64,000 nucleotides of DNA from the NCBI GenBank assembly GCA_021805865.1, contig JAJZDX010000012.1, forward strand, positions 62,001-126,000, read 5' to 3'. Shown piece by piece: positions 1 through 64,000 of the stretch (position 1 is the first letter of the stretch; each line of letters starts with the position of its first letter). Made by a program: the position numbers and the translations under genes. The notes under the pieces were generated by a model. It saw only the letters and a program-made list of their open reading frames with translations. It was not told the origin of the DNA and made no database searches. Origin of the DNA: Pseudomonadota bacterium (GTDB taxonomy: Bacteria; Pseudomonadota; Gammaproteobacteria; Steroidobacterales; Steroidobacteraceae).

Positions 1-1605
1 CTGTCCGGCGGCGGCAAGGGCCCGGCTCCGGCTTCTCTGGCTCCCGCCGCAGCGGGGTCCTCGAAGCGCGTTGCTGCATTGCTGGCGGAAGCCGATGCTC
101 GGTACGAGGACGGCAGGTACGCCGAAGCCGCCGACCGGCTGCGGGAGGTGATCGCCCGCGACCCCCGTCACGCGCTTGCGCATTCCAACCTGGGCGCGAC
201 GCTCTGCCATCTAAGCCGCTATGGCGAAGCGGAGCAGGCGTTGCGCCGGGCCATCGAGCTCAAGGCTTCCTGTCCCGGGGCGCATTTCACTCTGGGCTCG
301 CTGCTGCGCGCCAAGGGACAGGTCCGGGCGGCCGAGACCGCGCTGCGCCGGGCGGTCAAGGCGGACCCGCGGGATCCTCGAGCACTGGTCGAGCTCGGCC
401 TCACACTCGGCATGTTGGGGCAGCTGGACGATGCCCGGGACTGTATCGAGAAGGCGCTGCGCCTGAAGGCGCGCGAGGCAGGGGCGCTCGGCGTACTCGG
501 CTGGCTGGAAATGCTGGAGGGCCGCTTCGAGGCAGCCGAACGACACTTTCGCGCCGCGCTCGAAGTCGATCCTGGGCGGACGATGGCCTTGGCCTCGCTT
601 GCGTCGCTGCGCCGGATGACGGCGGCGGACCAGGACTGGCTTGAAAGGACCGAGCTGATTCTGAAGGGCGGCGTGCCGGCGGCGGAAGAGGCTAGGCTGC
701 GCTTCGCCCTGGGCAAGTACTTCGATGATCTGGGCCAGTATTCCCGCGCATTCGAGCACTACAAGCGCGGCAACGAGCTGCACAAAGGGCTGGCGGCGAA
801 ATACGACCGGCAGGAGCGCACGCAGCTGATCGACGATATCATCCGCGTGTACTCGCAGGAACGCCTCGCCGAGGTTGCCGAGGGCGCAAGCGACTCGGAA
901 AAGCCGGTCTTCGTCGTCGGCATGATGCGCTCGGGCACTTCCCTGGTGGAGCAGATCATCGCCAGTCATCCCAGCGCGGTCGGCGCGGGCGAGCTGGAGT
1001 TCTGGACGGACGTGACGAGCAAGCACGGCGAGACGCTTCGGCGTGAGCCGCCGGATGCGGTGTTGGCCCGCAAGCTCGCCGATTCCTATCTCAAGGTCCT
1101 CGGCCGGCACTCCTCCGAGGCGCTGCGGGTGGTCGACAAGGCCACCTTCAACAGCGACTTCCTGGGCCCCATACACCGCGTGTTTCCGAAAGCACGCATT
1201 CTCTACCTGCGGCGCGATCCGGTCGACACCTGTCTCTCCTGCTACTTCCAGGACTTCGCCAACATGGCGAGCTTCACCCTGGATCTGTCGGACCTGGCGC
1301 ACTACTACCGCGAGCACCACCGCCTGGTCCAGCACTGGCGCACGGTGTTGCCCCAGGACGTCTTTCTGGAAGTGCCCTACGCGGAATTGGTGGCCGACCA
1401 GGAGGGCTGGACCCGCCGGATCATCGAATTCCTCGGCCTGCCCTGGGATCCGAAGGTTCTCGACTTCCAAAGCACCCGGCGGCCCGTGCTGACGGCGAGT
1501 GCCTGGCAGGTGCGCCAGAAGGTCTACACGAGCTCGGTCGGACGCTGGAAGCACTACGAGAAATTCATCGGCCCGCTGCTCAAATTGCGCAACCTCTCGC
1601 CTTGA
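1..1605 (+). CDS. TPR-repeat sulfotransferase family protein (5' end outside window)
   Basis: The frame is open from base 1, so the true start probably lies upstream; a TTG at 79 is only the first possible start inside the window. The N-terminal half is a run of tetratricopeptide repeats of roughly 34 residues with the usual small-residue pattern. The C-terminal half is a sulfotransferase domain with a PAPS-binding loop (VGMMRSGTSLVEQ) and a downstream RRDPVDTCLSCYFQDF segment that fits the 3'-phosphate site. This TPR plus sulfotransferase layout is common in Proteobacteria; the substrate is usually unknown. Transfer of sulfate to a surface glycan is plausible because glycosyltransferases follow. 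A gap of 343 bp separates it from the next gene. Family call is strong; substrate is inference. Confidence 0.85.
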   Translation: MSGGGKGPAPASLAPAAAGSSKRVAALLAEADARYEDGRYAEAADRLREVIARDPRHALAHSNLGATLCHLSRYGEAEQALRRAIELKASCPGAHFTLGSLLRAKGQVRAAETALRRAVKADPRDPRALVELGLTLGMLGQLDDARDCIEKALRLKAREAGALGVLGWLEMLEGRFEAAERHFRAALEVDPGRTMALASLASLRRMTAADQDWLERTELILKGGVPAAEEARLRFALGKYFDDLGQYSRAFEHYKRGNELHKGLAAKYDRQERTQLIDDIIRVYSQERLAEVAEGASDSEKPVFVVGMMRSGTSLVEQIIASHPSAVGAGELEFWTDVTSKHGETLRREPPDAVLARKLADSYLKVLGRHSSEALRVVDKATFNSDFLGPIHRVFPKARILYLRRDPVDTCLSCYFQDFANMASFTLDLSDLAHYYREHHRLVQHWRTVLPQDVFLEVPYAELVADQEGWTRRIIEFLGLPWDPKVLDFQSTRRPVLTASAWQVRQKVYTSSVGRWKHYEKFIGPLLKLRNLSP

Positions 1606-1948
1606 TCCATGGCACCTTTGTCGAGCCGGAACACCGCCGCGGGGGGCGTTGATCGTGGCTGTGTGTGCAGGAGGTCCCGGAGCGATCGCTCTCAGCGGGT
1701 ACGCGCTGCGCCGTTCCGAGGTGGCCCCGCCGGGCTTTCGGTATACAAAGGGAACCGTGCAATTCCAAAGTCGCCCGTTCAACTCGAGACAGCATGAGCG
1801 CACGAGAAACTGCCGAGCCAGTCACGCCCGGGTGCTCTTGCGCTAAGACACAATGAATCTGTTCCGGTCGGTTTTCTGGGACGCGCTCTGTGCGCGCCGA
1901 TGGATCGAGTCCTGGCGCTTTGCGTGCGATGCCGCGCTTGGAGGGTCG

Positions 1949-3163
1949 ATGGTTGCGGTGGTCACAGCCGCGAGAGCAGGTGCTGAATCTCTCCCAGTGC
2001 CTCAGCTCGAGCTGACGATTTTGATGCCGTGCCTCAATGAGGCGGAGACCGTTTCGACATGCGTGAGGAAGGCGCGCGCCTTTCTCGATCGCACGGGCGT
2101 TGTGGGGGAAGTACTGGTCGCCGACAATGGCTCCACCGACGGCTCGCGCGAGCTCGCACGCAACGCCGGGGCGCGTGTGGTGCGCATCGCCGCCAAAGGC
2201 TATGGCAACGCACTGATGGGTGGGATCGAGTCGGCGCGCGGCCGGTTCGTGATCATGGCGGATGCCGACGACAGCTATGATTTCTCGCAGCTGGACGGCT
2301 TCCTCGAGTCGCTGCGTGGCGGCAACACGCTGGTGATCGGCCACCGGTTTCGAGGCGGAATCCGCCCCGGGGCCATGCCCTGGATGCACCGCTACCTCGG
2401 CAATCCGGTCCTGAGCTTTCTCGGCCGGCTGTTCTTTTCCTGCCGGATCGGCGACTTTCATTGCGGTCTGCGCGGGATCGAGCGTACCGCGGCGCTGCGG
2501 CTGGGCCTGAGCGCTCCGGGCATGGAATTCGCGAGCGAGATGATCGTCAAAGCCGCGCTCGCCCGCTGGAAAATCGCCGAGGTGCCCACGACCCTTTCTC
2601 CGGCCGGCCGGTCGCGGCCGCCGCATTTGAGAAGCTGGCGCGACGGCTGGCGGCATCTGCGCTTTCTGCTCATCATGAGCCCGCGCTGGCTTCTGTTGTA
2701 CCCGGGGATGCTGCTGATCACCGCCGGTCTTGCGGTGGAGCTGGCGATCCTGCGCGGACCTGTCGTCATTCACGGCGTTGGATTCGACATCCAGACGATG
2801 CTGTACGCAGCCGGAGCGACGATCCTCGGCCTGCAGCTCGTCCTGTTCTCGGTCATCGGGCGCACGGTCGGGGTATTGAAGCGTCTATTGCCGATGACCC
2901 CCAGGCTGAGGGCGTTCCTGCGAGCATTCACGGTCGAGCGCGGGGTCCTCCTCGGGGTGTCGCTCGGCCTGGCGGGCCTATGCCTTGCCGTGTATTCCGT
3001 CGACGCATGGGTGCGCGCCCGGCTGGGCGCGATGGATCCTGTGACCGCGATGCGAGTGGTGATCAGCTCTGTCACGATGATGCTCGCCGGCGGGGAGATC
3101 CTGTTCGCGTCCTTCCTCCTCGGCCTGATCGATGTGCGCCCGGGTGAAGGAATCGGGATGTGA
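1949..3163 (+). CDS. family 2 glycosyltransferase with C-terminal membrane segments (polyprenyl-phosphate sugar synthase-like)
   Basis: The GT-A domain begins with LTILMPCLNEAETV and carries the acidic metal/nucleotide-sugar motif ADADDSYD, as in dolichol-phosphate-mannose synthase relatives. The last third holds about four hydrophobic helices, so the enzyme is membrane anchored. Enzymes of this type transfer a sugar from a nucleotide donor to a polyprenyl phosphate on the cytoplasmic face. The frame is open from an ATG at 1853, but the ATG at 1949 has a GGAGG 4 nt upstream and gives a 404-residue protein of normal length; the 32 extra residues look unlike a coding N-terminus. The stop overlaps the GTG start of the next gene (GTGA), so the two are probably coupled. 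Sugar identity cannot be read from sequence. Confidence 0.85.
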   Translation: MVAVVTAARAGAESLPVPQLELTILMPCLNEAETVSTCVRKARAFLDRTGVVGEVLVADNGSTDGSRELARNAGARVVRIAAKGYGNALMGGIESARGRFVIMADADDSYDFSQLDGFLESLRGGNTLVIGHRFRGGIRPGAMPWMHRYLGNPVLSFLGRLFFSCRIGDFHCGLRGIERTAALRLGLSAPGMEFASEMIVKAALARWKIAEVPTTLSPAGRSRPPHLRSWRDGWRHLRFLLIMSPRWLLLYPGMLLITAGLAVELAILRGPVVIHGVGFDIQTMLYAAGATILGLQLVLFSVIGRTVGVLKRLLPMTPRLRAFLRAFTVERGVLLGVSLGLAGLCLAVYSVDAWVRARLGAMDPVTAMRVVISSVTMMLAGGEILFASFLLGLIDVRPGEGIGM

Positions 3164-5238
3164 GCGCTGCGGACGGACCGCTCGCGCTGCCGCGGACGCG
3201 CCCCTCTCTTCTCGATGTGCCGAAGCGGTTGGCGGCATCGCCGCGATTCCTCGTCTATGTGTCCTGCACCTTCCTTGTCGTGCTCACGAGCTTCTGGCTC
3301 GGCAAGGCCATGGGGTGGGACGCCATGGATTACCACGTCTATGCGGGATTCAGTGCGCTGCATGACCGCTTTGGCCAGGATTACTTCGCGGCAGGACCGC
3401 AGGGATACTTCAATCCCTACGCCTACGTGCCGTTTTATCTGCTGCTGCGCTCCCCGCTCACTGCGCTCGAGGATGCATCGATTCTGGCGGTGCTCCAGGG
3501 CGGCATCCTGTGGCTGACCTACGAGCTCGCGATCCGCGTCGTGCCGCCGGACACGCCGAAGATCCGCGTGGCGGTCGGGGCTCTGGCAACCGTATTCGCG
3601 TTCGCCAACCCCGTGCTCATCGATCAATTCGGCTCGAGCCTCACCGACGTCACGACGGGCGAAATCGCGCTCGCCGGCTGGCTGGTACTGCTCGGCGCCG
3701 TGTGCACGCCCGGTGCGATGCGGGTCGTGGGGGCGGCGTTGCTCCTCGGAGCGGCCAGCGCCCTCAAGCCCACCAATGCCGTGCACGCGGTATCGGCGGC
3801 GACCGTGCTGCTGTTCATCCCGGGGACGTGGAGAAGCAGATTTCGCTTCGCCGCGCTGTTCGCCGTCGCCCTTGCCGCGGGTTTCGTGCTCATCAACGCG
3901 CCCTGGTCGATCCACCTCGAGCGGCACTTCGGCAATCCGGTGTTCCCTCTTCTGAACGGCTTGTTCCGCTCGCCCGAGTACTCGACGGCGTCGATGCTGG
4001 ACCACCGTTTCATTCCCACATCGCTCGGCGCCGCGCTGCTGCGCCCGTTTGCGATGATCGCGCCGGTCTCCATGGTGGATTTCGAGCTCGCGGCGCCGGA
4101 TCTGCGCTATGCCGTGTTGCTGGTGTTGGCGCTGCTTGTGGTGCTGCGGATCCTTTGGCGGCGGATACGCGGGGTTGCGAATCCCGCAGCGTCCAGGCAG
4201 CACGCTCTGGCGAGCCGCGCGCTGGCTGCGCTCGGGTGCGCGTTCCTCGTGGACTGGGTGCTCTGGCTCACTGCATCGGGCAACGGTCGCTACTTCATCC
4301 CCGCCGCATGCGTCGCCGCGGTCTTGGATATCGCGCTCATCTTTCGCCTGTTTGCCGGCCGCCCCGCGGCGCGCAATTACGTGCTCGCCGCGATTTTCCT
4401 AGTGCAGTTCTTCCAGCTGTACGCGGGAACCGATTTTCGCAGCTACCTCCCCTGGGTGGCCGGGCCCTGGTACGGCGTCTCGGCGCCGGCCCGCCTCGAT
4501 TCCCGGGCGGACCTGTACTTCATGGTCGGTACGCAGACCAACTCCTACATCATTCCCGACCTGCCCGCGCAATCCGGCTTCGTCAACCTTGACGGCGCGT
4601 ATGTACTCGGACCTCATGGGCCGAACGGCAGGCGCATCGAATCGCTGATTCGCCGGTACGCGCCAAATCTGCGGGTTCTGTGGGCCGGCCAGTTGATCCA
4701 TGGCGGCCGAGAGGCCGCTCCGTGGGATCTCGAGAGAGTTGACGACGCGCTCGAGCCCTTCGGGCTGAAGGCGGATGCCGGTCGCTGCTCGACGATCGTC
4801 ACGCATGGAATCGACAGCAAGTTTACCTTCGCGATCGCTGCTCTCGGCCGGCCCCGGTCGGCGCCACGGTCCGCGGATACCGGTTACCTCGCGACCTGCC
4901 AGGTCAGCCGGGACGGGCCGCTTCGCGTGCAGCCGCTGCCGGGGCAGCGTGCCGCCGACCTCGCATTCGATCACCTGGAAAATGCGTGCCCGGCGCTGTT
5001 TCAGCCCTCAGGTCCGAACGATATGGTTTTGGGCGACGCGGGCCGGGGTTATGTCTTCGTGCGCTACTACCCCGGAACCGGCATCCAGGCGTGGACCGGC
5101 CGTGGCGCGCTCTGGTTCCAGAAATTGATCGGCGGAACGGAGGAGGATGCCGGCCCGATGAGACTGTGGGAGAGCTCGCCGCCCAGGGTCGCCTGCGGGC
5201 TGCAGGGAGGGGGATTCCTGAAGCGGCTGTCGCCGTGA
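3160..5238 (+). CDS. large polytopic membrane protein, GT-C glycosyltransferase-like
   Basis: The 692-residue protein starts at a GTG overlapping the previous stop. It has about ten or more hydrophobic helices across the first 430 residues, followed by a soluble C-terminal portion of about 250 residues. After the first helix comes an acidic loop containing GWDAMDYHVY, which resembles the catalytic acidic loop of GT-C enzymes that use polyprenyl-phosphate sugars on the periplasmic face. I do not recognise a specific family. The upstream gene could make the lipid-linked donor and this protein could use it. It ends in a second GTGA overlap with the next glycosyltransferase, so the three genes form one operon. 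The GT-C assignment is inference from topology and loop position. Confidence 0.7.
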   Translation: MSAADGPLALPRTRPSLLDVPKRLAASPRFLVYVSCTFLVVLTSFWLGKAMGWDAMDYHVYAGFSALHDRFGQDYFAAGPQGYFNPYAYVPFYLLLRSPLTALEDASILAVLQGGILWLTYELAIRVVPPDTPKIRVAVGALATVFAFANPVLIDQFGSSLTDVTTGEIALAGWLVLLGAVCTPGAMRVVGAALLLGAASALKPTNAVHAVSAATVLLFIPGTWRSRFRFAALFAVALAAGFVLINAPWSIHLERHFGNPVFPLLNGLFRSPEYSTASMLDHRFIPTSLGAALLRPFAMIAPVSMVDFELAAPDLRYAVLLVLALLVVLRILWRRIRGVANPAASRQHALASRALAALGCAFLVDWVLWLTASGNGRYFIPAACVAAVLDIALIFRLFAGRPAARNYVLAAIFLVQFFQLYAGTDFRSYLPWVAGPWYGVSAPARLDSRADLYFMVGTQTNSYIIPDLPAQSGFVNLDGAYVLGPHGPNGRRIESLIRRYAPNLRVLWAGQLIHGGREAAPWDLERVDDALEPFGLKADAGRCSTIVTHGIDSKFTFAIAALGRPRSAPRSADTGYLATCQVSRDGPLRVQPLPGQRAADLAFDHLENACPALFQPSGPNDMVLGDAGRGYVFVRYYPGTGIQAWTGRGALWFQKLIGGTEEDAGPMRLWESSPPRVACGLQGGGFLKRLSP

Positions 5239-6233
5239 CCGGCGTCCCCGAGGCGGGTGAGGAGTCCGGCTTGAGCCGGGTCCGGATCATCGTGCCCGTC
5301 CGCAACGGCGGAGCCCGGTGGCGTGAGGCGGCGCAGGCCCTTCGTGCGGCGTTATCCGATCCTTCCCTGGTGGCGGTCGTCGACTCCCGGTCGGCGGATG
5401 GCAGCGATCGCACGGCGTTGGACAGCGGGTTCGAGCTCGAGCGGATCGACCCCGGGACGTTCAATCATGGCAGGACCCGCCAATGGGCCGTCGAGCGATT
5501 CTGTGCGGGCAGGGAGTTCGCGGTCTTCTTGACCCACGATGCGGTTCTCGAAGGACGGGAATCACTCCCTGAACTCCTTGCCGCCTTCTCGGATCCGCAA
5601 GTGGGAGCCGCCTACGGGCGCCAGCTCCCTCACCCCGGCGCCGGGCCCTTCGAGGCTCACATGATCCTGTTCAACTACGGGACCATGAGCGAGACGAGAT
5701 CGCTTGCGGATGCGCCCCGGCTCGGGATCAAGGCGGCGTATATCTCCAACTCGTTCGCAGCTTACCGGCTCTCCGCGCTGCGGGCGTGCGGCGGCTTTCC
5801 CGGCCATCTCATCCTCGGCGAGGACACGGGCGCGGCGATCCGGATGCTCCTGACGGGATGGAGAATCAGATATTGCGCGGAAGCGCGCGTTCGCCACTCG
5901 CATGCGTACACCCTGGCGCAGGAGACACAGCGGTACTTCGACTTCGGAGTGCTGCATGCACAGCTGCCGGAGCTGATGCGCAATTTCGGCGACGCGGAGG
6001 GCGAGGGTGCAAGATTCGTCGCCTCGGAGCTGCGCTACGTCGCGGCGAATGCGCCGCTGCTGCTACCCCTCGTTCCCGTGCGCAATGCCGCCAAATACGC
6101 CGGCTACCGGCTGGGGCGCGGGTTCAGGCGGCTGCCGAATGGCCTGTGCCGGCGGTTGAGCATGACCAAGGTCTTCTGGGACGGGCCGAAGACAAAGGAC
6201 GACCGCGCTCAGATCCGCCGGAACACGCCGTAG
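5235..6233 (+). CDS. family 2 glycosyltransferase (rhamnosyltransferase-like)
   Basis: The GTG at 5235 overlaps the stop of the membrane protein and gives 332 residues; the frame is open further upstream, but that part lies inside the previous gene. The sequence begins VRIIVPVRNGGARW, has VVDSRSADGSDR for the nucleotide-sugar site, an FLTHDAVLEG segment in place of a classical DxD, and ILGEDTGAAIRML near the catalytic base position. This pattern is typical of rhamnosyl- and related GT2 transferases acting on O-antigen or exopolysaccharide. It is the last gene of the plus-strand operon and its 3' end overlaps the convergent methyltransferase by 25 bp. Confidence 0.8.
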   Translation: MTGVPEAGEESGLSRVRIIVPVRNGGARWREAAQALRAALSDPSLVAVVDSRSADGSDRTALDSGFELERIDPGTFNHGRTRQWAVERFCAGREFAVFLTHDAVLEGRESLPELLAAFSDPQVGAAYGRQLPHPGAGPFEAHMILFNYGTMSETRSLADAPRLGIKAAYISNSFAAYRLSALRACGGFPGHLILGEDTGAAIRMLLTGWRIRYCAEARVRHSHAYTLAQETQRYFDFGVLHAQLPELMRNFGDAEGEGARFVASELRYVAANAPLLLPLVPVRNAAKYAGYRLGRGFRRLPNGLCRRLSMTKVFWDGPKTKDDRAQIRRNTP

Positions 6234-6772
6234 ATCGCGTAATAGCGGAAATGGCGGTCGAGCCGCCGCGAGCGAAACGGCTGATGGAATATCCCCGCCA
6301 GCTGAAATCCGGCGCTGCGGATCGTGCCGACCAAAGCACCCTCGGGATAGTGGCGCTTGTGATCCGGGTCGCTGTCGAAGCCGCGCGCCCCCGGGACCCC
6401 CACGACCAGGCCGCCGCGGACCCTGAGCACTCGATGGATCTCCGCGAGCAGCGGCTCGGGATGCTCTAGATGCTCGAGCACATTGTCGAGGACCGTCCCC
6501 TCGAATTCGCCGTCGGCGAACGGCAGCCGGTCCGGCTGCATGAGCTGCACCGGCAGTCCCCGGCTTTGGCAGAACGCCACGGCCTGCGGATTCACGTCCA
6601 CCCCGATCGTGTGCGGGCGATGGCGCACAAAGTCGCCGATGCCGCAACCGATGTCGAGCACCGAGCCGCCCAGATGTCTGCGGATCCTCGGGTACAGCCA
6701 CAGGTCACGATACCAGAGGCCGGCGAGCTTGCGCCGCCGGAGCTGCTCGAAATACTCCTCATGGTCGGTCAT
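6209..6772 (-). CDS. class I SAM-dependent methyltransferase
   Basis: The 187-residue protein carries SAM-binding motif I (VLDIGCGIGDF), an acidic residue at the end of strand 2 (IGVDVNP), and GTVLDNVLEHLEHPEPLL, the pattern of the Methyltransf_11/23 type. It is last in the minus-strand surface-glycan operon, 170 bp after the distal GtrA gene. Small methyltransferases in such clusters often cap or modify a sugar chain or the lipid carrier, but nothing here identifies the substrate. The start at 6772 is an ATG. Its 3' end overlaps the convergent glycosyltransferase. Confidence 0.8.
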   Translation of the reverse strand: MTDHEEYFEQLRRRKLAGLWYRDLWLYPRIRRHLGGSVLDIGCGIGDFVRHRPHTIGVDVNPQAVAFCQSRGLPVQLMQPDRLPFADGEFEGTVLDNVLEHLEHPEPLLAEIHRVLRVRGGLVVGVPGARGFDSDPDHKRHYPEGALVGTIRSAGFQLAGIFHQPFRSRRLDRHFRYYAIYGVFRRI

Positions 6773-6942
6773 GAGTCTGGCTCAATGGCTGCCTTCGCAT
6801 CTGGGCCTCCATGGGCCTCGTTCCCGTGCGGCCGACGTATCCGGGTGTCCGCGGCGGAACAAACGTGAAAATTCCATGAAGACTCTCCGGCGGACCCGGC
6901 CGTCGGGCGTTGCGGTGCGCAACGGCTCGGGCACGACGCGGC

Positions 6943-7350
6943 TCAGAGGCTCTGCAGCCGGTTGCCCGTGCCCGTGCGGTACGTCACGAGCCGCTGCGCG
7001 AGGAAGCTGACCGGCGCATTGATCGCCGCCAGAAGGATCGCTGCCGCGATGTACCACAGGTGCAATCCACCCACGAGGAGTTTCAAGGCCGCCGTGTTCA
7101 CGCAAAGGAGCGTTGCGTTGACGAGCATGTAGCGTGCGGCGCCCGTGTGGCTTACGGACTGCACGGAGAACGTGAAACGCGCGTTGAGCAGGTACCCGGC
7201 AATGCTGCCGGCGATGAACGAAGCGACGTAGGCGAGGAGATAATTCAAGCCGGCGAGCCCGTGCAGCCCGCTCAGCACGGCGAGGCTCAGGCCGAGGCAG
7301 GTCAGGCCGACGGCACAGAATCGCAGCAGCTGTGTGAGCCGATCACCCAT
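6943..7350 (-). CDS. GtrA family membrane protein (distal copy)
   Basis: The 135-residue protein from the ATG at 7350 has four hydrophobic helices and the GtrA hallmarks: LRFCAVGLTCLGLSL at the start, NYLLAYVASFIAGSIAGYLLNARFTF in the middle and FLAQRLVTYR at the end. GtrA proteins are thought to flip polyprenyl-phosphate-linked sugars across the inner membrane. The longer open frame upstream is a shadow of the reductase gene. It is one of two GtrA genes in the operon, which suggests two lipid-linked sugars or a heteromeric flippase. Confidence 0.85.
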   Translation of the reverse strand: MGDRLTQLLRFCAVGLTCLGLSLAVLSGLHGLAGLNYLLAYVASFIAGSIAGYLLNARFTFSVQSVSHTGAARYMLVNATLLCVNTAALKLLVGGLHLWYIAAAILLAAINAPVSFLAQRLVTYRTGTGNRLQSL

Positions 7351-7403
7351 GGACCCCTTGATCTTGACCGCCGGCGCCAAGGCCGCGTATCGCTTCGGCA
7401 GAC

Positions 7404-8141
7404 TTAAAGAGCGACCCGCTTGAAAATTCCCTCGGGAATCATTCGCATGATCCACATGACAGGACGCCAGAATCCCGGTAAATATACCACATCGCGCCTC
7501 TTCTCGATGGCGCTCAGAATGCCGGCGGCGACCCGCTGCGGGCTCGCCCACAGAGGTCCCTTTGCGAACGCGGCCGTCATGGGAGTATCGACGAATCCCG
7601 GCTTGATCGTGAGCACCTGCACGCCCGCCGGACTCAGCTGTTGCCTCAGGCCGGACAGATACGCGCTCACCAACGCCTTGGCGCTTCCGTAGACATAGTT
7701 GCTGCGCCTGCCGCGGTCTCCTGCGACGGAAGAAATGACGGCCAACGTCCCGCAGCCCTGCATCGCGAGACGGGGCGCGATCCTCGTACACAACGCGACG
7801 ACCGACAGCGCGTTGGTGGACAATTCCCGCATCGTCAGGTCCACCGACCCCTCGCACGCATGCTGATCACTCAGCGTGCCGTGCGCAATGAGCACGATGT
7901 CGAGACCGCCGGCGGCCCGCATGGCCCGATCGAGCATGGCCTCGTGGGCCGCGAAGTCATTCACGTCCAGGGCCTCATACCCGACTTGGGAGGCGCCGCG
8001 GGTCGTCAGGTCGGAGGCGATCGCCGCCACGCGCTGCGCATTGCGGCCGACGAGATAAAGGGCCGCTCCCCTTTGGGCGAGGCCGCGGGCGGTTGCCTCG
8101 GCCATCGCCGAGGTCGCGCCGATGATGAGCGCCCTCTTCAT
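7404..8141 (-). CDS. SDR-family oxidoreductase, DprE2-like
   Basis: The 245-residue short-chain dehydrogenase starts at an ATG overlapping the stop of the FAD oxidase (ATGA). It has the NAD(P)-binding GATSAMAEATARGLA, NSA-equivalent IAHGTLSD, catalytic Ser in VISSVAGDRG and the YxxxK motif in YVYGSAKALV. In mycobacteria the DprE2 partner reduces the 2-keto intermediate made by DprE1 to decaprenyl-phosphate-arabinose. Its direct coupling to a DprE1-like oxidase and a UbiA-type transferase supports the same role here. The exact sugar is inference. Confidence 0.8.
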   Translation of the reverse strand: MKRALIIGATSAMAEATARGLAQRGAALYLVGRNAQRVAAIASDLTTRGASQVGYEALDVNDFAAHEAMLDRAMRAAGGLDIVLIAHGTLSDQHACEGSVDLTMRELSTNALSVVALCTRIAPRLAMQGCGTLAVISSVAGDRGRRSNYVYGSAKALVSAYLSGLRQQLSPAGVQVLTIKPGFVDTPMTAAFAKGPLWASPQRVAAGILSAIEKRRDVVYLPGFWRPVMWIMRMIPEGIFKRVAL

Positions 8142-9478
8142 GCGTCCGCCATGACCCTGCGCCAGAAGCTCGATGAGCACCGGGGGTTGGTAAAGCGCAG
8201 GAACTCCCCGTGACGAGGATATCCGGCGCGGAACAAGTCTCCCGGCATCCTCGCGTCCTTCGCCGGATACAGACGGCCGCCGGACTGCGCCACGATCGCG
8301 TCCAATCGCCCGAAAAGCGCCGCCAACGGGGCTCCCCGGTTCGGGAAGTCCAGGGCGAGGGTGATGCCGGACTGGGGGAAGGACAGCAGTCCCGGTGAGG
8401 CTCGATCGCCGAAACATTTGAGAATCGCGAGAAACGACCCCTCACCGGCGGCCGCGACTGCCCCGAGCAGGCTTCGGGCCGCCTCACCGGCGCCGCTCCC
8501 GGGTATGACGCACTGATATTGATGGAATCCGCGCGGTCCGTACAGTCGATTCCAATGGCGTATGCCATCGAGCGGGAAGAAGAATCTCTGAAAATGCTGC
8601 ACCGTTCGGGTGCGAAGTCTCCTCCGGTGGTAATGAGCCGCATTGAAGAGGCGCAGCGTCGCCGAATTGACCAACGAAACGGGCGGCGCAAAGGGCACGG
8701 CGAATCCGGTCCCGCCTGCGGGGCGCGGCGCGCTCGCGGCGCCGTCCGCATGGTTCGCTCGCTGCAATATGCCTCGACCGAGGCGCCTGCCCCGCGCGAG
8801 GCAGTCAACCCAGGCGACCGTGTACTCGAAGTCCTTCGCCGATTCAATGCTCAACTCGAGCAACTCGTCCAGGTCGGCGCACCGGATCGACTCGACGTCC
8901 AGCCACGGTCCGGCCACCCTCCGCAATCGCATCTGCGCCCATGTGACGACGCCCGTGAGGCCCAGGCCGCCGATCGTGGCGGCGAACCAGTCGGGTGTTT
9001 CCTCCGCCGAACACGACATACGCTCCCCGTCCGGGCGCAGAAGCTCGAATCGGGTCACGTGGCAGCCAAAGGTTCCCGCCCGATGATGGTTCTTTCCGTG
9101 CACATCGTTTGCAATGGCGCCCCCCACGGTGACGTACTGCGTTCCCGGCAAGACGCACGGAAACCATCCGGCCGGTACCACGACACTAAGAATATCCGCA
9201 AGCTGGACCCCGGCCTCGCAACTGAGGGTGCCCTGGTCCGCGTCGAAGCGGATGAAGCGGTCCAGGGTCCGTGTTTCGAGAAGAGCGCCGCCCACATTGA
9301 GGCAGCTGTCTCCGTAACTTCGCCCGTTTCCGAACGGCAGGACGGTGCAGCCGCCCGATATGTCCGGAAAGTCCTCGAATCGGCTGGAGAATCCATAGAC
9401 GCGGTGCTCTCCCCGGGCGACGTTTCCCCAGGAAGAAACGATTCGAGGCGGTCCGCGCTGCACGACCTTACCGCGCAA
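8138..9478 (-). CDS. FAD-linked oxidase, DprE1-like (polyprenyl-phosphoryl pentose 2-oxidase)
   Basis: The 446-residue protein has the VAO-fold FAD motifs of DprE1: PFGNGRSYGDS at residues 48-58 and VTVGGAIANDVHGKNHH ending at residue 132. The C-terminal half keeps FHQYQCVIP and the YPAKDAR segment, where Lys407 matches the lysine known to be important in mycobacterial DprE1. By memory alignment the benzothiazinone-target cysteine is replaced by Ala375. It should oxidise the 2-hydroxyl of a polyprenyl-phosphate ribofuranose, the first half of epimerisation to arabinose. The TTG start at 9478 overlaps the UbiA gene by 11 bp; GTG at 9463 is an alternative. The stop overlaps the DprE2-like start. 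Confidence 0.85.
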   Translation of the reverse strand: MRGKVVQRGPPRIVSSWGNVARGEHRVYGFSSRFEDFPDISGGCTVLPFGNGRSYGDSCLNVGGALLETRTLDRFIRFDADQGTLSCEAGVQLADILSVVVPAGWFPCVLPGTQYVTVGGAIANDVHGKNHHRAGTFGCHVTRFELLRPDGERMSCSAEETPDWFAATIGGLGLTGVVTWAQMRLRRVAGPWLDVESIRCADLDELLELSIESAKDFEYTVAWVDCLARGRRLGRGILQRANHADGAASAPRPAGGTGFAVPFAPPVSLVNSATLRLFNAAHYHRRRLRTRTVQHFQRFFFPLDGIRHWNRLYGPRGFHQYQCVIPGSGAGEAARSLLGAVAAAGEGSFLAILKCFGDRASPGLLSFPQSGITLALDFPNRGAPLAALFGRLDAIVAQSGGRLYPAKDARMPGDLFRAGYPRHGEFLRFTNPRCSSSFWRRVMADA

Positions 9479-10541
9479 GAATCAGGAGTGCGGCGCCGAT
9501 CACCGCCACGAGGCGGCTGACCCGGTCACGCATCGCGAAGATGACCGGATCGTCGTCGAGCTGACCGCGGTGCGCAACGAGCCAAAGGTGAGTGATCCAA
9601 TAGAGCAAGAGCACGCAGATCAGCCACAGGAATCCGGGTCTGCCGTACAGCAGGGCCGCCTGCGGGCTGTTGAAGTATAACGCCAGCACCAGAGCCGAGG
9701 CGTAACCGGACGCCACCCCAAGCTGCCCCACCATGTCGCGATCGGCGGCCAAGTAGCCCCGTCCACGCGGCGCACTTTCTCCGCTGGATCCCAGCCGCAG
9801 CAGCTCCGCGTATCTCTTGGCCATGGCGAGGCTCAGGAACAGGAAAATCGAAAAGGCGAGCAGCCAGAATGACGGCGCGAGTCCTGTTGCCGCATTGCCG
9901 GCAAGCACGCGCAGCGCATAGAGTCCGGCGAGCGCAAAGGTGTCGAGCGGCGCGCTGCGCTTCAGGAACAGGGAGTAAGCCACGGTGCCGCACAGATAAA
10001 GCAGCAGTGCCTGCGCAAATTCCACGGGCAAGGCCGCAGCGATCAGTGAGCCGGCAGCGAGCAGTCCGAGCGCCACGGCCGCCACGGCAGGTATGGACAG
10101 CAATCCGGCGGCCAGCGGCCTGCGGCGCTTCGTCGGATGGTGGCGGTCGTGGGACAGGTCGAGCAGATCGTTGATGATGTAGGTCGCCGAGGCGACGCAG
10201 CCGAAGGCAACGAACCCCGCCGTCGCCGCGCCGAGCATTTCCGGGTCGCCAACCTTGCGGGCCGCGACGAGAGGCACGAAGATCAGCAGATTCTTCAGCC
10301 ACTGATGGAGCCGAAGCTGACGGAGCCAGGTGCGCCAATTCGCGCGCTGCGGTCTCTCGAGCACCTCCAGCACGGCTTCACCATCATCGGCAAGCGGGGC
10401 GGAATGCCAGTCGACGGTCGTCGACAAAGATGCCGAGAAGGCCTCGGTGTCGCCCCGGCTCTGCGCCTTTTCGGCATCGACGCCCGGCGGGCGGTCCCGG
10501 CCGAGGTCGTTGGCGGATCCGTATGCCATTCTTGCGGTCAT
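9468..10541 (-). CDS. UbiA-family prenyltransferase, decaprenyl-phosphate phosphoribosyltransferase-like
   Basis: The ATG at 10541 overlaps the upstream GtrA stop (ATGA), giving 357 residues; a GTG four codons earlier is possible. About nine hydrophobic helices follow a soluble N-terminal stretch of about 75 residues. The signature NDLLDLSHDRHHPTKRRRP at residues 124-142 matches the Mg/phosphoribosyl-pyrophosphate site of the UbiA enzymes that make decaprenylphosphoryl-5-phosphoribose. A second conserved stretch is LSLAMAKRYAELL. Together with the two downstream genes it forms the expected donor pathway. Many proteobacterial relatives carry an N-terminal HAD phosphatase domain; here only a short remnant-like tail is present. 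Confidence 0.85.
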   Translation of the reverse strand: MTARMAYGSANDLGRDRPPGVDAEKAQSRGDTEAFSASLSTTVDWHSAPLADDGEAVLEVLERPQRANWRTWLRQLRLHQWLKNLLIFVPLVAARKVGDPEMLGAATAGFVAFGCVASATYIINDLLDLSHDRHHPTKRRRPLAAGLLSIPAVAAVALGLLAAGSLIAAALPVEFAQALLLYLCGTVAYSLFLKRSAPLDTFALAGLYALRVLAGNAATGLAPSFWLLAFSIFLFLSLAMAKRYAELLRLGSSGESAPRGRGYLAADRDMVGQLGVASGYASALVLALYFNSPQAALLYGRPGFLWLICVLLLYWITHLWLVAHRGQLDDDPVIFAMRDRVSRLVAVIGAALLILAR

Positions 10542-10930
10542 CGAAATGACCACTCCCTGTGTCCGATATAGCTCGTGAATGCAGGGGTCCCGACGCCGAT
10601 GACGTGCGCCAGGGTTTCCGAATGCTGCCGTATCCCGAGAGTCGGGAAAAGGTGGTCCGCCAGCGCGATACTGACAAACCAGGTCTGAAGCAGCGCGACG
10701 GCGTTCACGAGAGTGAAGTAAACCGCCGAGCGACCTACGCCGTTACGTCCGCCCGGGAACACGTAAGTGCGCGCCAGCAGAAATGCTGCTGCCATGCCGG
10801 TGCAGTAGGCTAGGATGATGGAAGCGGAATAACCAACCCACACTCCGTAGACGATTCTGCTGAGCACGTTGATGACGGCGGCGAGGCCGCCGACGAGCAG
10901 AAAGCGTACGAATTGCCGGGAAAGCGCCAT
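10538..10930 (-). CDS. GtrA family membrane protein (proximal copy)
   Basis: The 130-residue protein has four predicted helices and the GtrA pattern: FVRFLLVGGLAAVINVLSR at the N-terminus, AYCTGMAAAFLLARTYVFP in the middle and TPAFTSYIGHREWSFR at the end. It starts 2 nt after the oxidoreductase stop and its stop overlaps the UbiA start, so it is translated as part of the same message. The likely role is moving or presenting polyprenyl-phosphate sugar across the inner membrane. The position directly before the UbiA enzyme makes a link to the pentose donor attractive. Confidence 0.85.
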   Translation of the reverse strand: MALSRQFVRFLLVGGLAAVINVLSRIVYGVWVGYSASIILAYCTGMAAAFLLARTYVFPGGRNGVGRSAVYFTLVNAVALLQTWFVSIALADHLFPTLGIRQHSETLAHVIGVGTPAFTSYIGHREWSFR

Positions 10931-10932
10931 GG

Positions 10933-12228
10933 CTACTCGACCGCAATCCGGGCAATCTTGCGCGCCAAGCCGATGCTTTCTGATATCCCACGGTCCTCCG
11001 GATAGTAGAACGAGGTGTCAGCGACAAATAATCCGCGGATGGGCAGCCGTATGGGCGGCAATCGGTCGGCAAACCCGGGTGTGCACACGGGTTGGGCAAA
11101 GCGGTAGCGGCTCACGCGGATATCGAGGATATCCTGTTCACGCAGCTTCGCATTGATGCGCTTAAGATAACGCTGGACCTTGCTTTTGAAAATCGAGTCG
11201 GGGTCGCGATATTTCGGGTGTTCACCCGGCATGTAGAACGGGACGTACACAATGTGCTGCTCGAGCGGGCGCAGGTTGGAGTATTCGACGAGCCCTGGAA
11301 TATCCATGTCCGGATCATTGACGTTCAGCCAGAAATTTTCCGTTAAGGAGCGCGCAAGTTTCGCGATGACACAGACCACCGCGATATTCTTCATGGAACG
11401 GTAGATATCCAGCAGCTCTGCAGGCAGGTCAGGGACGATCTGGGGCACGTAGGGCATCGGAACCGTGCTGATGACCTTCTGGAAGGGTAGAAATCCCTCC
11501 CCGGTCTCCACCCCGGCCACCGCCCCGCCTTCGATTCTCACCCGGCTCACCGGGTGGGAAAGGCGTATCTCGCCGCCCCGGCGCAGGATCTCCGTGCTCA
11601 TGGCGGTCAGCACCACGTCCGATCCTCCGTCGAGAAAGCCGAGCTTCTCCCTGAATGGGCTGTACCGGGATCGACCCACCCGGCGGATCCTGCTCCAGAT
11701 CCACGCCGCGGACAGCTCGTCGGAGAGTTCGTAGAACTTCAACTCAAACAGATTGCGCCAGAGTACCTCATATGCGCGCTCGCCGACCCATCGGCGGATC
11801 CAGCGTGTCGCCTCGAGCGTATCAAGCGGACGCCAGTCTTTCCTCTTCGTCGCCAGGTAGGCATGTATGCCGTAGCGAAGCTTGTCGATCAGCCCCAAAC
11901 CGCGGAACGCCAAGAGCGCGCGGGGAGTTCCCCACGGCTGGACCCGCCCCTCGAAGTAGTAGCCCATCCGGGTCGCGACCCAGTGCAATTTTTCCTCGAG
12001 CCCGAGCTCGCGAAGAAGAATGAACAGATCGTCATCCGAGGTGCAATGAAAGTGGTAATAGCGCTCGATCTGCAAGCCGCCGAAGTCGAACGAAGCCGCC
12101 ATCCCGCCGATCCTGGCGTCGGCCTCCAATATCACCGGCTCATGCCCGTCGAGCGCGAGCTGATAGGCGGCGCCGAGCCCCATTGGTCCGGCACCGATCA
12201 CGGCCACTCTTTGTCCGCCCATGGTCAT
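10933..12228 (-). CDS. NAD(P)/FAD-dependent oxidoreductase (amine oxidase/UDP-galactopyranose mutase-like fold)
   Basis: The N-terminus shows a Rossmann FAD motif (VAVIGAGPMGLGAAYQLALDGH) followed by ILEADARIGGMAASFDFGG, the GG doublet typical of the protoporphyrinogen oxidase/UDP-Galp mutase group. A late second FAD segment reads IRGLFVADTSFYYPEDRG. The ATG at 12228 shares one base with the epimerase stop (TGATG); GTG/TTG alternatives differ by one codon or so. Proteins of this type are frequent in surface polysaccharide clusters with GtrA and epimerase genes. Whether it works on a nucleotide sugar or on a lipid-linked sugar is not visible. Confidence 0.8.
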   Translation of the reverse strand: MTMGGQRVAVIGAGPMGLGAAYQLALDGHEPVILEADARIGGMAASFDFGGLQIERYYHFHCTSDDDLFILLRELGLEEKLHWVATRMGYYFEGRVQPWGTPRALLAFRGLGLIDKLRYGIHAYLATKRKDWRPLDTLEATRWIRRWVGERAYEVLWRNLFELKFYELSDELSAAWIWSRIRRVGRSRYSPFREKLGFLDGGSDVVLTAMSTEILRRGGEIRLSHPVSRVRIEGGAVAGVETGEGFLPFQKVISTVPMPYVPQIVPDLPAELLDIYRSMKNIAVVCVIAKLARSLTENFWLNVNDPDMDIPGLVEYSNLRPLEQHIVYVPFYMPGEHPKYRDPDSIFKSKVQRYLKRINAKLREQDILDIRVSRYRFAQPVCTPGFADRLPPIRLPIRGLFVADTSFYYPEDRGISESIGLARKIARIAVE

Positions 12229-13166
12229 CAAAAGTCGAGCACGATCTCGCTAAAGCGCGGATCGCGGAAAGTCTGGTCAATGGCGATGGTGAACGGCGTC
12301 GCCTTCACATCAAATCGGGCTTCCCAGTCAATGACATCGAACACATCTCCGGCGATGAGAGCCGCAAGCTGCTCCGTGGTAAACGGCGGATTGCGGTCGA
12401 GCACCCCCCAAAGCCTCAGAAGCAGGCTGAAGAGGCCGTAGGGAATCCTGACGATCGCGCACCGGGCTCCGACGGCCTTCCTGATCTCCCGGATCATGTC
12501 TATGTAATCGATACGCTCCAATCCGGTGATATCGAATGTCTGGAGGGGACGCGAGCTCAGACAGCTGACGATGATTTCGCAAAAGTCTCCCACATACAGC
12601 GGCTGGCGCAGATATCGCCCGTCCCCGGGTATCGGGAACACCGGCACGCGGCGCATGAAGCGCGATAACCACCCCAGATGTTTCCGATCGAACCAGCCGA
12701 ACATCAGAGTCGGCCGCAGCACGACATGAGGTATGCCGCTCTCCGTGACCAGGCGCTCTTGTTCTCGCTTCGTCGTCGTATACAGATCGTTGGCCACCGA
12801 ATTGACCACCGAAGAGCTCACGTGAACCGTGTAGGGCACCTGAAATCCTTGTATTGCGTCGAGGACGTTTCGGGTGGAATCAATGTTGTTACGAACGAAC
12901 GGATCGCTGTTCGTTGCGCCGATCTGAGCCTGCAACATCACGATATTTTCGGCTCCATCGAAATGTCGATACCAGTCCCCGGGTTGCGCGAGATCTGCGC
13001 ACAACACGGAAACGCGCGGGTGCAGCCTTTTCAGAATCGCAAGATTCGCCGCGGACTTGTCGATGACGAGAACGTTGCCGCATCCGTGGCTCTCTAGGCA
13101 GGAAACCAGATTCTGGCCGACCAAGCCTGCGCCGCCGCAGATCACTATTTTAGAGGTTTGCTGCAT
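12228..13166 (-). CDS. NAD-dependent epimerase/dehydratase family protein
   Basis: An extended SDR of about 312 residues has the glycine motif KIVICGGAGLVGQNLVSCL and an acidic strand-2 end (VIDKSAANL). The YxxxK site is degenerate (LYTTTKREQE fits YxxTK), preceded by the serines in VHVSSSVVNSVAN. The ATG at 13166 is preferred over a GTG at 13178. It lies 24 nt after the large membrane protein and shares its stop with the start of the oxidoreductase. It probably modifies a sugar nucleotide or lipid-linked sugar in this pathway; the specific reaction is not recognisable. Confidence 0.8.
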   Translation of the reverse strand: MQQTSKIVICGGAGLVGQNLVSCLESHGCGNVLVIDKSAANLAILKRLHPRVSVLCADLAQPGDWYRHFDGAENIVMLQAQIGATNSDPFVRNNIDSTRNVLDAIQGFQVPYTVHVSSSVVNSVANDLYTTTKREQERLVTESGIPHVVLRPTLMFGWFDRKHLGWLSRFMRRVPVFPIPGDGRYLRQPLYVGDFCEIIVSCLSSRPLQTFDITGLERIDYIDMIREIRKAVGARCAIVRIPYGLFSLLLRLWGVLDRNPPFTTEQLAALIAGDVFDVIDWEARFDVKATPFTIAIDQTFRDPRFSEIVLDF

Positions 13167-13190
13167 GAGGTCGGCCACTGTGCCTGCAAG

Positions 13191-15242
13191 TCAGCGCCGG
13201 CGCCGGCCGCCGGAAGGCAGGTATCCGGCGCTCGCGAGCGGCGGTCGATGCCGCTCAGCCTCACGCAGGAATCGGATTTCAAAATGTTGTGCGTAGCTCG
13301 GGGATTGCGGGCTGTCCGTCGCGAGCGGGCTGGTGGAAAGAGGTGGACTGGTGGTGATTTTGATCGCGGTAATCCTGCACAGAGCGGACGTCTTTCCCGA
13401 AAACAGTAGGTTGGCCTGGGATTGGGATCCGAGGAAATATTTGACGAAGAGTCCATCCCCGCCCACGGCATAGATGAATCGGTAGGGTCCTTTGATCTGG
13501 CCGTCGCTCAATTTGAAGTAAAGCCAGATGAGGCTGGGCTTGTACAGAATATTCGTGATGTGCCCGATCACGGTGGTCCGCACGTCGATGTCGGCATAGC
13601 TCGCTTGCCGCGGAACTGCGATCCAGCTGCCAAGGGAGCCTTCCTTCGGATCGTCCGTTGCAAGCAGTTGCGGTCGCGCGCACGCGACATGAGTCAGTAC
13701 CGTGTAGGGCCCGCCGGGGTATTCGGTCCGGTAACAGGTGAGGATGGCCCGGAATGCGGCGGGCTCGTCGAATGCAGGATACCGGTGGTCTATGGTGTGA
13801 TAGGAGTACACGATCTTATCGGCGCTGCCGCCGTCCCATATCTGACGCGCGTTCATCCGGTCGAGATAAGGGGTATAAGCGGAATAGGATTGAAGCACCG
13901 GGCTTGCCACCAGACGCATGCGATACCCCTGGGCCATCATGAGCGACCAGGGAATCACATCAACGGATTCGTGTTCTACGGCGCTCAACACCCCGTTGGT
14001 GAGCTTGTATTCCGTTCGCATCGCCCTGGTTTGACCGCGTTGCGCGGCGGCCCTGCGCGATTGGGAAGAAATCAAGCTGAGATAATCCTTATAGTTGTCC
14101 AGTACATGAGCATAGGATACCGATTCCAGCGGATATCCCTGCATCGAAAACCAGAGCGCGAGTCCATAGGTTGCGTAGAGCGGCAGTCGCAGCTGCCAGG
14201 CATTCTCCTTCGACAGCAGAACGGTACCGGCGCTCGCAACGAGCAATGCGATGCCGTAGAAGATCATGGGATGGCGGAAGTAGCCCCAATCTTGACGTGT
14301 AAAGCCCTCCTTCCATGCCCAAAACGCGATGACTCCGAGAAGGAGGCACTGCGCCACGCGTACGTTCCTTCCGCCGACGAGCAATCCCATGGTCGCCGCC
14401 GCGAGCAGTGACAAGATTATCAATGCGGAGGTTATCTGAAGCGGCATGCCCGGAATCGACATGGCCGCTGTGTAGCCGCTCGCTATCGCCCAGGTTCCGC
14501 GGAAATAGGCGGGCAGATGCGCGAGCGATTGCGATGAGATCAGCCACAACGCGCAGAACGTGATGAAGAAGCTCAGCAACGGCACGAAGGCCCGATGCGG
14601 TGCGCCCCTGCGGCGCCCCGAGTACCACCATAACGCCGGATAAAGGAGCAAGACAAACAGGGATATGATGAGTGCGGTCGATTTGATTAAAGATCCCAGC
14701 GCGAGAAGAGAGCCGGAAAGAATGGATGCGGTGATGATGCCGGTGGCGCTTTCTTCCGCCATGGCGAGCGCCAGAAGCAGTACGCCGAGGAATGTCGACT
14801 GCGCGGCCAGATGGACGAAGGAGGCCCCCACAATCCAGCCAATCGCGACAGGCAGAGTCGTTCGCGCGAATGGTCTGCCGTCGGGGACGAGTCTGCGGAG
14901 AATGCAGGCGAACCCGAGTCCGAGAATGAACCAGGAGGCAAGACGCGCCGTTGCGGTCAAGCCCCACAGCGTGTGATCGGAATAAAAGTACGCGCGGGAC
15001 AGGAAGCCGAGCGGGCCGTATGTGAACAATACGGCTTTGCCCCACTGCAGGTGATGTTGTAAAGAATAGCCCAGCATCCATGCCCAGGATGTGTCCAGTT
15101 TGTCCCAGGCTGGACAAAACGACCGCACGAGCCGAGGCATGGTGACCGCGAGCATGAGGGCGAATACGCCGAAATGGATGGTCCACCCGAGATCTTCCCC
15201 GGCTCTATTGGCATGGCCCTTCGATCGCATTCGCTCCCACAT
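13191..15242 (-). CDS. large polytopic membrane protein of unknown family, possible GT-C glycosyltransferase
   Basis: From the ATG at 15242, preceded by a GAGGAAAAGG ribosome site, the protein has 683 residues; a TTG at 15269 is an upstream alternative. About eleven hydrophobic helices span residues 20-370, followed by a soluble, probably periplasmic C-terminal domain of about 300 residues. After helix 1 an acidic loop contains PAWDKLDTSWAWMLGY, placed where GT-C enzymes keep their catalytic acidic residues. Size and topology mirror the membrane protein at 3160-5238, but I see no clear sequence identity between them. It is the first gene of the minus-strand operon. Function is inferred from topology and context only. 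Confidence 0.65.
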   Translation of the reverse strand: MWERMRSKGHANRAGEDLGWTIHFGVFALMLAVTMPRLVRSFCPAWDKLDTSWAWMLGYSLQHHLQWGKAVLFTYGPLGFLSRAYFYSDHTLWGLTATARLASWFILGLGFACILRRLVPDGRPFARTTLPVAIGWIVGASFVHLAAQSTFLGVLLLALAMAEESATGIITASILSGSLLALGSLIKSTALIISLFVLLLYPALWWYSGRRRGAPHRAFVPLLSFFITFCALWLISSQSLAHLPAYFRGTWAIASGYTAAMSIPGMPLQITSALIILSLLAAATMGLLVGGRNVRVAQCLLLGVIAFWAWKEGFTRQDWGYFRHPMIFYGIALLVASAGTVLLSKENAWQLRLPLYATYGLALWFSMQGYPLESVSYAHVLDNYKDYLSLISSQSRRAAAQRGQTRAMRTEYKLTNGVLSAVEHESVDVIPWSLMMAQGYRMRLVASPVLQSYSAYTPYLDRMNARQIWDGGSADKIVYSYHTIDHRYPAFDEPAAFRAILTCYRTEYPGGPYTVLTHVACARPQLLATDDPKEGSLGSWIAVPRQASYADIDVRTTVIGHITNILYKPSLIWLYFKLSDGQIKGPYRFIYAVGGDGLFVKYFLGSQSQANLLFSGKTSALCRITAIKITTSPPLSTSPLATDSPQSPSYAQHFEIRFLREAERHRPPLASAGYLPSGGRRRR

Positions 15243-15506
15243 CACCTTTTCCTCGTCTGGCCGGCGCAATCAGCGTTGCGCGCCCTTTTTTTTGGGCGAA
15301 GGACCGGGAGTAATTCAGCATGGCCGGTGTGTGTCAAGGTAGCCGTCGTTGGTTCAGGAAGGCCGGCCGGAGGGGCGCTTGATCAGGGCGGCAGCTGGAT
15401 GGCCCGGTGTATTTCACTCGCCGAAAGTGCAAATTTCGTCACACCGGGCTGGTGATTGCCGTCGAAGCGGCCGGCAGGCGGTCGGGCTCGGGCCAGATGC
15501 GCTTGT

Positions 15507-15541
15507 GTACCGGTGCGGCGGCGGCGTGGCCGCACCGGTAC
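15507..15541. repeat. perfect 13-bp inverted repeat with 9-nt loop
   Basis: The left arm at 15507-15519 (GTACCGGTGCGGC) and right arm at 15529-15541 are exact reverse complements. No T-tract follows, so a standard intrinsic terminator is unlikely. It lies 60 bp before the antitoxin start and could be a regulator site or structured leader of an upstream transcript. Confidence 0.7.
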
Positions 15542-15565
15542 CCCGGCGAACGGGGCGGCCGGCGG

Positions 15566-15599
15566 TTGACGCCAGGCGCGGCTACACGTAATTTACGTG
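15566..15599 (+). promoter_or_regulatory. candidate vapBC promoter and autoregulatory palindrome
   Basis: TTGACG at 15566-15571 stands 17 bp before TAATTT at 15589-15594. The palindrome CACGTAA-T-TTACGTG at 15585-15599 covers that -10 element and ends one base before the antitoxin ATG. VapB-type antitoxins usually bind palindromes at their own promoter, so this is a natural operator. A start of transcription about 7 nt after the -10 would fall on the ATG, giving a leaderless message. Confidence 0.5.
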
Positions 15600-15600
15600 C

Positions 15601-15849
15601 ATGGCGGCCAGAGCGAACATCACGGTAGCGATCGATCCCGGGCTTTTGAAGAAGGCGCGGGCGGTGGCTGCACGGCGCGGGCAAAGCGTGAGCGCGCTGC
15701 TGGCAGATGAGCTGCGCGAGCTTGTCGATGAAGACGCGCGGTATACATCGGCGCGCAGGCGGGCGCTGTCGCTCTTTCAGAATCCTCTGTCCCTGGGAGG
15801 GGTGCCTCTGCGGCGCGAAGATCTGCATGAGCGCGGTCGCCTTCGTTGA
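15601..15849 (+). CDS. vapB: VapB-type ribbon-helix-helix antitoxin
   Basis: The 82-residue protein has a short ribbon strand (NITVAIDPGLLKKARAVAA) followed by two helices (SVSALLADELRELV), the standard ribbon-helix-helix DNA-binding arrangement of VapB and related antitoxins. The C-terminal 30 residues, rich in Arg, would wrap around the toxin. It overlaps the PIN-domain gene by 23 bp, the usual antitoxin-first order. There is almost no room for a ribosome binding site because a palindrome abuts the ATG. Confidence 0.8.
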   Translation: MAARANITVAIDPGLLKKARAVAARRGQSVSALLADELRELVDEDARYTSARRRALSLFQNPLSLGGVPLRREDLHERGRLR

Positions 15850-16243
15850 TAGCAATATCCTGATCTACGCGCATGACCTCGACGCGGGCGTGAAGCGTGA
15901 GCGGGCCATGGCGAAGCTGCGCGAGCTGTGGGATGCAGGGACAGGTCGGCTTTCCATCCAGGTGTTGCAGGAATTTTACGTCAACGCGACGAAAAAACCC
16001 GCTACACCCATGGCGCGTTCCAGCGCACGGGAGGTCATCAAGACATATGGCGTGTGGGTGCGCCACGCCACGACGGCCGAAACCCTCACACGTGCTGCAG
16101 AAATCTCGGAGCTGGCGCAAATTTCCTTCTGGGACGCGCTCATCGTGGCATCGGCCGAGGAAGCCCGTGCCGATGAGCTGCTCAGCGAGGACTTGGGCGA
16201 CGGCCGGGCAATCGCCGGCATCAAGATCGTGAATCCTCTGTAA
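15827..16243 (+). CDS. vapC: VapC-type PIN-domain toxin ribonuclease
   Basis: From the ATG at 15827 the protein has 138 residues. The PIN acidic residues are Asp8 (AFVDSNILIYA), Glu49 (LQEFYVN), Asp103 (FWDALIVASA) and Asp122 (LLSEDLGDG), all in place for Mg-dependent RNA cleavage. VapC toxins cut tRNA or rRNA; the target cannot be inferred. A longer frame from 15707 overlaps the antitoxin and is not needed. All catalytic residues are intact, so the toxin is probably active when released from VapB. Confidence 0.85.
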   Translation: MSAVAFVDSNILIYAHDLDAGVKRERAMAKLRELWDAGTGRLSIQVLQEFYVNATKKPATPMARSSAREVIKTYGVWVRHATTAETLTRAAEISELAQISFWDALIVASAEEARADELLSEDLGDGRAIAGIKIVNPL

Positions 16244-16409
16244 GGTTGGCCACAGGGTCGATGAAACCCGGGATGGCCGGTAGGCGGTTCCGGGGGAGTC
16301 GATGACCCCGCACTCGTCCCCGGGGGCACGATTTCATCGAAATATGCGCGAATCGGCGGCGGAGCCTTGCCGTACCGCCGGCTTCGGGGCGGGCGGGCGG
16401 CTTTGCCGT

Positions 16410-17885
16410 CTACTCGATCCCGAGCTTCTTGATGCGGTAGCGCAGCGCGCGAAAGCTCATGCCGAGGAGCTTGGCGGCGGCGGTCTTGTTGTAGCGGGTC
16501 TTCTCGAGCGCCTGCAGGATCGCCCCGCGCTCGATGCCTTCCAGGTGATCGCCCAGGGCGCCCTGGCCCTCCTCGGCGAGCGGCGCCGCGGCCTGCGGCC
16601 GCGCGGAGGTCCGCAGACGGATGTGTTCGGCCGCGATCATGCCGCTCACGCTCAGGGTGAGCGCGCGCTCGAGCACGTTCTCGAGCTCCCGGACATTGCC
16701 GGGAAAGGGGTAGGACGAGAGCAGCGCGAGCGCATCCTCGCCGAGGCGCGGCGGCCGCGCGCTCTGGGTCGGGCTCTGCCCCGAGGAGCCGAGGCGCCGC
16801 GCGAGCCGCACGAGCACGGCATGGGCGATCTCCGGGATGTCCTCCGGGCGCTCGCGCAGCGCCGGCACGTGCAGCTCGATCACGTTGATGCGGTAGAAGA
16901 GATCCTCGCGGAAGAGTCCCTGGCCGACGAGATCGGTGAGGTTCTTGTGGGTGGCGGAGAGGATGCGCACGTCCACCGGCTCCTCGCGGGACTCGCCCAC
17001 CGGACGGATGGTTTTCTCCTGCACCACCCGCAGCAGCTTCACCTGCATGTGCAGCGGCAAGTCCGCGACTTCGTCGAGGAACAGCGTCCCCCCCTCCGCG
17101 GCCTGCACCAGTCCCTCCTTGTCGGCCACCGCGCCGGTGAAGCTGCCGCGCTTGTGACCGAAGAACTCGCTCTCCATGAGCTCGGTGGGAATGGCGCCGC
17201 AGTTGACCGCGACGAAGGGCCGGTCCCGGCGGGCGCCCGATTCGTGGATCAGCCGTGCGACCAGCTCCTTGCCGGTGCCGGATTCGCCGCAGATGTGCAC
17301 CGGCGCCTGGCTGCGCGAGACGCGCGCGATCAGCTCGCGCAGCTGCTCCATGGGCAGCGAGTGTCCGATGAGCCGCGTGCTGCTCGATTCCTGAGTCTCC
17401 TCGAGCGCCTCGGCTTTCAAGCGGATGGCGCTGTCGACGAGCTTGCGCAGCGCGCCGAGGTCCACCGGCTTGGAGACGAAGTCGAAGGCGCCGAGCTTCA
17501 GCGCCCGCACGGCCGATTCGACGTTGCCGTGGGCGGTGATCACCGCCACCGGCAGCTGGGCGCGGTTCTCCTGGATCCAGGCGACGAGGTCGAGCCCGTT
17601 GCCGTCGGGCAGGCGCATGTCGGTCAGGCACAGGTCGAAGGGCTCGACCTTGAGCAGCCGCTGCGCGGAGAGCAGGTCGGGCGCCGTGCGGGTGCGCAGG
17701 CTCATGCGCCTGAGCGTCAGGCTGAGGAGTTCCGCCAGGTCCGGCTCGTCATCGACGATGAGCACCGCGGGCTGCAGGGCGCGCGGGCCCCCCGCGGTCT
17801 GCGAAGGCCCCGCGGCCTGCAAAGGCCCGGCCTCGGCATGGGCGGCGCTGCGGGGTGTGCTCAACGGTCGGTCTCCCGAATCCAT
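16410..17885 (-). CDS. pilR: sigma-54-dependent response regulator, PilR
   Basis: The 491-residue protein has a receiver domain (VLIVDDEPDLAEL with the phospho-acceptor in CLTDMRLPDGNG), an AAA+ sigma-54 activator domain with Walker A GESGTGKE, the sigma-54 contact loop as GSFTGA, Walker B GGTLFLDEVADLP, and a C-terminal Fis-type helix-turn-helix (TAAAKLLGMSFRALRYRIKKLGIE). This is the NtrC family order. The final helix and the linked kinase match PilR, which activates pilA transcription for type IV pili. A proline/alanine-rich leader of about 38 residues precedes the receiver domain. It overlaps pilS by 25 bp. Confidence 0.88.
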   Translation of the reverse strand: MDSGDRPLSTPRSAAHAEAGPLQAAGPSQTAGGPRALQPAVLIVDDEPDLAELLSLTLRRMSLRTRTAPDLLSAQRLLKVEPFDLCLTDMRLPDGNGLDLVAWIQENRAQLPVAVITAHGNVESAVRALKLGAFDFVSKPVDLGALRKLVDSAIRLKAEALEETQESSSTRLIGHSLPMEQLRELIARVSRSQAPVHICGESGTGKELVARLIHESGARRDRPFVAVNCGAIPTELMESEFFGHKRGSFTGAVADKEGLVQAAEGGTLFLDEVADLPLHMQVKLLRVVQEKTIRPVGESREEPVDVRILSATHKNLTDLVGQGLFREDLFYRINVIELHVPALRERPEDIPEIAHAVLVRLARRLGSSGQSPTQSARPPRLGEDALALLSSYPFPGNVRELENVLERALTLSVSGMIAAEHIRLRTSARPQAAAPLAEEGQGALGDHLEGIERGAILQALEKTRYNKTAAAKLLGMSFRALRYRIKKLGIE

Positions 17886-19498
17886 CTTTGCGGATCTGCA
17901 AATACCAGCCTAAAAACGCTGCCGCCGCCGTGACGTGGCTCATAAAGCAGCGTTGCGCCATTGGCCTGGGCAAGCTCCCGAGCCAGGAACAGGCCGAGGC
18001 CGGTGCCCCGGCCGGCGCTGAAGAATGGCTCAAAGATACGCTCAACGTGCTCCCTCGGCACCCCGGGGCCGCGATCGGCCACATCGAGATAAGGCCGGCC
18101 ACTGGGGCTCAGCCGTCCGCAGCGCAGCTCCACCGCCTGCTCGGGGTGCTCGCCCGCGGCGTGCTTGAGGGCGTTTTCGCAGAGATTCCACACGATCTGG
18201 CGCAGCTGGCCGGGGTCGAAGCGGATCTCGATCTCCTCGGCCGGGGCCCGCAGGTGCAGCTGCGAGCGTGGCCACTGCATGGTCTCGCAGAACTCCTCGA
18301 GGAAGGAATCGCCCCAGCCGCCGAGCGGCAGCGGCTCGGCGCGGGCCGCCTCCCGGCGCGAGAGGCGCAGCACGCTGTCGATGGTGCGGCTCACCCGCTC
18401 GGCGTGGTGGCGGATGATTTCGGTCAGGCGCCGGTCCTCGGGCCCTATGTGAGGCGATTCCCCGAGCAGCTGGCCGGCGTGGCTCATGGCGCCGACGGGA
18501 TTGCGGATCTCGTGGGCGATGCTCGCCGAAAGCCGGCCCAAGGCGGCGAGCTTCGATTGCTGGACCTTCTCGGCGATGAGACTGGTGTCCTCGAGGAAGA
18601 CCAGCACCGGCGCGGGGCTCGCCGCGCCGAGCGCCGCAAAGTGCGCACGGATCACCCGCGCACCGTCGGTACCGACGAACGTCGGATCTTCCGTGGCGAA
18701 GATGCCGGTCGCTCCAGTGCTCTCGCGCCAGCGCCCGAGCAGCTGCATCAATCGGGGCGAGACCTCGGCGAGCGCCGCCTCCGGGCGGGCGTGCTGCGCG
18801 CCCAGCATCTGCGCCGCCGAGTCGTTGATCAGGCGGATGCGGTCCTCGAGGTCGACCACCAGGATGCTCTCACGCAAGTGACGCACGATGTATTGCGAGA
18901 GCTGAGCCAGGTTCGCCAGGTCCACTTCCTGGCGGCGCACCGTGGCCTCGTTCTCGCGCATCCGGTGGGCCAGCGGCCAGGCCGAGAGCGCGATGGCGAA
19001 CAGCACCGCGCCCAGCACGCCGGCGGTGGTGTAGCCGGCCTCGTGCGGAGCGTGCAGGCCGATGAGGAACTGTGGCAGCAGCACCGCGAGCGCGGCGAGG
19101 GCCGCGATGAGCAGCGCCTCGCGGCGCCCGGCGAGCAGTGTCAAGGCGAGCACCGGCAGGACGAGCAGGATGCCGAAGCCGCTCGAGACACCCCCGCTGG
19201 CGTACAGGATCAGCGCGATGGCCGTGGCGTCCAGGACGCCGTTCGCCAGCGGGGTCAGCAGCGGCGCCGTCCGGGAGAGCCGCTGCAGGAGGATGAGCCC
19301 CACGGCGGCGCCGAAATAGCTGGCACAGGTGGCCAGGAACAGCGCAGGGTGGGCTGCCGTATACCGGTCGCGGCCGCCCAGCAGGACTGCGCCCACCAGC
19401 ACGGCGGGCACCAGCAGCCGGTACAGGTTGAGGAGGCCCGCCACCCGGCGGGCGAGGTCGGTGGGGGCGGAATCGGAGGTCGCGGCAATAGCCGACAT
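17861..19498 (-). CDS. pilS: membrane sensor histidine kinase, PilS
   Basis: The ATG at 19498 gives 545 residues. Six hydrophobic helices come first, then a PAS-like domain (ILVVDLEDRIRLINDSAAQML), a dimerisation domain with the phospho-accepting His (LSASIAHEIRNPVGAMSHAG), and the ATPase domain with N box (IVWNLCENALKHA), G1 (DVADRGPGVP) and G2 (GRGTGLGLFLAR). Six membrane helices before a PAS domain is the known layout of PilS, which senses pilin in the membrane. It overlaps pilR, its response regulator. No pilA lies in the window. Confidence 0.88.
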   Translation of the reverse strand: MSAIAATSDSAPTDLARRVAGLLNLYRLLVPAVLVGAVLLGGRDRYTAAHPALFLATCASYFGAAVGLILLQRLSRTAPLLTPLANGVLDATAIALILYASGGVSSGFGILLVLPVLALTLLAGRREALLIAALAALAVLLPQFLIGLHAPHEAGYTTAGVLGAVLFAIALSAWPLAHRMRENEATVRRQEVDLANLAQLSQYIVRHLRESILVVDLEDRIRLINDSAAQMLGAQHARPEAALAEVSPRLMQLLGRWRESTGATGIFATEDPTFVGTDGARVIRAHFAALGAASPAPVLVFLEDTSLIAEKVQQSKLAALGRLSASIAHEIRNPVGAMSHAGQLLGESPHIGPEDRRLTEIIRHHAERVSRTIDSVLRLSRREAARAEPLPLGGWGDSFLEEFCETMQWPRSQLHLRAPAEEIEIRFDPGQLRQIVWNLCENALKHAAGEHPEQAVELRCGRLSPSGRPYLDVADRGPGVPREHVERIFEPFFSAGRGTGLGLFLARELAQANGATLLYEPRHGGGSVFRLVFADPQRWIRETDR

Positions 19499-19752
19499 GA
19501 TCGGGCGGTATGGCTCCCTGGCGGCGGGGCACTCTATCACCCTCGCGCGGATCCGGGCGGGAACGGCGTCGCAGTGCGCCGCACGGGGCTTCTGCGCCTT
19601 CAGGACCGCGCGAGGGCCCGTCTCAGGCAGTCTTCGGCTGGCTCGCTCGAGAGTGCCGCGAGGCCGATCAGAGGCTCCTTGGGGTGGCAGCGACCGCTGA
19701 ATTTGGTCAGAATCCCAAGTTCACGCCTTCGGTCAGGACATGTGAGCACACG

Positions 19753-20916
19753 ATGAATCTGCACGAATATCAAGCCAAAGAGATATTCAGACACTACGGC
19801 ATCCCGGTGCCGGCCGGCCAAGTGGCCGCCAGCGCCGAGCAAGCCGTGGCGGCTGCCAAAGCCCTCGGCGGCCCGGTCTGGGTGGTCAAGGCCCAGGTCC
19901 ACGCCGGCGGGCGCGGCAAGGCCGGGGGCGTGAAGCTCGCCCGCGACCTCGATGCCGTTCGAGCCGCCGCTGAGGCCATGCTCGGCACGCGCCTCGCGAC
20001 CAAGCAGACCGGCCCCGAGGGCCTGCCGGTCGAGAAGGTCTACGTCGAGGCGGGCTCCGAGATCGCGCGCGAGATCTATCTTTCCCTCACCCTCAACCGC
20101 GAGAAGGGCCGCATCGCCCTGATCGCCTCCAGCGCGGGCGGGATGGAAATCGAGGAGGTCGCCGAGAAGACTCCCGAGCAGATTCTCTCGGTCACGGTGC
20201 ATCCGGCGGCAGGGCTGCAGCCGCACCAGGCGCGCGAGCTCGCCTTCGGGCTCGGGCTCGCGGCGGAGCAGATCAAGCAGTTCCAGTCGATCGCCCTCGC
20301 GCTCTACCGGCTCTATCTCGAGGAGGACGCGAGCCTGGTCGAGATCAATCCTCTGATCGTCACCCAGGCCGGATCGCTCGTGGCGCTCGATGCCAAGATC
20401 AACATCGACGCCAACGCCGTGTTCCGCCATCCGGACCTCGCCAAGCTGCACGATCCCAGCCAGGAGGACCCGATGGAGCGGCGCGCCGCCGAGCACGAGT
20501 TGAACTACGTGTCCCTCGACGGGGACATCGCCTGCATGGTCAACGGCGCGGGCCTGGCGATGGCCACCATGGACCTGATCAAGCTGCACGGCGGCCAGCC
20601 GGCCAACTTCCTCGACGTGGGCGGCGGGGCGACCAGCGAGCGGGTGACGCACGCTTTTCAGCTCATTCTCTCCAACCCCAAGGTGCGCGCGGTGCTGGTC
20701 AACATCTTCGGCGGCATCGTGCGTTGCGACATGATCGCCGATGGCGTGATCAACGCGGTGAAGAGCGTGGGCGTGAAGGTGCCCGTGGTCGTGCGCCTCG
20801 AAGGCACCAACGCCGGCAAGGCGCGCGAGGTGCTCGCCGACAGCGGGCTCACCATCACCCCGGCCACTGATCTGACCGACGCCGCCCGCAAGGTCGTGGC
20901 GCTGGCCGCGGCCTAA
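19753..20916 (+). CDS. sucC: succinyl-CoA ligase, beta subunit
   Basis: The 387-residue length is normal for SucC. The ATP-grasp domain starts MNLHEYQAKEIFRHYGIPVP and includes KAQVHAGGRGKAGGVK; the C-terminal ligase domain holds FLDVGGGAT and NIFGGIVRCD for CoA/phosphohistidine handling. SucC and SucD convert succinyl-CoA, ADP and phosphate to succinate, ATP and CoA in the TCA cycle. The ATG at 19753 fits the family N-terminus; the frame is open upstream only by chance. sucD follows after 22 bp, so the pair is an operon. Confidence 0.95.
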   Translation: MNLHEYQAKEIFRHYGIPVPAGQVAASAEQAVAAAKALGGPVWVVKAQVHAGGRGKAGGVKLARDLDAVRAAAEAMLGTRLATKQTGPEGLPVEKVYVEAGSEIAREIYLSLTLNREKGRIALIASSAGGMEIEEVAEKTPEQILSVTVHPAAGLQPHQARELAFGLGLAAEQIKQFQSIALALYRLYLEEDASLVEINPLIVTQAGSLVALDAKINIDANAVFRHPDLAKLHDPSQEDPMERRAAEHELNYVSLDGDIACMVNGAGLAMATMDLIKLHGGQPANFLDVGGGATSERVTHAFQLILSNPKVRAVLVNIFGGIVRCDMIADGVINAVKSVGVKVPVVVRLEGTNAGKAREVLADSGLTITPATDLTDAARKVVALAAA

Positions 20917-20938
20917 CGTACACGTTTAAAGGTTCAGC

Positions 20939-22111
20939 ATGAGCATTCTGGTCAACAAACACACCAAGGTGATCTGTCAGGGCTTCACCGGCAGGCAGGG
21001 CACCTTCCACTCCGAACAGGCGCTCGCCTACGGCACCCGGCTCGTCGGCGGCATCACCCCGGGCCGCGGCGGGCAGAAACATCTGGGCCTGCCCGTGTTC
21101 GATACCGTCAAGGACGCGGTGCGCGAGACAGGCGCCACCGCCAGCATGATCTATGTGCCGGCCGCGGGCGCGGCGGATGCGATCCTCGAGGCCGCCGACG
21201 CCGGCATCGAGCTCGCCGTGTGCATCACCGAGGGCGTGCCGGTGAATGACATGGTGAGCGTGAAGGCGGCGCTCGCCGGCTCCGCCACGCGCCTGGTCGG
21301 ACCGAACTGCCCCGGGGTCATCACGCCGGATGAGTGCAAGATCGGCATCATGCCGGGCTTCATCCACCAGAAGGGCGCGGTGGGCATCGTGTCGCGCTCC
21401 GGCACCCTGACGTACGAGGCGGTCTACCAGACCACCCGCATCGGGCTCGGTCAGAGCACCTGCGTCGGCATCGGCGGCGATCCGGTGCGGGGTCTGAATT
21501 TCATCGACGTGCTGGAGCTGTTCGAGCGCGACCCGGGCACCGAGGGCATCATCCTGGTCGGGGAGATCGGCGGGAGCGATGAGGAGGCCGCCGCCCGCTA
21601 CATCCACAACTTCGTCAGCAAGCCGGTCGTGGCCTACATCGCCGGTGTCACCGCGCCCCCGGGCAAGCGCATGGGGCACGCGGGGGCCATCGTCGCCGGG
21701 GGCAAGGGCACGGCGGCCGACAAGTACTCGGCGTTCGAAGCGGCGGGCGTGCGCACCGTCAAATCGCCCGCGGAGCTCGGCTCCGCCATGAGCGATCTGC
21801 TGCGCCGCCGGCGCGCCCGAGCGGCAGGCAAGGCGGCCAAGGCCGTCCCCGCCGCGAAGCCGGCCGCCGAGGCGGCGCGGCGCAAAGCGAAAGCGCCTGC
21901 GAAGCCCGCCGCGGCCGCCCGGACCGCCCGGCCTGTGGCCTCGCGTGGCAAGCGCGTCATGGGCAAGCCGGGCGGGCGCACCGCCGGGGGCGCCGGCAGG
22001 GCCGCCCCGGCCAAGAGCCGCCGCGCCGCCGCCAAGGCGGGCAAGGCGCGTGCCGCCTCGGGCCGCAAGGCCGCCCGCAAGAGCCCGGCCCGCGGGCGAG
22101 GCCGGCGCTGA
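20939..22111 (+). CDS. sucD: succinyl-CoA ligase, alpha subunit, with a long basic C-terminal tail
   Basis: Residues 1-288 are a complete SucD: CoA-binding [20 protein letters not shown], and the phosphohistidine loop with His247 (RMGHAGAIV). The family normally ends near residue 290. Here about 102 more residues follow, almost only Ala, Lys, Arg, Pro and Gly, in the style of histone H1-like or AlgP-type tails (repeated AKPA/RKA units). Codon use stays GC-rich and in frame to the stop. The tail could bind DNA, RNA or polyphosphate, or arise from lost stop codon and expansion of a repeat. Core enzyme function is not in doubt. Confidence 0.93.
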
Positions 22112-22134
22112 GGCGGCCATCCAAGAGGTGCGAT

Positions 22135-22160
22135 AATCCCCTTCCCTGAGGGAGGGGATT
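22135..22160 (+). terminator. hairpin between sucD and nadE, possible terminator
   Basis: AATCCCCTTCCC and GGGAGGGGATT form an 11-bp stem with one bulged T and a TGA loop, 24 bp after the sucD stop. No U-tract follows, so it may be a factor-assisted terminator, an mRNA-stabilising hairpin, or a leader element of nadE. Confidence 0.4.
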
Positions 22161-22199
22161 CCCCTCACAGCGGGCCGGACGCGGCCCGGAACGAGCAGC

Positions 22200-23825
22200 A
22201 TGAGCGAGTCTCTGCGCATTGCCCTGGCACAGCTCGACCTGTTGGTCGGCGACGTGCAGGGCAATCTCTCTCGCGTGGTCGAGACCGCCCGGGCGGCGCG
22301 GCAATCGCACCGGGCGGATCTCACCCTCTTTCCCGAGCTCACCCTGTCGGGCTATCCGCCCGAGGACCTGCTGTTCCATCGCGGCTTCCAACACCAGATC
22401 GAGACCGCCCTCGAGCAGGTGCGCCGGGAGGTGCCCTCCGGCTGCCTGGTCGTCGGGTATCCCGAATACACCCGCTTCGGCATCTACAACTCCGCGGCGC
22501 TGATCTCGGAGGGCCTGGTGTGCGCCCTGCACCGCAAGGCGGAGCTGCCCAACTACAAGGTGTTCGACGAGAAGCGCTACTTTCACGCCGGCTCGCAGCC
22601 GACCGTCGTGCAGTGCAACGGGTTTCGCCTCGGACTGCTGATCTGCGAGGACATCTGGGAGCCCCAGCCCGCGCAGCTCGCCCTCGCCGAGGGAGCCGAG
22701 CTGCTGCTCGTCATCAACGCCTCGCCCTACGAGCGCTACCGCCAGCGAGAGCGCGAAGCGGTCGTGCGCACCCGCATCGCCGATGTGGGCCTGCCGCTGG
22801 TATACGTCAACATGGTCGGCGGCCAGGACGAGCTGATCTTTGACGGCAACTCCTTCGTGATGGACGCCGGCGGGCAGGTGGTCATGCGCGCACCGCCGTT
22901 CCAGGAGGGGGTGTACTGCGTCGATTTCCGCCGGGAGAACGGCAAGGTGAGTCCCGTGCCGGGCGAGGTGGCACCCGAGCTGAGCGAGGAGGCCAGCGTG
23001 TACAGCGCGTTGGTCCTCGGCGTACGCGACTACGTCAACAAGCACGGATTTCCGGGCGTGGTGATGGGGCTGTCGGGCGGAGTCGACTCCGCGCTGACCC
23101 TCGCAATCGCGGTGGACGCGCTCGGAGCCGACCGGGTGCAGGCGGTGATGATGCCCTCACGCTACACCTCGCGGATGAGCCTCGAGGATGCGGCCGAGGA
23201 GGCGCGCTCGCTCGCTGTCCGCTACCGCGTGCTGTCCATCGAGAGCATGTTCGAGGCCACGCTCGCCACGCTCGCCGGAGAGTTCGCGGGGCGCCCGGCG
23301 GATGCGACCGAGGAGAACATCCAGTCGCGCTGCCGCATGCTGCTGCTGATGGGGCTCTCCAACAAGACCGGCCGGATGCTGCTCACCACCGGCAACAAGA
23401 GCGAGATGGCGGTCGGCTACGCCACGCTTTACGGGGACATGGCGGGCGGCTTTGCGCCCATCAAGGACTGCAGCAAGCTGCTGGTGTACCGCCTGGCGGC
23501 CTATCGCAACGGCTTGGGCCGGGTCATTCCGCAGCGGGTGATCGACCGGGCGCCCTCCGCGGAGCTGCGCCCGGGGCAGAAGGATTCCGATTCGCTGCCG
23601 GCCTACGAGGTGCTCGATCCGATCCTGGAGGCCTTCATCGAGGAGGACCTGTCGGTCGATGAGCTCGCGGCGCGCGGATTCGACCGGGCCACGGTCGGCC
23701 GGGTGCTCGATCTCGTGAAACGCAACGAATACAAGCGCCGTCAGGCGCCGCCCGGGGTGCGGGTGAGCCGCCGGGCTTTCGGGCGCGACTGGCGCTATCC
23801 CATCACGAACGGCTATCGGCGCTAG
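22200..23825 (+). CDS. nadE: glutamine-dependent NAD+ synthetase
   Basis: The 541-residue enzyme joins an N-terminal carbon-nitrogen hydrolase domain and a C-terminal NAD synthetase domain. The glutaminase triad is visible as Glu in LFPELTLSGYPPEDL, Lys in HRKAELPNYKVFDEKRYF, and Cys in LLICEDIWEP. The synthetase has the pyrophosphatase loop GLSGGVDSALT and TTGNKSEMAVGYATLYGDM. It amidates deamido-NAD+ with ammonia taken from glutamine. The ATG at 22200 follows a GAGCAGC stretch. It is separate from sucCD by a hairpin. Confidence 0.95.
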   Translation: MSESLRIALAQLDLLVGDVQGNLSRVVETARAARQSHRADLTLFPELTLSGYPPEDLLFHRGFQHQIETALEQVRREVPSGCLVVGYPEYTRFGIYNSAALISEGLVCALHRKAELPNYKVFDEKRYFHAGSQPTVVQCNGFRLGLLICEDIWEPQPAQLALAEGAELLLVINASPYERYRQREREAVVRTRIADVGLPLVYVNMVGGQDELIFDGNSFVMDAGGQVVMRAPPFQEGVYCVDFRRENGKVSPVPGEVAPELSEEASVYSALVLGVRDYVNKHGFPGVVMGLSGGVDSALTLAIAVDALGADRVQAVMMPSRYTSRMSLEDAAEEARSLAVRYRVLSIESMFEATLATLAGEFAGRPADATEENIQSRCRMLLLMGLSNKTGRMLLTTGNKSEMAVGYATLYGDMAGGFAPIKDCSKLLVYRLAAYRNGLGRVIPQRVIDRAPSAELRPGQKDSDSLPAYEVLDPILEAFIEEDLSVDELAARGFDRATVGRVLDLVKRNEYKRRQAPPGVRVSRRAFGRDWRYPITNGYRR

Positions 23826-23829
23826 CGCT

Positions 23830-24636
23830 CTACCAGAAGTGCCACCAGTCCGGCTGGGTGACGGCGGCGACATGGGCGACATGACCCTTGAAGTTCGCCT
23901 GATACACCCGGCGGGCCTGGGCGGCAGGTGTCCGCAGCCCCAGCCGCTCGTAGGAGAGGATCATGATGGCAAGCGCCTCCTTGACCGCAGGCGCTCCCTG
24001 GTATTCGTCGACGACGACCTTGGCACGGCGCGCCGAGGCGACGTAGGCGCCCCGCTCCAGATAGTACCGGGCAACGTCCACGTTGTAGGAGGCCAGCCGG
24101 TCGCGCAGGAAGATCATCCGCTGGTACGCTTCGTGCGCATACGGGCTGTTCGGGTATTGGCTGACCACGGTTCGGAAGGCCGCGAAGGACTTCCTGACAT
24201 CGTGCGGCGGGCGCGCGGCAAGGTGGGCGCCGAAGAGCCGCTCGATGGGGTTGGCCCGCCTGGGGAAGTAGACCATGCCTTGCATGTAGTAGGCGTACGC
24301 CACCCGGGGACTGGTGGGGTTCTGCCGGATGAAGGTCTTGATCGCATCCGTGGCGGAATCGGTCTGGCCCGCGCGGTAATATGCGTAGATCAGGTCGATC
24401 TGCGCCTGATGCGCCTGGGGGGTGAACGGGTAGATGGCCGTCACCCGCTGGAAGTTCTTGATCGCCGCGTTGTAGTCGTAATCGGCCAGCTGGCGCTTGG
24501 CGGCATTGAACAAGGCGACCGGCCCCGACTGCTTGAGCTTGCGGTGCGTGCAGCCGGCCAGGGTGACCGCGGCCACGCACAGCGCGACCACGACGATGCC
24601 GCGAGCGCGGCCACGAGAGAACCGATTGGAGAGCAT
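23830..24636 (-). CDS. bamD: outer membrane assembly lipoprotein BamD
   Basis: The ATG at 24636 gives a 268-residue protein with a lipoprotein signal peptide (hydrophobic core then VTLAGC, the lipidated Cys). TPR-like helices follow: LFNAAKRQLADYDYNAAIKNFQRVTAIYPFTPQA and repeats after it, typical of BamD. BamD is the essential lipoprotein partner of BamA in inserting outer-membrane beta-barrel proteins. Its start codon overlaps the start codon of the divergent rluD on the other strand (CATG at 24634-24637), an unusually tight arrangement also found in spirit in other gammaproteobacteria where the genes are divergent neighbours. Confidence 0.92.
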   Translation of the reverse strand: MLSNRFSRGRARGIVVVALCVAAVTLAGCTHRKLKQSGPVALFNAAKRQLADYDYNAAIKNFQRVTAIYPFTPQAHQAQIDLIYAYYRAGQTDSATDAIKTFIRQNPTSPRVAYAYYMQGMVYFPRRANPIERLFGAHLAARPPHDVRKSFAAFRTVVSQYPNSPYAHEAYQRMIFLRDRLASYNVDVARYYLERGAYVASARRAKVVVDEYQGAPAVKEALAIMILSYERLGLRTPAAQARRVYQANFKGHVAHVAAVTQPDWWHFW

Positions 24637-25651
24637 GGGCAAAGAGTATAGCGAAACCGCGGCGGATACTTCGGGTTCCGACCGGCAGCCTGCGGGGGAG
24701 TTCCGCGCTCACCGGCTGCAACTGCCGGCCGAGGCCGCAGGGCTCCGGCTCGACCAGGCGCTCGCCCGCGCGCTGCCGCAGTACTCGCGCGCGCGGTTGC
24801 AGCGGTGGATCGAGGCGGACCTGGTGCAGGTCGACGGGCGCAATCTTCGGGCCAAGGACAAGGTGCTGGGAGGAGAGCAGGTGCACCTCACGGCGCACTT
24901 CGAGGCGGACGATCGGGTCACGCCGGAGCCCCTGCATCTGTCGGTCGTGTACCGGGACGAGGCGCTCATCGTCATCGACAAGCCCGCCGGCCTGGTGGTG
25001 CACCCCGGCGCGGGCAATCCCCGTCACACTCTGCAGAACGCGCTGCTCGCCCTCGATCCCGAGCTGGCCAGGGTGCCGCGGGCGGGACTGGTGCACCGGC
25101 TCGACAAGGACACCAGCGGGCTGCTCGTGGTGGCCCGAACGCCGCAGTCTCACGCGAGACTGGTGTCGGTGCTGGCGGCCCGTGAGATCGAGCGCATCTA
25201 CATGGCGATCTGCACCGGCGTCATGACAGGCGGTGGAACCGTCGAGGCTCCCATCGGCAGACATCGCACCCAACGTACGCGCATGGCGGTACGCGAGGAT
25301 GGGCGGGAAGCGATCACGCACTACCGCATCGTCGAGCGCTTCCGCGCCCACACGCTGGCGCGCGTGCAACTGGAGACGGGCCGGACCCATCAGATCCGAG
25401 TGCATCTGGCGCACGCCGGCTATCCCGTCGTGGGCGACCCGGTGTACGGAGGAAGGCGCCGGCTGCCCGCAGGGTGCGGCGCCGGGCTGGCCGCCGAGCT
25501 CACCGCCTTTGCGCGCCAGGCGCTGCACGCGGCGCGCCTCGCACTCGAGCATCCGTTGACCGGCCGTGCGTGCGAATGGGAATCCCCGCTGCCGCAGGAC
25601 ATGAGGGGTCTCGTCGCGGCCCTGCGGGCCGACCACCATGACAGCGCCTGA
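24635..25651 (+). CDS. rluD: 23S rRNA pseudouridine synthase D
   Basis: From the ATG at 24635 the protein has 338 residues. An S4 RNA-binding domain (RLDQALARALPQYSRARLQRWI) precedes the catalytic domain with the active-site Asp in GLVHRLDKDTSGLLVVA, followed by LETGRTHQIRVHLAH, a conserved RluA-family motif. RluD modifies helix 69 of 23S rRNA. About 28 residues before the S4 domain are longer than in E. coli, but no better start is visible. The last 14 bp overlap pgeF, so the two are co-transcribed. Confidence 0.92.
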   Translation: MGKEYSETAADTSGSDRQPAGEFRAHRLQLPAEAAGLRLDQALARALPQYSRARLQRWIEADLVQVDGRNLRAKDKVLGGEQVHLTAHFEADDRVTPEPLHLSVVYRDEALIVIDKPAGLVVHPGAGNPRHTLQNALLALDPELARVPRAGLVHRLDKDTSGLLVVARTPQSHARLVSVLAAREIERIYMAICTGVMTGGGTVEAPIGRHRTQRTRMAVREDGREAITHYRIVERFRAHTLARVQLETGRTHQIRVHLAHAGYPVVGDPVYGGRRRLPAGCGAGLAAELTAFARQALHAARLALEHPLTGRACEWESPLPQDMRGLVAALRADHHDSA

Positions 25652-26429
25652 GCTGATCGTGCCCGACTGGCCGGCCCCGGCCCCCGTCCAGGCGGCCTTC
25701 ACGCTGCGCCCCGGCGGGGTGAGCGCGCCGCCGTTCGATGCGCTCAATCCCGCCTCGCACGTGGGCGATGAGCCGGGCGCCGTGGCCGAGAACCGCCTGC
25801 GCCTGCGGCGGTGGCTGCAGTTGCCCTCGGAGCCGGCGTGGCTCGGGCAGGTGCACGGTTGCCGGGTGGCGGACCTCGATGTCGATGCCGGGTCCGGTTG
25901 CGAGCCGCCGGCCGATGCGGCGGTGACGCACTGCGCGGGCCGTGTCTGCGTGATCCAGGTGGCCGACTGCCTGCCGGTGCTGCTGTGCGCCGCGGCTGGC
26001 GGCCCGGCGATCGGGGCGGCGCACTGCGGCTGGCGGGGCTTGGCGGCCGGAGTGTTGGAAGCCACGGTGAGCGCGCTTCGCACGCCACCCGCAGAGCTGC
26101 TCGCCTGGCTGGGGCCGGCGATCGGGCAGGCGCACTTCGAGGTCGGCGAGGACGTTCATGCCGCTTTCACCACCGCCGATGCGGGTGCGGCGTCGGCGTT
26201 CGTGAGGAACGCGCGGGGACGGTGGCAATGCGATCTGTATGCCCTGGCGAGGCGCCGGCTCGAGGCCCTGGGGGTCACCCGAGTCTTCGGCGGGGGCTGG
26301 TGCACGTATGCCGACCCGGCGCGGTTCTTTTCCTATCGGCGGGACGGGCGCTGTGGGCGGATGGCGGCGCTCATCTGGATGAGCCGCGGGAATGCGCCGC
26401 AGCAGGCCCCCGCGCCGTCATTCTTTTGA
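25638..26429 (+). CDS. pgeF: peptidoglycan editing factor PgeF (YfiH/DUF152 family)
   Basis: The 263-residue protein shows the family metal-binding and active-site motifs: LGQVHGCRV, VADCLPVLLC, AAHCGWRGLAAGV and the C-terminal GGGWCTYADPARFFSYRRDG. Members were first described as copper polyphenol oxidases and later as enzymes that remove mis-incorporated L-Ser from muropeptides; some have adenosine deaminase or phosphorylase activity. The rluD-pgeF order is widely conserved and often continues with clpB, as here. It overlaps the convergent small gene by 12 bp at the 3' end. Confidence 0.92.
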   Translation: MTAPELIVPDWPAPAPVQAAFTLRPGGVSAPPFDALNPASHVGDEPGAVAENRLRLRRWLQLPSEPAWLGQVHGCRVADLDVDAGSGCEPPADAAVTHCAGRVCVIQVADCLPVLLCAAAGGPAIGAAHCGWRGLAAGVLEATVSALRTPPAELLAWLGPAIGQAHFEVGEDVHAAFTTADAGAASAFVRNARGRWQCDLYALARRRLEALGVTRVFGGGWCTYADPARFFSYRRDGRCGRMAALIWMSRGNAPQQAPAPSFF

Positions 26430-26657
26430 CTTGAGGCTCCCCTCGTTCGCCTCGATGAAGGCCTTGATCTCATCGGCCATGGAGATGAGTCGCAGCCACT
26501 GCTCCTTGTAGAGCGTGACCGGGAACCGTCCCATCCCGTAGACCGAGAGCGCGCCCTTTTCGCTCACCTTCATGGCGAGCTTGCCTCGCCCGGCTTTCTT
26601 CAGGCGCTCGTTCTCGGCTCGCAGTCGCTCGAGCTCGGTTTGCAGATCTTCAGTCAT
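26418..26657 (-). CDS. conserved small protein of unknown function
   Basis: The 79-residue protein starts with a short coiled-coil helix (LQTELERLRAENERLKKA) and continues with a compact conserved block (LSVYGMGRFPVTLYKEQWLRLISMADEIKAFIEAN). I recognise this as a small conserved protein found in several proteobacteria, but no function is known to me. It lies convergent to pgeF (12 bp overlap) and divergent from clpB. No frame disruption is seen. Confidence 0.8.
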   Translation of the reverse strand: MTEDLQTELERLRAENERLKKAGRGKLAMKVSEKGALSVYGMGRFPVTLYKEQWLRLISMADEIKAFIEANEGSLKSKE

Positions 26658-26796
26658 TCTCAGGTCTCCGAAGGGCCGATCGGGGCCGCGAAATTATACT
26701 GCCCGCCCCGGGATGCGCTCGGAAACCCGCGCCCCGCGGTGGCGGGGCGCCCGCGGGGGAAGTCCGAGGGGCCGCCGGATCGGCCCAGGCCCTGGT

Positions 26797-26824
26797 CTTG
26801 AACCGGCAGAGCCCCGCCCCCATT
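26797..26824 (+). promoter_or_regulatory. sigma-32-type heat-shock promoter for clpB
   Basis: CTTGAA at 26797-26802 and CCCCATT at 26818-26824 are separated by 15 bp, which matches the RpoH promoter consensus in both boxes and spacing. Transcription would start near 26832, about 30 bp before the clpB ATG. A TATACT at 26695-26700 upstream could serve a housekeeping promoter or the divergent gene. Confidence 0.75.
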
Positions 26825-26861
26825 GCCCTGATAACCGCGATATGAGCCCGGATCGACCCTC

Positions 26862-29459
26862 ATGCGAATGGACAAATTGACCAGCCGGTTCCAGCAGGCG
26901 CTCGCCGATGCGCAGTCGCTCGCCGTCGGCCGCGACCACCAGTTCCTCGAGCCGGCGCACGTGCTGCTGGCGCTCATCGACAGCCAGGGCGGCACGGTGC
27001 GCCCGCTGCTGCTGAAGGCCGGAGCCGACGTCAACAAGCTGCGCTCGGAGCTCGGCGCGCTCCTCGACCGCATGCCGAGGGTGGAGGGCGCGCCCGGGGA
27101 GGTTCACGTCTCGAACGACCTCAACCGCGTGCTCAATGTCACCGACAAGCTCGCTCAGCAGCGCGGCGACCAGTTCATCTCCAGCGAGCTGTACGTGCTC
27201 GCGGCTTTCGAAGACCGCGCGCTCGCGCAGCTTTTCCGGGACTGCGCTCTGGTGCGCGGCGCGCTGGAGAAGGCCATCGAGGAGGTGCGCGGCGGAGAGA
27301 AGGTGGCCGACCCGAACGCCGAGGAAAGCCGCCGGGCGCTGGAGAAGTACACCATCGATCTCACCGCGCGCGCCTCCTCGGGCAAGCTCGATCCGGTGAT
27401 CGGCCGCGATGACGAGATCCGCCGCACCATCCAGGTGCTTCAGCGGCGCACCAAGAACAACCCCGTGCTGATCGGCGAGCCCGGTGTGGGCAAAACCGCC
27501 ATCGTCGAGGGCCTGGCGCAGCGCATCATCAACGGGGAAGTACCCGAGGGCCTCAAAGACAAGCGGATCCTGGCGCTCGACATGGGCGCGCTCATCGCCG
27601 GCGCGAAATTCCGCGGCGAGTTCGAGGAGCGTCTGAAGGCGGTGCTCAACGACCTCGCCCGCCAGGAAGGGCAGGTCATCCTGTTCATCGACGAGCTTCA
27701 CACCATGGTCGGCGCCGGCAAGGCCGAAGGGGCCATGGACGCCGGCAACATGCTGAAGCCCGCCCTGGCCCGAGGCGAGCTGCATTGCGTCGGCGCCACC
27801 ACGCTCGATGAGTACCGCAAGTACATCGAGAAGGACGCCGCCCTGGAGCGGCGCTTCCAGAAGGTGCTGGTGGATGAGCCGTCGGTGGAGGACACGATCG
27901 CAATCCTGCGCGGCCTGCAGGAGCGCTACGAGGTCCACCATGGCGTCGACATCACGGATCCTGCGATCGTCGCCGCCGCGACGCTCTCGCACCGGTATAT
28001 CAGCGACCGGCAGCTGCCGGACAAGGCGATCGACCTCATCGATGAGGCCGCCGCCCGAATCCGCATGGAGATCGACTCCAAGCCCGAGGCGCTCGATCGC
28101 CTGGAGCGGCGCATCATCCAGCTGAAGATCGAGCAGGAGGCGTTGAAGAAGGAGCAGGACGAGGCCTCGCGCAAGCGCCTCTCGACGCTGCAGGAGACCC
28201 TGAAGGGGCTCGAGCGCGAATATGCCGACCTCGAGGAGGTGTGGAAGTCCGAGAAGGCGCAGCTGCAGGGCGCCGCCCAGGTGCGCGAAGGGCTCGACCG
28301 CGCGCGCCTCGAGCTCGATGCGGCTCGCCGCGCCGGTGATCTCGGGCGCATGGCGGAGCTGCAGTACGGGCGCATTCCCGAGCTCGAGAAGCGCCTCGCC
28401 GCGGCCGAGGCCGGCGAGAGCCACGCCACGCGCCTGGTGCGCAACAAGGTGACCGAGGAGGAGATCGCCGAGGTGGTCTCCAAGTGGACCGGCATCCCGG
28501 TCTCCAAAATGCTCGAGGGCGAGAAGGAGAAGCTCCTGCGGATGGAGGAGGCCCTGGGCCGGCGCGTCGTCGGTCAGGACGAGGCGCTCAAGATCGTCTC
28601 GAACGCCATCCGTCGCTCGCGCGCCGGGCTCGCCGATCCGCGCCGACCGAACGGCTCGTTCCTGTTCCTCGGCCCCACCGGGGTCGGCAAGACCGAGCTC
28701 TGCAAGGCGCTTGCGCAGTTCCTGTTCGACACCGACGATGCCCTCGTCCGCATCGACATGTCGGAGTTCATGGAGAAGCACTCCGTGGCGCGCCTGATCG
28801 GCGCGCCCCCCGGATACGTCGGCTACGAGGAGGGCGGCTATCTCACCGAGGCGGTGCGCCGCCGGCCCTATTCGGTGATCCTGCTCGATGAGGTCGAGAA
28901 GGCTCATCCCGATGTGTTCAACGTGCTGCTTCAGGTGCTCGATGACGGCCGGCTGACCGACGGTCAGGGCCGCACCGTGGACTTCCGCAACACGGTGGTC
29001 ATCATGACCTCGAACCTGGGCTCTCAGGTGATCCAGGAGTACGCGGGGGAGGGCAACTATGTGCGCATGAAGAGCGCGGTCATGGAGATCGTGCAGCAGA
29101 GCTTCCGCCCGGAGTTCATCAACCGCATCGACGACATCGTGGTGTTCCATCCGCTCGGCGCCGAGCAGATCCGCGCCATCGTGGACATCCAGCTCCTCTA
29201 CCTGCGCAGGCGCCTGCAGGAGCGCGACATGGAGCTCACGCTCGACGATGCGGCGCGCGACCGGCTGGGCGAGGCGGGCTTCGATCCGGTCTACGGCGCC
29301 CGTCCGCTCAAGCGCACCCTGCAGCAGCAGATCGAGAATCCGCTCGCCCAGCGCATCCTCAAGGGGGAGTTCAGCCCCGGGGACCGGATCGAGGTCACGG
29401 GGAAGGGCGGGGAGATCCGGTTTGCGAAGGCTGAGCGGCTCCAGAGCCGCAACGCCTGA
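26862..29459 (+). CDS. clpB: ATP-dependent disaggregase ClpB
   Basis: The 865-residue protein has the full ClpB layout: N-terminal substrate domain, AAA1 with Walker [14 protein letters not shown] and Walker [10 protein letters not shown], the long middle coiled coil (about residues 405-525) that binds DnaK, and AAA2 with [13 protein letters not shown] and the arginine/sensor motifs near [12 protein letters not shown] at the end. It dissolves protein aggregates together with DnaK/DnaJ/GrpE. It starts at an ATG behind a sigma-32-like promoter, so heat-shock control is likely. No neighbours overlap it. Confidence 0.97.
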
Positions 29460-29617
29460 TTTCATCTGAGCAAAAGCCGGCACATGCCTCACGCGTGGCC
29501 GGCGGCACGAGAGGGCCGACGGGCTGGCCGTGCAACCGCCGCAAGCGGGTTGCAGACAGCCCGCGACGACCCTTGCGTATAATCAGCGTTCCGGTCCCGA
29601 AACCATTCTTTCAGGCT

Positions 29618-30073
29618 ATGCCGTTCTACGAATACGAGTGCCAGAGCTGCCGGTACTACCTCGAGGTGCTGCAGAAGATCACGGACGCGCCGTTGAGGAA
29701 GTGCCCGTCCTGCGGCAAACAGACCCTGACCAAGCTGATCTCCGCGCCGGTGTTCCGGCTGAAGGGCAGCGGGTGGTACGAGACGGACTTCAAGTCCGAC
29801 AAGGAGGACAGGCGCAATCTCGCCGCCGCGGAGCGCGAGGAAGCCAAGCCCTCCGAGGCGGCCAAGACCGAGCCCGCGAGCCCGGCCAAGGCCCCCGAGA
29901 GCAAACCGGAGACGAAGGCCCCGCCGGCGCAGGGGAGCAGCGAGAGCAAGCGTCGCCCCGCGCCTTCGACACGCCGCAGCGCGGCCGAGGCGGGCACGCG
30001 CCCGAGCCCCCGCGCCCGCGGCAAGCCGGCCCCGGCGAAAAAGGGGGCGGCCAAGCGCCGCACGAAGCGGTGA
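29618..30073 (+). CDS. FmdB-family zinc ribbon protein with basic C-terminal tail
   Basis: The first 55 residues are the FmdB zinc ribbon: MPFYEYECQSC with CPSCGKQ, four cysteines placed to bind zinc, followed by LTKLISAPVFRLKGSGWYETDFK. The remaining about 95 residues are low-complexity, first acidic/Ala-rich and then Arg/Lys/Pro-rich. The zinc ribbon family has no firmly known role (possibly regulatory). The ATG at 29618 is correct for the family; the open frame upstream is chance. It sits 4 bp before the DUF502 gene and in the order FmdB-DUF502-(ADH)-aspS, which is common in gammaproteobacteria. Confidence 0.88.
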   Translation: MPFYEYECQSCRYYLEVLQKITDAPLRKCPSCGKQTLTKLISAPVFRLKGSGWYETDFKSDKEDRRNLAAAEREEAKPSEAAKTEPASPAKAPESKPETKAPPAQGSSESKRRPAPSTRRSAAEAGTRPSPRARGKPAPAKKGAAKRRTKR

Positions 30074-30077
30074 GCGA

Positions 30078-30797
30078 TTGAACGTCCCGGTTACCGCCCG
30101 GCCGGTACAGACCGGCCCGAAGAACCCGAAGAAGAAGGGCTCCCTGATGCGGCGCATCATGGTGGCGGGTATCCTCGTGTGGCTGCCGATCAGCGTCACC
30201 GTGTGGGTGGTGACGTTCCTGGTGCACCTGTTGGACAGGAGCCTGGTGCTGCTGCCGCTGCCGCCGGGATATCACCCGCAGGGCTGGATCCTGCTGCTGA
30301 TGCCGGCGCTGGGTCTGCTGCTGACGGTGGCCGTGCTGTTTCTGACCGGCATCCTGGTCACCAACCTGATCGGGCGGCGGCTGCTGGTGTGGGGCGAGGA
30401 GCTGCTGCACCACATCCCGATCGTGGGCGCGGTGTACGGCGGGGTGAAGAGTTTCGCCGAGAGCGTCTTCTCCCAGTCGAACTCCTTCCGCAAGGTGGTG
30501 ATGATCGAATATCCCCGTCCCGGGGTGTGGAGCCTGGGTTTTCTCACGGCAGAGGACGTGCCGGAGATCTCGGCGAGGACCGGCGAGCCGCACGCGGTGG
30601 TGTATATCTCCGCCGCCTTGAATGCCACGGCCGGATGGCTGGCGATCATACCGCGCCGGCAGATCGTCGAGCTCGACATGAGCGTCGATGCGGCCCTGAA
30701 GATGATCATCACCTGCGGCGTGGTGGTCCCTCACCTGCCGGAGTCCAAGGAGCTCAACGAGCACGGAAAGCTTCCCGGGCGCGCCGCGGGCACCTGA
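30078..30797 (+). CDS. DUF502 family inner-membrane protein
   Basis: Two hydrophobic segments (GILVWLPISVTVWVVTFLVHLL and LLLMPALGLLLTVAVLFLTGILVTNLI) bracket a short loop and are followed by a conserved soluble domain with IPIVGAVYGGVKSFAESVF and NATAGWLAIIPRRQIVELDMSVDAALKMIITCGVV. This is the DUF502 pattern; its function is unknown, though it lies next to aspS in many genomes. The called start is a TTG 4 bp after the FmdB stop, giving 239 residues; the ATG at 30147 would give 216 and fits relatives well. Confidence 0.85.
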   Translation: MNVPVTARPVQTGPKNPKKKGSLMRRIMVAGILVWLPISVTVWVVTFLVHLLDRSLVLLPLPPGYHPQGWILLLMPALGLLLTVAVLFLTGILVTNLIGRRLLVWGEELLHHIPIVGAVYGGVKSFAESVFSQSNSFRKVVMIEYPRPGVWSLGFLTAEDVPEISARTGEPHAVVYISAALNATAGWLAIIPRRQIVELDMSVDAALKMIITCGVVVPHLPESKELNEHGKLPGRAAGT

Positions 30798-30865
30798 GCG
30801 CGGTCCGCCCCGCCCCGCCCCGCCTGCGCAGATTCTCGAGGACTGAACTCACGGAGCGTCCGGTC

Positions 30866-31852
30866 ATGAAAGCCATGCGACTCCTGGCGGCCGGCCGGCC
30901 GCTCGAGCTGGCGGAGGCGGTCCTGCCGCCCCCCGGCGCTCATCAAGTGCGCATCGCCGTCGAGGCCTGCGGCGTGTGCCGGACCGACCTGCATCTGCTC
31001 GATGGCGAGCTGCCTGCCATCCCTTATCCGATCATTCCCGGTCACGAGGTCGTCGGCACCGTCGCTGAGGCAGGACCCGGGGCAACGCGGTTTCGGGTCG
31101 GCGATCGAGTGGGCGTGCCCTGGCTGGGGCAGACCTGCGGCGCCTGTCGCTATTGCCTGGAGGGGCGGGAGAACCTGTGCGAGCACGCCCGCTTCACCGG
31201 CTACACCCTCGACGGCGGCTACGCCGAGGAGCTGCTCGCCGATGAGCGCTACTGCCTGGCGTTGCCTGCCGAAGCGCCCGCCGCCGAGCTCGCTCCGCTT
31301 CTGTGCGCCGGCCTCATCGGCTATCGCGCGTACCGCATGGCGGGGGGGGCGGTGAATCTGGGGTTGTACGGTTTCGGCGCCGCCGCCCACCTGCTCGCGC
31401 AGGTGGCGCAGGCCGAGGGGCGCGCGGTGTTCGCTTTCACCCGGCCGGGGGATGAGCAGGCCCAGGCGTTCGCCCGGCACCTCGGCGTTCGGTGGGCGGG
31501 TGCGTCCGATGAGGCGCCGCCGGAGCCTCTGGATGCGGCGATTCTGTTCGCGCCGGTCGGCGCGCTGGTGCCGGCCGCGCTCTCGGCCGTGCGCCGGGGC
31601 GGACGGGTGGTCTGCGCTGGAATCCACATGAGCGATATTCCCGCCTTCCCCTACGCGCGGCTCTGGGGCGAGCGCTCGGTGCAGTCCGTGGCCAACCTCA
31701 CCCGTGCGGATGGTGAGGCGTTCATGCGCCTCGCCGCCCGGCTGGGTCTGCGCGCCACCGCACAAAGCTTTCCGCTGGGTGAGGCCGGCGCGGCCTTGGA
31801 GAGCCTGCGCCGGGGGACGGTGCAGGGCGCGGCGGTGCTGCAGATCGCCTGA
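30866..31852 (+). CDS. zinc-dependent alcohol dehydrogenase (AdhA/GroES-like)
   Basis: The 328-residue protein has the GroES-like fold with catalytic zinc ligands in ACGVCRTDLHLLDGELP and PGHEVVG, and structural zinc cysteines in CGACRYCLEGRENLCEHA. The NAD(P)-binding domain has GLYGFGAAAHLLAQ, a slightly altered GxGxxG. It resembles the AdhA class found near other metabolic genes; substrate is likely a primary alcohol or aldehyde. The ATG at 30866 lies 68 bp after the DUF502 stop. The longer frame upstream is a shadow of DUF502. Confidence 0.85.
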   Translation: MKAMRLLAAGRPLELAEAVLPPPGAHQVRIAVEACGVCRTDLHLLDGELPAIPYPIIPGHEVVGTVAEAGPGATRFRVGDRVGVPWLGQTCGACRYCLEGRENLCEHARFTGYTLDGGYAEELLADERYCLALPAEAPAAELAPLLCAGLIGYRAYRMAGGAVNLGLYGFGAAAHLLAQVAQAEGRAVFAFTRPGDEQAQAFARHLGVRWAGASDEAPPEPLDAAILFAPVGALVPAALSAVRRGGRVVCAGIHMSDIPAFPYARLWGERSVQSVANLTRADGEAFMRLAARLGLRATAQSFPLGEAGAALESLRRGTVQGAAVLQIA

Positions 31853-31873
31853 GCCCGGCAGGGCAAAGTCCGG

Positions 31874-31901
31874 ATCGTCTCGAGGGTTTTCGCCCATAGA
31901 C
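31874..31901. repeat. 28-bp direct repeat, copy 1
   Basis: This stretch is identical over 28 bp to 32013-32040 (core GTCTCGAGGGTTTTCGCCC). It lies 21 bp after the alcohol dehydrogenase stop. The core can form a small GGG/CCC hairpin. Confidence 0.8.
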
Positions 31902-32012
31902 CGCGGATGTGGCACGGAGCGGCGGGCGCCGTGTCGTTCCGTTGCCCGGAGCACGAACGCTCGCATCCACGGGTCTCAGAGGCCCGCGGTATCTATGTAG
32001 GGTCTCGCGAAA

Positions 32013-32040
32013 ATCGTCTCGAGGGTTTTCGCCCATAGAC
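32013..32040. repeat. 28-bp direct repeat, copy 2, within an inverted repeat
   Basis: The second identical copy lies 45 bp before aspS. Here GCGAAAA at 32007-32013 pairs with TTTTCGC at 32026-32032, and an outer CTATG/CATAG pair can extend the structure. It could be an aspS leader hairpin or a small REP-like element. Confidence 0.8.
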
Positions 32041-32085
32041 TTAAAGTTGCGGGGCGCAGGCGGGCTTCGTACCATCGCGACCCTT

Positions 32086-33858
32086 ATGCGCTCACATTAC
32101 TGCGGACAGGTCGACGAGCGGCTCATCGGACAGACGGTGGAGGTGGCCGGCTGGGTACACCGGCGCCGTGACCATGGCGGCATCATCTTCATCGACCTGC
32201 GCGACCGGGAGGGTTTGCTGCAGATCGTCTTCGATCCCGACTCCCCGGCGCTCTTCAAGGATGCTGAGCGGCTGCGCAACGAGTTCGTCGTGCGCATCAA
32301 GGGCCGTGTCCGCGAGCGTCCCGAGGGCACCGTGAACACCCATCTCGCCTCGGGCCGCGTGGAGCTGCTGGCGGGCGAGCTCGAGCTGCTCAACCGTTCC
32401 GAGCCCCTGCCGTTCCAGCTCGATGAGACGGTGGGCGAGGAGGTGCGCCTGCGCTACCGCTACCTCGACCTGCGCCGTGAGGTGATGAGCCGGCGGCTGC
32501 GGCAGCGGCACCGCATCACCCGCGCCATGCGTGCCTATCTCGACGAGCACGGCTTCATCGACCTCGAGACGCCGATGCTCACCAAGGCGACCCCGGAGGG
32601 GGCGCGCGATTACCTGGTGCCGAGCCGCACCCATCCGGGCAAGTTCTTCGCGCTGCCGCAGTCGCCGCAGATCTTCAAACAGCTGCTGATGGTGGCCGGC
32701 TTCGATCGCTACTACCAGATCGTGCGCTGCTTCCGCGACGAGGACCTGCGCGCCGACCGGCAGCCGGAGTTCACGCAGCTCGACATCGAGACCTCCTTCC
32801 TCACACAGGAGGAGGTCATGACGCTCATGGAAGGGCTGGCGCGGCATATCTTCCGGGAGGTGCTGGGGCAGGCGCTACCCGATCCCTTCCCGCGCATGAG
32901 CTTCGCCGAGGCGATGCGCCGCTACGGCTCGGACAAGCCGGATCTGCGTATCGCGCTCGAGCTCACCGACATCGCCGACCTGGTGCGGGATTGCGACTTC
33001 AAGGTGTTTTCGGCTCCGGCGAAGGACCCCAAGGGCCGCGTGGCGGCGCTGCGCGTGCCGGGCGCAGGCGACCTGACACGGTCGCAGATCGATGGCTACA
33101 CTGAATACGTGGCGCGTTTCGGGGCCAAAGGCCTCGCCTACATCAAGGTGAACGAGCGCGCGGGCGGGCGGGACGGACTGCAGTCGCCGATCGTCAAGTT
33201 CCTGAGCGATCAGGCGCTGGCCGGGCTCCTCGAGCGCACCGGGGCCGAGGACAACGACCTCATCTTCTTCGGCGCCGACACGGCCAAGGTGGTGTGCGAT
33301 GCCCTGGGTGCGCTGCGCCTGAAGCTCGGTCAGGACCTGGGCATCGTTCAGACCGGCTGGCGGCCGCTGTGGGTGGTCGACTTTCCGATGTTCGAATGGG
33401 ATGCCGGGGAGCGGCGCTGGGTCGCCATGCACCACCCCTTCACCTCGCCGAAGGAGGACGATCCGGCGGTGCTGCGCGCCGACCCGGCCAACGCCCTCGC
33501 CAAGGCCTATGACATGGTGCTCAACGGCTCGGAGATCGGTGGTGGCTCCGTGCGTATCCATCGCGAGGAGATGCAGTCGACGGTGTTCGGCCTGCTCGGC
33601 ATCGAGGCCGAGGAGGCGCGCAGGAAGTTCGGCTTCCTGCTCGATGCGCTGAAGTTCGGCGCGCCGCCCCACGGGGGCATCGCCTTCGGGCTCGATCGGC
33701 TCGCCATGCTCATGGCCGGCGCCGACAGCATCCGCGAGGTCATCGCCTTCCCCAAGACGCAGACTGCGGCCGATCCGCTCACGGACGCGCCGACCGAGGT
33801 CGGCGAGGCGCAGCTGCGCGAGCTGCACATCCGGGTCCGCACGCCGCCGCAGGCTTGA
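32086..33858 (+). CDS. aspS: aspartyl-tRNA synthetase
   Basis: The ATG at 32086 gives 590 residues, normal for bacterial AspRS. It has the N-terminal OB-fold anticodon-binding domain ([26 protein letters not shown]), class II motif 2 ([21 protein letters not shown]), the inserted GAD domain of bacterial enzymes (about residues 285-415) and motif 3 ([15 protein letters not shown]). It charges tRNA-Asp. Family members with the full GAD domain in this group are often discriminating, but this depends on whether GatCAB is used for Asn; the window does not tell. Confidence 0.96.
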
Positions 33859-34033
33859 TGTCTCGACGGCCCGGAGCCTCGATCGGAAGGGTTCCCCCGG
33901 GGGCGGCGCGGCGCACTGGCCATCCCGGGCGGCAGGACAGCGAGCCCGGCCTGTCCCGGCCGCTCGTTCGCCGCTGCGCGCCTCGCCCGGGGAACTCCCT
34001 TCCCGGCCGGGCCCCGGCTTCAAGGTATGACCC

Positions 34034-34672
34034 ATGAGCGATGGACAGCACGTCATCTACGTCCACGGCCTCTGGATGTCCGGGGGCGAGGGTCTGCTGC
34101 TGCGCCACCGGCTCTCGCGCGAGCTCGGCTGCACGGTGCACGCGTTTTCCTACAACGCCCTGGCGCACGGGATGGAGCAGATCGCGGGGCAGCTCGAGGA
34201 CTTCGTGCTCGGCCTCGATCCCGCGACGGTGCACTTCGTCGGGCACAGTCTCGGCGGTCTGGTCATCTACCGCTTCTTCGAGCGCTATCCTCGCCAGCCC
34301 CCGGGCCGGGTGGTGTTCCTGGGCTCACCCTGTGTGGCGAGCAAGGCGGCGGTGCAGGCGGGCCATTCCCGGTTCATGACTGCGCTCATGGGCCGCCCGG
34401 TGGCCGAGGAGCTGTTGAGGCCGCGGCAGCGGCGCTGGCGCTTTGGCCGGCCGCTCGGGATCATCGCCGGTTCCTACTCGTTCGGTTTCGGACAGTTCCT
34501 CGCGGGATTCGAGGAGGACAGCGACGGCACGGTGGCGGTGAGCGAGACGCGGCTGCCCGGAGCGACCGGCCACATCGTGATCCCCGTCAGCCACATGGGC
34601 ATGCTGGTGTCCGCGCGCGTGGCGCGCGAGACGGCGTGGTTCCTCAGGGAAGGGCGGTTTTCCCCGGGCTGA
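34034..34672 (+). CDS. small alpha/beta hydrolase (lipase-like)
   Basis: The 212-residue protein opens with VIYVHGLWMSGGE, giving an oxyanion region, and has the nucleophile elbow GHSLGG with Ser at about residue 70. The catalytic His is likely in PVSHMGML near the C-terminus and the acid in EEDSDGTVAV. There is no signal peptide, so it is cytosolic. It lies alone between aspS and the convergent acetyltransferase gene; no substrate can be suggested beyond an ester or thioester. Confidence 0.8.
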   Translation: MSDGQHVIYVHGLWMSGGEGLLLRHRLSRELGCTVHAFSYNALAHGMEQIAGQLEDFVLGLDPATVHFVGHSLGGLVIYRFFERYPRQPPGRVVFLGSPCVASKAAVQAGHSRFMTALMGRPVAEELLRPRQRRWRFGRPLGIIAGSYSFGFGQFLAGFEEDSDGTVAVSETRLPGATGHIVIPVSHMGMLVSARVARETAWFLREGRFSPG

Positions 34673-34715
34673 CGAGGATTTCCACCGCTGCAACGCGCCG
34701 GCGAGCCCGGGCCGC

Positions 34716-35177
34716 TCAACGCAGGAGTTTCGTCATGCACGTCGCCGAGGCCGGGCAGAGACTGCGAAACTCCGCGCTCGCCTGCAGGGCCTTCGGGACC
34801 TGAGCGCGATCGACCGGATGGTAATCCTGGTGCTCGAAGAATTGCCGTGCGGTCTGGGTGAGCAACACCAGTTGGGTGACGCCGGCGGCGCGGGCCTGGT
34901 TCTCCAGCGCCTTGACGATGTGCCGGCCCAGGCCCTGGCCTCTTCGGGCTGGATCCACCGCCACCGAGCGAAGCAGCGCGGCCTTGCCGAAGCGCTGCAG
35001 GGCGCCGGCGCCGATGATCCGCTCGCCCTCGCAAGCCACCGTGAATCGCGCACTCGAGGAGGTCAGGTCGCTCGTGGGCAGGCCGTTGCTGTCGAGCAGA
35101 TCGCGGATGGTCTGCATGTCCGCGGCCGCGGCGTTTCGCAGTAGCGGAGTCACGGATCCGGCTCCCCCTGTTGCCAT
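34716..35177 (-). CDS. GNAT acetyltransferase, ArsN2-like
   Basis: The acetyl-CoA site is clear: LRSVAVDPARRGQGLGRHIV (motif A) and LVLLTQTARQFFEHQDY (motif B). The overall pattern, including VPKALQASAEFRSLCPASATCMTKLL at the C-terminus, matches proteins annotated as arsenic resistance N-acetyltransferase ArsN2, an assignment I make from memory of the family. No other arsenic gene is nearby, so the substrate may differ. The ATG at 35177 is used; a GTG at 35198 overlaps a doubtful upstream frame. Confidence 0.75.
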   Translation of the reverse strand: MATGGAGSVTPLLRNAAAADMQTIRDLLDSNGLPTSDLTSSSARFTVACEGERIIGAGALQRFGKAALLRSVAVDPARRGQGLGRHIVKALENQARAAGVTQLVLLTQTARQFFEHQDYHPVDRAQVPKALQASAEFRSLCPASATCMTKLLR

Positions 35178-35194
35178 CTCATCGGCATGGCCCG

Positions 35195-35446
35195 TCACGG
35201 ACGATCGGGGCTTTTGCCGCGCCGGTCGTCAGCCGGCTGATCCTGCGAAACCAACGTCTCCACGTCGGCGGCGTCCTGCGCTCTGCCGGCGGCGGTCCAG
35301 CTTTCCCGAGTCAACCGCTCCACGAGCGACAGCGCTCCCGACAAGGGCGCCGGATCGCGCTCGATCCCGGCGAACGGTGCGAGGCTGAGCACAGCCGTCT
35401 TGCGCCGTAGCGCCGCGCGAGAGCGTCTGTCGGAGGAGCCCGCCAT
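35195..35446 (-). CDS. possible small protein of unknown function
   Basis: An 83-residue frame ends in a GTGA overlap with the possible upstream start of the acetyltransferase. Its composition (Arg-rich N-terminus, middle block LAPFAGIERDPAPLSGALSLVERL) is not recognisable. Such frames are common by chance in GC-rich DNA, so I give it low weight. The whole 35199-35527 stretch holds no other candidate gene; it does contain a GAGCATGCTC palindrome near 35463. Confidence 0.25.
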   Translation of the reverse strand: MAGSSDRRSRAALRRKTAVLSLAPFAGIERDPAPLSGALSLVERLTRESWTAAGRAQDAADVETLVSQDQPADDRRGKSPDRP

Positions 35447-35527
35447 GCGCGCATTTTAACATGAGCATGCTCATGCGCCTCGGATACCGCGAGTTTCCCT
35501 ACGCCGGTCCTGCGAGCGACATTCCGG

Positions 35528-38107
35528 TCAATTCAGCATCCGCCTGAGGCGATAGAGCGCTTCGAGCGCAGCCTTGGGGGTGAGCTCGTCGGGGTCCAGC
35601 GAGGCGAGCGTCTCGCGAATCGGGTCGGGCGCGGGAGCCGGCGCGGCGAACAGCGGCAGCTCCTTCTGGGCCTGCTCGTGCGCGGCGCCTTCGGCTCTCT
35701 CGCGCTGGTCGCGCTCGGACTCCAGCGCCTCGAGGTATTGGCGGGCTTGTCCGATGACCTCCCGCGGTACGCCCGCGAGCTGCGCGACCTGCAGGCCGTA
35801 GCTGCGGCTGGCGGGCCCGTCCTTCACCGCGTGCAGGAACACGATGCCGTCGGCGTGCTCGGTGGCGTCCAGGTGCACGTTGGCACAGCCGTCGACTTCC
35901 GCCGCCAGCGTGGTCAGCTCGAAGTAGTGCGTGGCGAAGAGAGTGAAGGACTTGAGGCGCGTCGCGATATGTTGCGCCATGGCCCAGGCGAGCGACAGGC
36001 CGTCGAAGGTGCTGGTGCCCCGGCCGATCTCGTCCATCAGGATCAGGCTGCGGGCCGTGGCGTTGTGGAGGATGTTGGCCGCCTCGGTCATTTCCACCAT
36101 GAAGGTGGAGCGGCCGCCCGCCAGGTCATCGGCGGCGCCGATGCGCGTGAAAATGCGGTCGACGGGGCCGATGAGGGTGCGCTCGGCGGGGACGAAGCTG
36201 CCCATGTGCGCCAGGATGACGATGATGGCGGTCTGGCGCATGTAGGTCGACTTGCCGCCCATGTTGGGGCCGGTGATGACGAGCATGCGCCGCCCGGCGT
36301 CGAGCTTCAGATCGTTGGGCACGAAGGCCTCCGCGGCGAAGCGCTCGACCACCGGGTGTCGGCCGCCCGTGATGTCGAGCACCGGGTCGGTGAGCAGCTG
36401 CGGCTCCGTCCATTGAAGCGTGCAGGCGCGCTCGGCCAGCGCGCCGAGCGCATCGAGCTCCGACAGCGCCCCGGCAGTCGCCTGCAAGGGGCCGAGGCGG
36501 TCGATGAGCTGTGTCAGGACCTCCTCGTAGAGGTCCTTCTCCCGCGCGAGCGAGCGTTCCCGCGCCCCGAGCACCCGGTCCTCGAAGCCCTTGAGCTCCG
36601 TCGTGATGAAGCGCTCGGCGGACTTGACCGTCTGACGCCGTACGTAATCCCTCGGTACCCGCTCGGCATCCTTGCGCGAGATCTCGATGAAAAAGCCCTG
36701 GACGCGGTTGTAGCCGAGCTTCAGGCCCGAGATGCCGGTGCGCTCGCGCTCGCGCCGCTCGAGGTCGAGCAGGAACTCGTCGGTGTGGGTCGCGATCAGG
36801 CGCAGCTCATCGAGGTCCGGGTCATACCCGGGCGCGATGACGTTGCCGTCGCGCAGGAACGTGGCGGGCTCTTCGGCGATGGCGCGCCGCAGCAGGTCCA
36901 CGACGTCGTGGTGCTCACCGATATGCTCGCCGAGGGCGCCTATCAAGGGCGAGTCGAGCTGCCTGAGCACCGCCTTCAAGGCCGGTACCCCCGAGAGCGA
37001 TGCGCGCAGCTGGGTCAGGTCGCGCGGCCGTGCCGAGCGCAGTGCCACGCGCGAGAGGATGCGCTCGACGTCACCGACGCTGCGCAGGTGCTCGCGCAGC
37101 GCCTCGAAGCGGCGCGCCTCGACCAGGGTCGCGAGCGCCTGGTAGCGCCGGCGCAGCGCCTCCTGGTCGGTCAGGGGGCGATTGAGCCAGCGGCGCAGCG
37201 CCCGCGAGCCCATGGCCGTCACGCACTGGTCGAGGAGGGCGAACAGTGTCGCCTCCTCGCGGCCGCCGAGGCTCGCATCGAGCTCGAGGTTGCGTCGGGT
37301 GGCGGCGTCGATGACGAGCGCGTCGGAGCGCTCCTCGACGGTGAGTCCCCGGATGTGCGGCAGGGAGGTTTTCTGGGTGTCGCGCACGTACTGCAGCAGC
37401 GCGCCGGCCGCGCTGATTGCGAGCGGCAGCTCATCGGCGCCGAACCCCTTGAGGTCGAGCGTGCCGAGCTGGTCGGTCAGCAGGCGCGAGGCGCTCGCCA
37501 GCTCGAAATGCCAGGGGGGGCGCGCTCGCAGCGCCGTGCCCCGGCGCGGATCCTGCAGGGCGCTGCCTTCGGGAATCAGCAGCTCCGCCGGCTTCAGCCG
37601 CTCGAGCTCGGCGGCGAGCGTGACCCGGCCGCGCTCCTCGAGTACGGTGAAGCGGCCTGCCGCAAGATCGAGCCAGGCGAGGCCGAAGCGCTCGCCGTCG
37701 CTTGCCACTGCGGCGACCAGCGTGTCCTGACGCTCATCGAGCAGCGCCGCATCGGTCACGGTACCCGGCGTGACGATGCGCACGACCTCGCGCTCCACGG
37801 GGCCCTTGGACTTGGCCGGGTCCCCGAGCTGCTCGCAGATGGCGACGCTCTCGCCCTTGCGCACCAGGCGCGCCAGATAGCTCTCGACGCTGTGCACCGG
37901 CACGCCCGCCATGGGGATGGGCTGGCCGGCGGACTGACCGCGCGAGGTGAGCGTGATGTCGAGCAGCGCCGCGGCGCGGCGCGCGTCCTCGAAGAACAGC
38001 TCGTAGAAATCGCCCATCCGGTAAAAGAGCAGCACGTCGGGATGGCGGCTCTTGATGCGCAGGTACTGCTGCATCACTGGCGTGTGTTCTATGCTTTTGT
38101 TTTCCAA
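35528..38107 (-). CDS. mutS: DNA mismatch repair protein MutS
   Basis: Starting at the TTG 38107, which matches the E. coli N-terminus by position ([12 protein letters not shown]), the protein has 859 residues. The mismatch-recognition domain has the Phe-x-Glu motif in [11 protein letters not shown]; the ATPase has Walker [15 protein letters not shown], Walker [17 protein letters not shown], and the His in [10 protein letters not shown]. It binds mismatches and recruits MutL. Length is normal. The frame is open further upstream to 38296, but that part overlaps the MFS gene and has no MutS character. mutS close to recA is also seen in other gammaproteobacteria. Confidence 0.95.
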
Positions 38108-38282
38108 GATCTTTTGAGTAGACCGGGCGGAGGTTCGTGACCGCAGTATTGCCGAGAAGTCTGACTGCGGGCAAATGGCGCGCCCGCGTGGGTGCCGCGC
38201 AGCGTGCTGGGCCCTGGGCCCTGGGCCGGCCGGATCAGGAGGCGGCGGCGACGTCCGCCATGTCCGCTGAAGCGTGCTTGGA

Positions 38283-39530
38283 TCAGTCCGCGGCAAGCTC
38301 GACGGCTCCCGGGTGGCGGGTCTCGCGCTTGAACAGGTGCAGCGTCACGAGCAGCAGCGTCATCGGCACCAGCGAGAAATAAAACGCATGGATCCCGCCG
38401 AACCGTGCGAACACGATGGCGGTGATGCGCGAGCCGAGGGTCCCTCCGAGCGCGGAGAACACCAGGATCAGCCCCATCATGGTGGCGTGGGCCGGCTTCG
38501 GCAGCGCGGTGAGCACCACGGAGTTGATGACCGGATAGATCGGGGCCATCAGCAGCCCGATCAACGGGATCAGGTAGGCTGCGATCGGAGCATGGAACCA
38601 GCTGAAATGCGCAGCGGTGACGCCCCGGGCGTGCGGCAGCACCAGCACCATCAGCAGCCCCATCCCGACCACGCACACGTTGAGCAGCGGATACCACGCC
38701 ACGCGCCGCAGCAGCTGTCCGGCGATGACGCGGCCGAGGGCGATGGAGGCGGCGAGGATGCTGGCCATCTGCACGCTGAGCGCATCGGGGAGCTTCAGCA
38801 CCTCGTTGTTGAAAGTCGGCAGCCACGTGCCGAAGCTCTGCTCGATGAGCACGTAGAGGAAGGTGGAGGCGAGGAACACGCAGACCATCGGACGGCCGAT
38901 CAGGCGGATCGTCTCCGTCAGCGAGCCGCGCGGGCGCCGGGCCTGCTCGCCGCGGGCCGCCGACTCATCGAGCCGCGAGCTCGCGAGCAGTCCCATCGCG
39001 AGCCCGCAGGCGGCCACCAGCACCCAGTACACCCTGAGCCAGCGGGTGTCGCCCGCTTCGCCGGAACGGATGAAGGCGCTGAACAGCCACCCCGAGATCA
39101 CCACCCCGACCATGAACAGCCCCTCGAGGGTATTGGTGAGCCGCCCGTGCTCGACCCGGGTCGAGGTGAGCAGCCCGATCGAGGCGTACACCGACATCTT
39201 GGTGAGCGCAAAGGAGATGCCGAGGCAGACGAACAGCAGCTCGGTGGTGCGAAAGCTCGGGAACAGCGGCATCAGGGCGCAGGCCACCGCCACGATGCCG
39301 AGCGCGATCAGCATCGCGCGCCGGTAGCCGAGCGCGGGCAGGAATGAGGCCACCGCGAAGGAGGTGATGACGATCGGCAGGTCCTTGAACAGCTCGAGAA
39401 GGCTCGCCCGCGGCTTGCCGACCCCGAAGGTGTGAATGGACTGCAGGATCACGGTGCCGACGCTGTTCAGCAGAATGGCGAAGATCATGAAGCTCAGCGC
39501 CAGTGCGGCGATCATGCGGTGGCGGCTCAA
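38283..39530 (-). CDS. MFS sugar permease (fucose permease-like)
   Basis: The 415-residue protein has twelve hydrophobic helices in two halves with a central charged loop near residue 205 ([17 protein letters not shown]). The first helix reads [26 protein letters not shown]. It belongs to the major facilitator family, near the fucose/galactose/glucose permeases. The TTG start at 39530 has GAGG 5 nt upstream; ATG at 39515 is an alternative. It is divergent from a LacI regulator, with an operator-like palindrome between them, so its substrate is probably the regulator's sugar ligand. Confidence 0.85.
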
Positions 39531-39580
39531 GGTAACCTCGGCTGTGCGGGACGGCTTTACGGGGGCGGTGCGCCGGGAGA

Positions 39581-39594
39581 TGATATCGATATCT
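39581..39594. promoter_or_regulatory. candidate LacI-family operator
   Basis: GATATCGATATC at 39582-39593 is a perfect 12-bp palindrome with a central CG, the hallmark of LacI-family sites. It lies 52 bp before the permease start and 33 bp before the regulator start, so it could control both. Confidence 0.6.
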
Positions 39595-39625
39595 TCACTT
39601 GCGCGACCGCCTGCGTCGAACCATC

Positions 39626-40636
39626 GTGTCGGATAAGAAAAAGAAGCCGCCCGCCGGCCGTGACCACCTCACCATGGCGGACCTGGCCGAGCTCGCCGGG
39701 GTCTCCACCATCACCGTGTCGAGGGCGCTCGCCGACAGTCCGCTCGTCAATCCCGGCACCCGGGAGAAGGTTCAGGGGCTTGCTCGCAAGCACGGGTACA
39801 AGCTGAACGTCAGCGCTCGCAACCTGCGCTTGCGCCGCAGCCATGCCGTGGCCGTGATCGTGGAGATGACCCCGTCGCCCGAGCGCACGATGGCCGATCC
39901 CTATCCTCTGGCGCTGCTCGGCGGAATTTCGCAGGAGCTCACCTCGGCCGGGTACAACGTGCTGCTCACCACCCGCCAGGGGGAGGTCGACATGGCCGTG
40001 CAGGCCGCCGACGGCCTCATCCTGCTCGGTCAGGGGGCGCATCAGGACGCCGTGCACATCTACGACAAGGTGGGCCTGCCGATGGTGGTCTGGGGCGCCG
40101 CGGGCGTCGGTGGCGACCGGCATATCGTGGTCGGCAGCGACAATCGCCATGGCGGCATGAGCGTCGCGGAGCGATTCGTCTCGATCGGCCGCCGCCATCC
40201 GGTGTTCATCGGCAATCCCGATCACCCCGAGATGGCCCAGCGCCAGTACGGATTCGTGGACGAGCTGGCGCGTCACAACATCAAGCCGCTGCTGATGCGG
40301 CGCGCGGACTTCACGCTCGAGTCCGGCGTGCAGGCCGTGCGCTCGCTCCACAACCGCAAGGTGCAGTTCGACGCGATTTTCGCGTGCAGTGATCTGGTGG
40401 CGATGGGGGCGATCCGGGCGCTCACCGAGCTCGGACAATCGGTGCCGCAGGACGTGTCCGTGATCGGCTACGACGACACCCCGCAGGCGGCGACCTTCCT
40501 GCCGCCGCTCTCGACGGTGCGGCAGAACTGGCAGGAGGGCGGCGTGCTGCTCGCGCGCAAGGTGCTCGGCCTGCTGCGCGGGGAGACCGTGCAATCGGAG
40601 ATGCTGCCGACCGCGCTCGTGATTCGGGCGACCTGA
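39626..40636 (+). CDS. LacI-family transcriptional regulator
   Basis: The GTG at 39626 gives 336 residues; a TTG at 39599 gives nine more. The helix-turn-helix and hinge are typical: MADLAELAGVSTITVSRALADSPLVNPGTREKVQGLARKHGY followed by hinge RNLRLRRSHAVAVIV. The periplasmic-binding-protein-like domain has FDAIFACSDLVAMGAIRALTELGQSVPQDVSVIGYDD, the usual dimer/ligand region. It probably senses a sugar or derivative and represses the divergent MFS permease through the palindrome between the genes. Ligand unknown. Confidence 0.9.
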   Translation: MSDKKKKPPAGRDHLTMADLAELAGVSTITVSRALADSPLVNPGTREKVQGLARKHGYKLNVSARNLRLRRSHAVAVIVEMTPSPERTMADPYPLALLGGISQELTSAGYNVLLTTRQGEVDMAVQAADGLILLGQGAHQDAVHIYDKVGLPMVVWGAAGVGGDRHIVVGSDNRHGGMSVAERFVSIGRRHPVFIGNPDHPEMAQRQYGFVDELARHNIKPLLMRRADFTLESGVQAVRSLHNRKVQFDAIFACSDLVAMGAIRALTELGQSVPQDVSVIGYDDTPQAATFLPPLSTVRQNWQEGGVLLARKVLGLLRGETVQSEMLPTALVIRAT

Positions 40637-40755
40637 AGGCCATCCGTCCGGGAGTCTCTCGAGGCGGCGCCGGCGCGAATGAGACGGACGAGCCGCACAT
40701 CAGGGCCGGCCATCCGGCCGATCGCCGCTCGGGCGCCCCCGTCGGACATCCCGCA

Positions 40756-42702
40756 TCAGGGTGCAAGTCCCATTCGCGCAAAACGCTTCGCGATGCCCGC
40801 ATCGAGCTTGCGGGCGGCGGCGAGGTCGGCCTGTCCCCTCGCCTTCTCGCCCTTTTGCAGCTCGGCAAGTCCACGGCCGTAGAGGGAGGTGGGCATGTGC
40901 GCGTTGTGCCTCAGCGCCGCATCGTAGTCCTCGATGGCGCCATCGAGCCTGCCGAGCCTGAGGTTCACCAGGCCGGTGCTGTCGAGGGCCGCCGCGGCCT
41001 TGGGCTCGTAACGCAGCGCCCGGTCGCAGTCGCGCAGCGCACCCCCGAGGTCCCGATCCTGCGTGGCTCTGCGCCAGCAGAGGTTGTTCCACGCCAGCCC
41101 AAGCTCGCCTCTCGCGGCGCCCATTTCGATGTCGTGGTCGTGGTAATGCCTCCAGAGCCTGATCTGGCCGATGGCCGCCGTGTAGTGTCCGATGTCGCCA
41201 TACAGTCCGCTCAGCGTCAGCCGCACATCCGATTCGGGCGGCGTCAGGCGCTTGACGGTATCCAGATCGGCTTTGACTTCGGTGAAGGCGGCCGCCTTCG
41301 CCGCCGGATTCGGCCAGTGTTTCCGGGCCACTTGCAGCTCGGCCCGCGCCAGGTGCGCCTCGAGGTCGTTGGGCTGCAGGCGGATCGCCGCGGAAAAATC
41401 CCTCAGCGCCTCGGCGGGCTGCTTGTCCTGCCAGTAGGCCTTGCCGAGCCGGTACAGGCATTTCGCATTCTTGGGCTCGAGCCGGCAGGCGCGCCCGAGA
41501 TCGGCCAGGGCGTGACGGAATTCGTGCTGCGCCGCGTAGGCCAGGCCGCGGCCCGTCAGCTCGGCCGCGTTCCCGGGAGCGACGGCCGCACTACCCGTGA
41601 CGGATGCCCTCGCCGCGCCTGCGCCGGCCTTGGCCGAAGCAGGCGGACGGGCTTTCGCCGCGGCCCGCGGGTGCCTCCAGTCGGAGGAGGGCAGTCCCAG
41701 GTCGAAAACCGGTCCGCCGCTGTAGGTGAAGTAGAGCTTGCGTTGGCCATAGGAGACGAAGATGTGATGCGAGAGGAAGAAATCCTCTCCCAGCACCATG
41801 TCCGTCCTGCCCTGGCGTACGCTGAGGTCCGATTCCCCAAAGTCCGCGATGAGCAGGTGCGTGTGCTCGATCTTCTCGGTGCCGATCGTGAGATCGGCGA
41901 TGGGCGCAATCCAGGTCCTGACCGCGCCATAGCCTGCAATCCCCCATGCCTTGCCCGCCAGCACCACTCCGGGACTGTGCGGCGTGATGCCCGCGCGTCT
42001 GGCGGCGGCGAGCGACAAGTACGATCGTGGCGAGCCGGTGTCGAACAAGATGCGGATGCGATGACCGTTCACGGAGCCGTGGCCGATGATGTGCGGGTTC
42101 TCGGCTGTGAAGAACCGCAGTGCGACGACCGCGACGGGTTGGCCTTTTTTAGCCCAGAAGATCAGGGGCTGCTCGCCGCAGTGCACCGGCCTCACCAGGC
42201 GCATCATGCCGTCCCGGAAGTCGTATTCGGTGTCGGCGATGTGCAGCAGGTTGTCGCCCAATAGACCGACGATGCCGCCCCCCAGGTCGTTGCCGCCGAC
42301 CTCGAATGGAATGTTTCGCAACGGCACGCCGAGATAGGTGAAGGCCTTCACCGTGGCGACCTGCACGGCGGCTTCGCCGCCGCCGAAACCCTGTACGGAG
42401 AGCTCGGATGAGTCGCCCTGCCCGCCATTGGCCAGACCCCAAACAGAATCGTCAGGCACCGTATTGCGCAGCGGCAGCTTGTATTCGGCCGCCGCAGCCG
42501 GCGACAGCAGGCTGTAAAACGCGCCGGTGTCGACGATGAATCTCGCCTTGACCCCGTTGATCCGGGCCACGATGGTCGGTCGCAGGCCCTGCAGGGTGAC
42601 GGGGATGGGCGGGGTCTCCAGCAATTTGCACGCAGCGGCGGTCGCGGTCGAAAACGACAGCGCCGCCAGGACCGGGATCCAACCGAGACGACGTATCCGC
42701 AT
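40756..42702 (-). CDS. secreted aspartyl protease-like protein with two catalytic lobes and TPR domain
   Basis: The 648-residue protein has a signal peptide (residues 1-24, cut before Cys25). Two separate aspartic protease motifs are visible: RFIVDTGAFYSLLS (Asp58) and RILFDTGSPRSYLS (Asp221), each with the hydrophobic-DTG pattern of retropepsin folds. An Ala/Pro-rich linker (about residues 345-375) leads to a C-terminal block of about six TPR repeats. Bacterial retropepsin-like proteins normally have one DTG and dimerise; a two-lobed chain resembles pepsin. The TPRs could bind the substrate or the cell wall. Catalytic competence is not certain. Confidence 0.75.
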   Translation of the reverse strand: MRIRRLGWIPVLAALSFSTATAAACKLLETPPIPVTLQGLRPTIVARINGVKARFIVDTGAFYSLLSPAAAAEYKLPLRNTVPDDSVWGLANGGQGDSSELSVQGFGGGEAAVQVATVKAFTYLGVPLRNIPFEVGGNDLGGGIVGLLGDNLLHIADTEYDFRDGMMRLVRPVHCGEQPLIFWAKKGQPVAVVALRFFTAENPHIIGHGSVNGHRIRILFDTGSPRSYLSLAAARRAGITPHSPGVVLAGKAWGIAGYGAVRTWIAPIADLTIGTEKIEHTHLLIADFGESDLSVRQGRTDMVLGEDFFLSHHIFVSYGQRKLYFTYSGGPVFDLGLPSSDWRHPRAAAKARPPASAKAGAGAARASVTGSAAVAPGNAAELTGRGLAYAAQHEFRHALADLGRACRLEPKNAKCLYRLGKAYWQDKQPAEALRDFSAAIRLQPNDLEAHLARAELQVARKHWPNPAAKAAAFTEVKADLDTVKRLTPPESDVRLTLSGLYGDIGHYTAAIGQIRLWRHYHDHDIEMGAARGELGLAWNNLCWRRATQDRDLGGALRDCDRALRYEPKAAAALDSTGLVNLRLGRLDGAIEDYDAALRHNAHMPTSLYGRGLAELQKGEKARGQADLAAARKLDAGIAKRFARMGLAP

Positions 42703-42924
42703 CGATCGCCCTCCCCAACCTTATTTGTTCGTATGAGAGGGGGCAATGCGCTTCAGTTGTCCGCCGGCGAGGATCGGGATCCCGCCCGGCAACGTGCCCC
42801 TCACGCCCGCTTAGCCTAGCTCAGGTGGCGGATTTCGGGAACGGGACCTCGAGGGAGGTCGGCTCCGATCGCAAACCGGCCGGCTCCAGAGCCCCGGGGC
42901 CGAGGGCTTGCTAGACTGCGGGAC

Positions 42925-43953
42925 ATGGTGCGCATGAGCGACCGCTCTCTCTATCGGCTCGCGGAGCGGGTCGGGGAAGGCTTGCGGGCGGCCGGGTGGC
43001 GCATCGCGACCGCCGAGTCCTGCACCGGCGGCTGGATCGCCAAGGCGCTGACCGATGTTGCCGGCAGCTCCCGGTGGCTCGAATGCGGCTACGTCACCTA
43101 TTCCAACGCGGCCAAGAGGCGCGATCTCGGTGTCTCGGCCCGCACGCTGCAGACGCACGGGGCGGTGAGCGAGGCCACGGTGAGGGAGATGGCCGAAGGC
43201 GCACGGCGGGTCTCCGGCGCGGAGGTGGCGGTGGCGGTGAGCGGAATTGCCGGCCCGGACGGCGGCACGGCCGAGAAGCCCGTCGGCACGGTATGGTTCG
43301 CCGTGGCGGTGCCGCAGCGGGATGTGATCTGCGAGCCGTGCCGCTTCGAGGGCGACCGCGATCAGGTGCGCCGCCAGTGCGTCGCGCACGCCCTGGGATT
43401 GGTGCAGCGGGCGCTCGCGCCCGCCGCTTCGAGCCGCAGGCTCTTCTTCGCGCTCTGGCCGGATGAGCCCATGCGAGAGGCTCTGGCTCACGCGGTCCGC
43501 GAGGCCGTGCGCGGCAGCGGCGGGCGGTCCGTGTCGCCTTCCAACCTGCACCTCACCCTGGCTTTCCTCGGCTCGGTGCCGGAGGGGCAGGTGGCGGAGC
43601 TGGCGGATGCGGCGCGCGCGGTGGGGCTGCCGGAGCCGGGGGCGGTCGAGGTGAGGCTCGATCATCTGGAGCACTGGGAGGGTCCGCAGGTGCTCTGTGC
43701 CTCGCCGAGCGAGCCGCCGACGGGGGCGATGAAGCTGGCCGGGGCGCTCGAGGAGCAACTTTCGGCCGTCGGTTTTTCTCCGGACATCAAGCCCTTCCGG
43801 CCGCATGTCACGGTGGCTCGCAAAGTGACGCATCCAAGTCGCTCCTTGCAGATGCAGCCGGTGTCCTGGCGCTTCGGCTCCTTCGCCCTCATCGAGAGCC
43901 GCACGCTCGAGTCGGGTCCGGTGTACAGTGTTGTTGAGGTCTATGCACTGTAA
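42925..43953 (+). CDS. fusion of PncC (CinA C-terminal) amidase and 2H phosphoesterase (ThpR/LigT)
   Basis: Residues 8-165 are a complete PncC domain: ESCTGGWIAKALTDVAGSS at residues 31-49 and GIAGPDGGTAEKPVGTVW at 107-124, the nicotinamide-mononucleotide amidase that returns NMN to NAD synthesis. Residues 171-342 are a 2H phosphoesterase with both catalytic motifs, HLTL (209-212) and HVTV (294-297), as in ThpR, an RNA 2',3'-cyclic phosphodiesterase. Both are normally separate genes that neighbour recA in many genomes. No stop, start or frameshift separates them; the linker is short (ALAPAASSRRLFFALWPD). The start ATG at 42925 or 42934. Confidence 0.85.
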   Translation: MVRMSDRSLYRLAERVGEGLRAAGWRIATAESCTGGWIAKALTDVAGSSRWLECGYVTYSNAAKRRDLGVSARTLQTHGAVSEATVREMAEGARRVSGAEVAVAVSGIAGPDGGTAEKPVGTVWFAVAVPQRDVICEPCRFEGDRDQVRRQCVAHALGLVQRALAPAASSRRLFFALWPDEPMREALAHAVREAVRGSGGRSVSPSNLHLTLAFLGSVPEGQVAELADAARAVGLPEPGAVEVRLDHLEHWEGPQVLCASPSEPPTGAMKLAGALEEQLSAVGFSPDIKPFRPHVTVARKVTHPSRSLQMQPVSWRFGSFALIESRTLESGPVYSVVEVYAL

Positions 43954-44095
43954 GAAGCCGCCCGTAATGGCTTCACGGAGCCACAAATGCGGCGAAATAA
44001 CAGTCTGAGGGCAGATTTGCGGGCTGCTGCCGCAGGCGGCTTTGTGGGATAATTGCGCACACCTCCACTCCTTACCACCTCCCCGGGACAGTCAG

Positions 44096-45124
<1,029 letters not shown>

Positions 45125-45304
45125 GGAGGATTCTCAGGCGCTGCGCGCAGGGTTTCAGCGGGGTTTGCCGGGGGCCCGGCGGTCGTGTAGCGGCGCGAGC
45201 AAATCGCCGGGAGCGCTATACAACGCCGGGCGCATGGCGCGCGGCAGCCCCCGAAGGGGCGAGGCCCGGGATGGACCGAGTCCCCGCGCCGGCAAGAGGG
45301 CTTG

Positions 45305-45796
45305 ATGGTCCGAAAGCGCGTGGAGTCGAGAAGCGCATCGCACGACTCGGGGGCAATCCGTGCCGCCGCGGTGGCACTGCTTGCGCGGCGCGATTACCTC
45401 ACCGCCGAGCTGCAGCGCAGACTCGAGGCGCGGGGCTTCGATCCGGCCGCCGCGGCGGCCGTGATCGCCGAGCTCGCCGCCGAGCGGCTCCTCGAGGATG
45501 AGCGCTTCGTCGAGCGTTTCGTGGCCTCCCGGGCCGAGCGTGGGCAGGGGCCGCTGCGCATCGCCCTGGACCTCCGGTCCCAGGGGGCGTCCGAGGCGCT
45601 GATCGAGGCGGCGATCCAGGCCGGTCCCGACTGGGGCGCCGTGGCGCGCGAGGTCCGGCGCCGCAAATTCGGTCCCGAGTCTCCCGGATCCTGGCCCGAG
45701 AAGGCCCGCCAAGCGCGATTTTTGCAGTACCGGGGCTTTTCATCGGATCATATCCGGGCGGCCACCGGCGCCGACTTCGAGGACCCACGAACTTGA
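45305..45796 (+). CDS. recX: RecA regulator RecX
   Basis: The ATG at 45305 gives 163 residues, which fits RecX. The three-helix repeats appear as [56 protein letters not shown] and the third block with [20 protein letters not shown]. RecX binds RecA filaments and inhibits their growth. It lies 180 bp after recA, a GC-rich gap with no clear terminator, and its stop overlaps the TTG start of alaS, so all three may share a message. This recA-recX-alaS order is standard in gammaproteobacteria. Confidence 0.9.
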
Positions 45797-48453
45797 TCCG
45801 ACCCCACCACCTTGGCGCGGCTGACGTGCGCCGCGCTTTCCTGGAGTTTTTCCGCGAGCGAGGCCACACCGTCGTGCCCTCGAGTTCTCTCGTGCCCGCG
45901 AGCGATCCGACGCTGCTCTTTACCAATGCCGGCATGGTGCAGTTCAAGGACGTGTTCCTCGGCAAGGACAGGCGTGATTCTGTGCGGGCCACCACCAGTC
46001 AGCGCTGCGTGCGCGCCGGTGGCAAGCACAATGACCTGGAGAACGTGGGCTATACCGCCCGCCATCACACCTTCTTCGAGATGCTGGGCAATTTCTCCTT
46101 CGGCGACTACTTCAAGCGCGACGCCATCCGCTTCGCCTGGGAGTTCCTCACCGGCACCCTGAAACTCGACCCCGGGCGGCTCTGGGTCACCGTCTTTCGC
46201 GACGACGACGAGGCGGCGGACATCTGGCTGAAGGAGGTCGGGGTGTCCCCGCAGCGCTTCTCGCGCATGGGCGAGAAGTCGAATTTCTGGGCCATGGGGG
46301 ATTTGGGTCCCTGCGGCCCGTGCAGCGAGATCTTCTATGACCACGGACCGGGCGTACGAGGCGGGCCGCCGGGCTCGCCTGAGGAGGACGGCGACCGGTT
46401 CGTGGAGATCTGGAACCTGGTGTTCATGCAGTTCGATCGGGCCGCCGACGGCACGATGACGCCGCTCCCGAAGCCCTCGGTGGACACGGGCATGGGGCTC
46501 GAGCGCATCTCGGCGGTGATGCAGGAGGTGCACTCGAACTACGACATCGACCTCTTCCGCAACCTCATCCGGGCGGCGGCCCGGCTCGCCGGTACCGGCA
46601 ACCTGGAGTCGAGCTCCCTGCGTGTGATTGCCGATCACATTCGCGCCTGCACCTTCCTGATCGTGGACGGTGTGCTGCCTTCCAACGAAGGACGCGGCTA
46701 CGTGCTGCGCCGCATCATCCGCCGCGCGATCCGCCATGGCTACAAGCTCGGGATCGAGGAGCCGTTTTTCTACAAGCTGGTCGAGGTGCTGGAGCGGGAG
46801 ATGGGTGATGCGTATCCGGAACTCACCCGCGGCCGCCAGCTTGCCGAGCAAGTCCTCAAGCAGGAAGAGGAGCGCTTCGCGGAGACGCTGGCCAAGGGCA
46901 TGGAGCTGCTCGAGGGTGTCATTGCCAAGTTGACCGCCGCCGCGGCGGCGCCGAGAGCGGTGCCTGCCGTCGCGCCCGCGGTGATTCCCGGTGACATCGT
47001 ATTCAAGCTCTACGATACCTATGGCTTCCCCGCCGACCTGACGGCGGACATCGCTCGAGAGCGCGACCTCGGCATCGATCAGGCAGGTTTCGACGCCGCG
47101 ATGGAGGCGCAGCGCCGCCGCTCCCAGGAGGCCAGCAAGTTCGGCGTCGATCTGCGCGGCGGGCCCCGGATCGAGAGCCGCACGGTCTTCGAGGGGTACG
47201 AGGGACTCGCCGGCGCGGGGCGCGTGGTGGCGCTGCTCAAGGAGGGGGCGGCGGTGGAGGCACTCGACGCCGGCGAGCAGGGCGAGGTGGTGCTCGATCG
47301 CACCCCCTTTTATGCCGAATCCGGCGGCCAGGTGGGCGACGCCGGTATGCTGAGCGCGGCAGGGGTGTCCTTTCAGGTGCAGGACACGCAGAAGCGGGGC
47401 GCGGCGTATGCGCACATCGGCCGTGTGGCAGAGGGAGGGATTCGAGTCGGGGACACGTTGCGGGCGCAGGTGGACGGGGAGCGCCGCCGAGCCACCATGC
47501 TCAACCACACCGCGACACACCTGCTGCACGCGGCGTTGCGCAGGACCTTGGGCACCCATGTGCAGCAGAAGGGCTCGCTGGTTGCCCCCGACCGGCTGCG
47601 CTTCGACTTCTCGCATCTGCAGCCGGTGACGCCGGAGCAGCTCGAGTCGATCGAGCGGCTGGTGAATGCCCAGATTCGGCTCAATACTCCCGCCGAGACG
47701 CGCCTCATGAGCTACGAGGACGCGGTGGCGGCGGGCGCTATGGCGCTCTTCGGCGAGAAGTACGAAAAAGATGTCCGCGTACTGCGGGTCGGGGACTTCT
47801 CCATGGAGCTGTGCGGCGGCACCCATGTGCAGCGCTCCGGGGACATCGGCCTGTTCAAGATCGTCAGCGAAAGCGGCGTCGCCTCGGGCGTGCGCCGGAT
47901 CGAGGCGATCACCGGAGAGGGCGCCATCGATCACATCGAGCAGAACGACACGCTGCTGAAGGACGTGGCCCATCTCCTGCGCGGCTCACGGGACGATGTG
48001 AAGGACAAAGTGCGTGATGCGCTCGAGCGGATCCGGCAGATGGAGCGGGAAATCCGTACCCTCAAGGACCGCCTGGCTTCGGGCCAGGGCACGGACCTGG
48101 CGGAGAGCGCGGTGGACGTTCAGGGGGTCAAAGTGATCGCGACAGAGGTCGCAGGAGCGGACACGGTGGCTCTGCGTAGTGCCGTGGACCGGCTCAAGGA
48201 GAAGCTGAAATCGGCCGTGGTGGTCCTGGCTACCGTCGAAGGCCCTGAAAAAGTCATCCTGGTGGTCGGTGTGACCGCCGATCAGACTGGACGTGTGAAA
48301 GCAGGGGAGCTGGCCGGGGTCATTGCGGCGCAAGTCGGCGGCCGCGGCGGCGGGCGGCCGGATTTCGCGCAGGCCGGCGGGAGCAATCCTGCCAAGTTGG
48401 AGGCGGCGTTGGCGGCCGTGCCGGAATGGGTCCGGACCCGGCTGGATGGATGA
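45793..48453 (+). CDS. alaS: alanyl-tRNA synthetase
   Basis: The 886-residue enzyme starts at a TTG overlapping the recX stop (TTGA). The class II catalytic domain opens with [20 protein letters not shown]; the editing domain holds the zinc ligands [11 protein letters not shown] and [10 protein letters not shown]; the C-terminal part is the DHHA1-like dimerisation domain ([21 protein letters not shown] ... [18 protein letters not shown]). It charges tRNA-Ala and removes mischarged Ser/Gly. Length is normal for the family. Confidence 0.96.
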
Positions 48454-48519
48454 TTTCCCTTGTGAAATAGCTGAAACCCGGGGGTATCTGCCCTTCCCAA
48501 TGGGTGTACAGTGATCAGC

Positions 48520-48527
48520 AAGGAGGT
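48520..48527 (+). promoter_or_regulatory. strong Shine-Dalgarno deciding the csrA start
   Basis: AAGGAGGT, an eight-base match to the anti-SD sequence, lies 7 nt before the ATG at 48535. This favours that start over the GTG at 48511. CsrA proteins bind GGA motifs, so this site (containing GGA) may also be an autoregulatory target. Confidence 0.75.
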
Positions 48528-48534
48528 CAAGACC

Positions 48535-48801
48535 ATGCTCATATTGACCAGACGGGTGGGAGAGACGCTGATGATCGGCGACGAGGTCTCCGTCACCATT
48601 CTCGGCGTCAAGGGCAACCAGGTCCGCATCGGGATCCAAGCGCCCAAAAGCGTCGCCGTGCACCGGGAAGAAATCTACAAGCGGATCCAGCGGGAGCGCG
48701 AGGGGCAGTCGGAGCGGCCGCCGCCGGGCCCGAAACAGGACTCGCCACCGGAGCACTCCGAGGACGAGGCATCGCCGCCTCCGCGGGACGCCGTTCTCTA
48801 A
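48535..48801 (+). CDS. csrA: carbon storage regulator CsrA with extended C-terminus
   Basis: Residues 1-55 are a full Csr[21 protein letters not shown] with the strand and Arg44-region ([13 protein letters not shown]) that bind RNA GGA sites. The protein continues to 88 residues, with an extra tail rich in Pro, Glu and Gln (about residues 60-88) not present in E. coli (61 residues). It controls translation of many mRNAs. It follows alaS by 81 bp; alaS-csrA-tRNA-Ser is the order seen in E. coli and relatives. Confidence 0.92.
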
Positions 48802-48917
48802 AGCGCATCGGGCGTCCCAAATCCCCCGAGCATGCAGTATCATGCCGCCCCTTGCGAGCGGCCAGGGCGCATGTGTGCCCTGCCTTCGGGTTCCCGCTTC
48901 CGGCCGGCAGAGATGGC

Positions 48918-49039
48918 CGAACGGCCGTACACGGTGTACGGGCTGGGGGCTTATCCAGGGACGAATCTGGCACGGCCCTCACCAGGTCGCGTATGGTGCC
49001 GGGAACGTTTGTATCGGACGCGGAGAGATGGCCGAGTGG
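48918..49039 (+). repeat. tandem direct repeat, unit 1 (ends in tRNA-Ser 5' fragment)
   Basis: About 122 bp match 49089-49211 almost perfectly, with a one-base length difference in the palindrome. The palindrome here is CCGTACAC-G-GTGTACGG at 48925-48941. The unit ends in GGAGAGATGGCCGAGTGG, the first 18 bases of the tRNA-Ser gene. Confidence 0.85.
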
Positions 49040-49089
49040 GTGAGCGCGGTGCTTTGATCGAGCACACTTAACGTGTGCTCGATCCGCGC
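49022..49089 (+). pseudogene. truncated tRNA-Ser-like remnant with strong hairpin
   Basis: Bases 49022-49039 equal the 5' end of tRNA-Ser (acceptor strand and D-arm start). After that the sequence leaves the tRNA and forms a perfect 12-bp hairpin, GATCGAGCACAC at 49056-49067 with GTGTGCTCGATC at 49073-49084. No T-arm or acceptor 3' strand exists, so it cannot be a functional tRNA. It is best read as a tandem-duplication relic. Confidence 0.7.
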
Positions 49090-49211
49090 GAACGGCCGTA
49101 CATGGATGTACGGGCTGGGGGCTTATCCAGGGACGAATCTGGCACGGCCCTCACCAGGTCGCGTATGGTGCCGGGAACGTTTGTATCGGACGCGGAGAGA
49201 TGGCCGAGTGG
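49089..49211 (+). repeat. tandem direct repeat, unit 2 (ends in the real tRNA-Ser)
   Basis: This copy is offset by 171-172 bp from unit 1 and runs into the intact tRNA-Ser gene. Its palindrome is CCGTACAT-GG-ATGTACGG at 49096-49113; both arms changed together relative to unit 1, which keeps the pairing. Confidence 0.85.
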
Positions 49212-49284
49212 TCGAAGGCGCACCCCTGCTAAGGGTGTAAGGGTCAAAAGCCCTTCGAGGGTTCGAATCCCTCTCTCTCCGCCA
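49194..49284 (+). tRNA. serX: tRNA-Ser (anticodon GCU)
   Basis: GGAGAGA at the 5' end pairs with TCTCTCC at 49274-49280, followed by G and the encoded CCA (49282-49284). The anticodon loop is CTGCTAA, giving GCU for AGC/AGU codons. A long variable arm (AAGGGTCAAAAGCCCTT) and T-loop GGTTCGAATCC confirm serine type. The gene follows csrA as in other gammaproteobacteria. Its 3' end, then the integrase 164 bp later, marks a likely island attachment site. Confidence 0.95.
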
Positions 49285-49447
49285 GTTCACATTCTCGGAC
49301 GGTTCCAGACCGTCTCAAAATTAGAAAAGACGTCGAGAAATCATAGAGTTCGTACTCTCAGGGCATTCCGCCCGGCAACTTGCTGTCTCCTTCCCGTGCG
49401 GGTACATTCGGGGGTATCGGATCTGACGGACCCTCAGGTACCAACAG

Positions 49448-50638
49448 ATGCTCACCGATTCCGCCATTCGGAGCGCAAAACGCGCCGAGCGCCCCCGCAA
49501 GCTCAGCGATGGGGGCGGTCTGTACCTCCTCGTCGCCTCCAACGGCGGCCGGTACTGGCGCTATAACTACCGCTACGCCGGCAAACAGAAGACGCTCGCC
49601 CTCGGGGTCTATCCGGATGTGGGGCTCGCCAGGGCCCGCGAGCGCCATGTGGAGGCGCGACGCCTCCTGGCGGACGGTATCGATCCGAGCGCCGAGCGAA
49701 AGACGGCGACCAAGACCTTCGAGGAGGTCGCGCGCGAGTGGCACGCGCACTGGAAATCCAATCGTCACGAGCGCCACGCCCACTACGTGCTGAAGCGGCT
49801 CGAAGCGGACGTCTTCCCTCGGATCGGATCGTTGCGCCTCGGGGAAATCCCGACCTCTGCATTCCGCGACATGGTCCGCAGGATCGAAAGCCGTGGTGCT
49901 GCTGATATCGCCAAGCGGGTCCTGCAGACCTGCGGCCAGATCATGCGGTACGCCATGACGAACGACTACACGTCGCACAATCCGGTCGCGGGCATCAAGC
50001 CGGGCGACGTGCTGAAGCCACACAGCCGCCGCAACTATCCGCGCATTGATCAGAACGAGTTGCCGAGACTTCTGAAGGCCATCGAGGGTTACGTGGGCGC
50101 CGAGCACACGCGCCTGGCGCTGAAGCTCATGGCGCTCACTTTTGTCCGCACGTCGGAATTGATCGGCGCCAAGTGGTCCGAATTCGACGTCGCCGCCGCA
50201 CGGTGGGTGATCCCCGCCGAGCGCATGAAGATGAAGACCCCGCATATCGTGCCCCTCAGCCGGCAGGCGCTTGCGGTTCTGCATCGGCTGCGTGAGCTCT
50301 CATTCGATCGGGAACTCGTGTTCCCCGGCGACCTGCGTCCGTCCAAGCCGATGAGCAACAACACGTTGCTCTTCGCCCTGTATCGCATGGGATATCGCGG
50401 AAGGATGACGGGACACGGATTCCGGGGGGTTGCCTCGACGATCCTGCATGAGCAGGGCTGGCCGCACGAGCACATCGAGCTGCAGCTCGCCCATCAGGAG
50501 CGCAACAGCGTCAGCGCCGCCTATAACCATGCCCAGTATCTGCAGCCGCGCGCCCAGATGATGCAGGCGTGGGCCGACTACCTCGATCAGCGGCGCAACG
50601 AAGAGGGTGATGGTCAAGAGCAGCGGGACGCTGCCTGA
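49448..50638 (+). CDS. intS: P4-type tyrosine recombinase/integrase
   Basis: The 396-residue protein has the N-terminal DUF4102 arm domain (MLTDSAIRSAKRAERPRKLSDGGGLYLLV), the core-binding domain, and the catalytic tyrosine recombinase domain. Catalytic residues are Arg234 (FVRTSELI), His323-x-x-Arg326 (HGFR), His349 (LAHQE) and Tyr359 (AAYNHAQYL). Such integrases usually insert islands at tRNA 3' ends; here the gene begins 163 bp after tRNA-Ser and reads away from it, the classic arrangement. The symbol follows usage for tRNA-Ser islands and is not certain. The frame is intact. Confidence 0.9.
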   Translation: MLTDSAIRSAKRAERPRKLSDGGGLYLLVASNGGRYWRYNYRYAGKQKTLALGVYPDVGLARARERHVEARRLLADGIDPSAERKTATKTFEEVAREWHAHWKSNRHERHAHYVLKRLEADVFPRIGSLRLGEIPTSAFRDMVRRIESRGAADIAKRVLQTCGQIMRYAMTNDYTSHNPVAGIKPGDVLKPHSRRNYPRIDQNELPRLLKAIEGYVGAEHTRLALKLMALTFVRTSELIGAKWSEFDVAAARWVIPAERMKMKTPHIVPLSRQALAVLHRLRELSFDRELVFPGDLRPSKPMSNNTLLFALYRMGYRGRMTGHGFRGVASTILHEQGWPHEHIELQLAHQERNSVSAAYNHAQYLQPRAQMMQAWADYLDQRRNEEGDGQEQRDAA

Positions 50639-50651
50639 CCGCCGCGCAGTT

Positions 50652-50984
50652 CTAGACGGGATATTTCCGGGGTCGCCCGCGTCTGCAGGGCGCATCAGTG
50701 TTTGGTGTGTCGGGCTCGCGATAACCCTCGGGGTCGTTGATCCAGGTCTGCAGCGCGACTACCGACCAGCCACACGCGCGACCCCCAAGATGAACCGGTG
50801 GCGGAAACCGCCGCTCGGCGATACGCCGATACAGTGTGGGTCGGCTGAGTGACGTGATGCGCAACACATCGCGGATCCGCAGGAACGCCGGCAGAGGGAG
50901 CTTTTCGGCTCCCCACGGCGCGAGCGACGGCGGCAGGGCGCTCGGAGGATTCGAGGTGTGAGAAAGCGATTCGTGGGTACTCAT
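50652..50984 (-). CDS. AlpA-family DNA-binding protein (excisionase/regulator)
   Basis: The 110-residue protein has a winged-helix AlpA domain in the middle: FLRIRDVLRITSLSRPTLYRRIAERRFPPPVHLGGRACGWSVVALQTWI. AlpA proteins activate or act as excisionases for P4-like integrases, and this one lies convergent to the integrase, 13 bp from its stop. The first 35 residues and the basic tail (RRGRPRKYPV, an AT-hook-like segment) are low-complexity. Confidence 0.85.
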   Translation of the reverse strand: MSTHESLSHTSNPPSALPPSLAPWGAEKLPLPAFLRIRDVLRITSLSRPTLYRRIAERRFPPPVHLGGRACGWSVVALQTWINDPEGYREPDTPNTDAPCRRGRPRKYPV

Positions 50985-51129
50985 GGCGATTGAGGTTCAC
51001 ATGTGATTCCGGCCGCTCAGAGATAAGTTGTCACTCAGGTGCGATGCTGACAGGACTGTGCAAATTGGGAAGGGACAGTTCCGCCGAATAATCGGCGAAA
51101 CTGCCGGAATCAGGATGCACGGGCACTGG

Positions 51130-51954
51130 TCAGCTGCGAGCGATGTTTGAGGGCCTGGGTAACACAATATGTCGGTCGTGCGATTGTGCCCGGTCCTGAG
51201 CGGCCTGATCTGTCCGGAAGGATGAATCCGCCATCTCGCGCCGCTCTCTGTCTCTGCGGACAGCATGGGCGTACACGACGTGTCTTGGCGTGGCCTGCGT
51301 TTGTATGCGCGATCGGCGCCGAGTGGTCACGCCGCTCCGAGCGTCGCCTCCCTCCACGCGGTGCTGCAGATACACGAGCGTGCGCGCCACATAGATCTTG
51401 GCCATCCGTGAGCTGATCCGCATGGCTTGCCCGACATCCTCGAATGGCAAGCGCTGCGCGATCCGGAGGATGAACGCCTGGCGCTCTCTCGACGGCAATT
51501 CGCTCACCGCCTGATTCAGCAATGTCCAACGTTCTCGCGCATCCGCCGCGGCTTCAGCAGAAGGCGTGACTTGCGCCTCCTGCACGGACAGCGTTTCGGC
51601 AATGCGATTCCAGCGCTGACGCGTGCGTCCGTGATCCGTTGCGATGTTCAGCGCGCTGCGCCACAGGTAGCGGTCTAGGGCTTGGATTGCGTCCGTGCGC
51701 GCAGATGCAAGTATTCGGACATACGCATCCTGGATGATGTCCTCCGCTTCCGCACGGGATCCAGTCCGTCGAGACAGAAAGCGCAGGAGTGGCTGATGCT
51801 GGAGACGGAAAATGTTGGATAGAGCTTCCGTAAGAACCGCAGGGTCTTTGGTCTGAAGCGGAACCGCTGCGCACGCCGGGTGGCGGTCGATCGTGCTGGG
51901 CGGCGTTGTGTCCGGGAGCATCTGTTCACGGGCTTTGTTCGGGAGACGTTTCAT
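51130..51954 (-). CDS. ECF-type sigma factor (FecI-like) with long C-terminal tail
   Basis: The ATG at 51954 has GGAGGT 4 nt upstream and gives 274 residues. Sigma region 2 is visible (LLRFLSRRTGSRAEAEDIIQDAYVRILA ... LDRYLWRSALNIATDHGR) and region 4 (LPSRERQAFILRIAQRLPFEDVGQAMRISSRMAKIYVARTLVYLQH). This matches FecI-type ECF factors. The remaining about 70 residues are basic and low-complexity, longer than the family norm. No anti-sigma gene of the FecR type follows; a 92-residue protein precedes it in the same direction. Confidence 0.75.
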   Translation of the reverse strand: MKRLPNKAREQMLPDTTPPSTIDRHPACAAVPLQTKDPAVLTEALSNIFRLQHQPLLRFLSRRTGSRAEAEDIIQDAYVRILASARTDAIQALDRYLWRSALNIATDHGRTRQRWNRIAETLSVQEAQVTPSAEAAADARERWTLLNQAVSELPSRERQAFILRIAQRLPFEDVGQAMRISSRMAKIYVARTLVYLQHRVEGGDARSGVTTRRRSRIQTQATPRHVVYAHAVRRDRERREMADSSFRTDQAAQDRAQSHDRHIVLPRPSNIARS

Positions 51955-51985
51955 GATCACCTCCAAGGTCGCTTCATGAGGTCGG

Positions 51986-52264
51986 TCAGGGTGTCTGGCG
52001 CCGTGATCGACCGGTCGCGCTGTCGAGGTCGCTGTATGCGGCCCGGAGAAGCTTTAGGGCATGCCGAAGAGCGACTTCCTCGTCGCCGATGCCGGCGGTT
52101 TCGTTGGTGGCAAGCGATCGGTGTACGACGGTCACCAGGGAGATCGCGTCGGAGAGATCACCCAGAGGCATCAAGGCGTTGTCGTGACGCGCGGAACGGG
52201 ATGGTTCGAGTCGCGGGTGCTCTGAGCGGAATGGACCGCGCCTCCCCTGTGCGATGGATACCAA
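51986..52264 (-). CDS. small protein of unknown function upstream of the sigma factor
   Basis: The 92-residue frame ends 31 bp before the sigma factor, on the same strand. The N-terminal third is basic and disordered; a helical block follows (LSDAISLVTVVHRSLATNETAGIGDEEVALRHALKLLRAAYSDLD). The true start may be an internal ATG near residue 32. I do not recognise a family; a role with the sigma factor is only suggested by position. Confidence 0.5.
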   Translation of the reverse strand: MVSIAQGRRGPFRSEHPRLEPSRSARHDNALMPLGDLSDAISLVTVVHRSLATNETAGIGDEEVALRHALKLLRAAYSDLDSATGRSRRQTP

Positions 52265-52296
52265 ACCAGATGACCCTCAATAGAGATAAATGAACA

Positions 52297-52366
52297 AGTC
52301 CAAAATAGAATAATTTGATGCTACGCGCCGCGCCCGCCAGTGTCTAGTCCAGAATCGAATAATTCC
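52297..52366. promoter_or_regulatory. paired direct repeats before the XRE regulator
   Basis: AGTCCAAAATAGAATAATTTG at 52297-52317 recurs as AGTCCAGAATCGAATAATTCC at 52346-52366, 17 of 21 bases equal, spaced 49 bp start to start. Both contain GAATAATT. The region is AT-rich for this genome and lies directly upstream of the XRE gene, as expected for a self-regulating operator. Confidence 0.5.
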
Positions 52367-52405
52367 GCTTTGGGATTATATGTATGCGCTCTAGCCTGGC
52401 GGAGC

Positions 52406-52642
52406 GTGCTCTTGAAGTCCCTGCGAACCCGTACTCACCGGATGCTTTGTGCGACGCTCGTGGAAGCCCGCATAGAAGCGGGGATCAGTCAGCAGGAATT
52501 GGCACGGCGTCTCAAGCGCTCGCAGTCGTTCATTGCCAAAATTGAGGTTGGGGAACGGCGCATCGATGTGGTCGAGTTCATCGAGATCGCCCGGGCGCTG
52601 GGTCGAGAGCCCGTTGATCTGCTGGCTCACGCCTTGAAGTAG
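52406..52642 (+). CDS. XRE-family transcriptional regulator
   Basis: Starting from the GTG at 52406 the protein has 78 residues; the frame is open to 52340 without protein-like sequence. The helix-turn-helix is clear: LVEARIEAGISQQELARRLKRSQSFIAKIEVGERRIDVVEFIEIARALG. Such small XRE proteins control phage and island genes. Direct repeats upstream are candidate binding sites. It lies between the sigma-factor block (opposite strand) and the cargo block. Confidence 0.8.
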   Translation: MLLKSLRTRTHRMLCATLVEARIEAGISQQELARRLKRSQSFIAKIEVGERRIDVVEFIEIARALGREPVDLLAHALK

Positions 52643-52685
52643 GGCGTGCGTAGGGCAACGGACCCTGGGCCCGAGGGCGGTAGGA

Positions 52686-53312
52686 ATGTCCCTGCATAGC
52701 TACCTGCTGTTCGTCCTGGCCGCCTTGGCACTCGTTCTCGCTCCCGGCCCGGACATGCTGTACATGCTGGGGCGGTGCGTGGCGCAGGGGCGCCGCGCGG
52801 GGATTCTCTCCGCCCTCGGGTTCAGTCTCGGCGGGCTTGTCCATATCACTGCTGCCGTGCTGGGGCTCTCGGCGCTTCTGGCCGCATCCGCCACGGCGTT
52901 CACCGTCATCAAATGGGTGGGTGCCGCGTATCTCGTGTACTTGGGGCTGAGCACACTGTGGCGCAGGCCCGCGTCGCCTGCGTTCGACGCTCACGCCGCA
53001 GGGGTCCGCGGCCGTACGATTCTCTGGCAGGCTTTCCTGAGCGATGTCCTGAACCCCAAGGTGGCGCTGTTCTTCCTCGCGCTGCTGCCGCAGTTCGTCG
53101 AACGCGACGCGCCGCATCCGGCCCTGCAGATCCTGTTCCTCGGACTGACGGTGAGCGTCATCGCGCTGCCGACCAATCTCCTGATCGTCTGCTGCGCGGA
53201 TCGGATTACCGGGAGCCTGCGCCGCAATGCCTCGGTCTCTCTTTGGCTTCGGAAAGGCCTCGGTGTGCTGTTCATCGCCCTCGGTCTGCGATTCGCGGTC
53301 GAGAAGATCTGA
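52686..53312 (+). CDS. LysE-family amino-acid exporter
   Basis: The 208-residue protein has six hydrophobic helices and the LysE/RhtB signature near the start: LYMLGRCVAQGRRAGILSALGFSLGGLVHI. It probably exports an amino acid, homoserine lactone or similar small solute. It starts an accessory block with a YciI-like gene and an ECF41 sigma factor. No frameshift. Confidence 0.88.
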   Translation: MSLHSYLLFVLAALALVLAPGPDMLYMLGRCVAQGRRAGILSALGFSLGGLVHITAAVLGLSALLAASATAFTVIKWVGAAYLVYLGLSTLWRRPASPAFDAHAAGVRGRTILWQAFLSDVLNPKVALFFLALLPQFVERDAPHPALQILFLGLTVSVIALPTNLLIVCCADRITGSLRRNASVSLWLRKGLGVLFIALGLRFAVEKI

Positions 53313-53371
53313 TCGGGTCCCGAGCCGTCACACTCGCACCCCGCCGTCCGTCATGGGGTGAGGAGGTGACC

Positions 53372-53728
53372 ATGCAATACGTACTGCTGATTTTCCACGG
53401 ACCCACCCCGCTAGTACCGGGCTCGGATCGCTGGAAGGCCCTGTCCGACACGGAACAGAAGGCGATCTACGCGGACTACGCGGCACTCGGCAAGACCCCG
53501 GGAGTGACACCAGGATTGCCCCTGGGGCTGCCCAAGGACGCCAAGACTGTCCGGGTCCAAGGTGGAGAGCCCGAGGTCCAGAACGGAACGTATCTCGCCG
53601 AATGCGCCGGCGGGTACCTGGTGCTGGAGGCCGAGAACATGGACGCCGCAGTCGCGCTCGCTGCCCGCATCCCGGCGGCCCGCCTGGGCGGAGCGATCGA
53701 GATTCGGCCGGCTGAGCAATACTGGTAG
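53372..53728 (+). CDS. YciI-like (DGPF domain) protein
   Basis: The 118-residue protein begins MQYVLLIFHGPTP and contains the YciI/DGPF pattern; GGEPEVQNGTYLAECAGGYLVLEAENMDAAVALAARIPAARLGGAIEIRPAEQYW covers the second half. A GGAGGTGACC ribosome site lies just upstream. YciI-like proteins are commonly coupled with ECF41 sigma factors, and here the next gene is one, starting 0 bp after its stop. Its enzymatic role (hydrolase or sensor) is unknown. Confidence 0.85.
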   Translation: MQYVLLIFHGPTPLVPGSDRWKALSDTEQKAIYADYAALGKTPGVTPGLPLGLPKDAKTVRVQGGEPEVQNGTYLAECAGGYLVLEAENMDAAVALAARIPAARLGGAIEIRPAEQYW

Positions 53729-54649
53729 GTGCCTGAGCAGGGGACCCGGAGCGCAAAGGCGAGGGCGCGGATGGACGACGACTGGCTGGCAGAGCAGTTC
53801 GATGCGCACCGGACCCGGCTGCGGGCGGTGGCCTACCGCATGCTGGGCTCGGTCAGCGAGGCCGAGGATGCGGTGCAGGAGACTTGGCTGAAGCTCAGTC
53901 GATCGGACTCCGAGCGCGTGCAGAATCTCAGTGGATGGCTGACGACAGCTCTGACACGGGTGTGTCTCGACATGCTGCGTACCCGCCGCTCGCGGCGCGA
54001 GGATCCGCTGGAGCTCACACCCGAAACGTCAGGTGAGGGCAGTCCTGATGAGGATCTCGCCCTGGCCGATGCGACGGGCTCCGCGCTGATGGTCGTCCTC
54101 GAGACGCTGGTGCCGGCGGAGCGGGTGGCCTTCGTTCTGCACGATCTGTTCGACCTCTCATTCGAGGACATTGGTCGCATCCTGGAGCGGACCCCTGTGG
54201 CGGCCCGGCAGCTCGCCAGCCGCGCAAGGCGCCGGGTGCGGGGAACGGAAACCCCTCCCGCCGACTTGGCGCGGCACCGCGAGTTGGTCGCGGCATTCCT
54301 CGCCGCATCGCGCGAGGGGGATTTCAATCGCCTGCTCGCGGTGCTGTCCCCTGATGTCGTGCTCCGAGCCGACCATCTGGCGGTGAGCACGGCGGCAGCC
54401 CGACAGCGCCACGGCGCCCCCGATCTGGTGCCGGAACTCCGAGGCGCAGAGGCAGTCGCGACGGTCTTCAAGGGACGGGCGCAGGGCGCAGTATCGGCGC
54501 TCATCGACGGTGAGCCCGGGGCGGTCTGGGCGCCGGGGGGGCAGGTCCGGGCCGCATTCCTGTTCGCCCTGAAAGGAGAGCAGATCGGAGCGCTCGACAT
54601 CGTCACCGAACCGGGGGACCTGGCCGAACTCGACGTCAGAATCGAATGA
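53729..54649 (+). CDS. ECF41-type sigma factor with SnoaL-like regulatory domain
   Basis: A GTG at 53729 directly follows the YciI stop; ATG at 53771 (MDDDWLAEQF) would give a 292-residue protein with a more usual N-terminus. Regions 2 and 4 are visible (RLRAVAYRMLGSVSEAEDAVQETWLKL; LVPAERVAFVLHDLFDLSFEDIGRILERTPVAARQLASRARRRV). A C-terminal domain of about 120 residues of the SnoaL-like type (AFLAASREGDFNRLLAVLSPDVVLRADH) is the ECF41 hallmark and regulates activity in cis, replacing an anti-sigma factor. Targets are typically the neighbouring YciI-type gene. Confidence 0.85.
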   Translation: MPEQGTRSAKARARMDDDWLAEQFDAHRTRLRAVAYRMLGSVSEAEDAVQETWLKLSRSDSERVQNLSGWLTTALTRVCLDMLRTRRSRREDPLELTPETSGEGSPDEDLALADATGSALMVVLETLVPAERVAFVLHDLFDLSFEDIGRILERTPVAARQLASRARRRVRGTETPPADLARHRELVAAFLAASREGDFNRLLAVLSPDVVLRADHLAVSTAAARQRHGAPDLVPELRGAEAVATVFKGRAQGAVSALIDGEPGAVWAPGGQVRAAFLFALKGEQIGALDIVTEPGDLAELDVRIE

Positions 54650-54772
54650 CTGGGGAACCCCTGCCGCGACGGCTTCTGGCCGCTGGCCGAGGTGGTTCGG
54701 GGCTGCGGGCGACAGTCATCACGCCTCTGTCTGTCGACCGTACCCGATGTCGTCGCGTTAGGTGAAGTCGAG

Positions 54773-54794
54773 TTTCGCTGAATTTTCGGTGAAA
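54773..54794. other. candidate oriT inverted repeat upstream of mobC
   Basis: TTTCGCTGAA at 54773-54782 and TTCGGTGAAA at 54785-54794 are inverted repeats (8 of 10 pairs). Nearby, GAGC-GGTT-GCTC at 54807-54818, extended by AGAC/GTCT around a CT bulge, forms a second hairpin. Imperfect inverted repeats just upstream of mobC and relaxase genes are the normal place for a transfer origin. No known nic consensus is visible. Confidence 0.4.
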
Positions 54795-54837
54795 TGCAGG
54801 ATAGACGAGCGGTTGCTCCTGTCTAACATCGGTTCAC

Positions 54838-55386
54838 ATGAACGTGGACCAGTACATCGCAGCGCGGGTTTCGTCGGACATGAAGACTCGGTTGCGCGCG
54901 CTGGCGGAGCGGCGGCAGATCACGGAGTCTGTTCTGCTGAAGCAGTTTGTCGAGGTGATGCTGTGTACCGGCGAGGAGGGGACGGAGGAGATTGCGCCGC
55001 CACGACCGACCCCGGATCGGACCACACGGTTGATGATCCGGCTGCGGCCCGACGATCGGCTGCTGCTGCGCGAGCGGGCTGCGGCGCGCGGCATGGCGCC
55101 GGCGACCTATGTGGCAGTGCTCACCCGCGCGCACCTGAGAAGCCTCTCACCACTGCCGAGGGAGGAACTGCTTGCCCTGAAGCGTTCGGTGGCCGAACTC
55201 GGCAGTTTCGGCCGGAACCTCAACCAGATCGCCCGTGCGGCCAATGTGGACGGGGCCGTCGCGGGTCCGGGCGCGGATGGGGTCCAGGCCATGCTCCGGA
55301 TCTGCGAAGGTCTGCGGGTTCATGTGAAGGCGTTGCTGCTCGCCAACCAGCGGTCATGGAGCCAAGGACATGCCAACGATAAATAG
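54838..55386 (+). CDS. MobC-like relaxosome accessory protein
   Basis: The 182-residue protein has an N-terminal ribbon-helix-helix-like part (QYIAARVSSDMKTRLRALAERRQITESVLLKQFV) and a C-terminal MobC part (LALKRSVAELGSFGRNLNQIARAANVDG). MobC proteins help the relaxase open the DNA at oriT. It overlaps the relaxase gene by 17 bp, the standard mobC-mobA order. The upstream region holds inverted repeats that may be oriT. Confidence 0.85.
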   Translation: MNVDQYIAARVSSDMKTRLRALAERRQITESVLLKQFVEVMLCTGEEGTEEIAPPRPTPDRTTRLMIRLRPDDRLLLRERAAARGMAPATYVAVLTRAHLRSLSPLPREELLALKRSVAELGSFGRNLNQIARAANVDGAVAGPGADGVQAMLRICEGLRVHVKALLLANQRSWSQGHANDK

Positions 55387-56359
55387 CGGGCCAGGCTTCG
55401 ACCTGTTCAGCTACGCGCGCCGCGGTCCGGGGCGCCGGGATCACCTGTCGCAGGCAGAAGTGGCACAGATCGCCCGGACGGTTCACCGCACCCCAGAGGT
55501 CATGGTCAAAGTGCTGACCCAGGGTGCCGCCAACCTCGGGGCTGTCCGCCGGCACCTGGACTACATCGGGCGTAAGGGCGAGGTGGAACTGGAGACGGAC
55601 GACGGGCGGTCACTGACCGGCCCGGACGCCGGGGATGGGCTGGCGGACGAGTGGAACCTCGACTTGGAACAAGGCGGAAGCCGAACCGGCCTCCCAGCCG
55701 AGTCCGGAAAGCCGGGACCCCGGCTGGTCCACAAGCTGGTGTTCTCCATGCCGGCCGGGACGCCGGCCGGCCGGGTGCTCGCCGCCACACGGAACTTCAT
55801 GCGGGAGGAATTTGCGCTGCAACATCGGTACGCAATGGCGCTGCATACCGATGAGCCACACCCCCACGTCCATGTGGTGCTCAAGGCGGTCAGCGAACAG
55901 GGCAGGCGGCTGCATATCCGCAAGGCGACCCTGCGGGCGTGGCGCGAGGGGTTCGCGCGGCAGCTGCGCGCCGCGGGGGTCGAGGCCAACGCGACGCCGC
56001 GCCAGGCTCGGGGTGAGGTGACGCCCCGGAAGACCGACGGCATCTACCGGGCCAGCCGGCGCGGGGAATCCACCCATATGCGCGAGCGTGCACAGGCGGC
56101 GGCCAGCATGCTGGCCGCTGGGCGTGCGTCGGTCGAGCCGGGAAAGGCGAAGCTCATCGAGACGCGGCAGGAGGCGAAGCGCGCGTGGGATGTCGTCGGC
56201 GACCTTCTGATGCAGCAGGGCCAAGCGGACCTTTCGGCGCAGGTTCGGCGATTTGCCGCGCGTATGCCACCGCCGGTGACCGAACGGGAGTGGATGGCGC
56301 GAGAACTCATGGCTGCGGCGGGGGAGCGGTCGCGCCAGCAGGAGGCGAGAACGCTGTGA
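55370..56359 (+). CDS. MobA/VirD2-like relaxase
   Basis: The 329-residue protein carries the relaxase metal-binding His triad, His164-Pro-His166-Val-His168 in DEPHPHVHVV, with a plausible nicking Tyr65 in RRHLDYIGRKGE. It would cut and bind oriT DNA for conjugative mobilisation. It is shorter than full plasmid relaxases because it lacks a primase/helicase domain. No type IV secretion or coupling protein genes lie in the window, so transfer would depend on a helper element. Confidence 0.85.
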   Translation: MPTINSGPGFDLFSYARRGPGRRDHLSQAEVAQIARTVHRTPEVMVKVLTQGAANLGAVRRHLDYIGRKGEVELETDDGRSLTGPDAGDGLADEWNLDLEQGGSRTGLPAESGKPGPRLVHKLVFSMPAGTPAGRVLAATRNFMREEFALQHRYAMALHTDEPHPHVHVVLKAVSEQGRRLHIRKATLRAWREGFARQLRAAGVEANATPRQARGEVTPRKTDGIYRASRRGESTHMRERAQAAASMLAAGRASVEPGKAKLIETRQEAKRAWDVVGDLLMQQGQADLSAQVRRFAARMPPPVTEREWMARELMAAAGERSRQQEARTL

Positions 56360-56363
56360 CGGT

Positions 56364-56397
56364 TTGACAGGCCGCCCCGCAGCAAATTCGGTACAAT
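56364..56397 (+). promoter_or_regulatory. candidate promoter for the helicase operon
   Basis: TTGACA at 56364-56369 and TACAAT at 56392-56397 are good -35 and -10 elements but are spaced 22 bp, longer than ideal. They start 5 bp after the relaxase stop, in a locally AT-rich gap. The spacing may point to regulation by a factor, or the two may belong to different promoters. Confidence 0.35.
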
Positions 56398-56506
56398 TAA
56401 TCCCAGGCCGTCTTTAAAAATCAATAGGATAAAGGTCTCCAATCGCGAAGGCTGCGCTAATAGGAGGGTGGGTCATTTCGGTAATAGGAAACAGGAGGTG
56501 GTGGTC

Positions 56507-59386
56507 GTGACGGCGAACCTCACCCCACACCAAGCCCAATACTTCGCTTGGCTGCTGACCCGGCGAACCGCCAACGATTCGGTCGAGTCCCTGGCATCCA
56601 CCTTGGTGGATTCCCAGGTGGACCTGAATCCGCATCAGGTCGATGCCGCGCTGTTCGCCTGTCGCAACCCGCTTTCGCGCGGCGTGATCCTGGCTGACGA
56701 AGTCGGTTTGGGAAAGACCATCGAGGCGGGCCTGGTCATCTCGCAGCGGTGGGCGGAGCGCCGTCGCCGCATCCTCATCATCGTTCCGGCCAACCTGCGT
56801 AAGCAGTGGCACCAGGAGATGCAGGACAAGTTCGGTTTGCAGGGCGTGATTCTGGAAGCCAAGAGTTACAATGCCATCCGCAAGCAACAGCAGCAGAATC
56901 CGTTTCAGTCATCCAGTCCGGTGATCTGTTCCTACCAGTTCGCCAAGGCCAAAGCCGACGACATCAAGGACATTGCGTGGGATCTGGTCGTGCTCGACGA
57001 AGCGCACCGCCTGCGCAACGTGTACAAGCCCAGCAATGTCATCGCCAAAACCCTCAAGGAATCGCTGGCGCGAGTCCATTCCAAAGTGCTGCTGACGGCG
57101 ACGCCGCTGCAGAACTCGCTGCTGGAACTGTACGGCCTGGTCAGCATCATCGATGACAGGGTATTTGGCGACATCGACAGTTTCCGGGCGCAGTTCACCA
57201 ACAATGGGCGGGAAGCGGCCTTTGCGGGCCTGCGCCAGCGCCTTGGGCCGGTATGCAAGCGCACGCTGCGCAAGCAGGTGCAGCCGTACGTCTCCTACAC
57301 GGCCCGCAAAGCCATCGTCCAGGAGTTCACACCGTCGAGCGAGGAACAGGAGCTTTCCAGGCTGGTTGCGGACTATCTGCGTCGCCCCAATCTGAATGCG
57401 CTGCCTAATGCACAGCGGCAGCTGATCTCGCTGATCCTGTGGAAACTGCTGGCGTCCAGCACCCATGCCATCGCCGGCGCGTTGGAAACGATGATCACAC
57501 GCCTGCAAGGGGTGCTGGAGAATACGAAGGCAGTTCCAGATCTCACTGTCGAGCTGGATCAAGATTACGAATCGCTCGACGAAACCGCGGACGAATGGGG
57601 CGTTGAGGACGCTGAAATTCCGGTCCCGGCCCAGAGCGAGCGGAATGCCATTTCGGAGGAAATCGACGAGCTGCGTCGGTTCAAGATGCTGGCGACCAGC
57701 ATCCGGGATAACGCCAAGGGCAAGGCGTTGCTGATTGCCCTGGATCGGGCCTTCGCTGAATTGGAAAGATTGGGTGCTGCGCGCAAAGCGATTATCTTTA
57801 CCGAGTCCCGGCGCACCCAGGAATACCTCCTCAATTTGCTGGCAGAGACCCACTACGGCGAGAGTATCGTGCTCTTCAATGGCACGAACAGCGACGCGCG
57901 TGCTCAGGCCATATACAAGGAGTGGCTCAAACGTCACGAAGGAACCGACCGCATCAGCGGCTCAAAAACCGCGGATACCCGGGCTGCACTGGTCGAACAC
58001 TTCAAGGAGCGCGGCAAGATCATGATTGCCACCGAGGCGGGGGCTGAAGGCATCAATCTTCAGTTCTGTTCGCTGGTCATCAACTACGACTTACCGTGGA
58101 ACCCACAGCGCATCGAGCAGCGTATCGGCCGCTGCCACCGCTATGGCCAGAAGTTTGATGTGGTGGTGGTGAACTTCGTCGATCGCAGCAATGAGGCCGA
58201 CGCCCGCGTATACGAATTACTGGATCAAAAGTTCCAGCTTTTTACGGGAGTTTTCGGGGCCAGTGACGAAGTGTTGGGCGCCATCGGCTCGGGCGTGGAC
58301 TTCGAGCGGCGTATTGCCGACATATACCGGAATTGCCGCAGCCCCAGCGAGATAAAGGCTAGTTTCGAGCAGCTTCAGTTGGACCTTTCTGGCGAAATCA
58401 ACGAGGCAATGGTTAGGACGCGCCAGGTATTGCTGGAGAATTTCGACGAGCAGGTGCAGGAGAGACTGCGCGTCAGTGCCGAAGACAGCAAGAACGCGCG
58501 TAACCGCTTCGAGCGGATACTGGTCGATTTGACCCGCGCTGAGTTGGGGGAATGGGCCGATTTCGATGATGGCGGCTTCCATCTGCATCGCCTGCCGGAC
58601 GGCATAGAAAGTGGAGACGATGTGGGCATCGAGCTTGGCCGCTACGAATTGCCTCGCCGCTCCGGAGAGGCGCACCTATACCGCATTAATCATCCGCTGG
58701 CGCTGTGGGTGACTAAACAGGCCAAGGGTCGCGTGCTCGACGGCGCCAAGTTGGTGTTCGACTACGGCGGGCACGGCACGAGGGTCAGCACGCTGGAGCC
58801 GTACCGTGGCAAGTCGGGATGGCTTACCTTGAAATTGGTGTCCGTCGAGGCCCTGGGTAACCAGGAGCAGCACTTGCTGGTCGCGGCAAGTACCACCGAC
58901 GGCGCGGCGCTGGCAGAGGAAGATCCGGAGAAGCTATTGCGCCTGCCGGCTACCGCCACGGGGGCGAACCTGTTCACCCATGCGGGTAACGCCGTCCTGC
59001 TTGCGGATGTGGAGGCTCGCAAAGGCTCGCTGCTCCGGGAGATCAATCATCGCAATCTTGGATACTTCGAGCAGGAGGTCCAGAAGCTGGACGCCTGGGC
59101 GGACGACCTCAAAGTCGGGCTGGAGCAGGAGATCAAGGAGATCGACCGCGAGATCAAGGAAGTGCGCAGGACAGCCGCAACATCGCCAACGCTGGACGAA
59201 AAACTGGTGCACCAGAAGCGGCAGCGCGAACTGGAAGGAAGGCGCAGCAAGCTCCGCCGGGAATTGTTTGTACGCCAAGACGAAGTGGAAGCTCAGCGTA
59301 ACAACGTCATCACCGAACTTGAGGCGCGGCTCCAACAGCAGGTCCAGGAGCGTACGCTGTTCACCATCGAATGGGAGCTGATGTGA
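56507..59386 (+). CDS. SNF2-family DEAD/DEAH helicase (RapA-like), defence-type operon
   Basis: The GTG at 56507 has AGGAGG 8 nt upstream and gives 959 residues; a GTG at 56468 is less well placed. Walker A is DEVGLGKT (Lys70), the DEAH box at Asp164 reads LDEAHRLRN, the motif III TATPLQNS follows, and motif VI QRIGRCHRYGQ closes the second RecA fold. The C-terminal third is helical with a coiled coil (EQEIKEIDREIKEVRRTA), not a nuclease I recognise. SNF2 helicases with such tails occur in anti-phage systems including DISARM-type and related loci. The stop overlaps the next start (GTGA). Confidence 0.85.
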   Translation: MTANLTPHQAQYFAWLLTRRTANDSVESLASTLVDSQVDLNPHQVDAALFACRNPLSRGVILADEVGLGKTIEAGLVISQRWAERRRRILIIVPANLRKQWHQEMQDKFGLQGVILEAKSYNAIRKQQQQNPFQSSSPVICSYQFAKAKADDIKDIAWDLVVLDEAHRLRNVYKPSNVIAKTLKESLARVHSKVLLTATPLQNSLLELYGLVSIIDDRVFGDIDSFRAQFTNNGREAAFAGLRQRLGPVCKRTLRKQVQPYVSYTARKAIVQEFTPSSEEQELSRLVADYLRRPNLNALPNAQRQLISLILWKLLASSTHAIAGALETMITRLQGVLENTKAVPDLTVELDQDYESLDETADEWGVEDAEIPVPAQSERNAISEEIDELRRFKMLATSIRDNAKGKALLIALDRAFAELERLGAARKAIIFTESRRTQEYLLNLLAETHYGESIVLFNGTNSDARAQAIYKEWLKRHEGTDRISGSKTADTRAALVEHFKERGKIMIATEAGAEGINLQFCSLVINYDLPWNPQRIEQRIGRCHRYGQKFDVVVVNFVDRSNEADARVYELLDQKFQLFTGVFGASDEVLGAIGSGVDFERRIADIYRNCRSPSEIKASFEQLQLDLSGEINEAMVRTRQVLLENFDEQVQERLRVSAEDSKNARNRFERILVDLTRAELGEWADFDDGGFHLHRLPDGIESGDDVGIELGRYELPRRSGEAHLYRINHPLALWVTKQAKGRVLDGAKLVFDYGGHGTRVSTLEPYRGKSGWLTLKLVSVEALGNQEQHLLVAASTTDGAALAEEDPEKLLRLPATATGANLFTHAGNAVLLADVEARKGSLLREINHRNLGYFEQEVQKLDAWADDLKVGLEQEIKEIDREIKEVRRTAATSPTLDEKLVHQKRQRELEGRRSKLRRELFVRQDEVEAQRNNVITELEARLQQQVQERTLFTIEWELM

Positions 59387-62300
59387 CGACCAAGAGAGAA
59401 CTCGCCCGCGGGGCACTTTGGAGGCAGTGGGACTTGCACATCCACACGCCTGCCTCGTTCCACTGGTTGGGGCAGAAGTTCACTGGCGATCCGTCATCAG
59501 ACCAAAGCAAGAAATTGGTCGATGAAATGATCGAAGCCATGAACAAGGCAGAACCCGCTGTGTTCGCCATCATGGACTACTGGACCTTCGACGGCTGGCT
59601 TGCGCTGCAAAGGCGCTTGAAGGAGCAAGGCGCGCCACAGCTGAAGAAGCTGGTCTTCCCCGGAATCGAGCTTCGACTTGCAGCTCCGATGAAGGGCCGG
59701 CTGAACGCTCATGTTCTCTTCGCCGACAACATCGACGGACAGGCGCTGCTGGATTTCAAGTCTGCACTTCGAGTCGAACTGGTTGACAAGCCACTCTCTG
59801 ATACGGCGCTGAAGGAAGTGGCGAGAAAGGTTGGAGAGGATAAGCTCAAGTTCCACGGCTTCAAGAAGGATGAAGTCTACGCCTCCGATGAGAAGGCCCT
59901 GTTGGCGGGTGCAGTGATCGCAGAGATCAACCCAGACTCATATCGCGACGCAATCAGAAAAGTGCCTAATGACCGTGCTATCGGTTTCATGCCGTTTGAC
60001 ACCAGCGATGGCCTTGAGGAAGTGAAGTGGCAGGAACACTACGCCTACGTCATGAAGCTCTTCCAGAGTTCACCAATTTTCGAGACACGCGACGTCGACC
60101 TGCGCAGCGCCTTTGTCGGCGAGACGACTCCGGGCAACTCCAAGTTCATCAAGAACTTTCAGGCGGCCCTGAACAATACCCCGCGTCTGGCTGTATCGGG
60201 GAGCGATGCGCACTGTTTCATCGGGAGTGGTACCAACGATAAGCGCGGATACGGCGACTTCCCCTCCGGCAAGAAGACGTGGATAAAGGCAGACCCTTCG
60301 TTCCGCGGTCTCAAGCACGCCATTCTTGAGCCGGCGAAACGCTCCTTCATCGGAGATAAGCCGCCCAAGCTTCTCGAGGTCGAATCCAACAAGACCTTCT
60401 ATATCGAATCCGTTGAGATCACCAAGACGGGCGACAAGGACGTAGGGCAGTGGCTCCACGGCTGTGACCTCCCGTTGAACCCCGAACTTGTGGCGGTCAT
60501 CGGGAACAAGGGCAGCGGCAAGAGCGCCTTGGCGGATGTCATCGCCACGCTAGGCTATTCCAAACAGACCAAGCACTTCAGCTTTCTGAAGCGAGACCGA
60601 TTCCGCGGGAAGACCGGGGAGCCTGCGCGGCACTTCACCGGAACACTGACCTGGAAAGACGATAGCACTCAGGCTCGGCTGCTCAGCGAAGACCCTCCTG
60701 AGGAGAAGGCAGAGCTGGTGCGCTACATCCCGCAGGGTTACTTCGAGGAGCTTTGCAACGAGCACGTGTCTGGCAAGTCGAACGCTTTCGAGAAGGAACT
60801 GCGGTCGGTGATCTTCTCCCACGCGAGCGAAGAAATGCGGCTCGGTGCGCTCGACTTCGATCAACTGACGGAGCAGCAGGAAATGTCTCTCCGAAACAGG
60901 TTGGGCGAGTACCGAAAGGATCTGGCCTCGTACAACGCATCCATCGTGCGTATCGAGGAACAGCTTCAGCCTGTCGAACTGAAAAGGCTCACGGAGTTGC
61001 TTCTGCTGAAGACAAAGCAGATTGATGAGCACGACAAGTTAAAGCCTGCGGAGGTCGTTCAGCCCACCGAGGCGCTGACTCCAGAGCAGAAGGAGGCCAC
61101 GGAGGGGCTGGCCGCGGCAAGTCAGCAAGTCGAGGCCGCCAAGAAGCGCACGCAGGAGATAGCCACCGAAACCACTGAGCTGGCCAAGCGGCAGAAGGCC
61201 ATAGCGAATATTCGGGAGCAGTTAAGGCTGCTTCAGCGCGCCTTTGAGCAGACGGAGAAGGCGACATCCGAAGACCTTAAGCTGCTTGGAATCACTTGGT
61301 CTGACCTCGCTTCCATCGTCATCAAGACAGGTTCATTGGACCAGAGATCGACCGAACTCACAACCAAGCAGAACGAGCTGAGGACCGAGTCGGAGAATGT
61401 AGCACAAGACCTCAAGATCCACATCGAGGCGCAGCAGAGGTTTGCTGCAAAGCTGAACGCACCCCAGCAGCAGTTCGAGACCTACCAGCGCCAGCTAGCC
61501 GAGTGGAACAGCAAGCGGGAGGAACTGGTCGGGTCGCCGACAGAACCGGAGTCCAAGGTCGGTATTGAAACGCGGATCGAGCAGATTAAGGCACTGCCAG
61601 ACCAACTCAAGGAACTGGAGGCGAAGCGCCTGAAGCTCTCCGGTGAGATTTTCGACACGCTCGACTCGCAACGCAAGGCACGCGCAGACCTGTTCAAGCC
61701 GGTTCAGGACTTGATCCAGAAGGATGGTCTCATCAACGAAGGCTACCAATTGCAGTTCCAGGCGACTCTTGCTGCGTCTGCGGAAGCAATTGCCGATCAG
61801 CTGTTTGCTCTGATAAAGCAGCAGTGGGGGGACTTTCGTGGGCAAGACGACGCGCTGTCGAACATCAAGAAGCTGTTCGACAGCCATGACCTAAATAGCA
61901 AGGATGGCGCACTTGCGTTCGTAGCCGCTCTGCAGGACAAGGTCTTAGAAGCGGCCAAAGCGGCTGGGTCGGCTGTCGGCGTCTTCAACCTTCTGAAGAA
62001 GGGACAGTCGGCTGGAGCCGTGTACGACCTGATCTTCGGGCTCAACTTCCTTGAGCCTCGCTACTCCTTGCTGTTCCAGGAGACGCAGATTGAGCAACTC
62101 TCTCCGGGCCAGCGCGGTGCGCTCTTGTTAATCTTCTATCTGTTGGTGGACAAGGGCAAGACGCCCATCATCTTGGATCAGCCGGAGGAGAACCTTGATA
62201 ACGAGACGGTTTTCCGTCTGCTTGTGCCCGTTCTGTCGGAAGCCAAGAAGCAGCGGCAAATCATCATGGTCACGCACAACCCAAACCTGGCGGTTGTGTG

Positions 62301-62475
62301 CGACGCGGAGCAGATCATACATGCGAGGTTCAATAGGGCCTCGAACTCGACCATCAGCTATGAATCGGGCGCCATCGAGAACGCGGGGCTGAACGAGGCC
62401 GTTGTGACCGTGCTGGAAGGTACGAAGCCCGCTTTCGACAATCGCTCGGGTAAGTACCACCGCAAGAATGACTAA
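59383..62475 (+). CDS. TrlF-type protein: PHP domain fused to SMC-like ABC ATPase
   Basis: The GTG at 59383 overlaps the helicase stop; the product is 1030 residues. The N-terminal PHP-type phosphoesterase domain starts WDLHIHTPASFHW (His19 and His21) and includes SGSDAHCF. An ABC/SMC ATPase domain follows: Walker A GNKGSGKSALADV from residue 374, a coiled-coil region of about 300 residues, signature QLSPGQRG near residue 907, and Walker B TPIILDQPEENLDNE with Asp932. By family memory this is the arrangement called TrlF-family AAA-like ATPase, seen in conflict and RNA/DNA damage loci. PHP chemistry suggests nucleic-acid cleavage triggered by the ATPase. Confidence 0.8.
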   Translation: MTTKRELARGALWRQWDLHIHTPASFHWLGQKFTGDPSSDQSKKLVDEMIEAMNKAEPAVFAIMDYWTFDGWLALQRRLKEQGAPQLKKLVFPGIELRLAAPMKGRLNAHVLFADNIDGQALLDFKSALRVELVDKPLSDTALKEVARKVGEDKLKFHGFKKDEVYASDEKALLAGAVIAEINPDSYRDAIRKVPNDRAIGFMPFDTSDGLEEVKWQEHYAYVMKLFQSSPIFETRDVDLRSAFVGETTPGNSKFIKNFQAALNNTPRLAVSGSDAHCFIGSGTNDKRGYGDFPSGKKTWIKADPSFRGLKHAILEPAKRSFIGDKPPKLLEVESNKTFYIESVEITKTGDKDVGQWLHGCDLPLNPELVAVIGNKGSGKSALADVIATLGYSKQTKHFSFLKRDRFRGKTGEPARHFTGTLTWKDDSTQARLLSEDPPEEKAELVRYIPQGYFEELCNEHVSGKSNAFEKELRSVIFSHASEEMRLGALDFDQLTEQQEMSLRNRLGEYRKDLASYNASIVRIEEQLQPVELKRLTELLLLKTKQIDEHDKLKPAEVVQPTEALTPEQKEATEGLAAASQQVEAAKKRTQEIATETTELAKRQKAIANIREQLRLLQRAFEQTEKATSEDLKLLGITWSDLASIVIKTGSLDQRSTELTTKQNELRTESENVAQDLKIHIEAQQRFAAKLNAPQQQFETYQRQLAEWNSKREELVGSPTEPESKVGIETRIEQIKALPDQLKELEAKRLKLSGEIFDTLDSQRKARADLFKPVQDLIQKDGLINEGYQLQFQATLAASAEAIADQLFALIKQQWGDFRGQDDALSNIKKLFDSHDLNSKDGALAFVAALQDKVLEAAKAAGSAVGVFNLLKKGQSAGAVYDLIFGLNFLEPRYSLLFQETQIEQLSPGQRGALLLIFYLLVDKGKTPIILDQPEENLDNETVFRLLVPVLSEAKKQRQIIMVTHNPNLAVVCDAEQIIHARFNRASNSTISYESGAIENAGLNEAVVTVLEGTKPAFDNRSGKYHRKND

Positions 62476-64000
62476 GCAAAAGCTTGAACTGACGTGGATC
62501 GGGAAGGGGAAGCGACCGAAGCTGGAGCCGCGCATCCTCCTTGAAGGCGCAGAGAGGTCGTATCACGCGAGACATCGCGTGTCGGACGCGGACATTTTCG
62601 ATAACCGGCTGATCTTCGGCGACAACTTGTTGGCATTGAAGGCGCTGGAGGCGGAGTTCGCAGGAAAGGTGAAATGCGTGTTCATCGATCCGCCGTACAA
62701 CACGGGTAGCGCGTTCACGCATTACGACGATGGGTTGGAACATTCGATCTGGCTGGGGTTGATGCGCGACCGGCTAGAAATCATCCGGCGGCTGCTGGCG
62801 GACGATGGTTCGCTGTGGATCACGATTGACGACAACGAGGCGCACTATCTAAAGGTGTTGTGCGACGAAATCTTTGGCCGCGCGAATTTTGTTGGAAACA
62901 TCGTGTGGCAGAAGAGATATTCACGTGAGAATAGGGTAATCCTCGGCGACGCACATGACCATATGCTGATTTATGCGAGAGATGCGTCCCGCCTACGCGG
63001 TGCATTCAATAAATTACCCCTCGAAGAGAAACAAAGGCAGGTTTACAAGAATCCAAACTCAGATCCAAAAGGGCCTTGGCGTGGCGTATCTCTTGCCGCT
63101 CAGGGTTATCGTCCCAATCAGATGTACACGATTACAGCTCCCAATGGGAAGCAACATAAACCTCCGGCAGGTTCGTGTTGGAAGGTAATTGAATCGAAAT
63201 ATTTTGAGCTTCTTAAGAACGACCTAATTTACTTCGGAAAAGATGGGAATGCCGTTCCTTCGCGGAAACAATTCTTGAAGGATATCGAGGGTGTAGTTCC
63301 GTGGACGTGGTGGCCTCACGAAGAGGCTGGGCATACCGACGAGGCGAAGAGAGAGAGTCAAACCCTATTCGGAGTAGAGAACGCATTCGGCACACCAAAG
63401 CCGGAGCGTCTCCTGTTTCGCGTTGTCCATATCGCCACTAATCCTGGCGACATTGTTCTTGATTCCTTCGCCGGCTCCGGCACTACTGGCGCAGTCGCGC
63501 ACAAAATGGGCCGCCGTTGGATAATGGTGGAACTTGGTGAGCACATTCATACGCACATCATCCCGCGCCTGAAGAAGGTCATCGACGGCGAGGACAAGGG
63601 TGGCATTACCGAAAGCGCGGGTTGGCGGGGCGGTGGCGGTTTCCGCTACTACAAACTCGCGCCCAGCCTAATTGTCAATGATCGCTGGGATAATCCTGTC
63701 ATCAACCCTGCTTACAATGCAGCGCAACTGGCCGAGGCCCTAGCCAAGTTGGAAGGCTTTGCTTACGCTCCCTCGGAAACGTGCTGGTGGCAGCACGGCC
63801 ATAGTAGTGAGCGGGATTTCATCTATGTCACGACGCAGAACCTTTCCGCTGAGCAGTTGCAGGCACTGGCCGAGGAAGTGGGCGCGGATCAAAGCCTGTT
63901 GGTATGTTGCTCCGCCTTCCACGGCGTGACGGCGGCGAAAGCGGCGGAACGCTGGCCGAACCTGACGCTGAAGAAGATCCCGAAGATGGTTCTGGCTCGC
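62468..64000 (+). CDS. type III-like DNA methyltransferase (Mod), partial at the window end
   Basis: The ATG at 62468 overlaps the TrlF stop by 8 bp, and the frame stays open through 511 codons to the window end. The beta-class order is seen: catalytic motif DPPYNTG at residues 74-80, then a target-recognition region, then the SAM motif DSFAGSGTTG from residue 332. This fits N6-adenine (or N4-cytosine) methylation by a type III Mod subunit. The target-recognition segment (about bases 62890-63400) is visibly more AT-rich than its neighbours. Close coupling to the helicase and TrlF genes makes them one system; a Res-type nuclease could follow outside the window. Confidence 0.88.
   Translation, partial: MTKQKLELTWIGKGKRPKLEPRILLEGAERSYHARHRVSDADIFDNRLIFGDNLLALKALEAEFAGKVKCVFIDPPYNTGSAFTHYDDGLEHSIWLGLMRDRLEIIRRLLADDGSLWITIDDNEAHYLKVLCDEIFGRANFVGNIVWQKRYSRENRVILGDAHDHMLIYARDASRLRGAFNKLPLEEKQRQVYKNPNSDPKGPWRGVSLAAQGYRPNQMYTITAPNGKQHKPPAGSCWKVIESKYFELLKNDLIYFGKDGNAVPSRKQFLKDIEGVVPWTWWPHEEAGHTDEAKRESQTLFGVENAFGTPKPERLLFRVVHIATNPGDIVLDSFAGSGTTGAVAHKMGRRWIMVELGEHIHTHIIPRLKKVIDGEDKGGITESAGWRGGGGFRYYKLAPSLIVNDRWDNPVINPAYNAAQLAEALAKLEGFAYAPSETCWWQHGHSSERDFIYVTTQNLSAEQLQALAEEVGADQSLLVCCSAFHGVTAAKAAERWPNLTLKKIPKMVLAR

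What the first reader, a model, noticed from the sequence alone, without database searches (positions are those of the whole stretch)
56507..64000. Helicase, PHP-SMC ATPase and Mod methyltransferase form one overlapping operon on a tRNA island
Seen: a SNF2 helicase, a TrlF-type PHP-ABC protein and a DPPY methyltransferase overlap by 4 and 8 bp, lie beyond mobilisation genes on a tRNA-Ser island, and share no sign of metabolic function. Known: SNF2 helicases, PHP or SMC-like ATPases and Mod subunits each occur in anti-phage systems, but this combination is not one of the standard systems (type III R-M lacks the first two; DISARM uses a different methylase and DrmABC). Inference: the methyltransferase marks self DNA, the helicase senses or moves along foreign DNA, and the PHP-ATPase cuts nucleic acid.
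Basis: partly seen in the sequence, partly recalled or inferred. Interest (0 to 1): 0.82.

Follow-up and report, generated by a model that had tools for sequence, protein, structure and literature searches.

The report
Restriction operon with a swappable effector
The three genes are the visible part of a five-gene DNA-restriction operon whose helicase, methylase and nuclease genes recur in other bacteria while the gene lodged between them (here TrlF) is often a different, mostly defence-linked gene, so the window shows one example of a plug-in slot inside a restriction system.

Summary
In detail: a DrmD-like SNF2 helicase, a TrlF-family PHP-SMC protein and a type III Mod methylase form an overlapping operon on a tRNA-Ser island. 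The window cuts it: the remaining 4.6 kb of the contig adds the rest of Mod, a YhcG nuclease and a type III Res; a 24-bp near-copy of the tRNA end lies 33 bp past Res.

The grouping is only partly right. The recurring unit is helicase-Mod-Res. Of 59 Res-anchored loci besides our own, 38 were informative; 30 carry the helicase, and 22 of these 30 hold another gene (100 aa or more) between helicase and Mod: AIPR, IetAS, Lamassu-like, HEC-01, AlbA_2, Dsr2 and others. One of the 30 has TrlF, 33% identical to ours. Two loci 92% identical in the helicase carry TrlF versus Dsr2, similarity ending and resuming at the gene borders.

Best reading: a type III restriction operon with an extra helicase and exchangeable back-up effectors. 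No function was measured. Embedding of defence genes in restriction operons is known; this chassis with its slot looks like a new variant.

The parts
49194..49284 (+). tRNA-Ser (GCT); its 3' 24 bp (49261-49284) are the left attachment repeat; the right near-copy is at window-frame 68007-68030, outside the window
   Evidence: ARAGORN; blastn of the tRNA region against the contig piece
49448..50638 (+). tyrosine integrase
   Evidence: Pfam PF13356, PF22022, PF00589
50652..50984 (-). AlpA-type regulator
   Evidence: Pfam PF05930
54838..55386 (+). MobC/NikA-like mobilisation protein
   Evidence: Pfam PF21983
55370..56359 (+). MobA/VirD2-type relaxase
   Evidence: Pfam PF03432
56507..59386 (+). DrmD-like SNF2 helicase, chassis gene 1 (GLGKT, DEAH, QRIGR present)
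   Evidence: best-scoring solved structures RapA
59383..62475 (+). TrlF family: N-terminal PHP domain, long helical middle, SMC/Rad50-type ATPase; exchangeable slot-1 gene (longest ORF starts 59371)
   Evidence: NF045780 669 bits; conserved ligands and ATPase motifs; fold
62468..64000 (+). type III Mod methyltransferase (DPPY, FxGxG), chassis gene 2; runs on to 64159. YhcG/DUF1016 nuclease (64156-65211, slot 2) and type III Res (65208-67973, chassis gene 3) follow outside the window

Best explanation
The operon is a type III-like restriction-modification system with an extra DrmD/RapA-like SNF2 helicase as a usual third gene. It carries exchangeable second-line effectors in two slots: slot 1 between helicase and Mod (here TrlF) and slot 2 between Mod and Res (here YhcG). 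Inferred working: Mod methylates host sites through its variable recognition domain; Mod-Res cuts unmethylated DNA; the helicase moves along or clears foreign DNA for Mod-Res. TrlF uses its SMC-type ATPase to sense DNA or a stalled or inhibited restriction complex, and its PHP metal site then cuts nucleic acid or nucleotides as a back-up, as PrrC backs up a type I system. Shown here: gene content, conserved motifs, the recurring chassis, exchange of the slot-1 gene, signs of mobility. Inferred: every biochemical step. The confidence is for chassis plus exchangeable effector slot; the guard step alone I put at about 0.3.
For: Mod and Res match type III families (PADLOC MTase_III 655 bits for the window part of Mod, REase_III 705 bits) and EcoP15I (Mod E 1.6e-30; Res weak, E 3.7e-5). 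In relatives above a score limit: Mod D74, P75, P76 and F334, G336, G338 in 67 of 67, Y77 in 59 of 67; helicase motif residues in 51 of 51; Res D831, E844, K846 in 73 of 74. Mod residues 141-300 average about 30% identity to the window's, 41-140 and 321-380 about 75-87%, as for an exchanged recognition domain. Chassis: 30 of 38 informative Res-anchored loci have the helicase; slot 1 filled in 22 of 30, slot 2 in 8 of 30, both empty in 8 of 30 (ORFs of 100 aa or more). Slot-1 genes matched to families: IetA 329 bits (L109), HEC-01A 586 and HEC-01B 261 (L106), Dsr2 478 (L156), AlbA_2 75 (L113), AIPR 127 (L036); others named by similarity to these. Clean exchange: L043 (TrlF) and L156 (Dsr2), helicase DNA 92.4% identical to 11 bp before its stop, similarity back (87%) from 9 bp inside Mod. 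FastTree trees: slot-1 label changes at least 21 times on 50 Res rows (minimum 12) and 15 on 47 helicase rows (minimum 10); TrlF alone 6 and 4.
Against: No activity, methylation or phage data. Slot label is more clustered than shuffled labels (21 against a mean of 30.7; 15 against 27.6; as low in 0 of 200), and TrlF identity follows chassis identity (rho 0.67 with the helicase, 66 dependent pairs), so exchange is not free. In 8 of 38 informative loci Mod-Res has no helicase, so it is not obligatory. Close pairs among the 30 loci (such as L172/L173, L143/L151, L145/L147) are not independent. Target of the PHP domain unknown. Slot genes could be passengers. 5 of 22 filled slots have no family match (L147 only by similarity to L145; L150 by Pfam alone), and one holds DUF6119, of unknown function.
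Confidence: 0.66

Rival explanations
1. Same chassis and slot, but the slot genes are independent defence genes that ride in the operon for shared expression and spread; TrlF does not sense or depend on the restriction proteins. (This overlaps the best explanation and rivals its guard step.)
For: 13 of 13 stand-alone TrlF loci checked have no chassis helicase or Res; PADLOC lists IetAS and Dsr2 as systems of their own. [quoted passage not shown]
Against: One conserved TrlF clade (66-83%) stays with the chassis across distant genera, and the same position is used by several families that would need tight control (inference).
Confidence: 0.45
2. Helicase, TrlF and Mod work as one obligatory new system, and Res and YhcG are extras.
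For: 17 of 20 loci with close TrlF have all three.
Against: Res is in the same operon here. Helicase-Mod-Res occurs without TrlF in 29 of 30 loci, 8 of them with both slots empty: L114, L140, L143, L144, L151, L169, L170, L171; these loci were found through Res, so they cannot show helicase-Mod pairs that lack Res.
Confidence: 0.07
3. A variant of DISARM that has exchanged its methylase.
For: The helicase's best named families are DrmD (PADLOC 657 bits, NCBIfam DrmD_b 666 bits).
Against: 666 bits is below the DrmD_b cut-off of 950; the MZB domain family PF09369 is absent from the genome, 0 of 1; the best matches of the other operon proteins are TrlF, type III and YhcG families.
Confidence: 0.04

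Closest known systems
Type III restriction-modification (EcoP15I type)
   Same: Mod (DPPY, FxGxG, variable middle) and Res (helicase motifs, C-terminal PD-ExK) in one operon
   Different: A usual third gene, the DrmD-like SNF2 helicase, and effector genes inside the operon; here YhcG between Mod and Res
DISARM (DrmD)
   Same: SNF2 helicase of the DrmD type next to a DNA methylase
   Different: Type III Mod and Res instead of DISARM's methylases and DrmABC (composition recalled); helicase below the DrmD cut-offs
PrrC in the type I system PrrI
   Same: SMC/Rad50-like ATPase effector inside a restriction operon, a second line of defence there (PMC3710099, passages)
   Different: PHP domain instead of a HEPN RNase; type III chassis; masking by the restriction complex not shown here
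Defence genes embedded in defence operons (TgvAB, PMC11411939; RptR islands, PMC12255303; BREX back-up effectors, PMC12839542; Payne et al. 2024 preprint, seen only as cited)
   Same: Effectors lodged among the core genes of a host system; in four genomes a putative RNA-binding protein + AAA-like ATPase pair lies between hsdS and hsdR; that this pair is TrlG/TrlF-like is my guess
   Different: The passages I saw concern type I R-M, Hma and BREX; none describes this helicase-Mod-Res chassis
TRL locus of Photorhabdus (trlG/trlF/trlR)
   Same: Source of the TrlF name; AlbA_2/HATPase_c_4 proteins, the domains of TrlG, occupy slot 1 in L113
   Different: No TrlG-like gene beside our TrlF; TRL is reported as a temperature-restriction locus, and its authors found no mutations in trlF (PMC7554251, passages)
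Hma / BREX-related systems
   Same: SNF2 helicase with a methylase; the helicase matches HmaA at 183 bits
   Different: Hma: m5C methylase HmaB and ATPase HmaC (DUF499) (PMC8565338, PMC12839542, passages)

Membership tests
Type III restriction-modification | Mod with DPPY and FxGxG and a central target-recognition region | tested here: met
Type III restriction-modification | Res with helicase motifs and C-terminal PD-(D/E)XK nuclease, in one operon with Mod | tested here: met
   GVGKT, DESH, QSIGR, PD-ExK; PF04851, REase_III 705 bits; only YhcG lies between
Type III restriction-modification | Adenine methylation of one strand of an asymmetric site and two-site cleavage | not testable with these tools
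   needs methylome and biochemistry
DISARM | Helicase over a curated DrmD cut-off | tested here: not met
   NF038318 666.4 bits, cut-off 950; NF038317 273.6, cut-off 610
DISARM | DrmB (MZB/DUF1998 domain; its link to DrmB is recalled) | tested here: not met
   PF09369 0 of 1 genome (98.75% complete draft); 8 of 14 control genomes ring
DISARM | DrmA and DrmC present | not tested
   no direct search of the genome
NCBIfam TrlF family (NF045780) | Score over the curated cut-off across the full profile | tested here: met
   669.1 bits against 350, profile 1-944 of 944
NCBIfam TrlF family (NF045780) | PHP domain with metal ligands | tested here: met
TRL locus | TrlG-like AlbA_2/HATPase_c_4 gene beside TrlF | tested here: not met
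   none among the operon proteins scanned
Hma | m5C methylase HmaB | tested here: not met
   methylase matches the N6/N4 family PF01555; HmaB is not among the 25 PADLOC rows shown of 58
Hma | ATPase HmaC | tested here: not met
   not among the 12 PADLOC families of TrlF or the 7 of Res
Embedded effector in an R-M operon | Gene at a fixed position exchanged for unrelated ones while flanking genes stay | tested here: met
Embedded effector in an R-M operon | Effector released when restriction is inhibited | not testable with these tools
   needs experiments

The most novel reading that the evidence does not exclude
The helicase-Mod-Res complex is a general-purpose sensor with a socket: whichever effector is plugged in behind the helicase (PHP-SMC, Dsr2, IetAS, AIPR, AlbA_2) is held in check by the same complex and released by the same cue, such as restriction being blocked. 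That would be a modular immune receptor with interchangeable outputs rather than a set of neighbours.
Probability: 0.15. Interest if true: 0.82.

Novelty: new variant of a known kind. Interest (0 to 1): 0.52.

Why it matters
It turns an odd three-gene find into a rule that can be tested: one restriction chassis, many effectors at one place. The slot is a search rule for unknown effectors: 5 of 22 filled slots hold genes with no family match. It also suggests a defence role for TrlF, which among the papers I saw is named only in a temperature-restriction locus, and it offers matched loci such as L043/L156 (near-identical helicase, different effector) in which a shared trigger can be tested directly.

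Tried and rejected
A 16-bp helicase/TrlF overlap in the TrlF loci looked like a fixed cassette border; one search shows it comes from taking the earliest start codon, read across the helicase's conserved C-terminal Trp codon, so I dropped it. A Shine-Dalgarno-like 4-mer lies in the last 18 nt of 36 of 57 helicase genes; no shuffle control was run and the rows are related, so it is only a hint.

DISARM and Hma were considered and not upheld (membership test). Viral-contig scans with TrlF and with the helicase found no relative, yet the Res scan brought L154, which has both, so such pattern scans miss relatives. The helicase model is poor (pLDDT 63.6) and was not searched. The phage collection gave only partial TrlF matches, 0 of 7 with 80% coverage. 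The TrlF search of 369 class genomes found 20 over the cut-off, own included; their loci have only about 1.5 kb flanks, and no chassis gene was seen in the 19 others.

Literature: ten searches. In their listings and the passages I opened I met no description of this helicase-Mod-Res chassis or of TrlF within it; the library is limited, most listed papers were not opened, and the Payne et al. preprint was not opened. The cited papers were seen as passages only.

Dropped before counting: of 59 Res-anchored loci other than our own (20 regions, 19, 20), 20 had no helicase and under 7 kb upstream of Mod, or no Mod in view, and 1 (L115, broken chassis, no Mod) was set aside; 38 were informative. The Res limits were E 1e-60 (class) and 1e-100 (phylum). 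The hit of genome G077 was not fetched. trees used FastTree, mix Res-anchored, TrlF-anchored and plasmid loci, and give one label per locus (TrlF where TrlF and AIPR occur together; AIPR for L105).

Full report
What is there. They lie on an island entered at tRNA-Ser (49194-49284) with an integrase, an AlpA regulator, a MobC/NikA-like protein and a relaxase. The window ends inside Mod; the contig ends 4.6 kb further on. In window coordinates Mod ends at 64159, a YhcG/DUF1016 PD-ExK nuclease lies at 64156-65211 and a type III Res at 65208-67973. A 24-bp near-copy (95.8%) of the tRNA end stands at 68007-68030, so the island is about 18.8 kb, the operon takes up its last three fifths, and Res is its last gene.

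Relatives with TrlF. A scan of genome contigs with TrlF gave 27 loci. In 20, TrlF is 66-83% identical, and all 20 have the helicase and/or Mod beside it, 17 both. Hosts include Stenotrophomonas, Stutzerimonas, Lysobacter, Dyella, Nitrosomonas, Thauera and an Anaerolineales assembly. The 23-kb stretch is 99.0% identical between the Stenotrophomonas and Stutzerimonas loci and 96.7% between Stenotrophomonas and Lysobacter, which points to recent transfer. In 10 of the 20 an AIPR gene follows TrlF. In the other 7 loci and in 6 plasmid loci, TrlF is 58% identical or less; 0 of 13 have the chassis helicase, Res or YhcG in view, and one (L067) has a weak Mod-like match of 54 bits. The view is 7-10 kb on both sides for 11 of them; L050 shows 139 bp upstream and L054 2.1 kb downstream.

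Relatives found through Res. Searches gave 21 of 369 class genomes at E 1e-60 and 20 of 398 phylum genomes at E 1e-100, each including our own, and 20 viral-collection loci. I held neighbourhoods for 59 loci other than our own. Helicase present: 30; absent with at least 7 kb upstream of Mod: 8; too little sequence: 20; broken: 1. Of the 30, slot 1 is filled in 22: AIPR (6 loci, one of them with a Lamassu-like SMC ATPase too), AlbA_2 (3), IetAS (2), single loci with a Lamassu-like SMC ATPase, HEC-01, Dsr2, an AAA_13/PDC-S06 protein, DUF6119 and TrlF (L154), and five without a family match. Families were assigned by profile for representatives and by similarity to them for the rest. Slot 2 is filled in 8 of 30: YhcG (2), RhuM (2), a cluster of which one member (L107) matches zeta toxin (3), one unknown. 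The helicase-less loci also carry such genes, for example IetS at 1077 bits in L116 and KwaB at 463 bits in L108. Plasmids add AbiD, PLD/NgoFVII-like, an AAA ATPase + DUF4276 pair and AIPR. E. coli and Cupriavidus plasmids pair the helicase with much more distant methylase and nuclease genes and an empty slot.

Exchange. L043 (Nitrosomonas, TrlF) and L156 (Dsr2) share 92.4% of helicase DNA up to 11 bp before the stop, no detected similarity across the slot gene, and 87% again from 9 bp inside Mod; both have YhcG in slot 2, and L043 also RhuM. In L042, L044 and L046 TrlF is closer to ours (67-75%) than the chassis is (55-61%). In L154 TrlF is 33% identical, less than stand-alone TrlF (50-58% in L047, L050, L053, L054), so TrlF probably entered such operons at least twice. 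The slot label changes at least 21 times on the Res tree and 15 times on the helicase tree (minima 12 and 10), though it is more clustered than shuffled labels, and TrlF identity still follows chassis identity (rho 0.67, 66 dependent pairs). Mod's middle, residues 141-300, also varies, as expected for sequence specificity.

How it probably works. Mod marks host DNA; Mod-Res, perhaps helped by the helicase, cuts unmarked DNA; TrlF and YhcG add further nuclease or phosphoesterase responses. The closest worked-out logic is PrrC with PrrI, where the effector acts when restriction is inhibited (PMC3710099, passages). For TrlF this is inference. The passenger reading, in which the slot only gives shared expression and transfer, is at least as likely as the guard step. 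The numbers given for the best explanation (0.66) and the passenger rival (0.45) overlap: both accept the chassis and slot.

Compared with what is known. Defence genes inside type I, Hma and BREX operons are described (PMC11411939, PMC12255303, PMC12839542, passages). In ten searches of a library that lacks much of the literature I met no description of a DrmD-like helicase with type III Mod-Res and such a slot, nor of TrlF in it. I rate it a new variant of a known kind.

Noticed in passing
G000:C50:40228-43119 (L174:10214-13141, - strand): The same genome has a second TrlF-family gene (584.5 bits) on another contig; its neighbours were listed as ORFs only.
   Followed up: partly
window 51130-51966: A sigma-70-type factor (Pfam regions 2 and 4) lies inside the island between AlpA and an HTH gene; its targets are unknown.
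   Followed up: no
window 52686-54649: By eye, unsearched: a LysE/RhtB-like transporter, a YCII-like protein and an ECF sigma-like gene sit in the island before the mobilisation genes, so it also carries genes that do not look like defence.
   Followed up: no
L004:6335-6601 (window frame 68334-68600): A ParD-type antitoxin gene begins beyond the right attachment repeat and is cut by the contig end.
   Followed up: no
L145:7469-8245, L138:6912-8243, L107:5034-6113 (-), L098:6585-8168, L150:6052-6885, L045:15006-17003: Slot-1 genes without a Pfam match (all but L150 also without a PADLOC match); candidates for unknown effectors.
   Followed up: partly
L108:9859-10881 (-): A KwaB-like gene (463 bits) together with IetAS before Mod-Res, without the helicase in 8 kb; KwaA was not searched for.
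   Followed up: no
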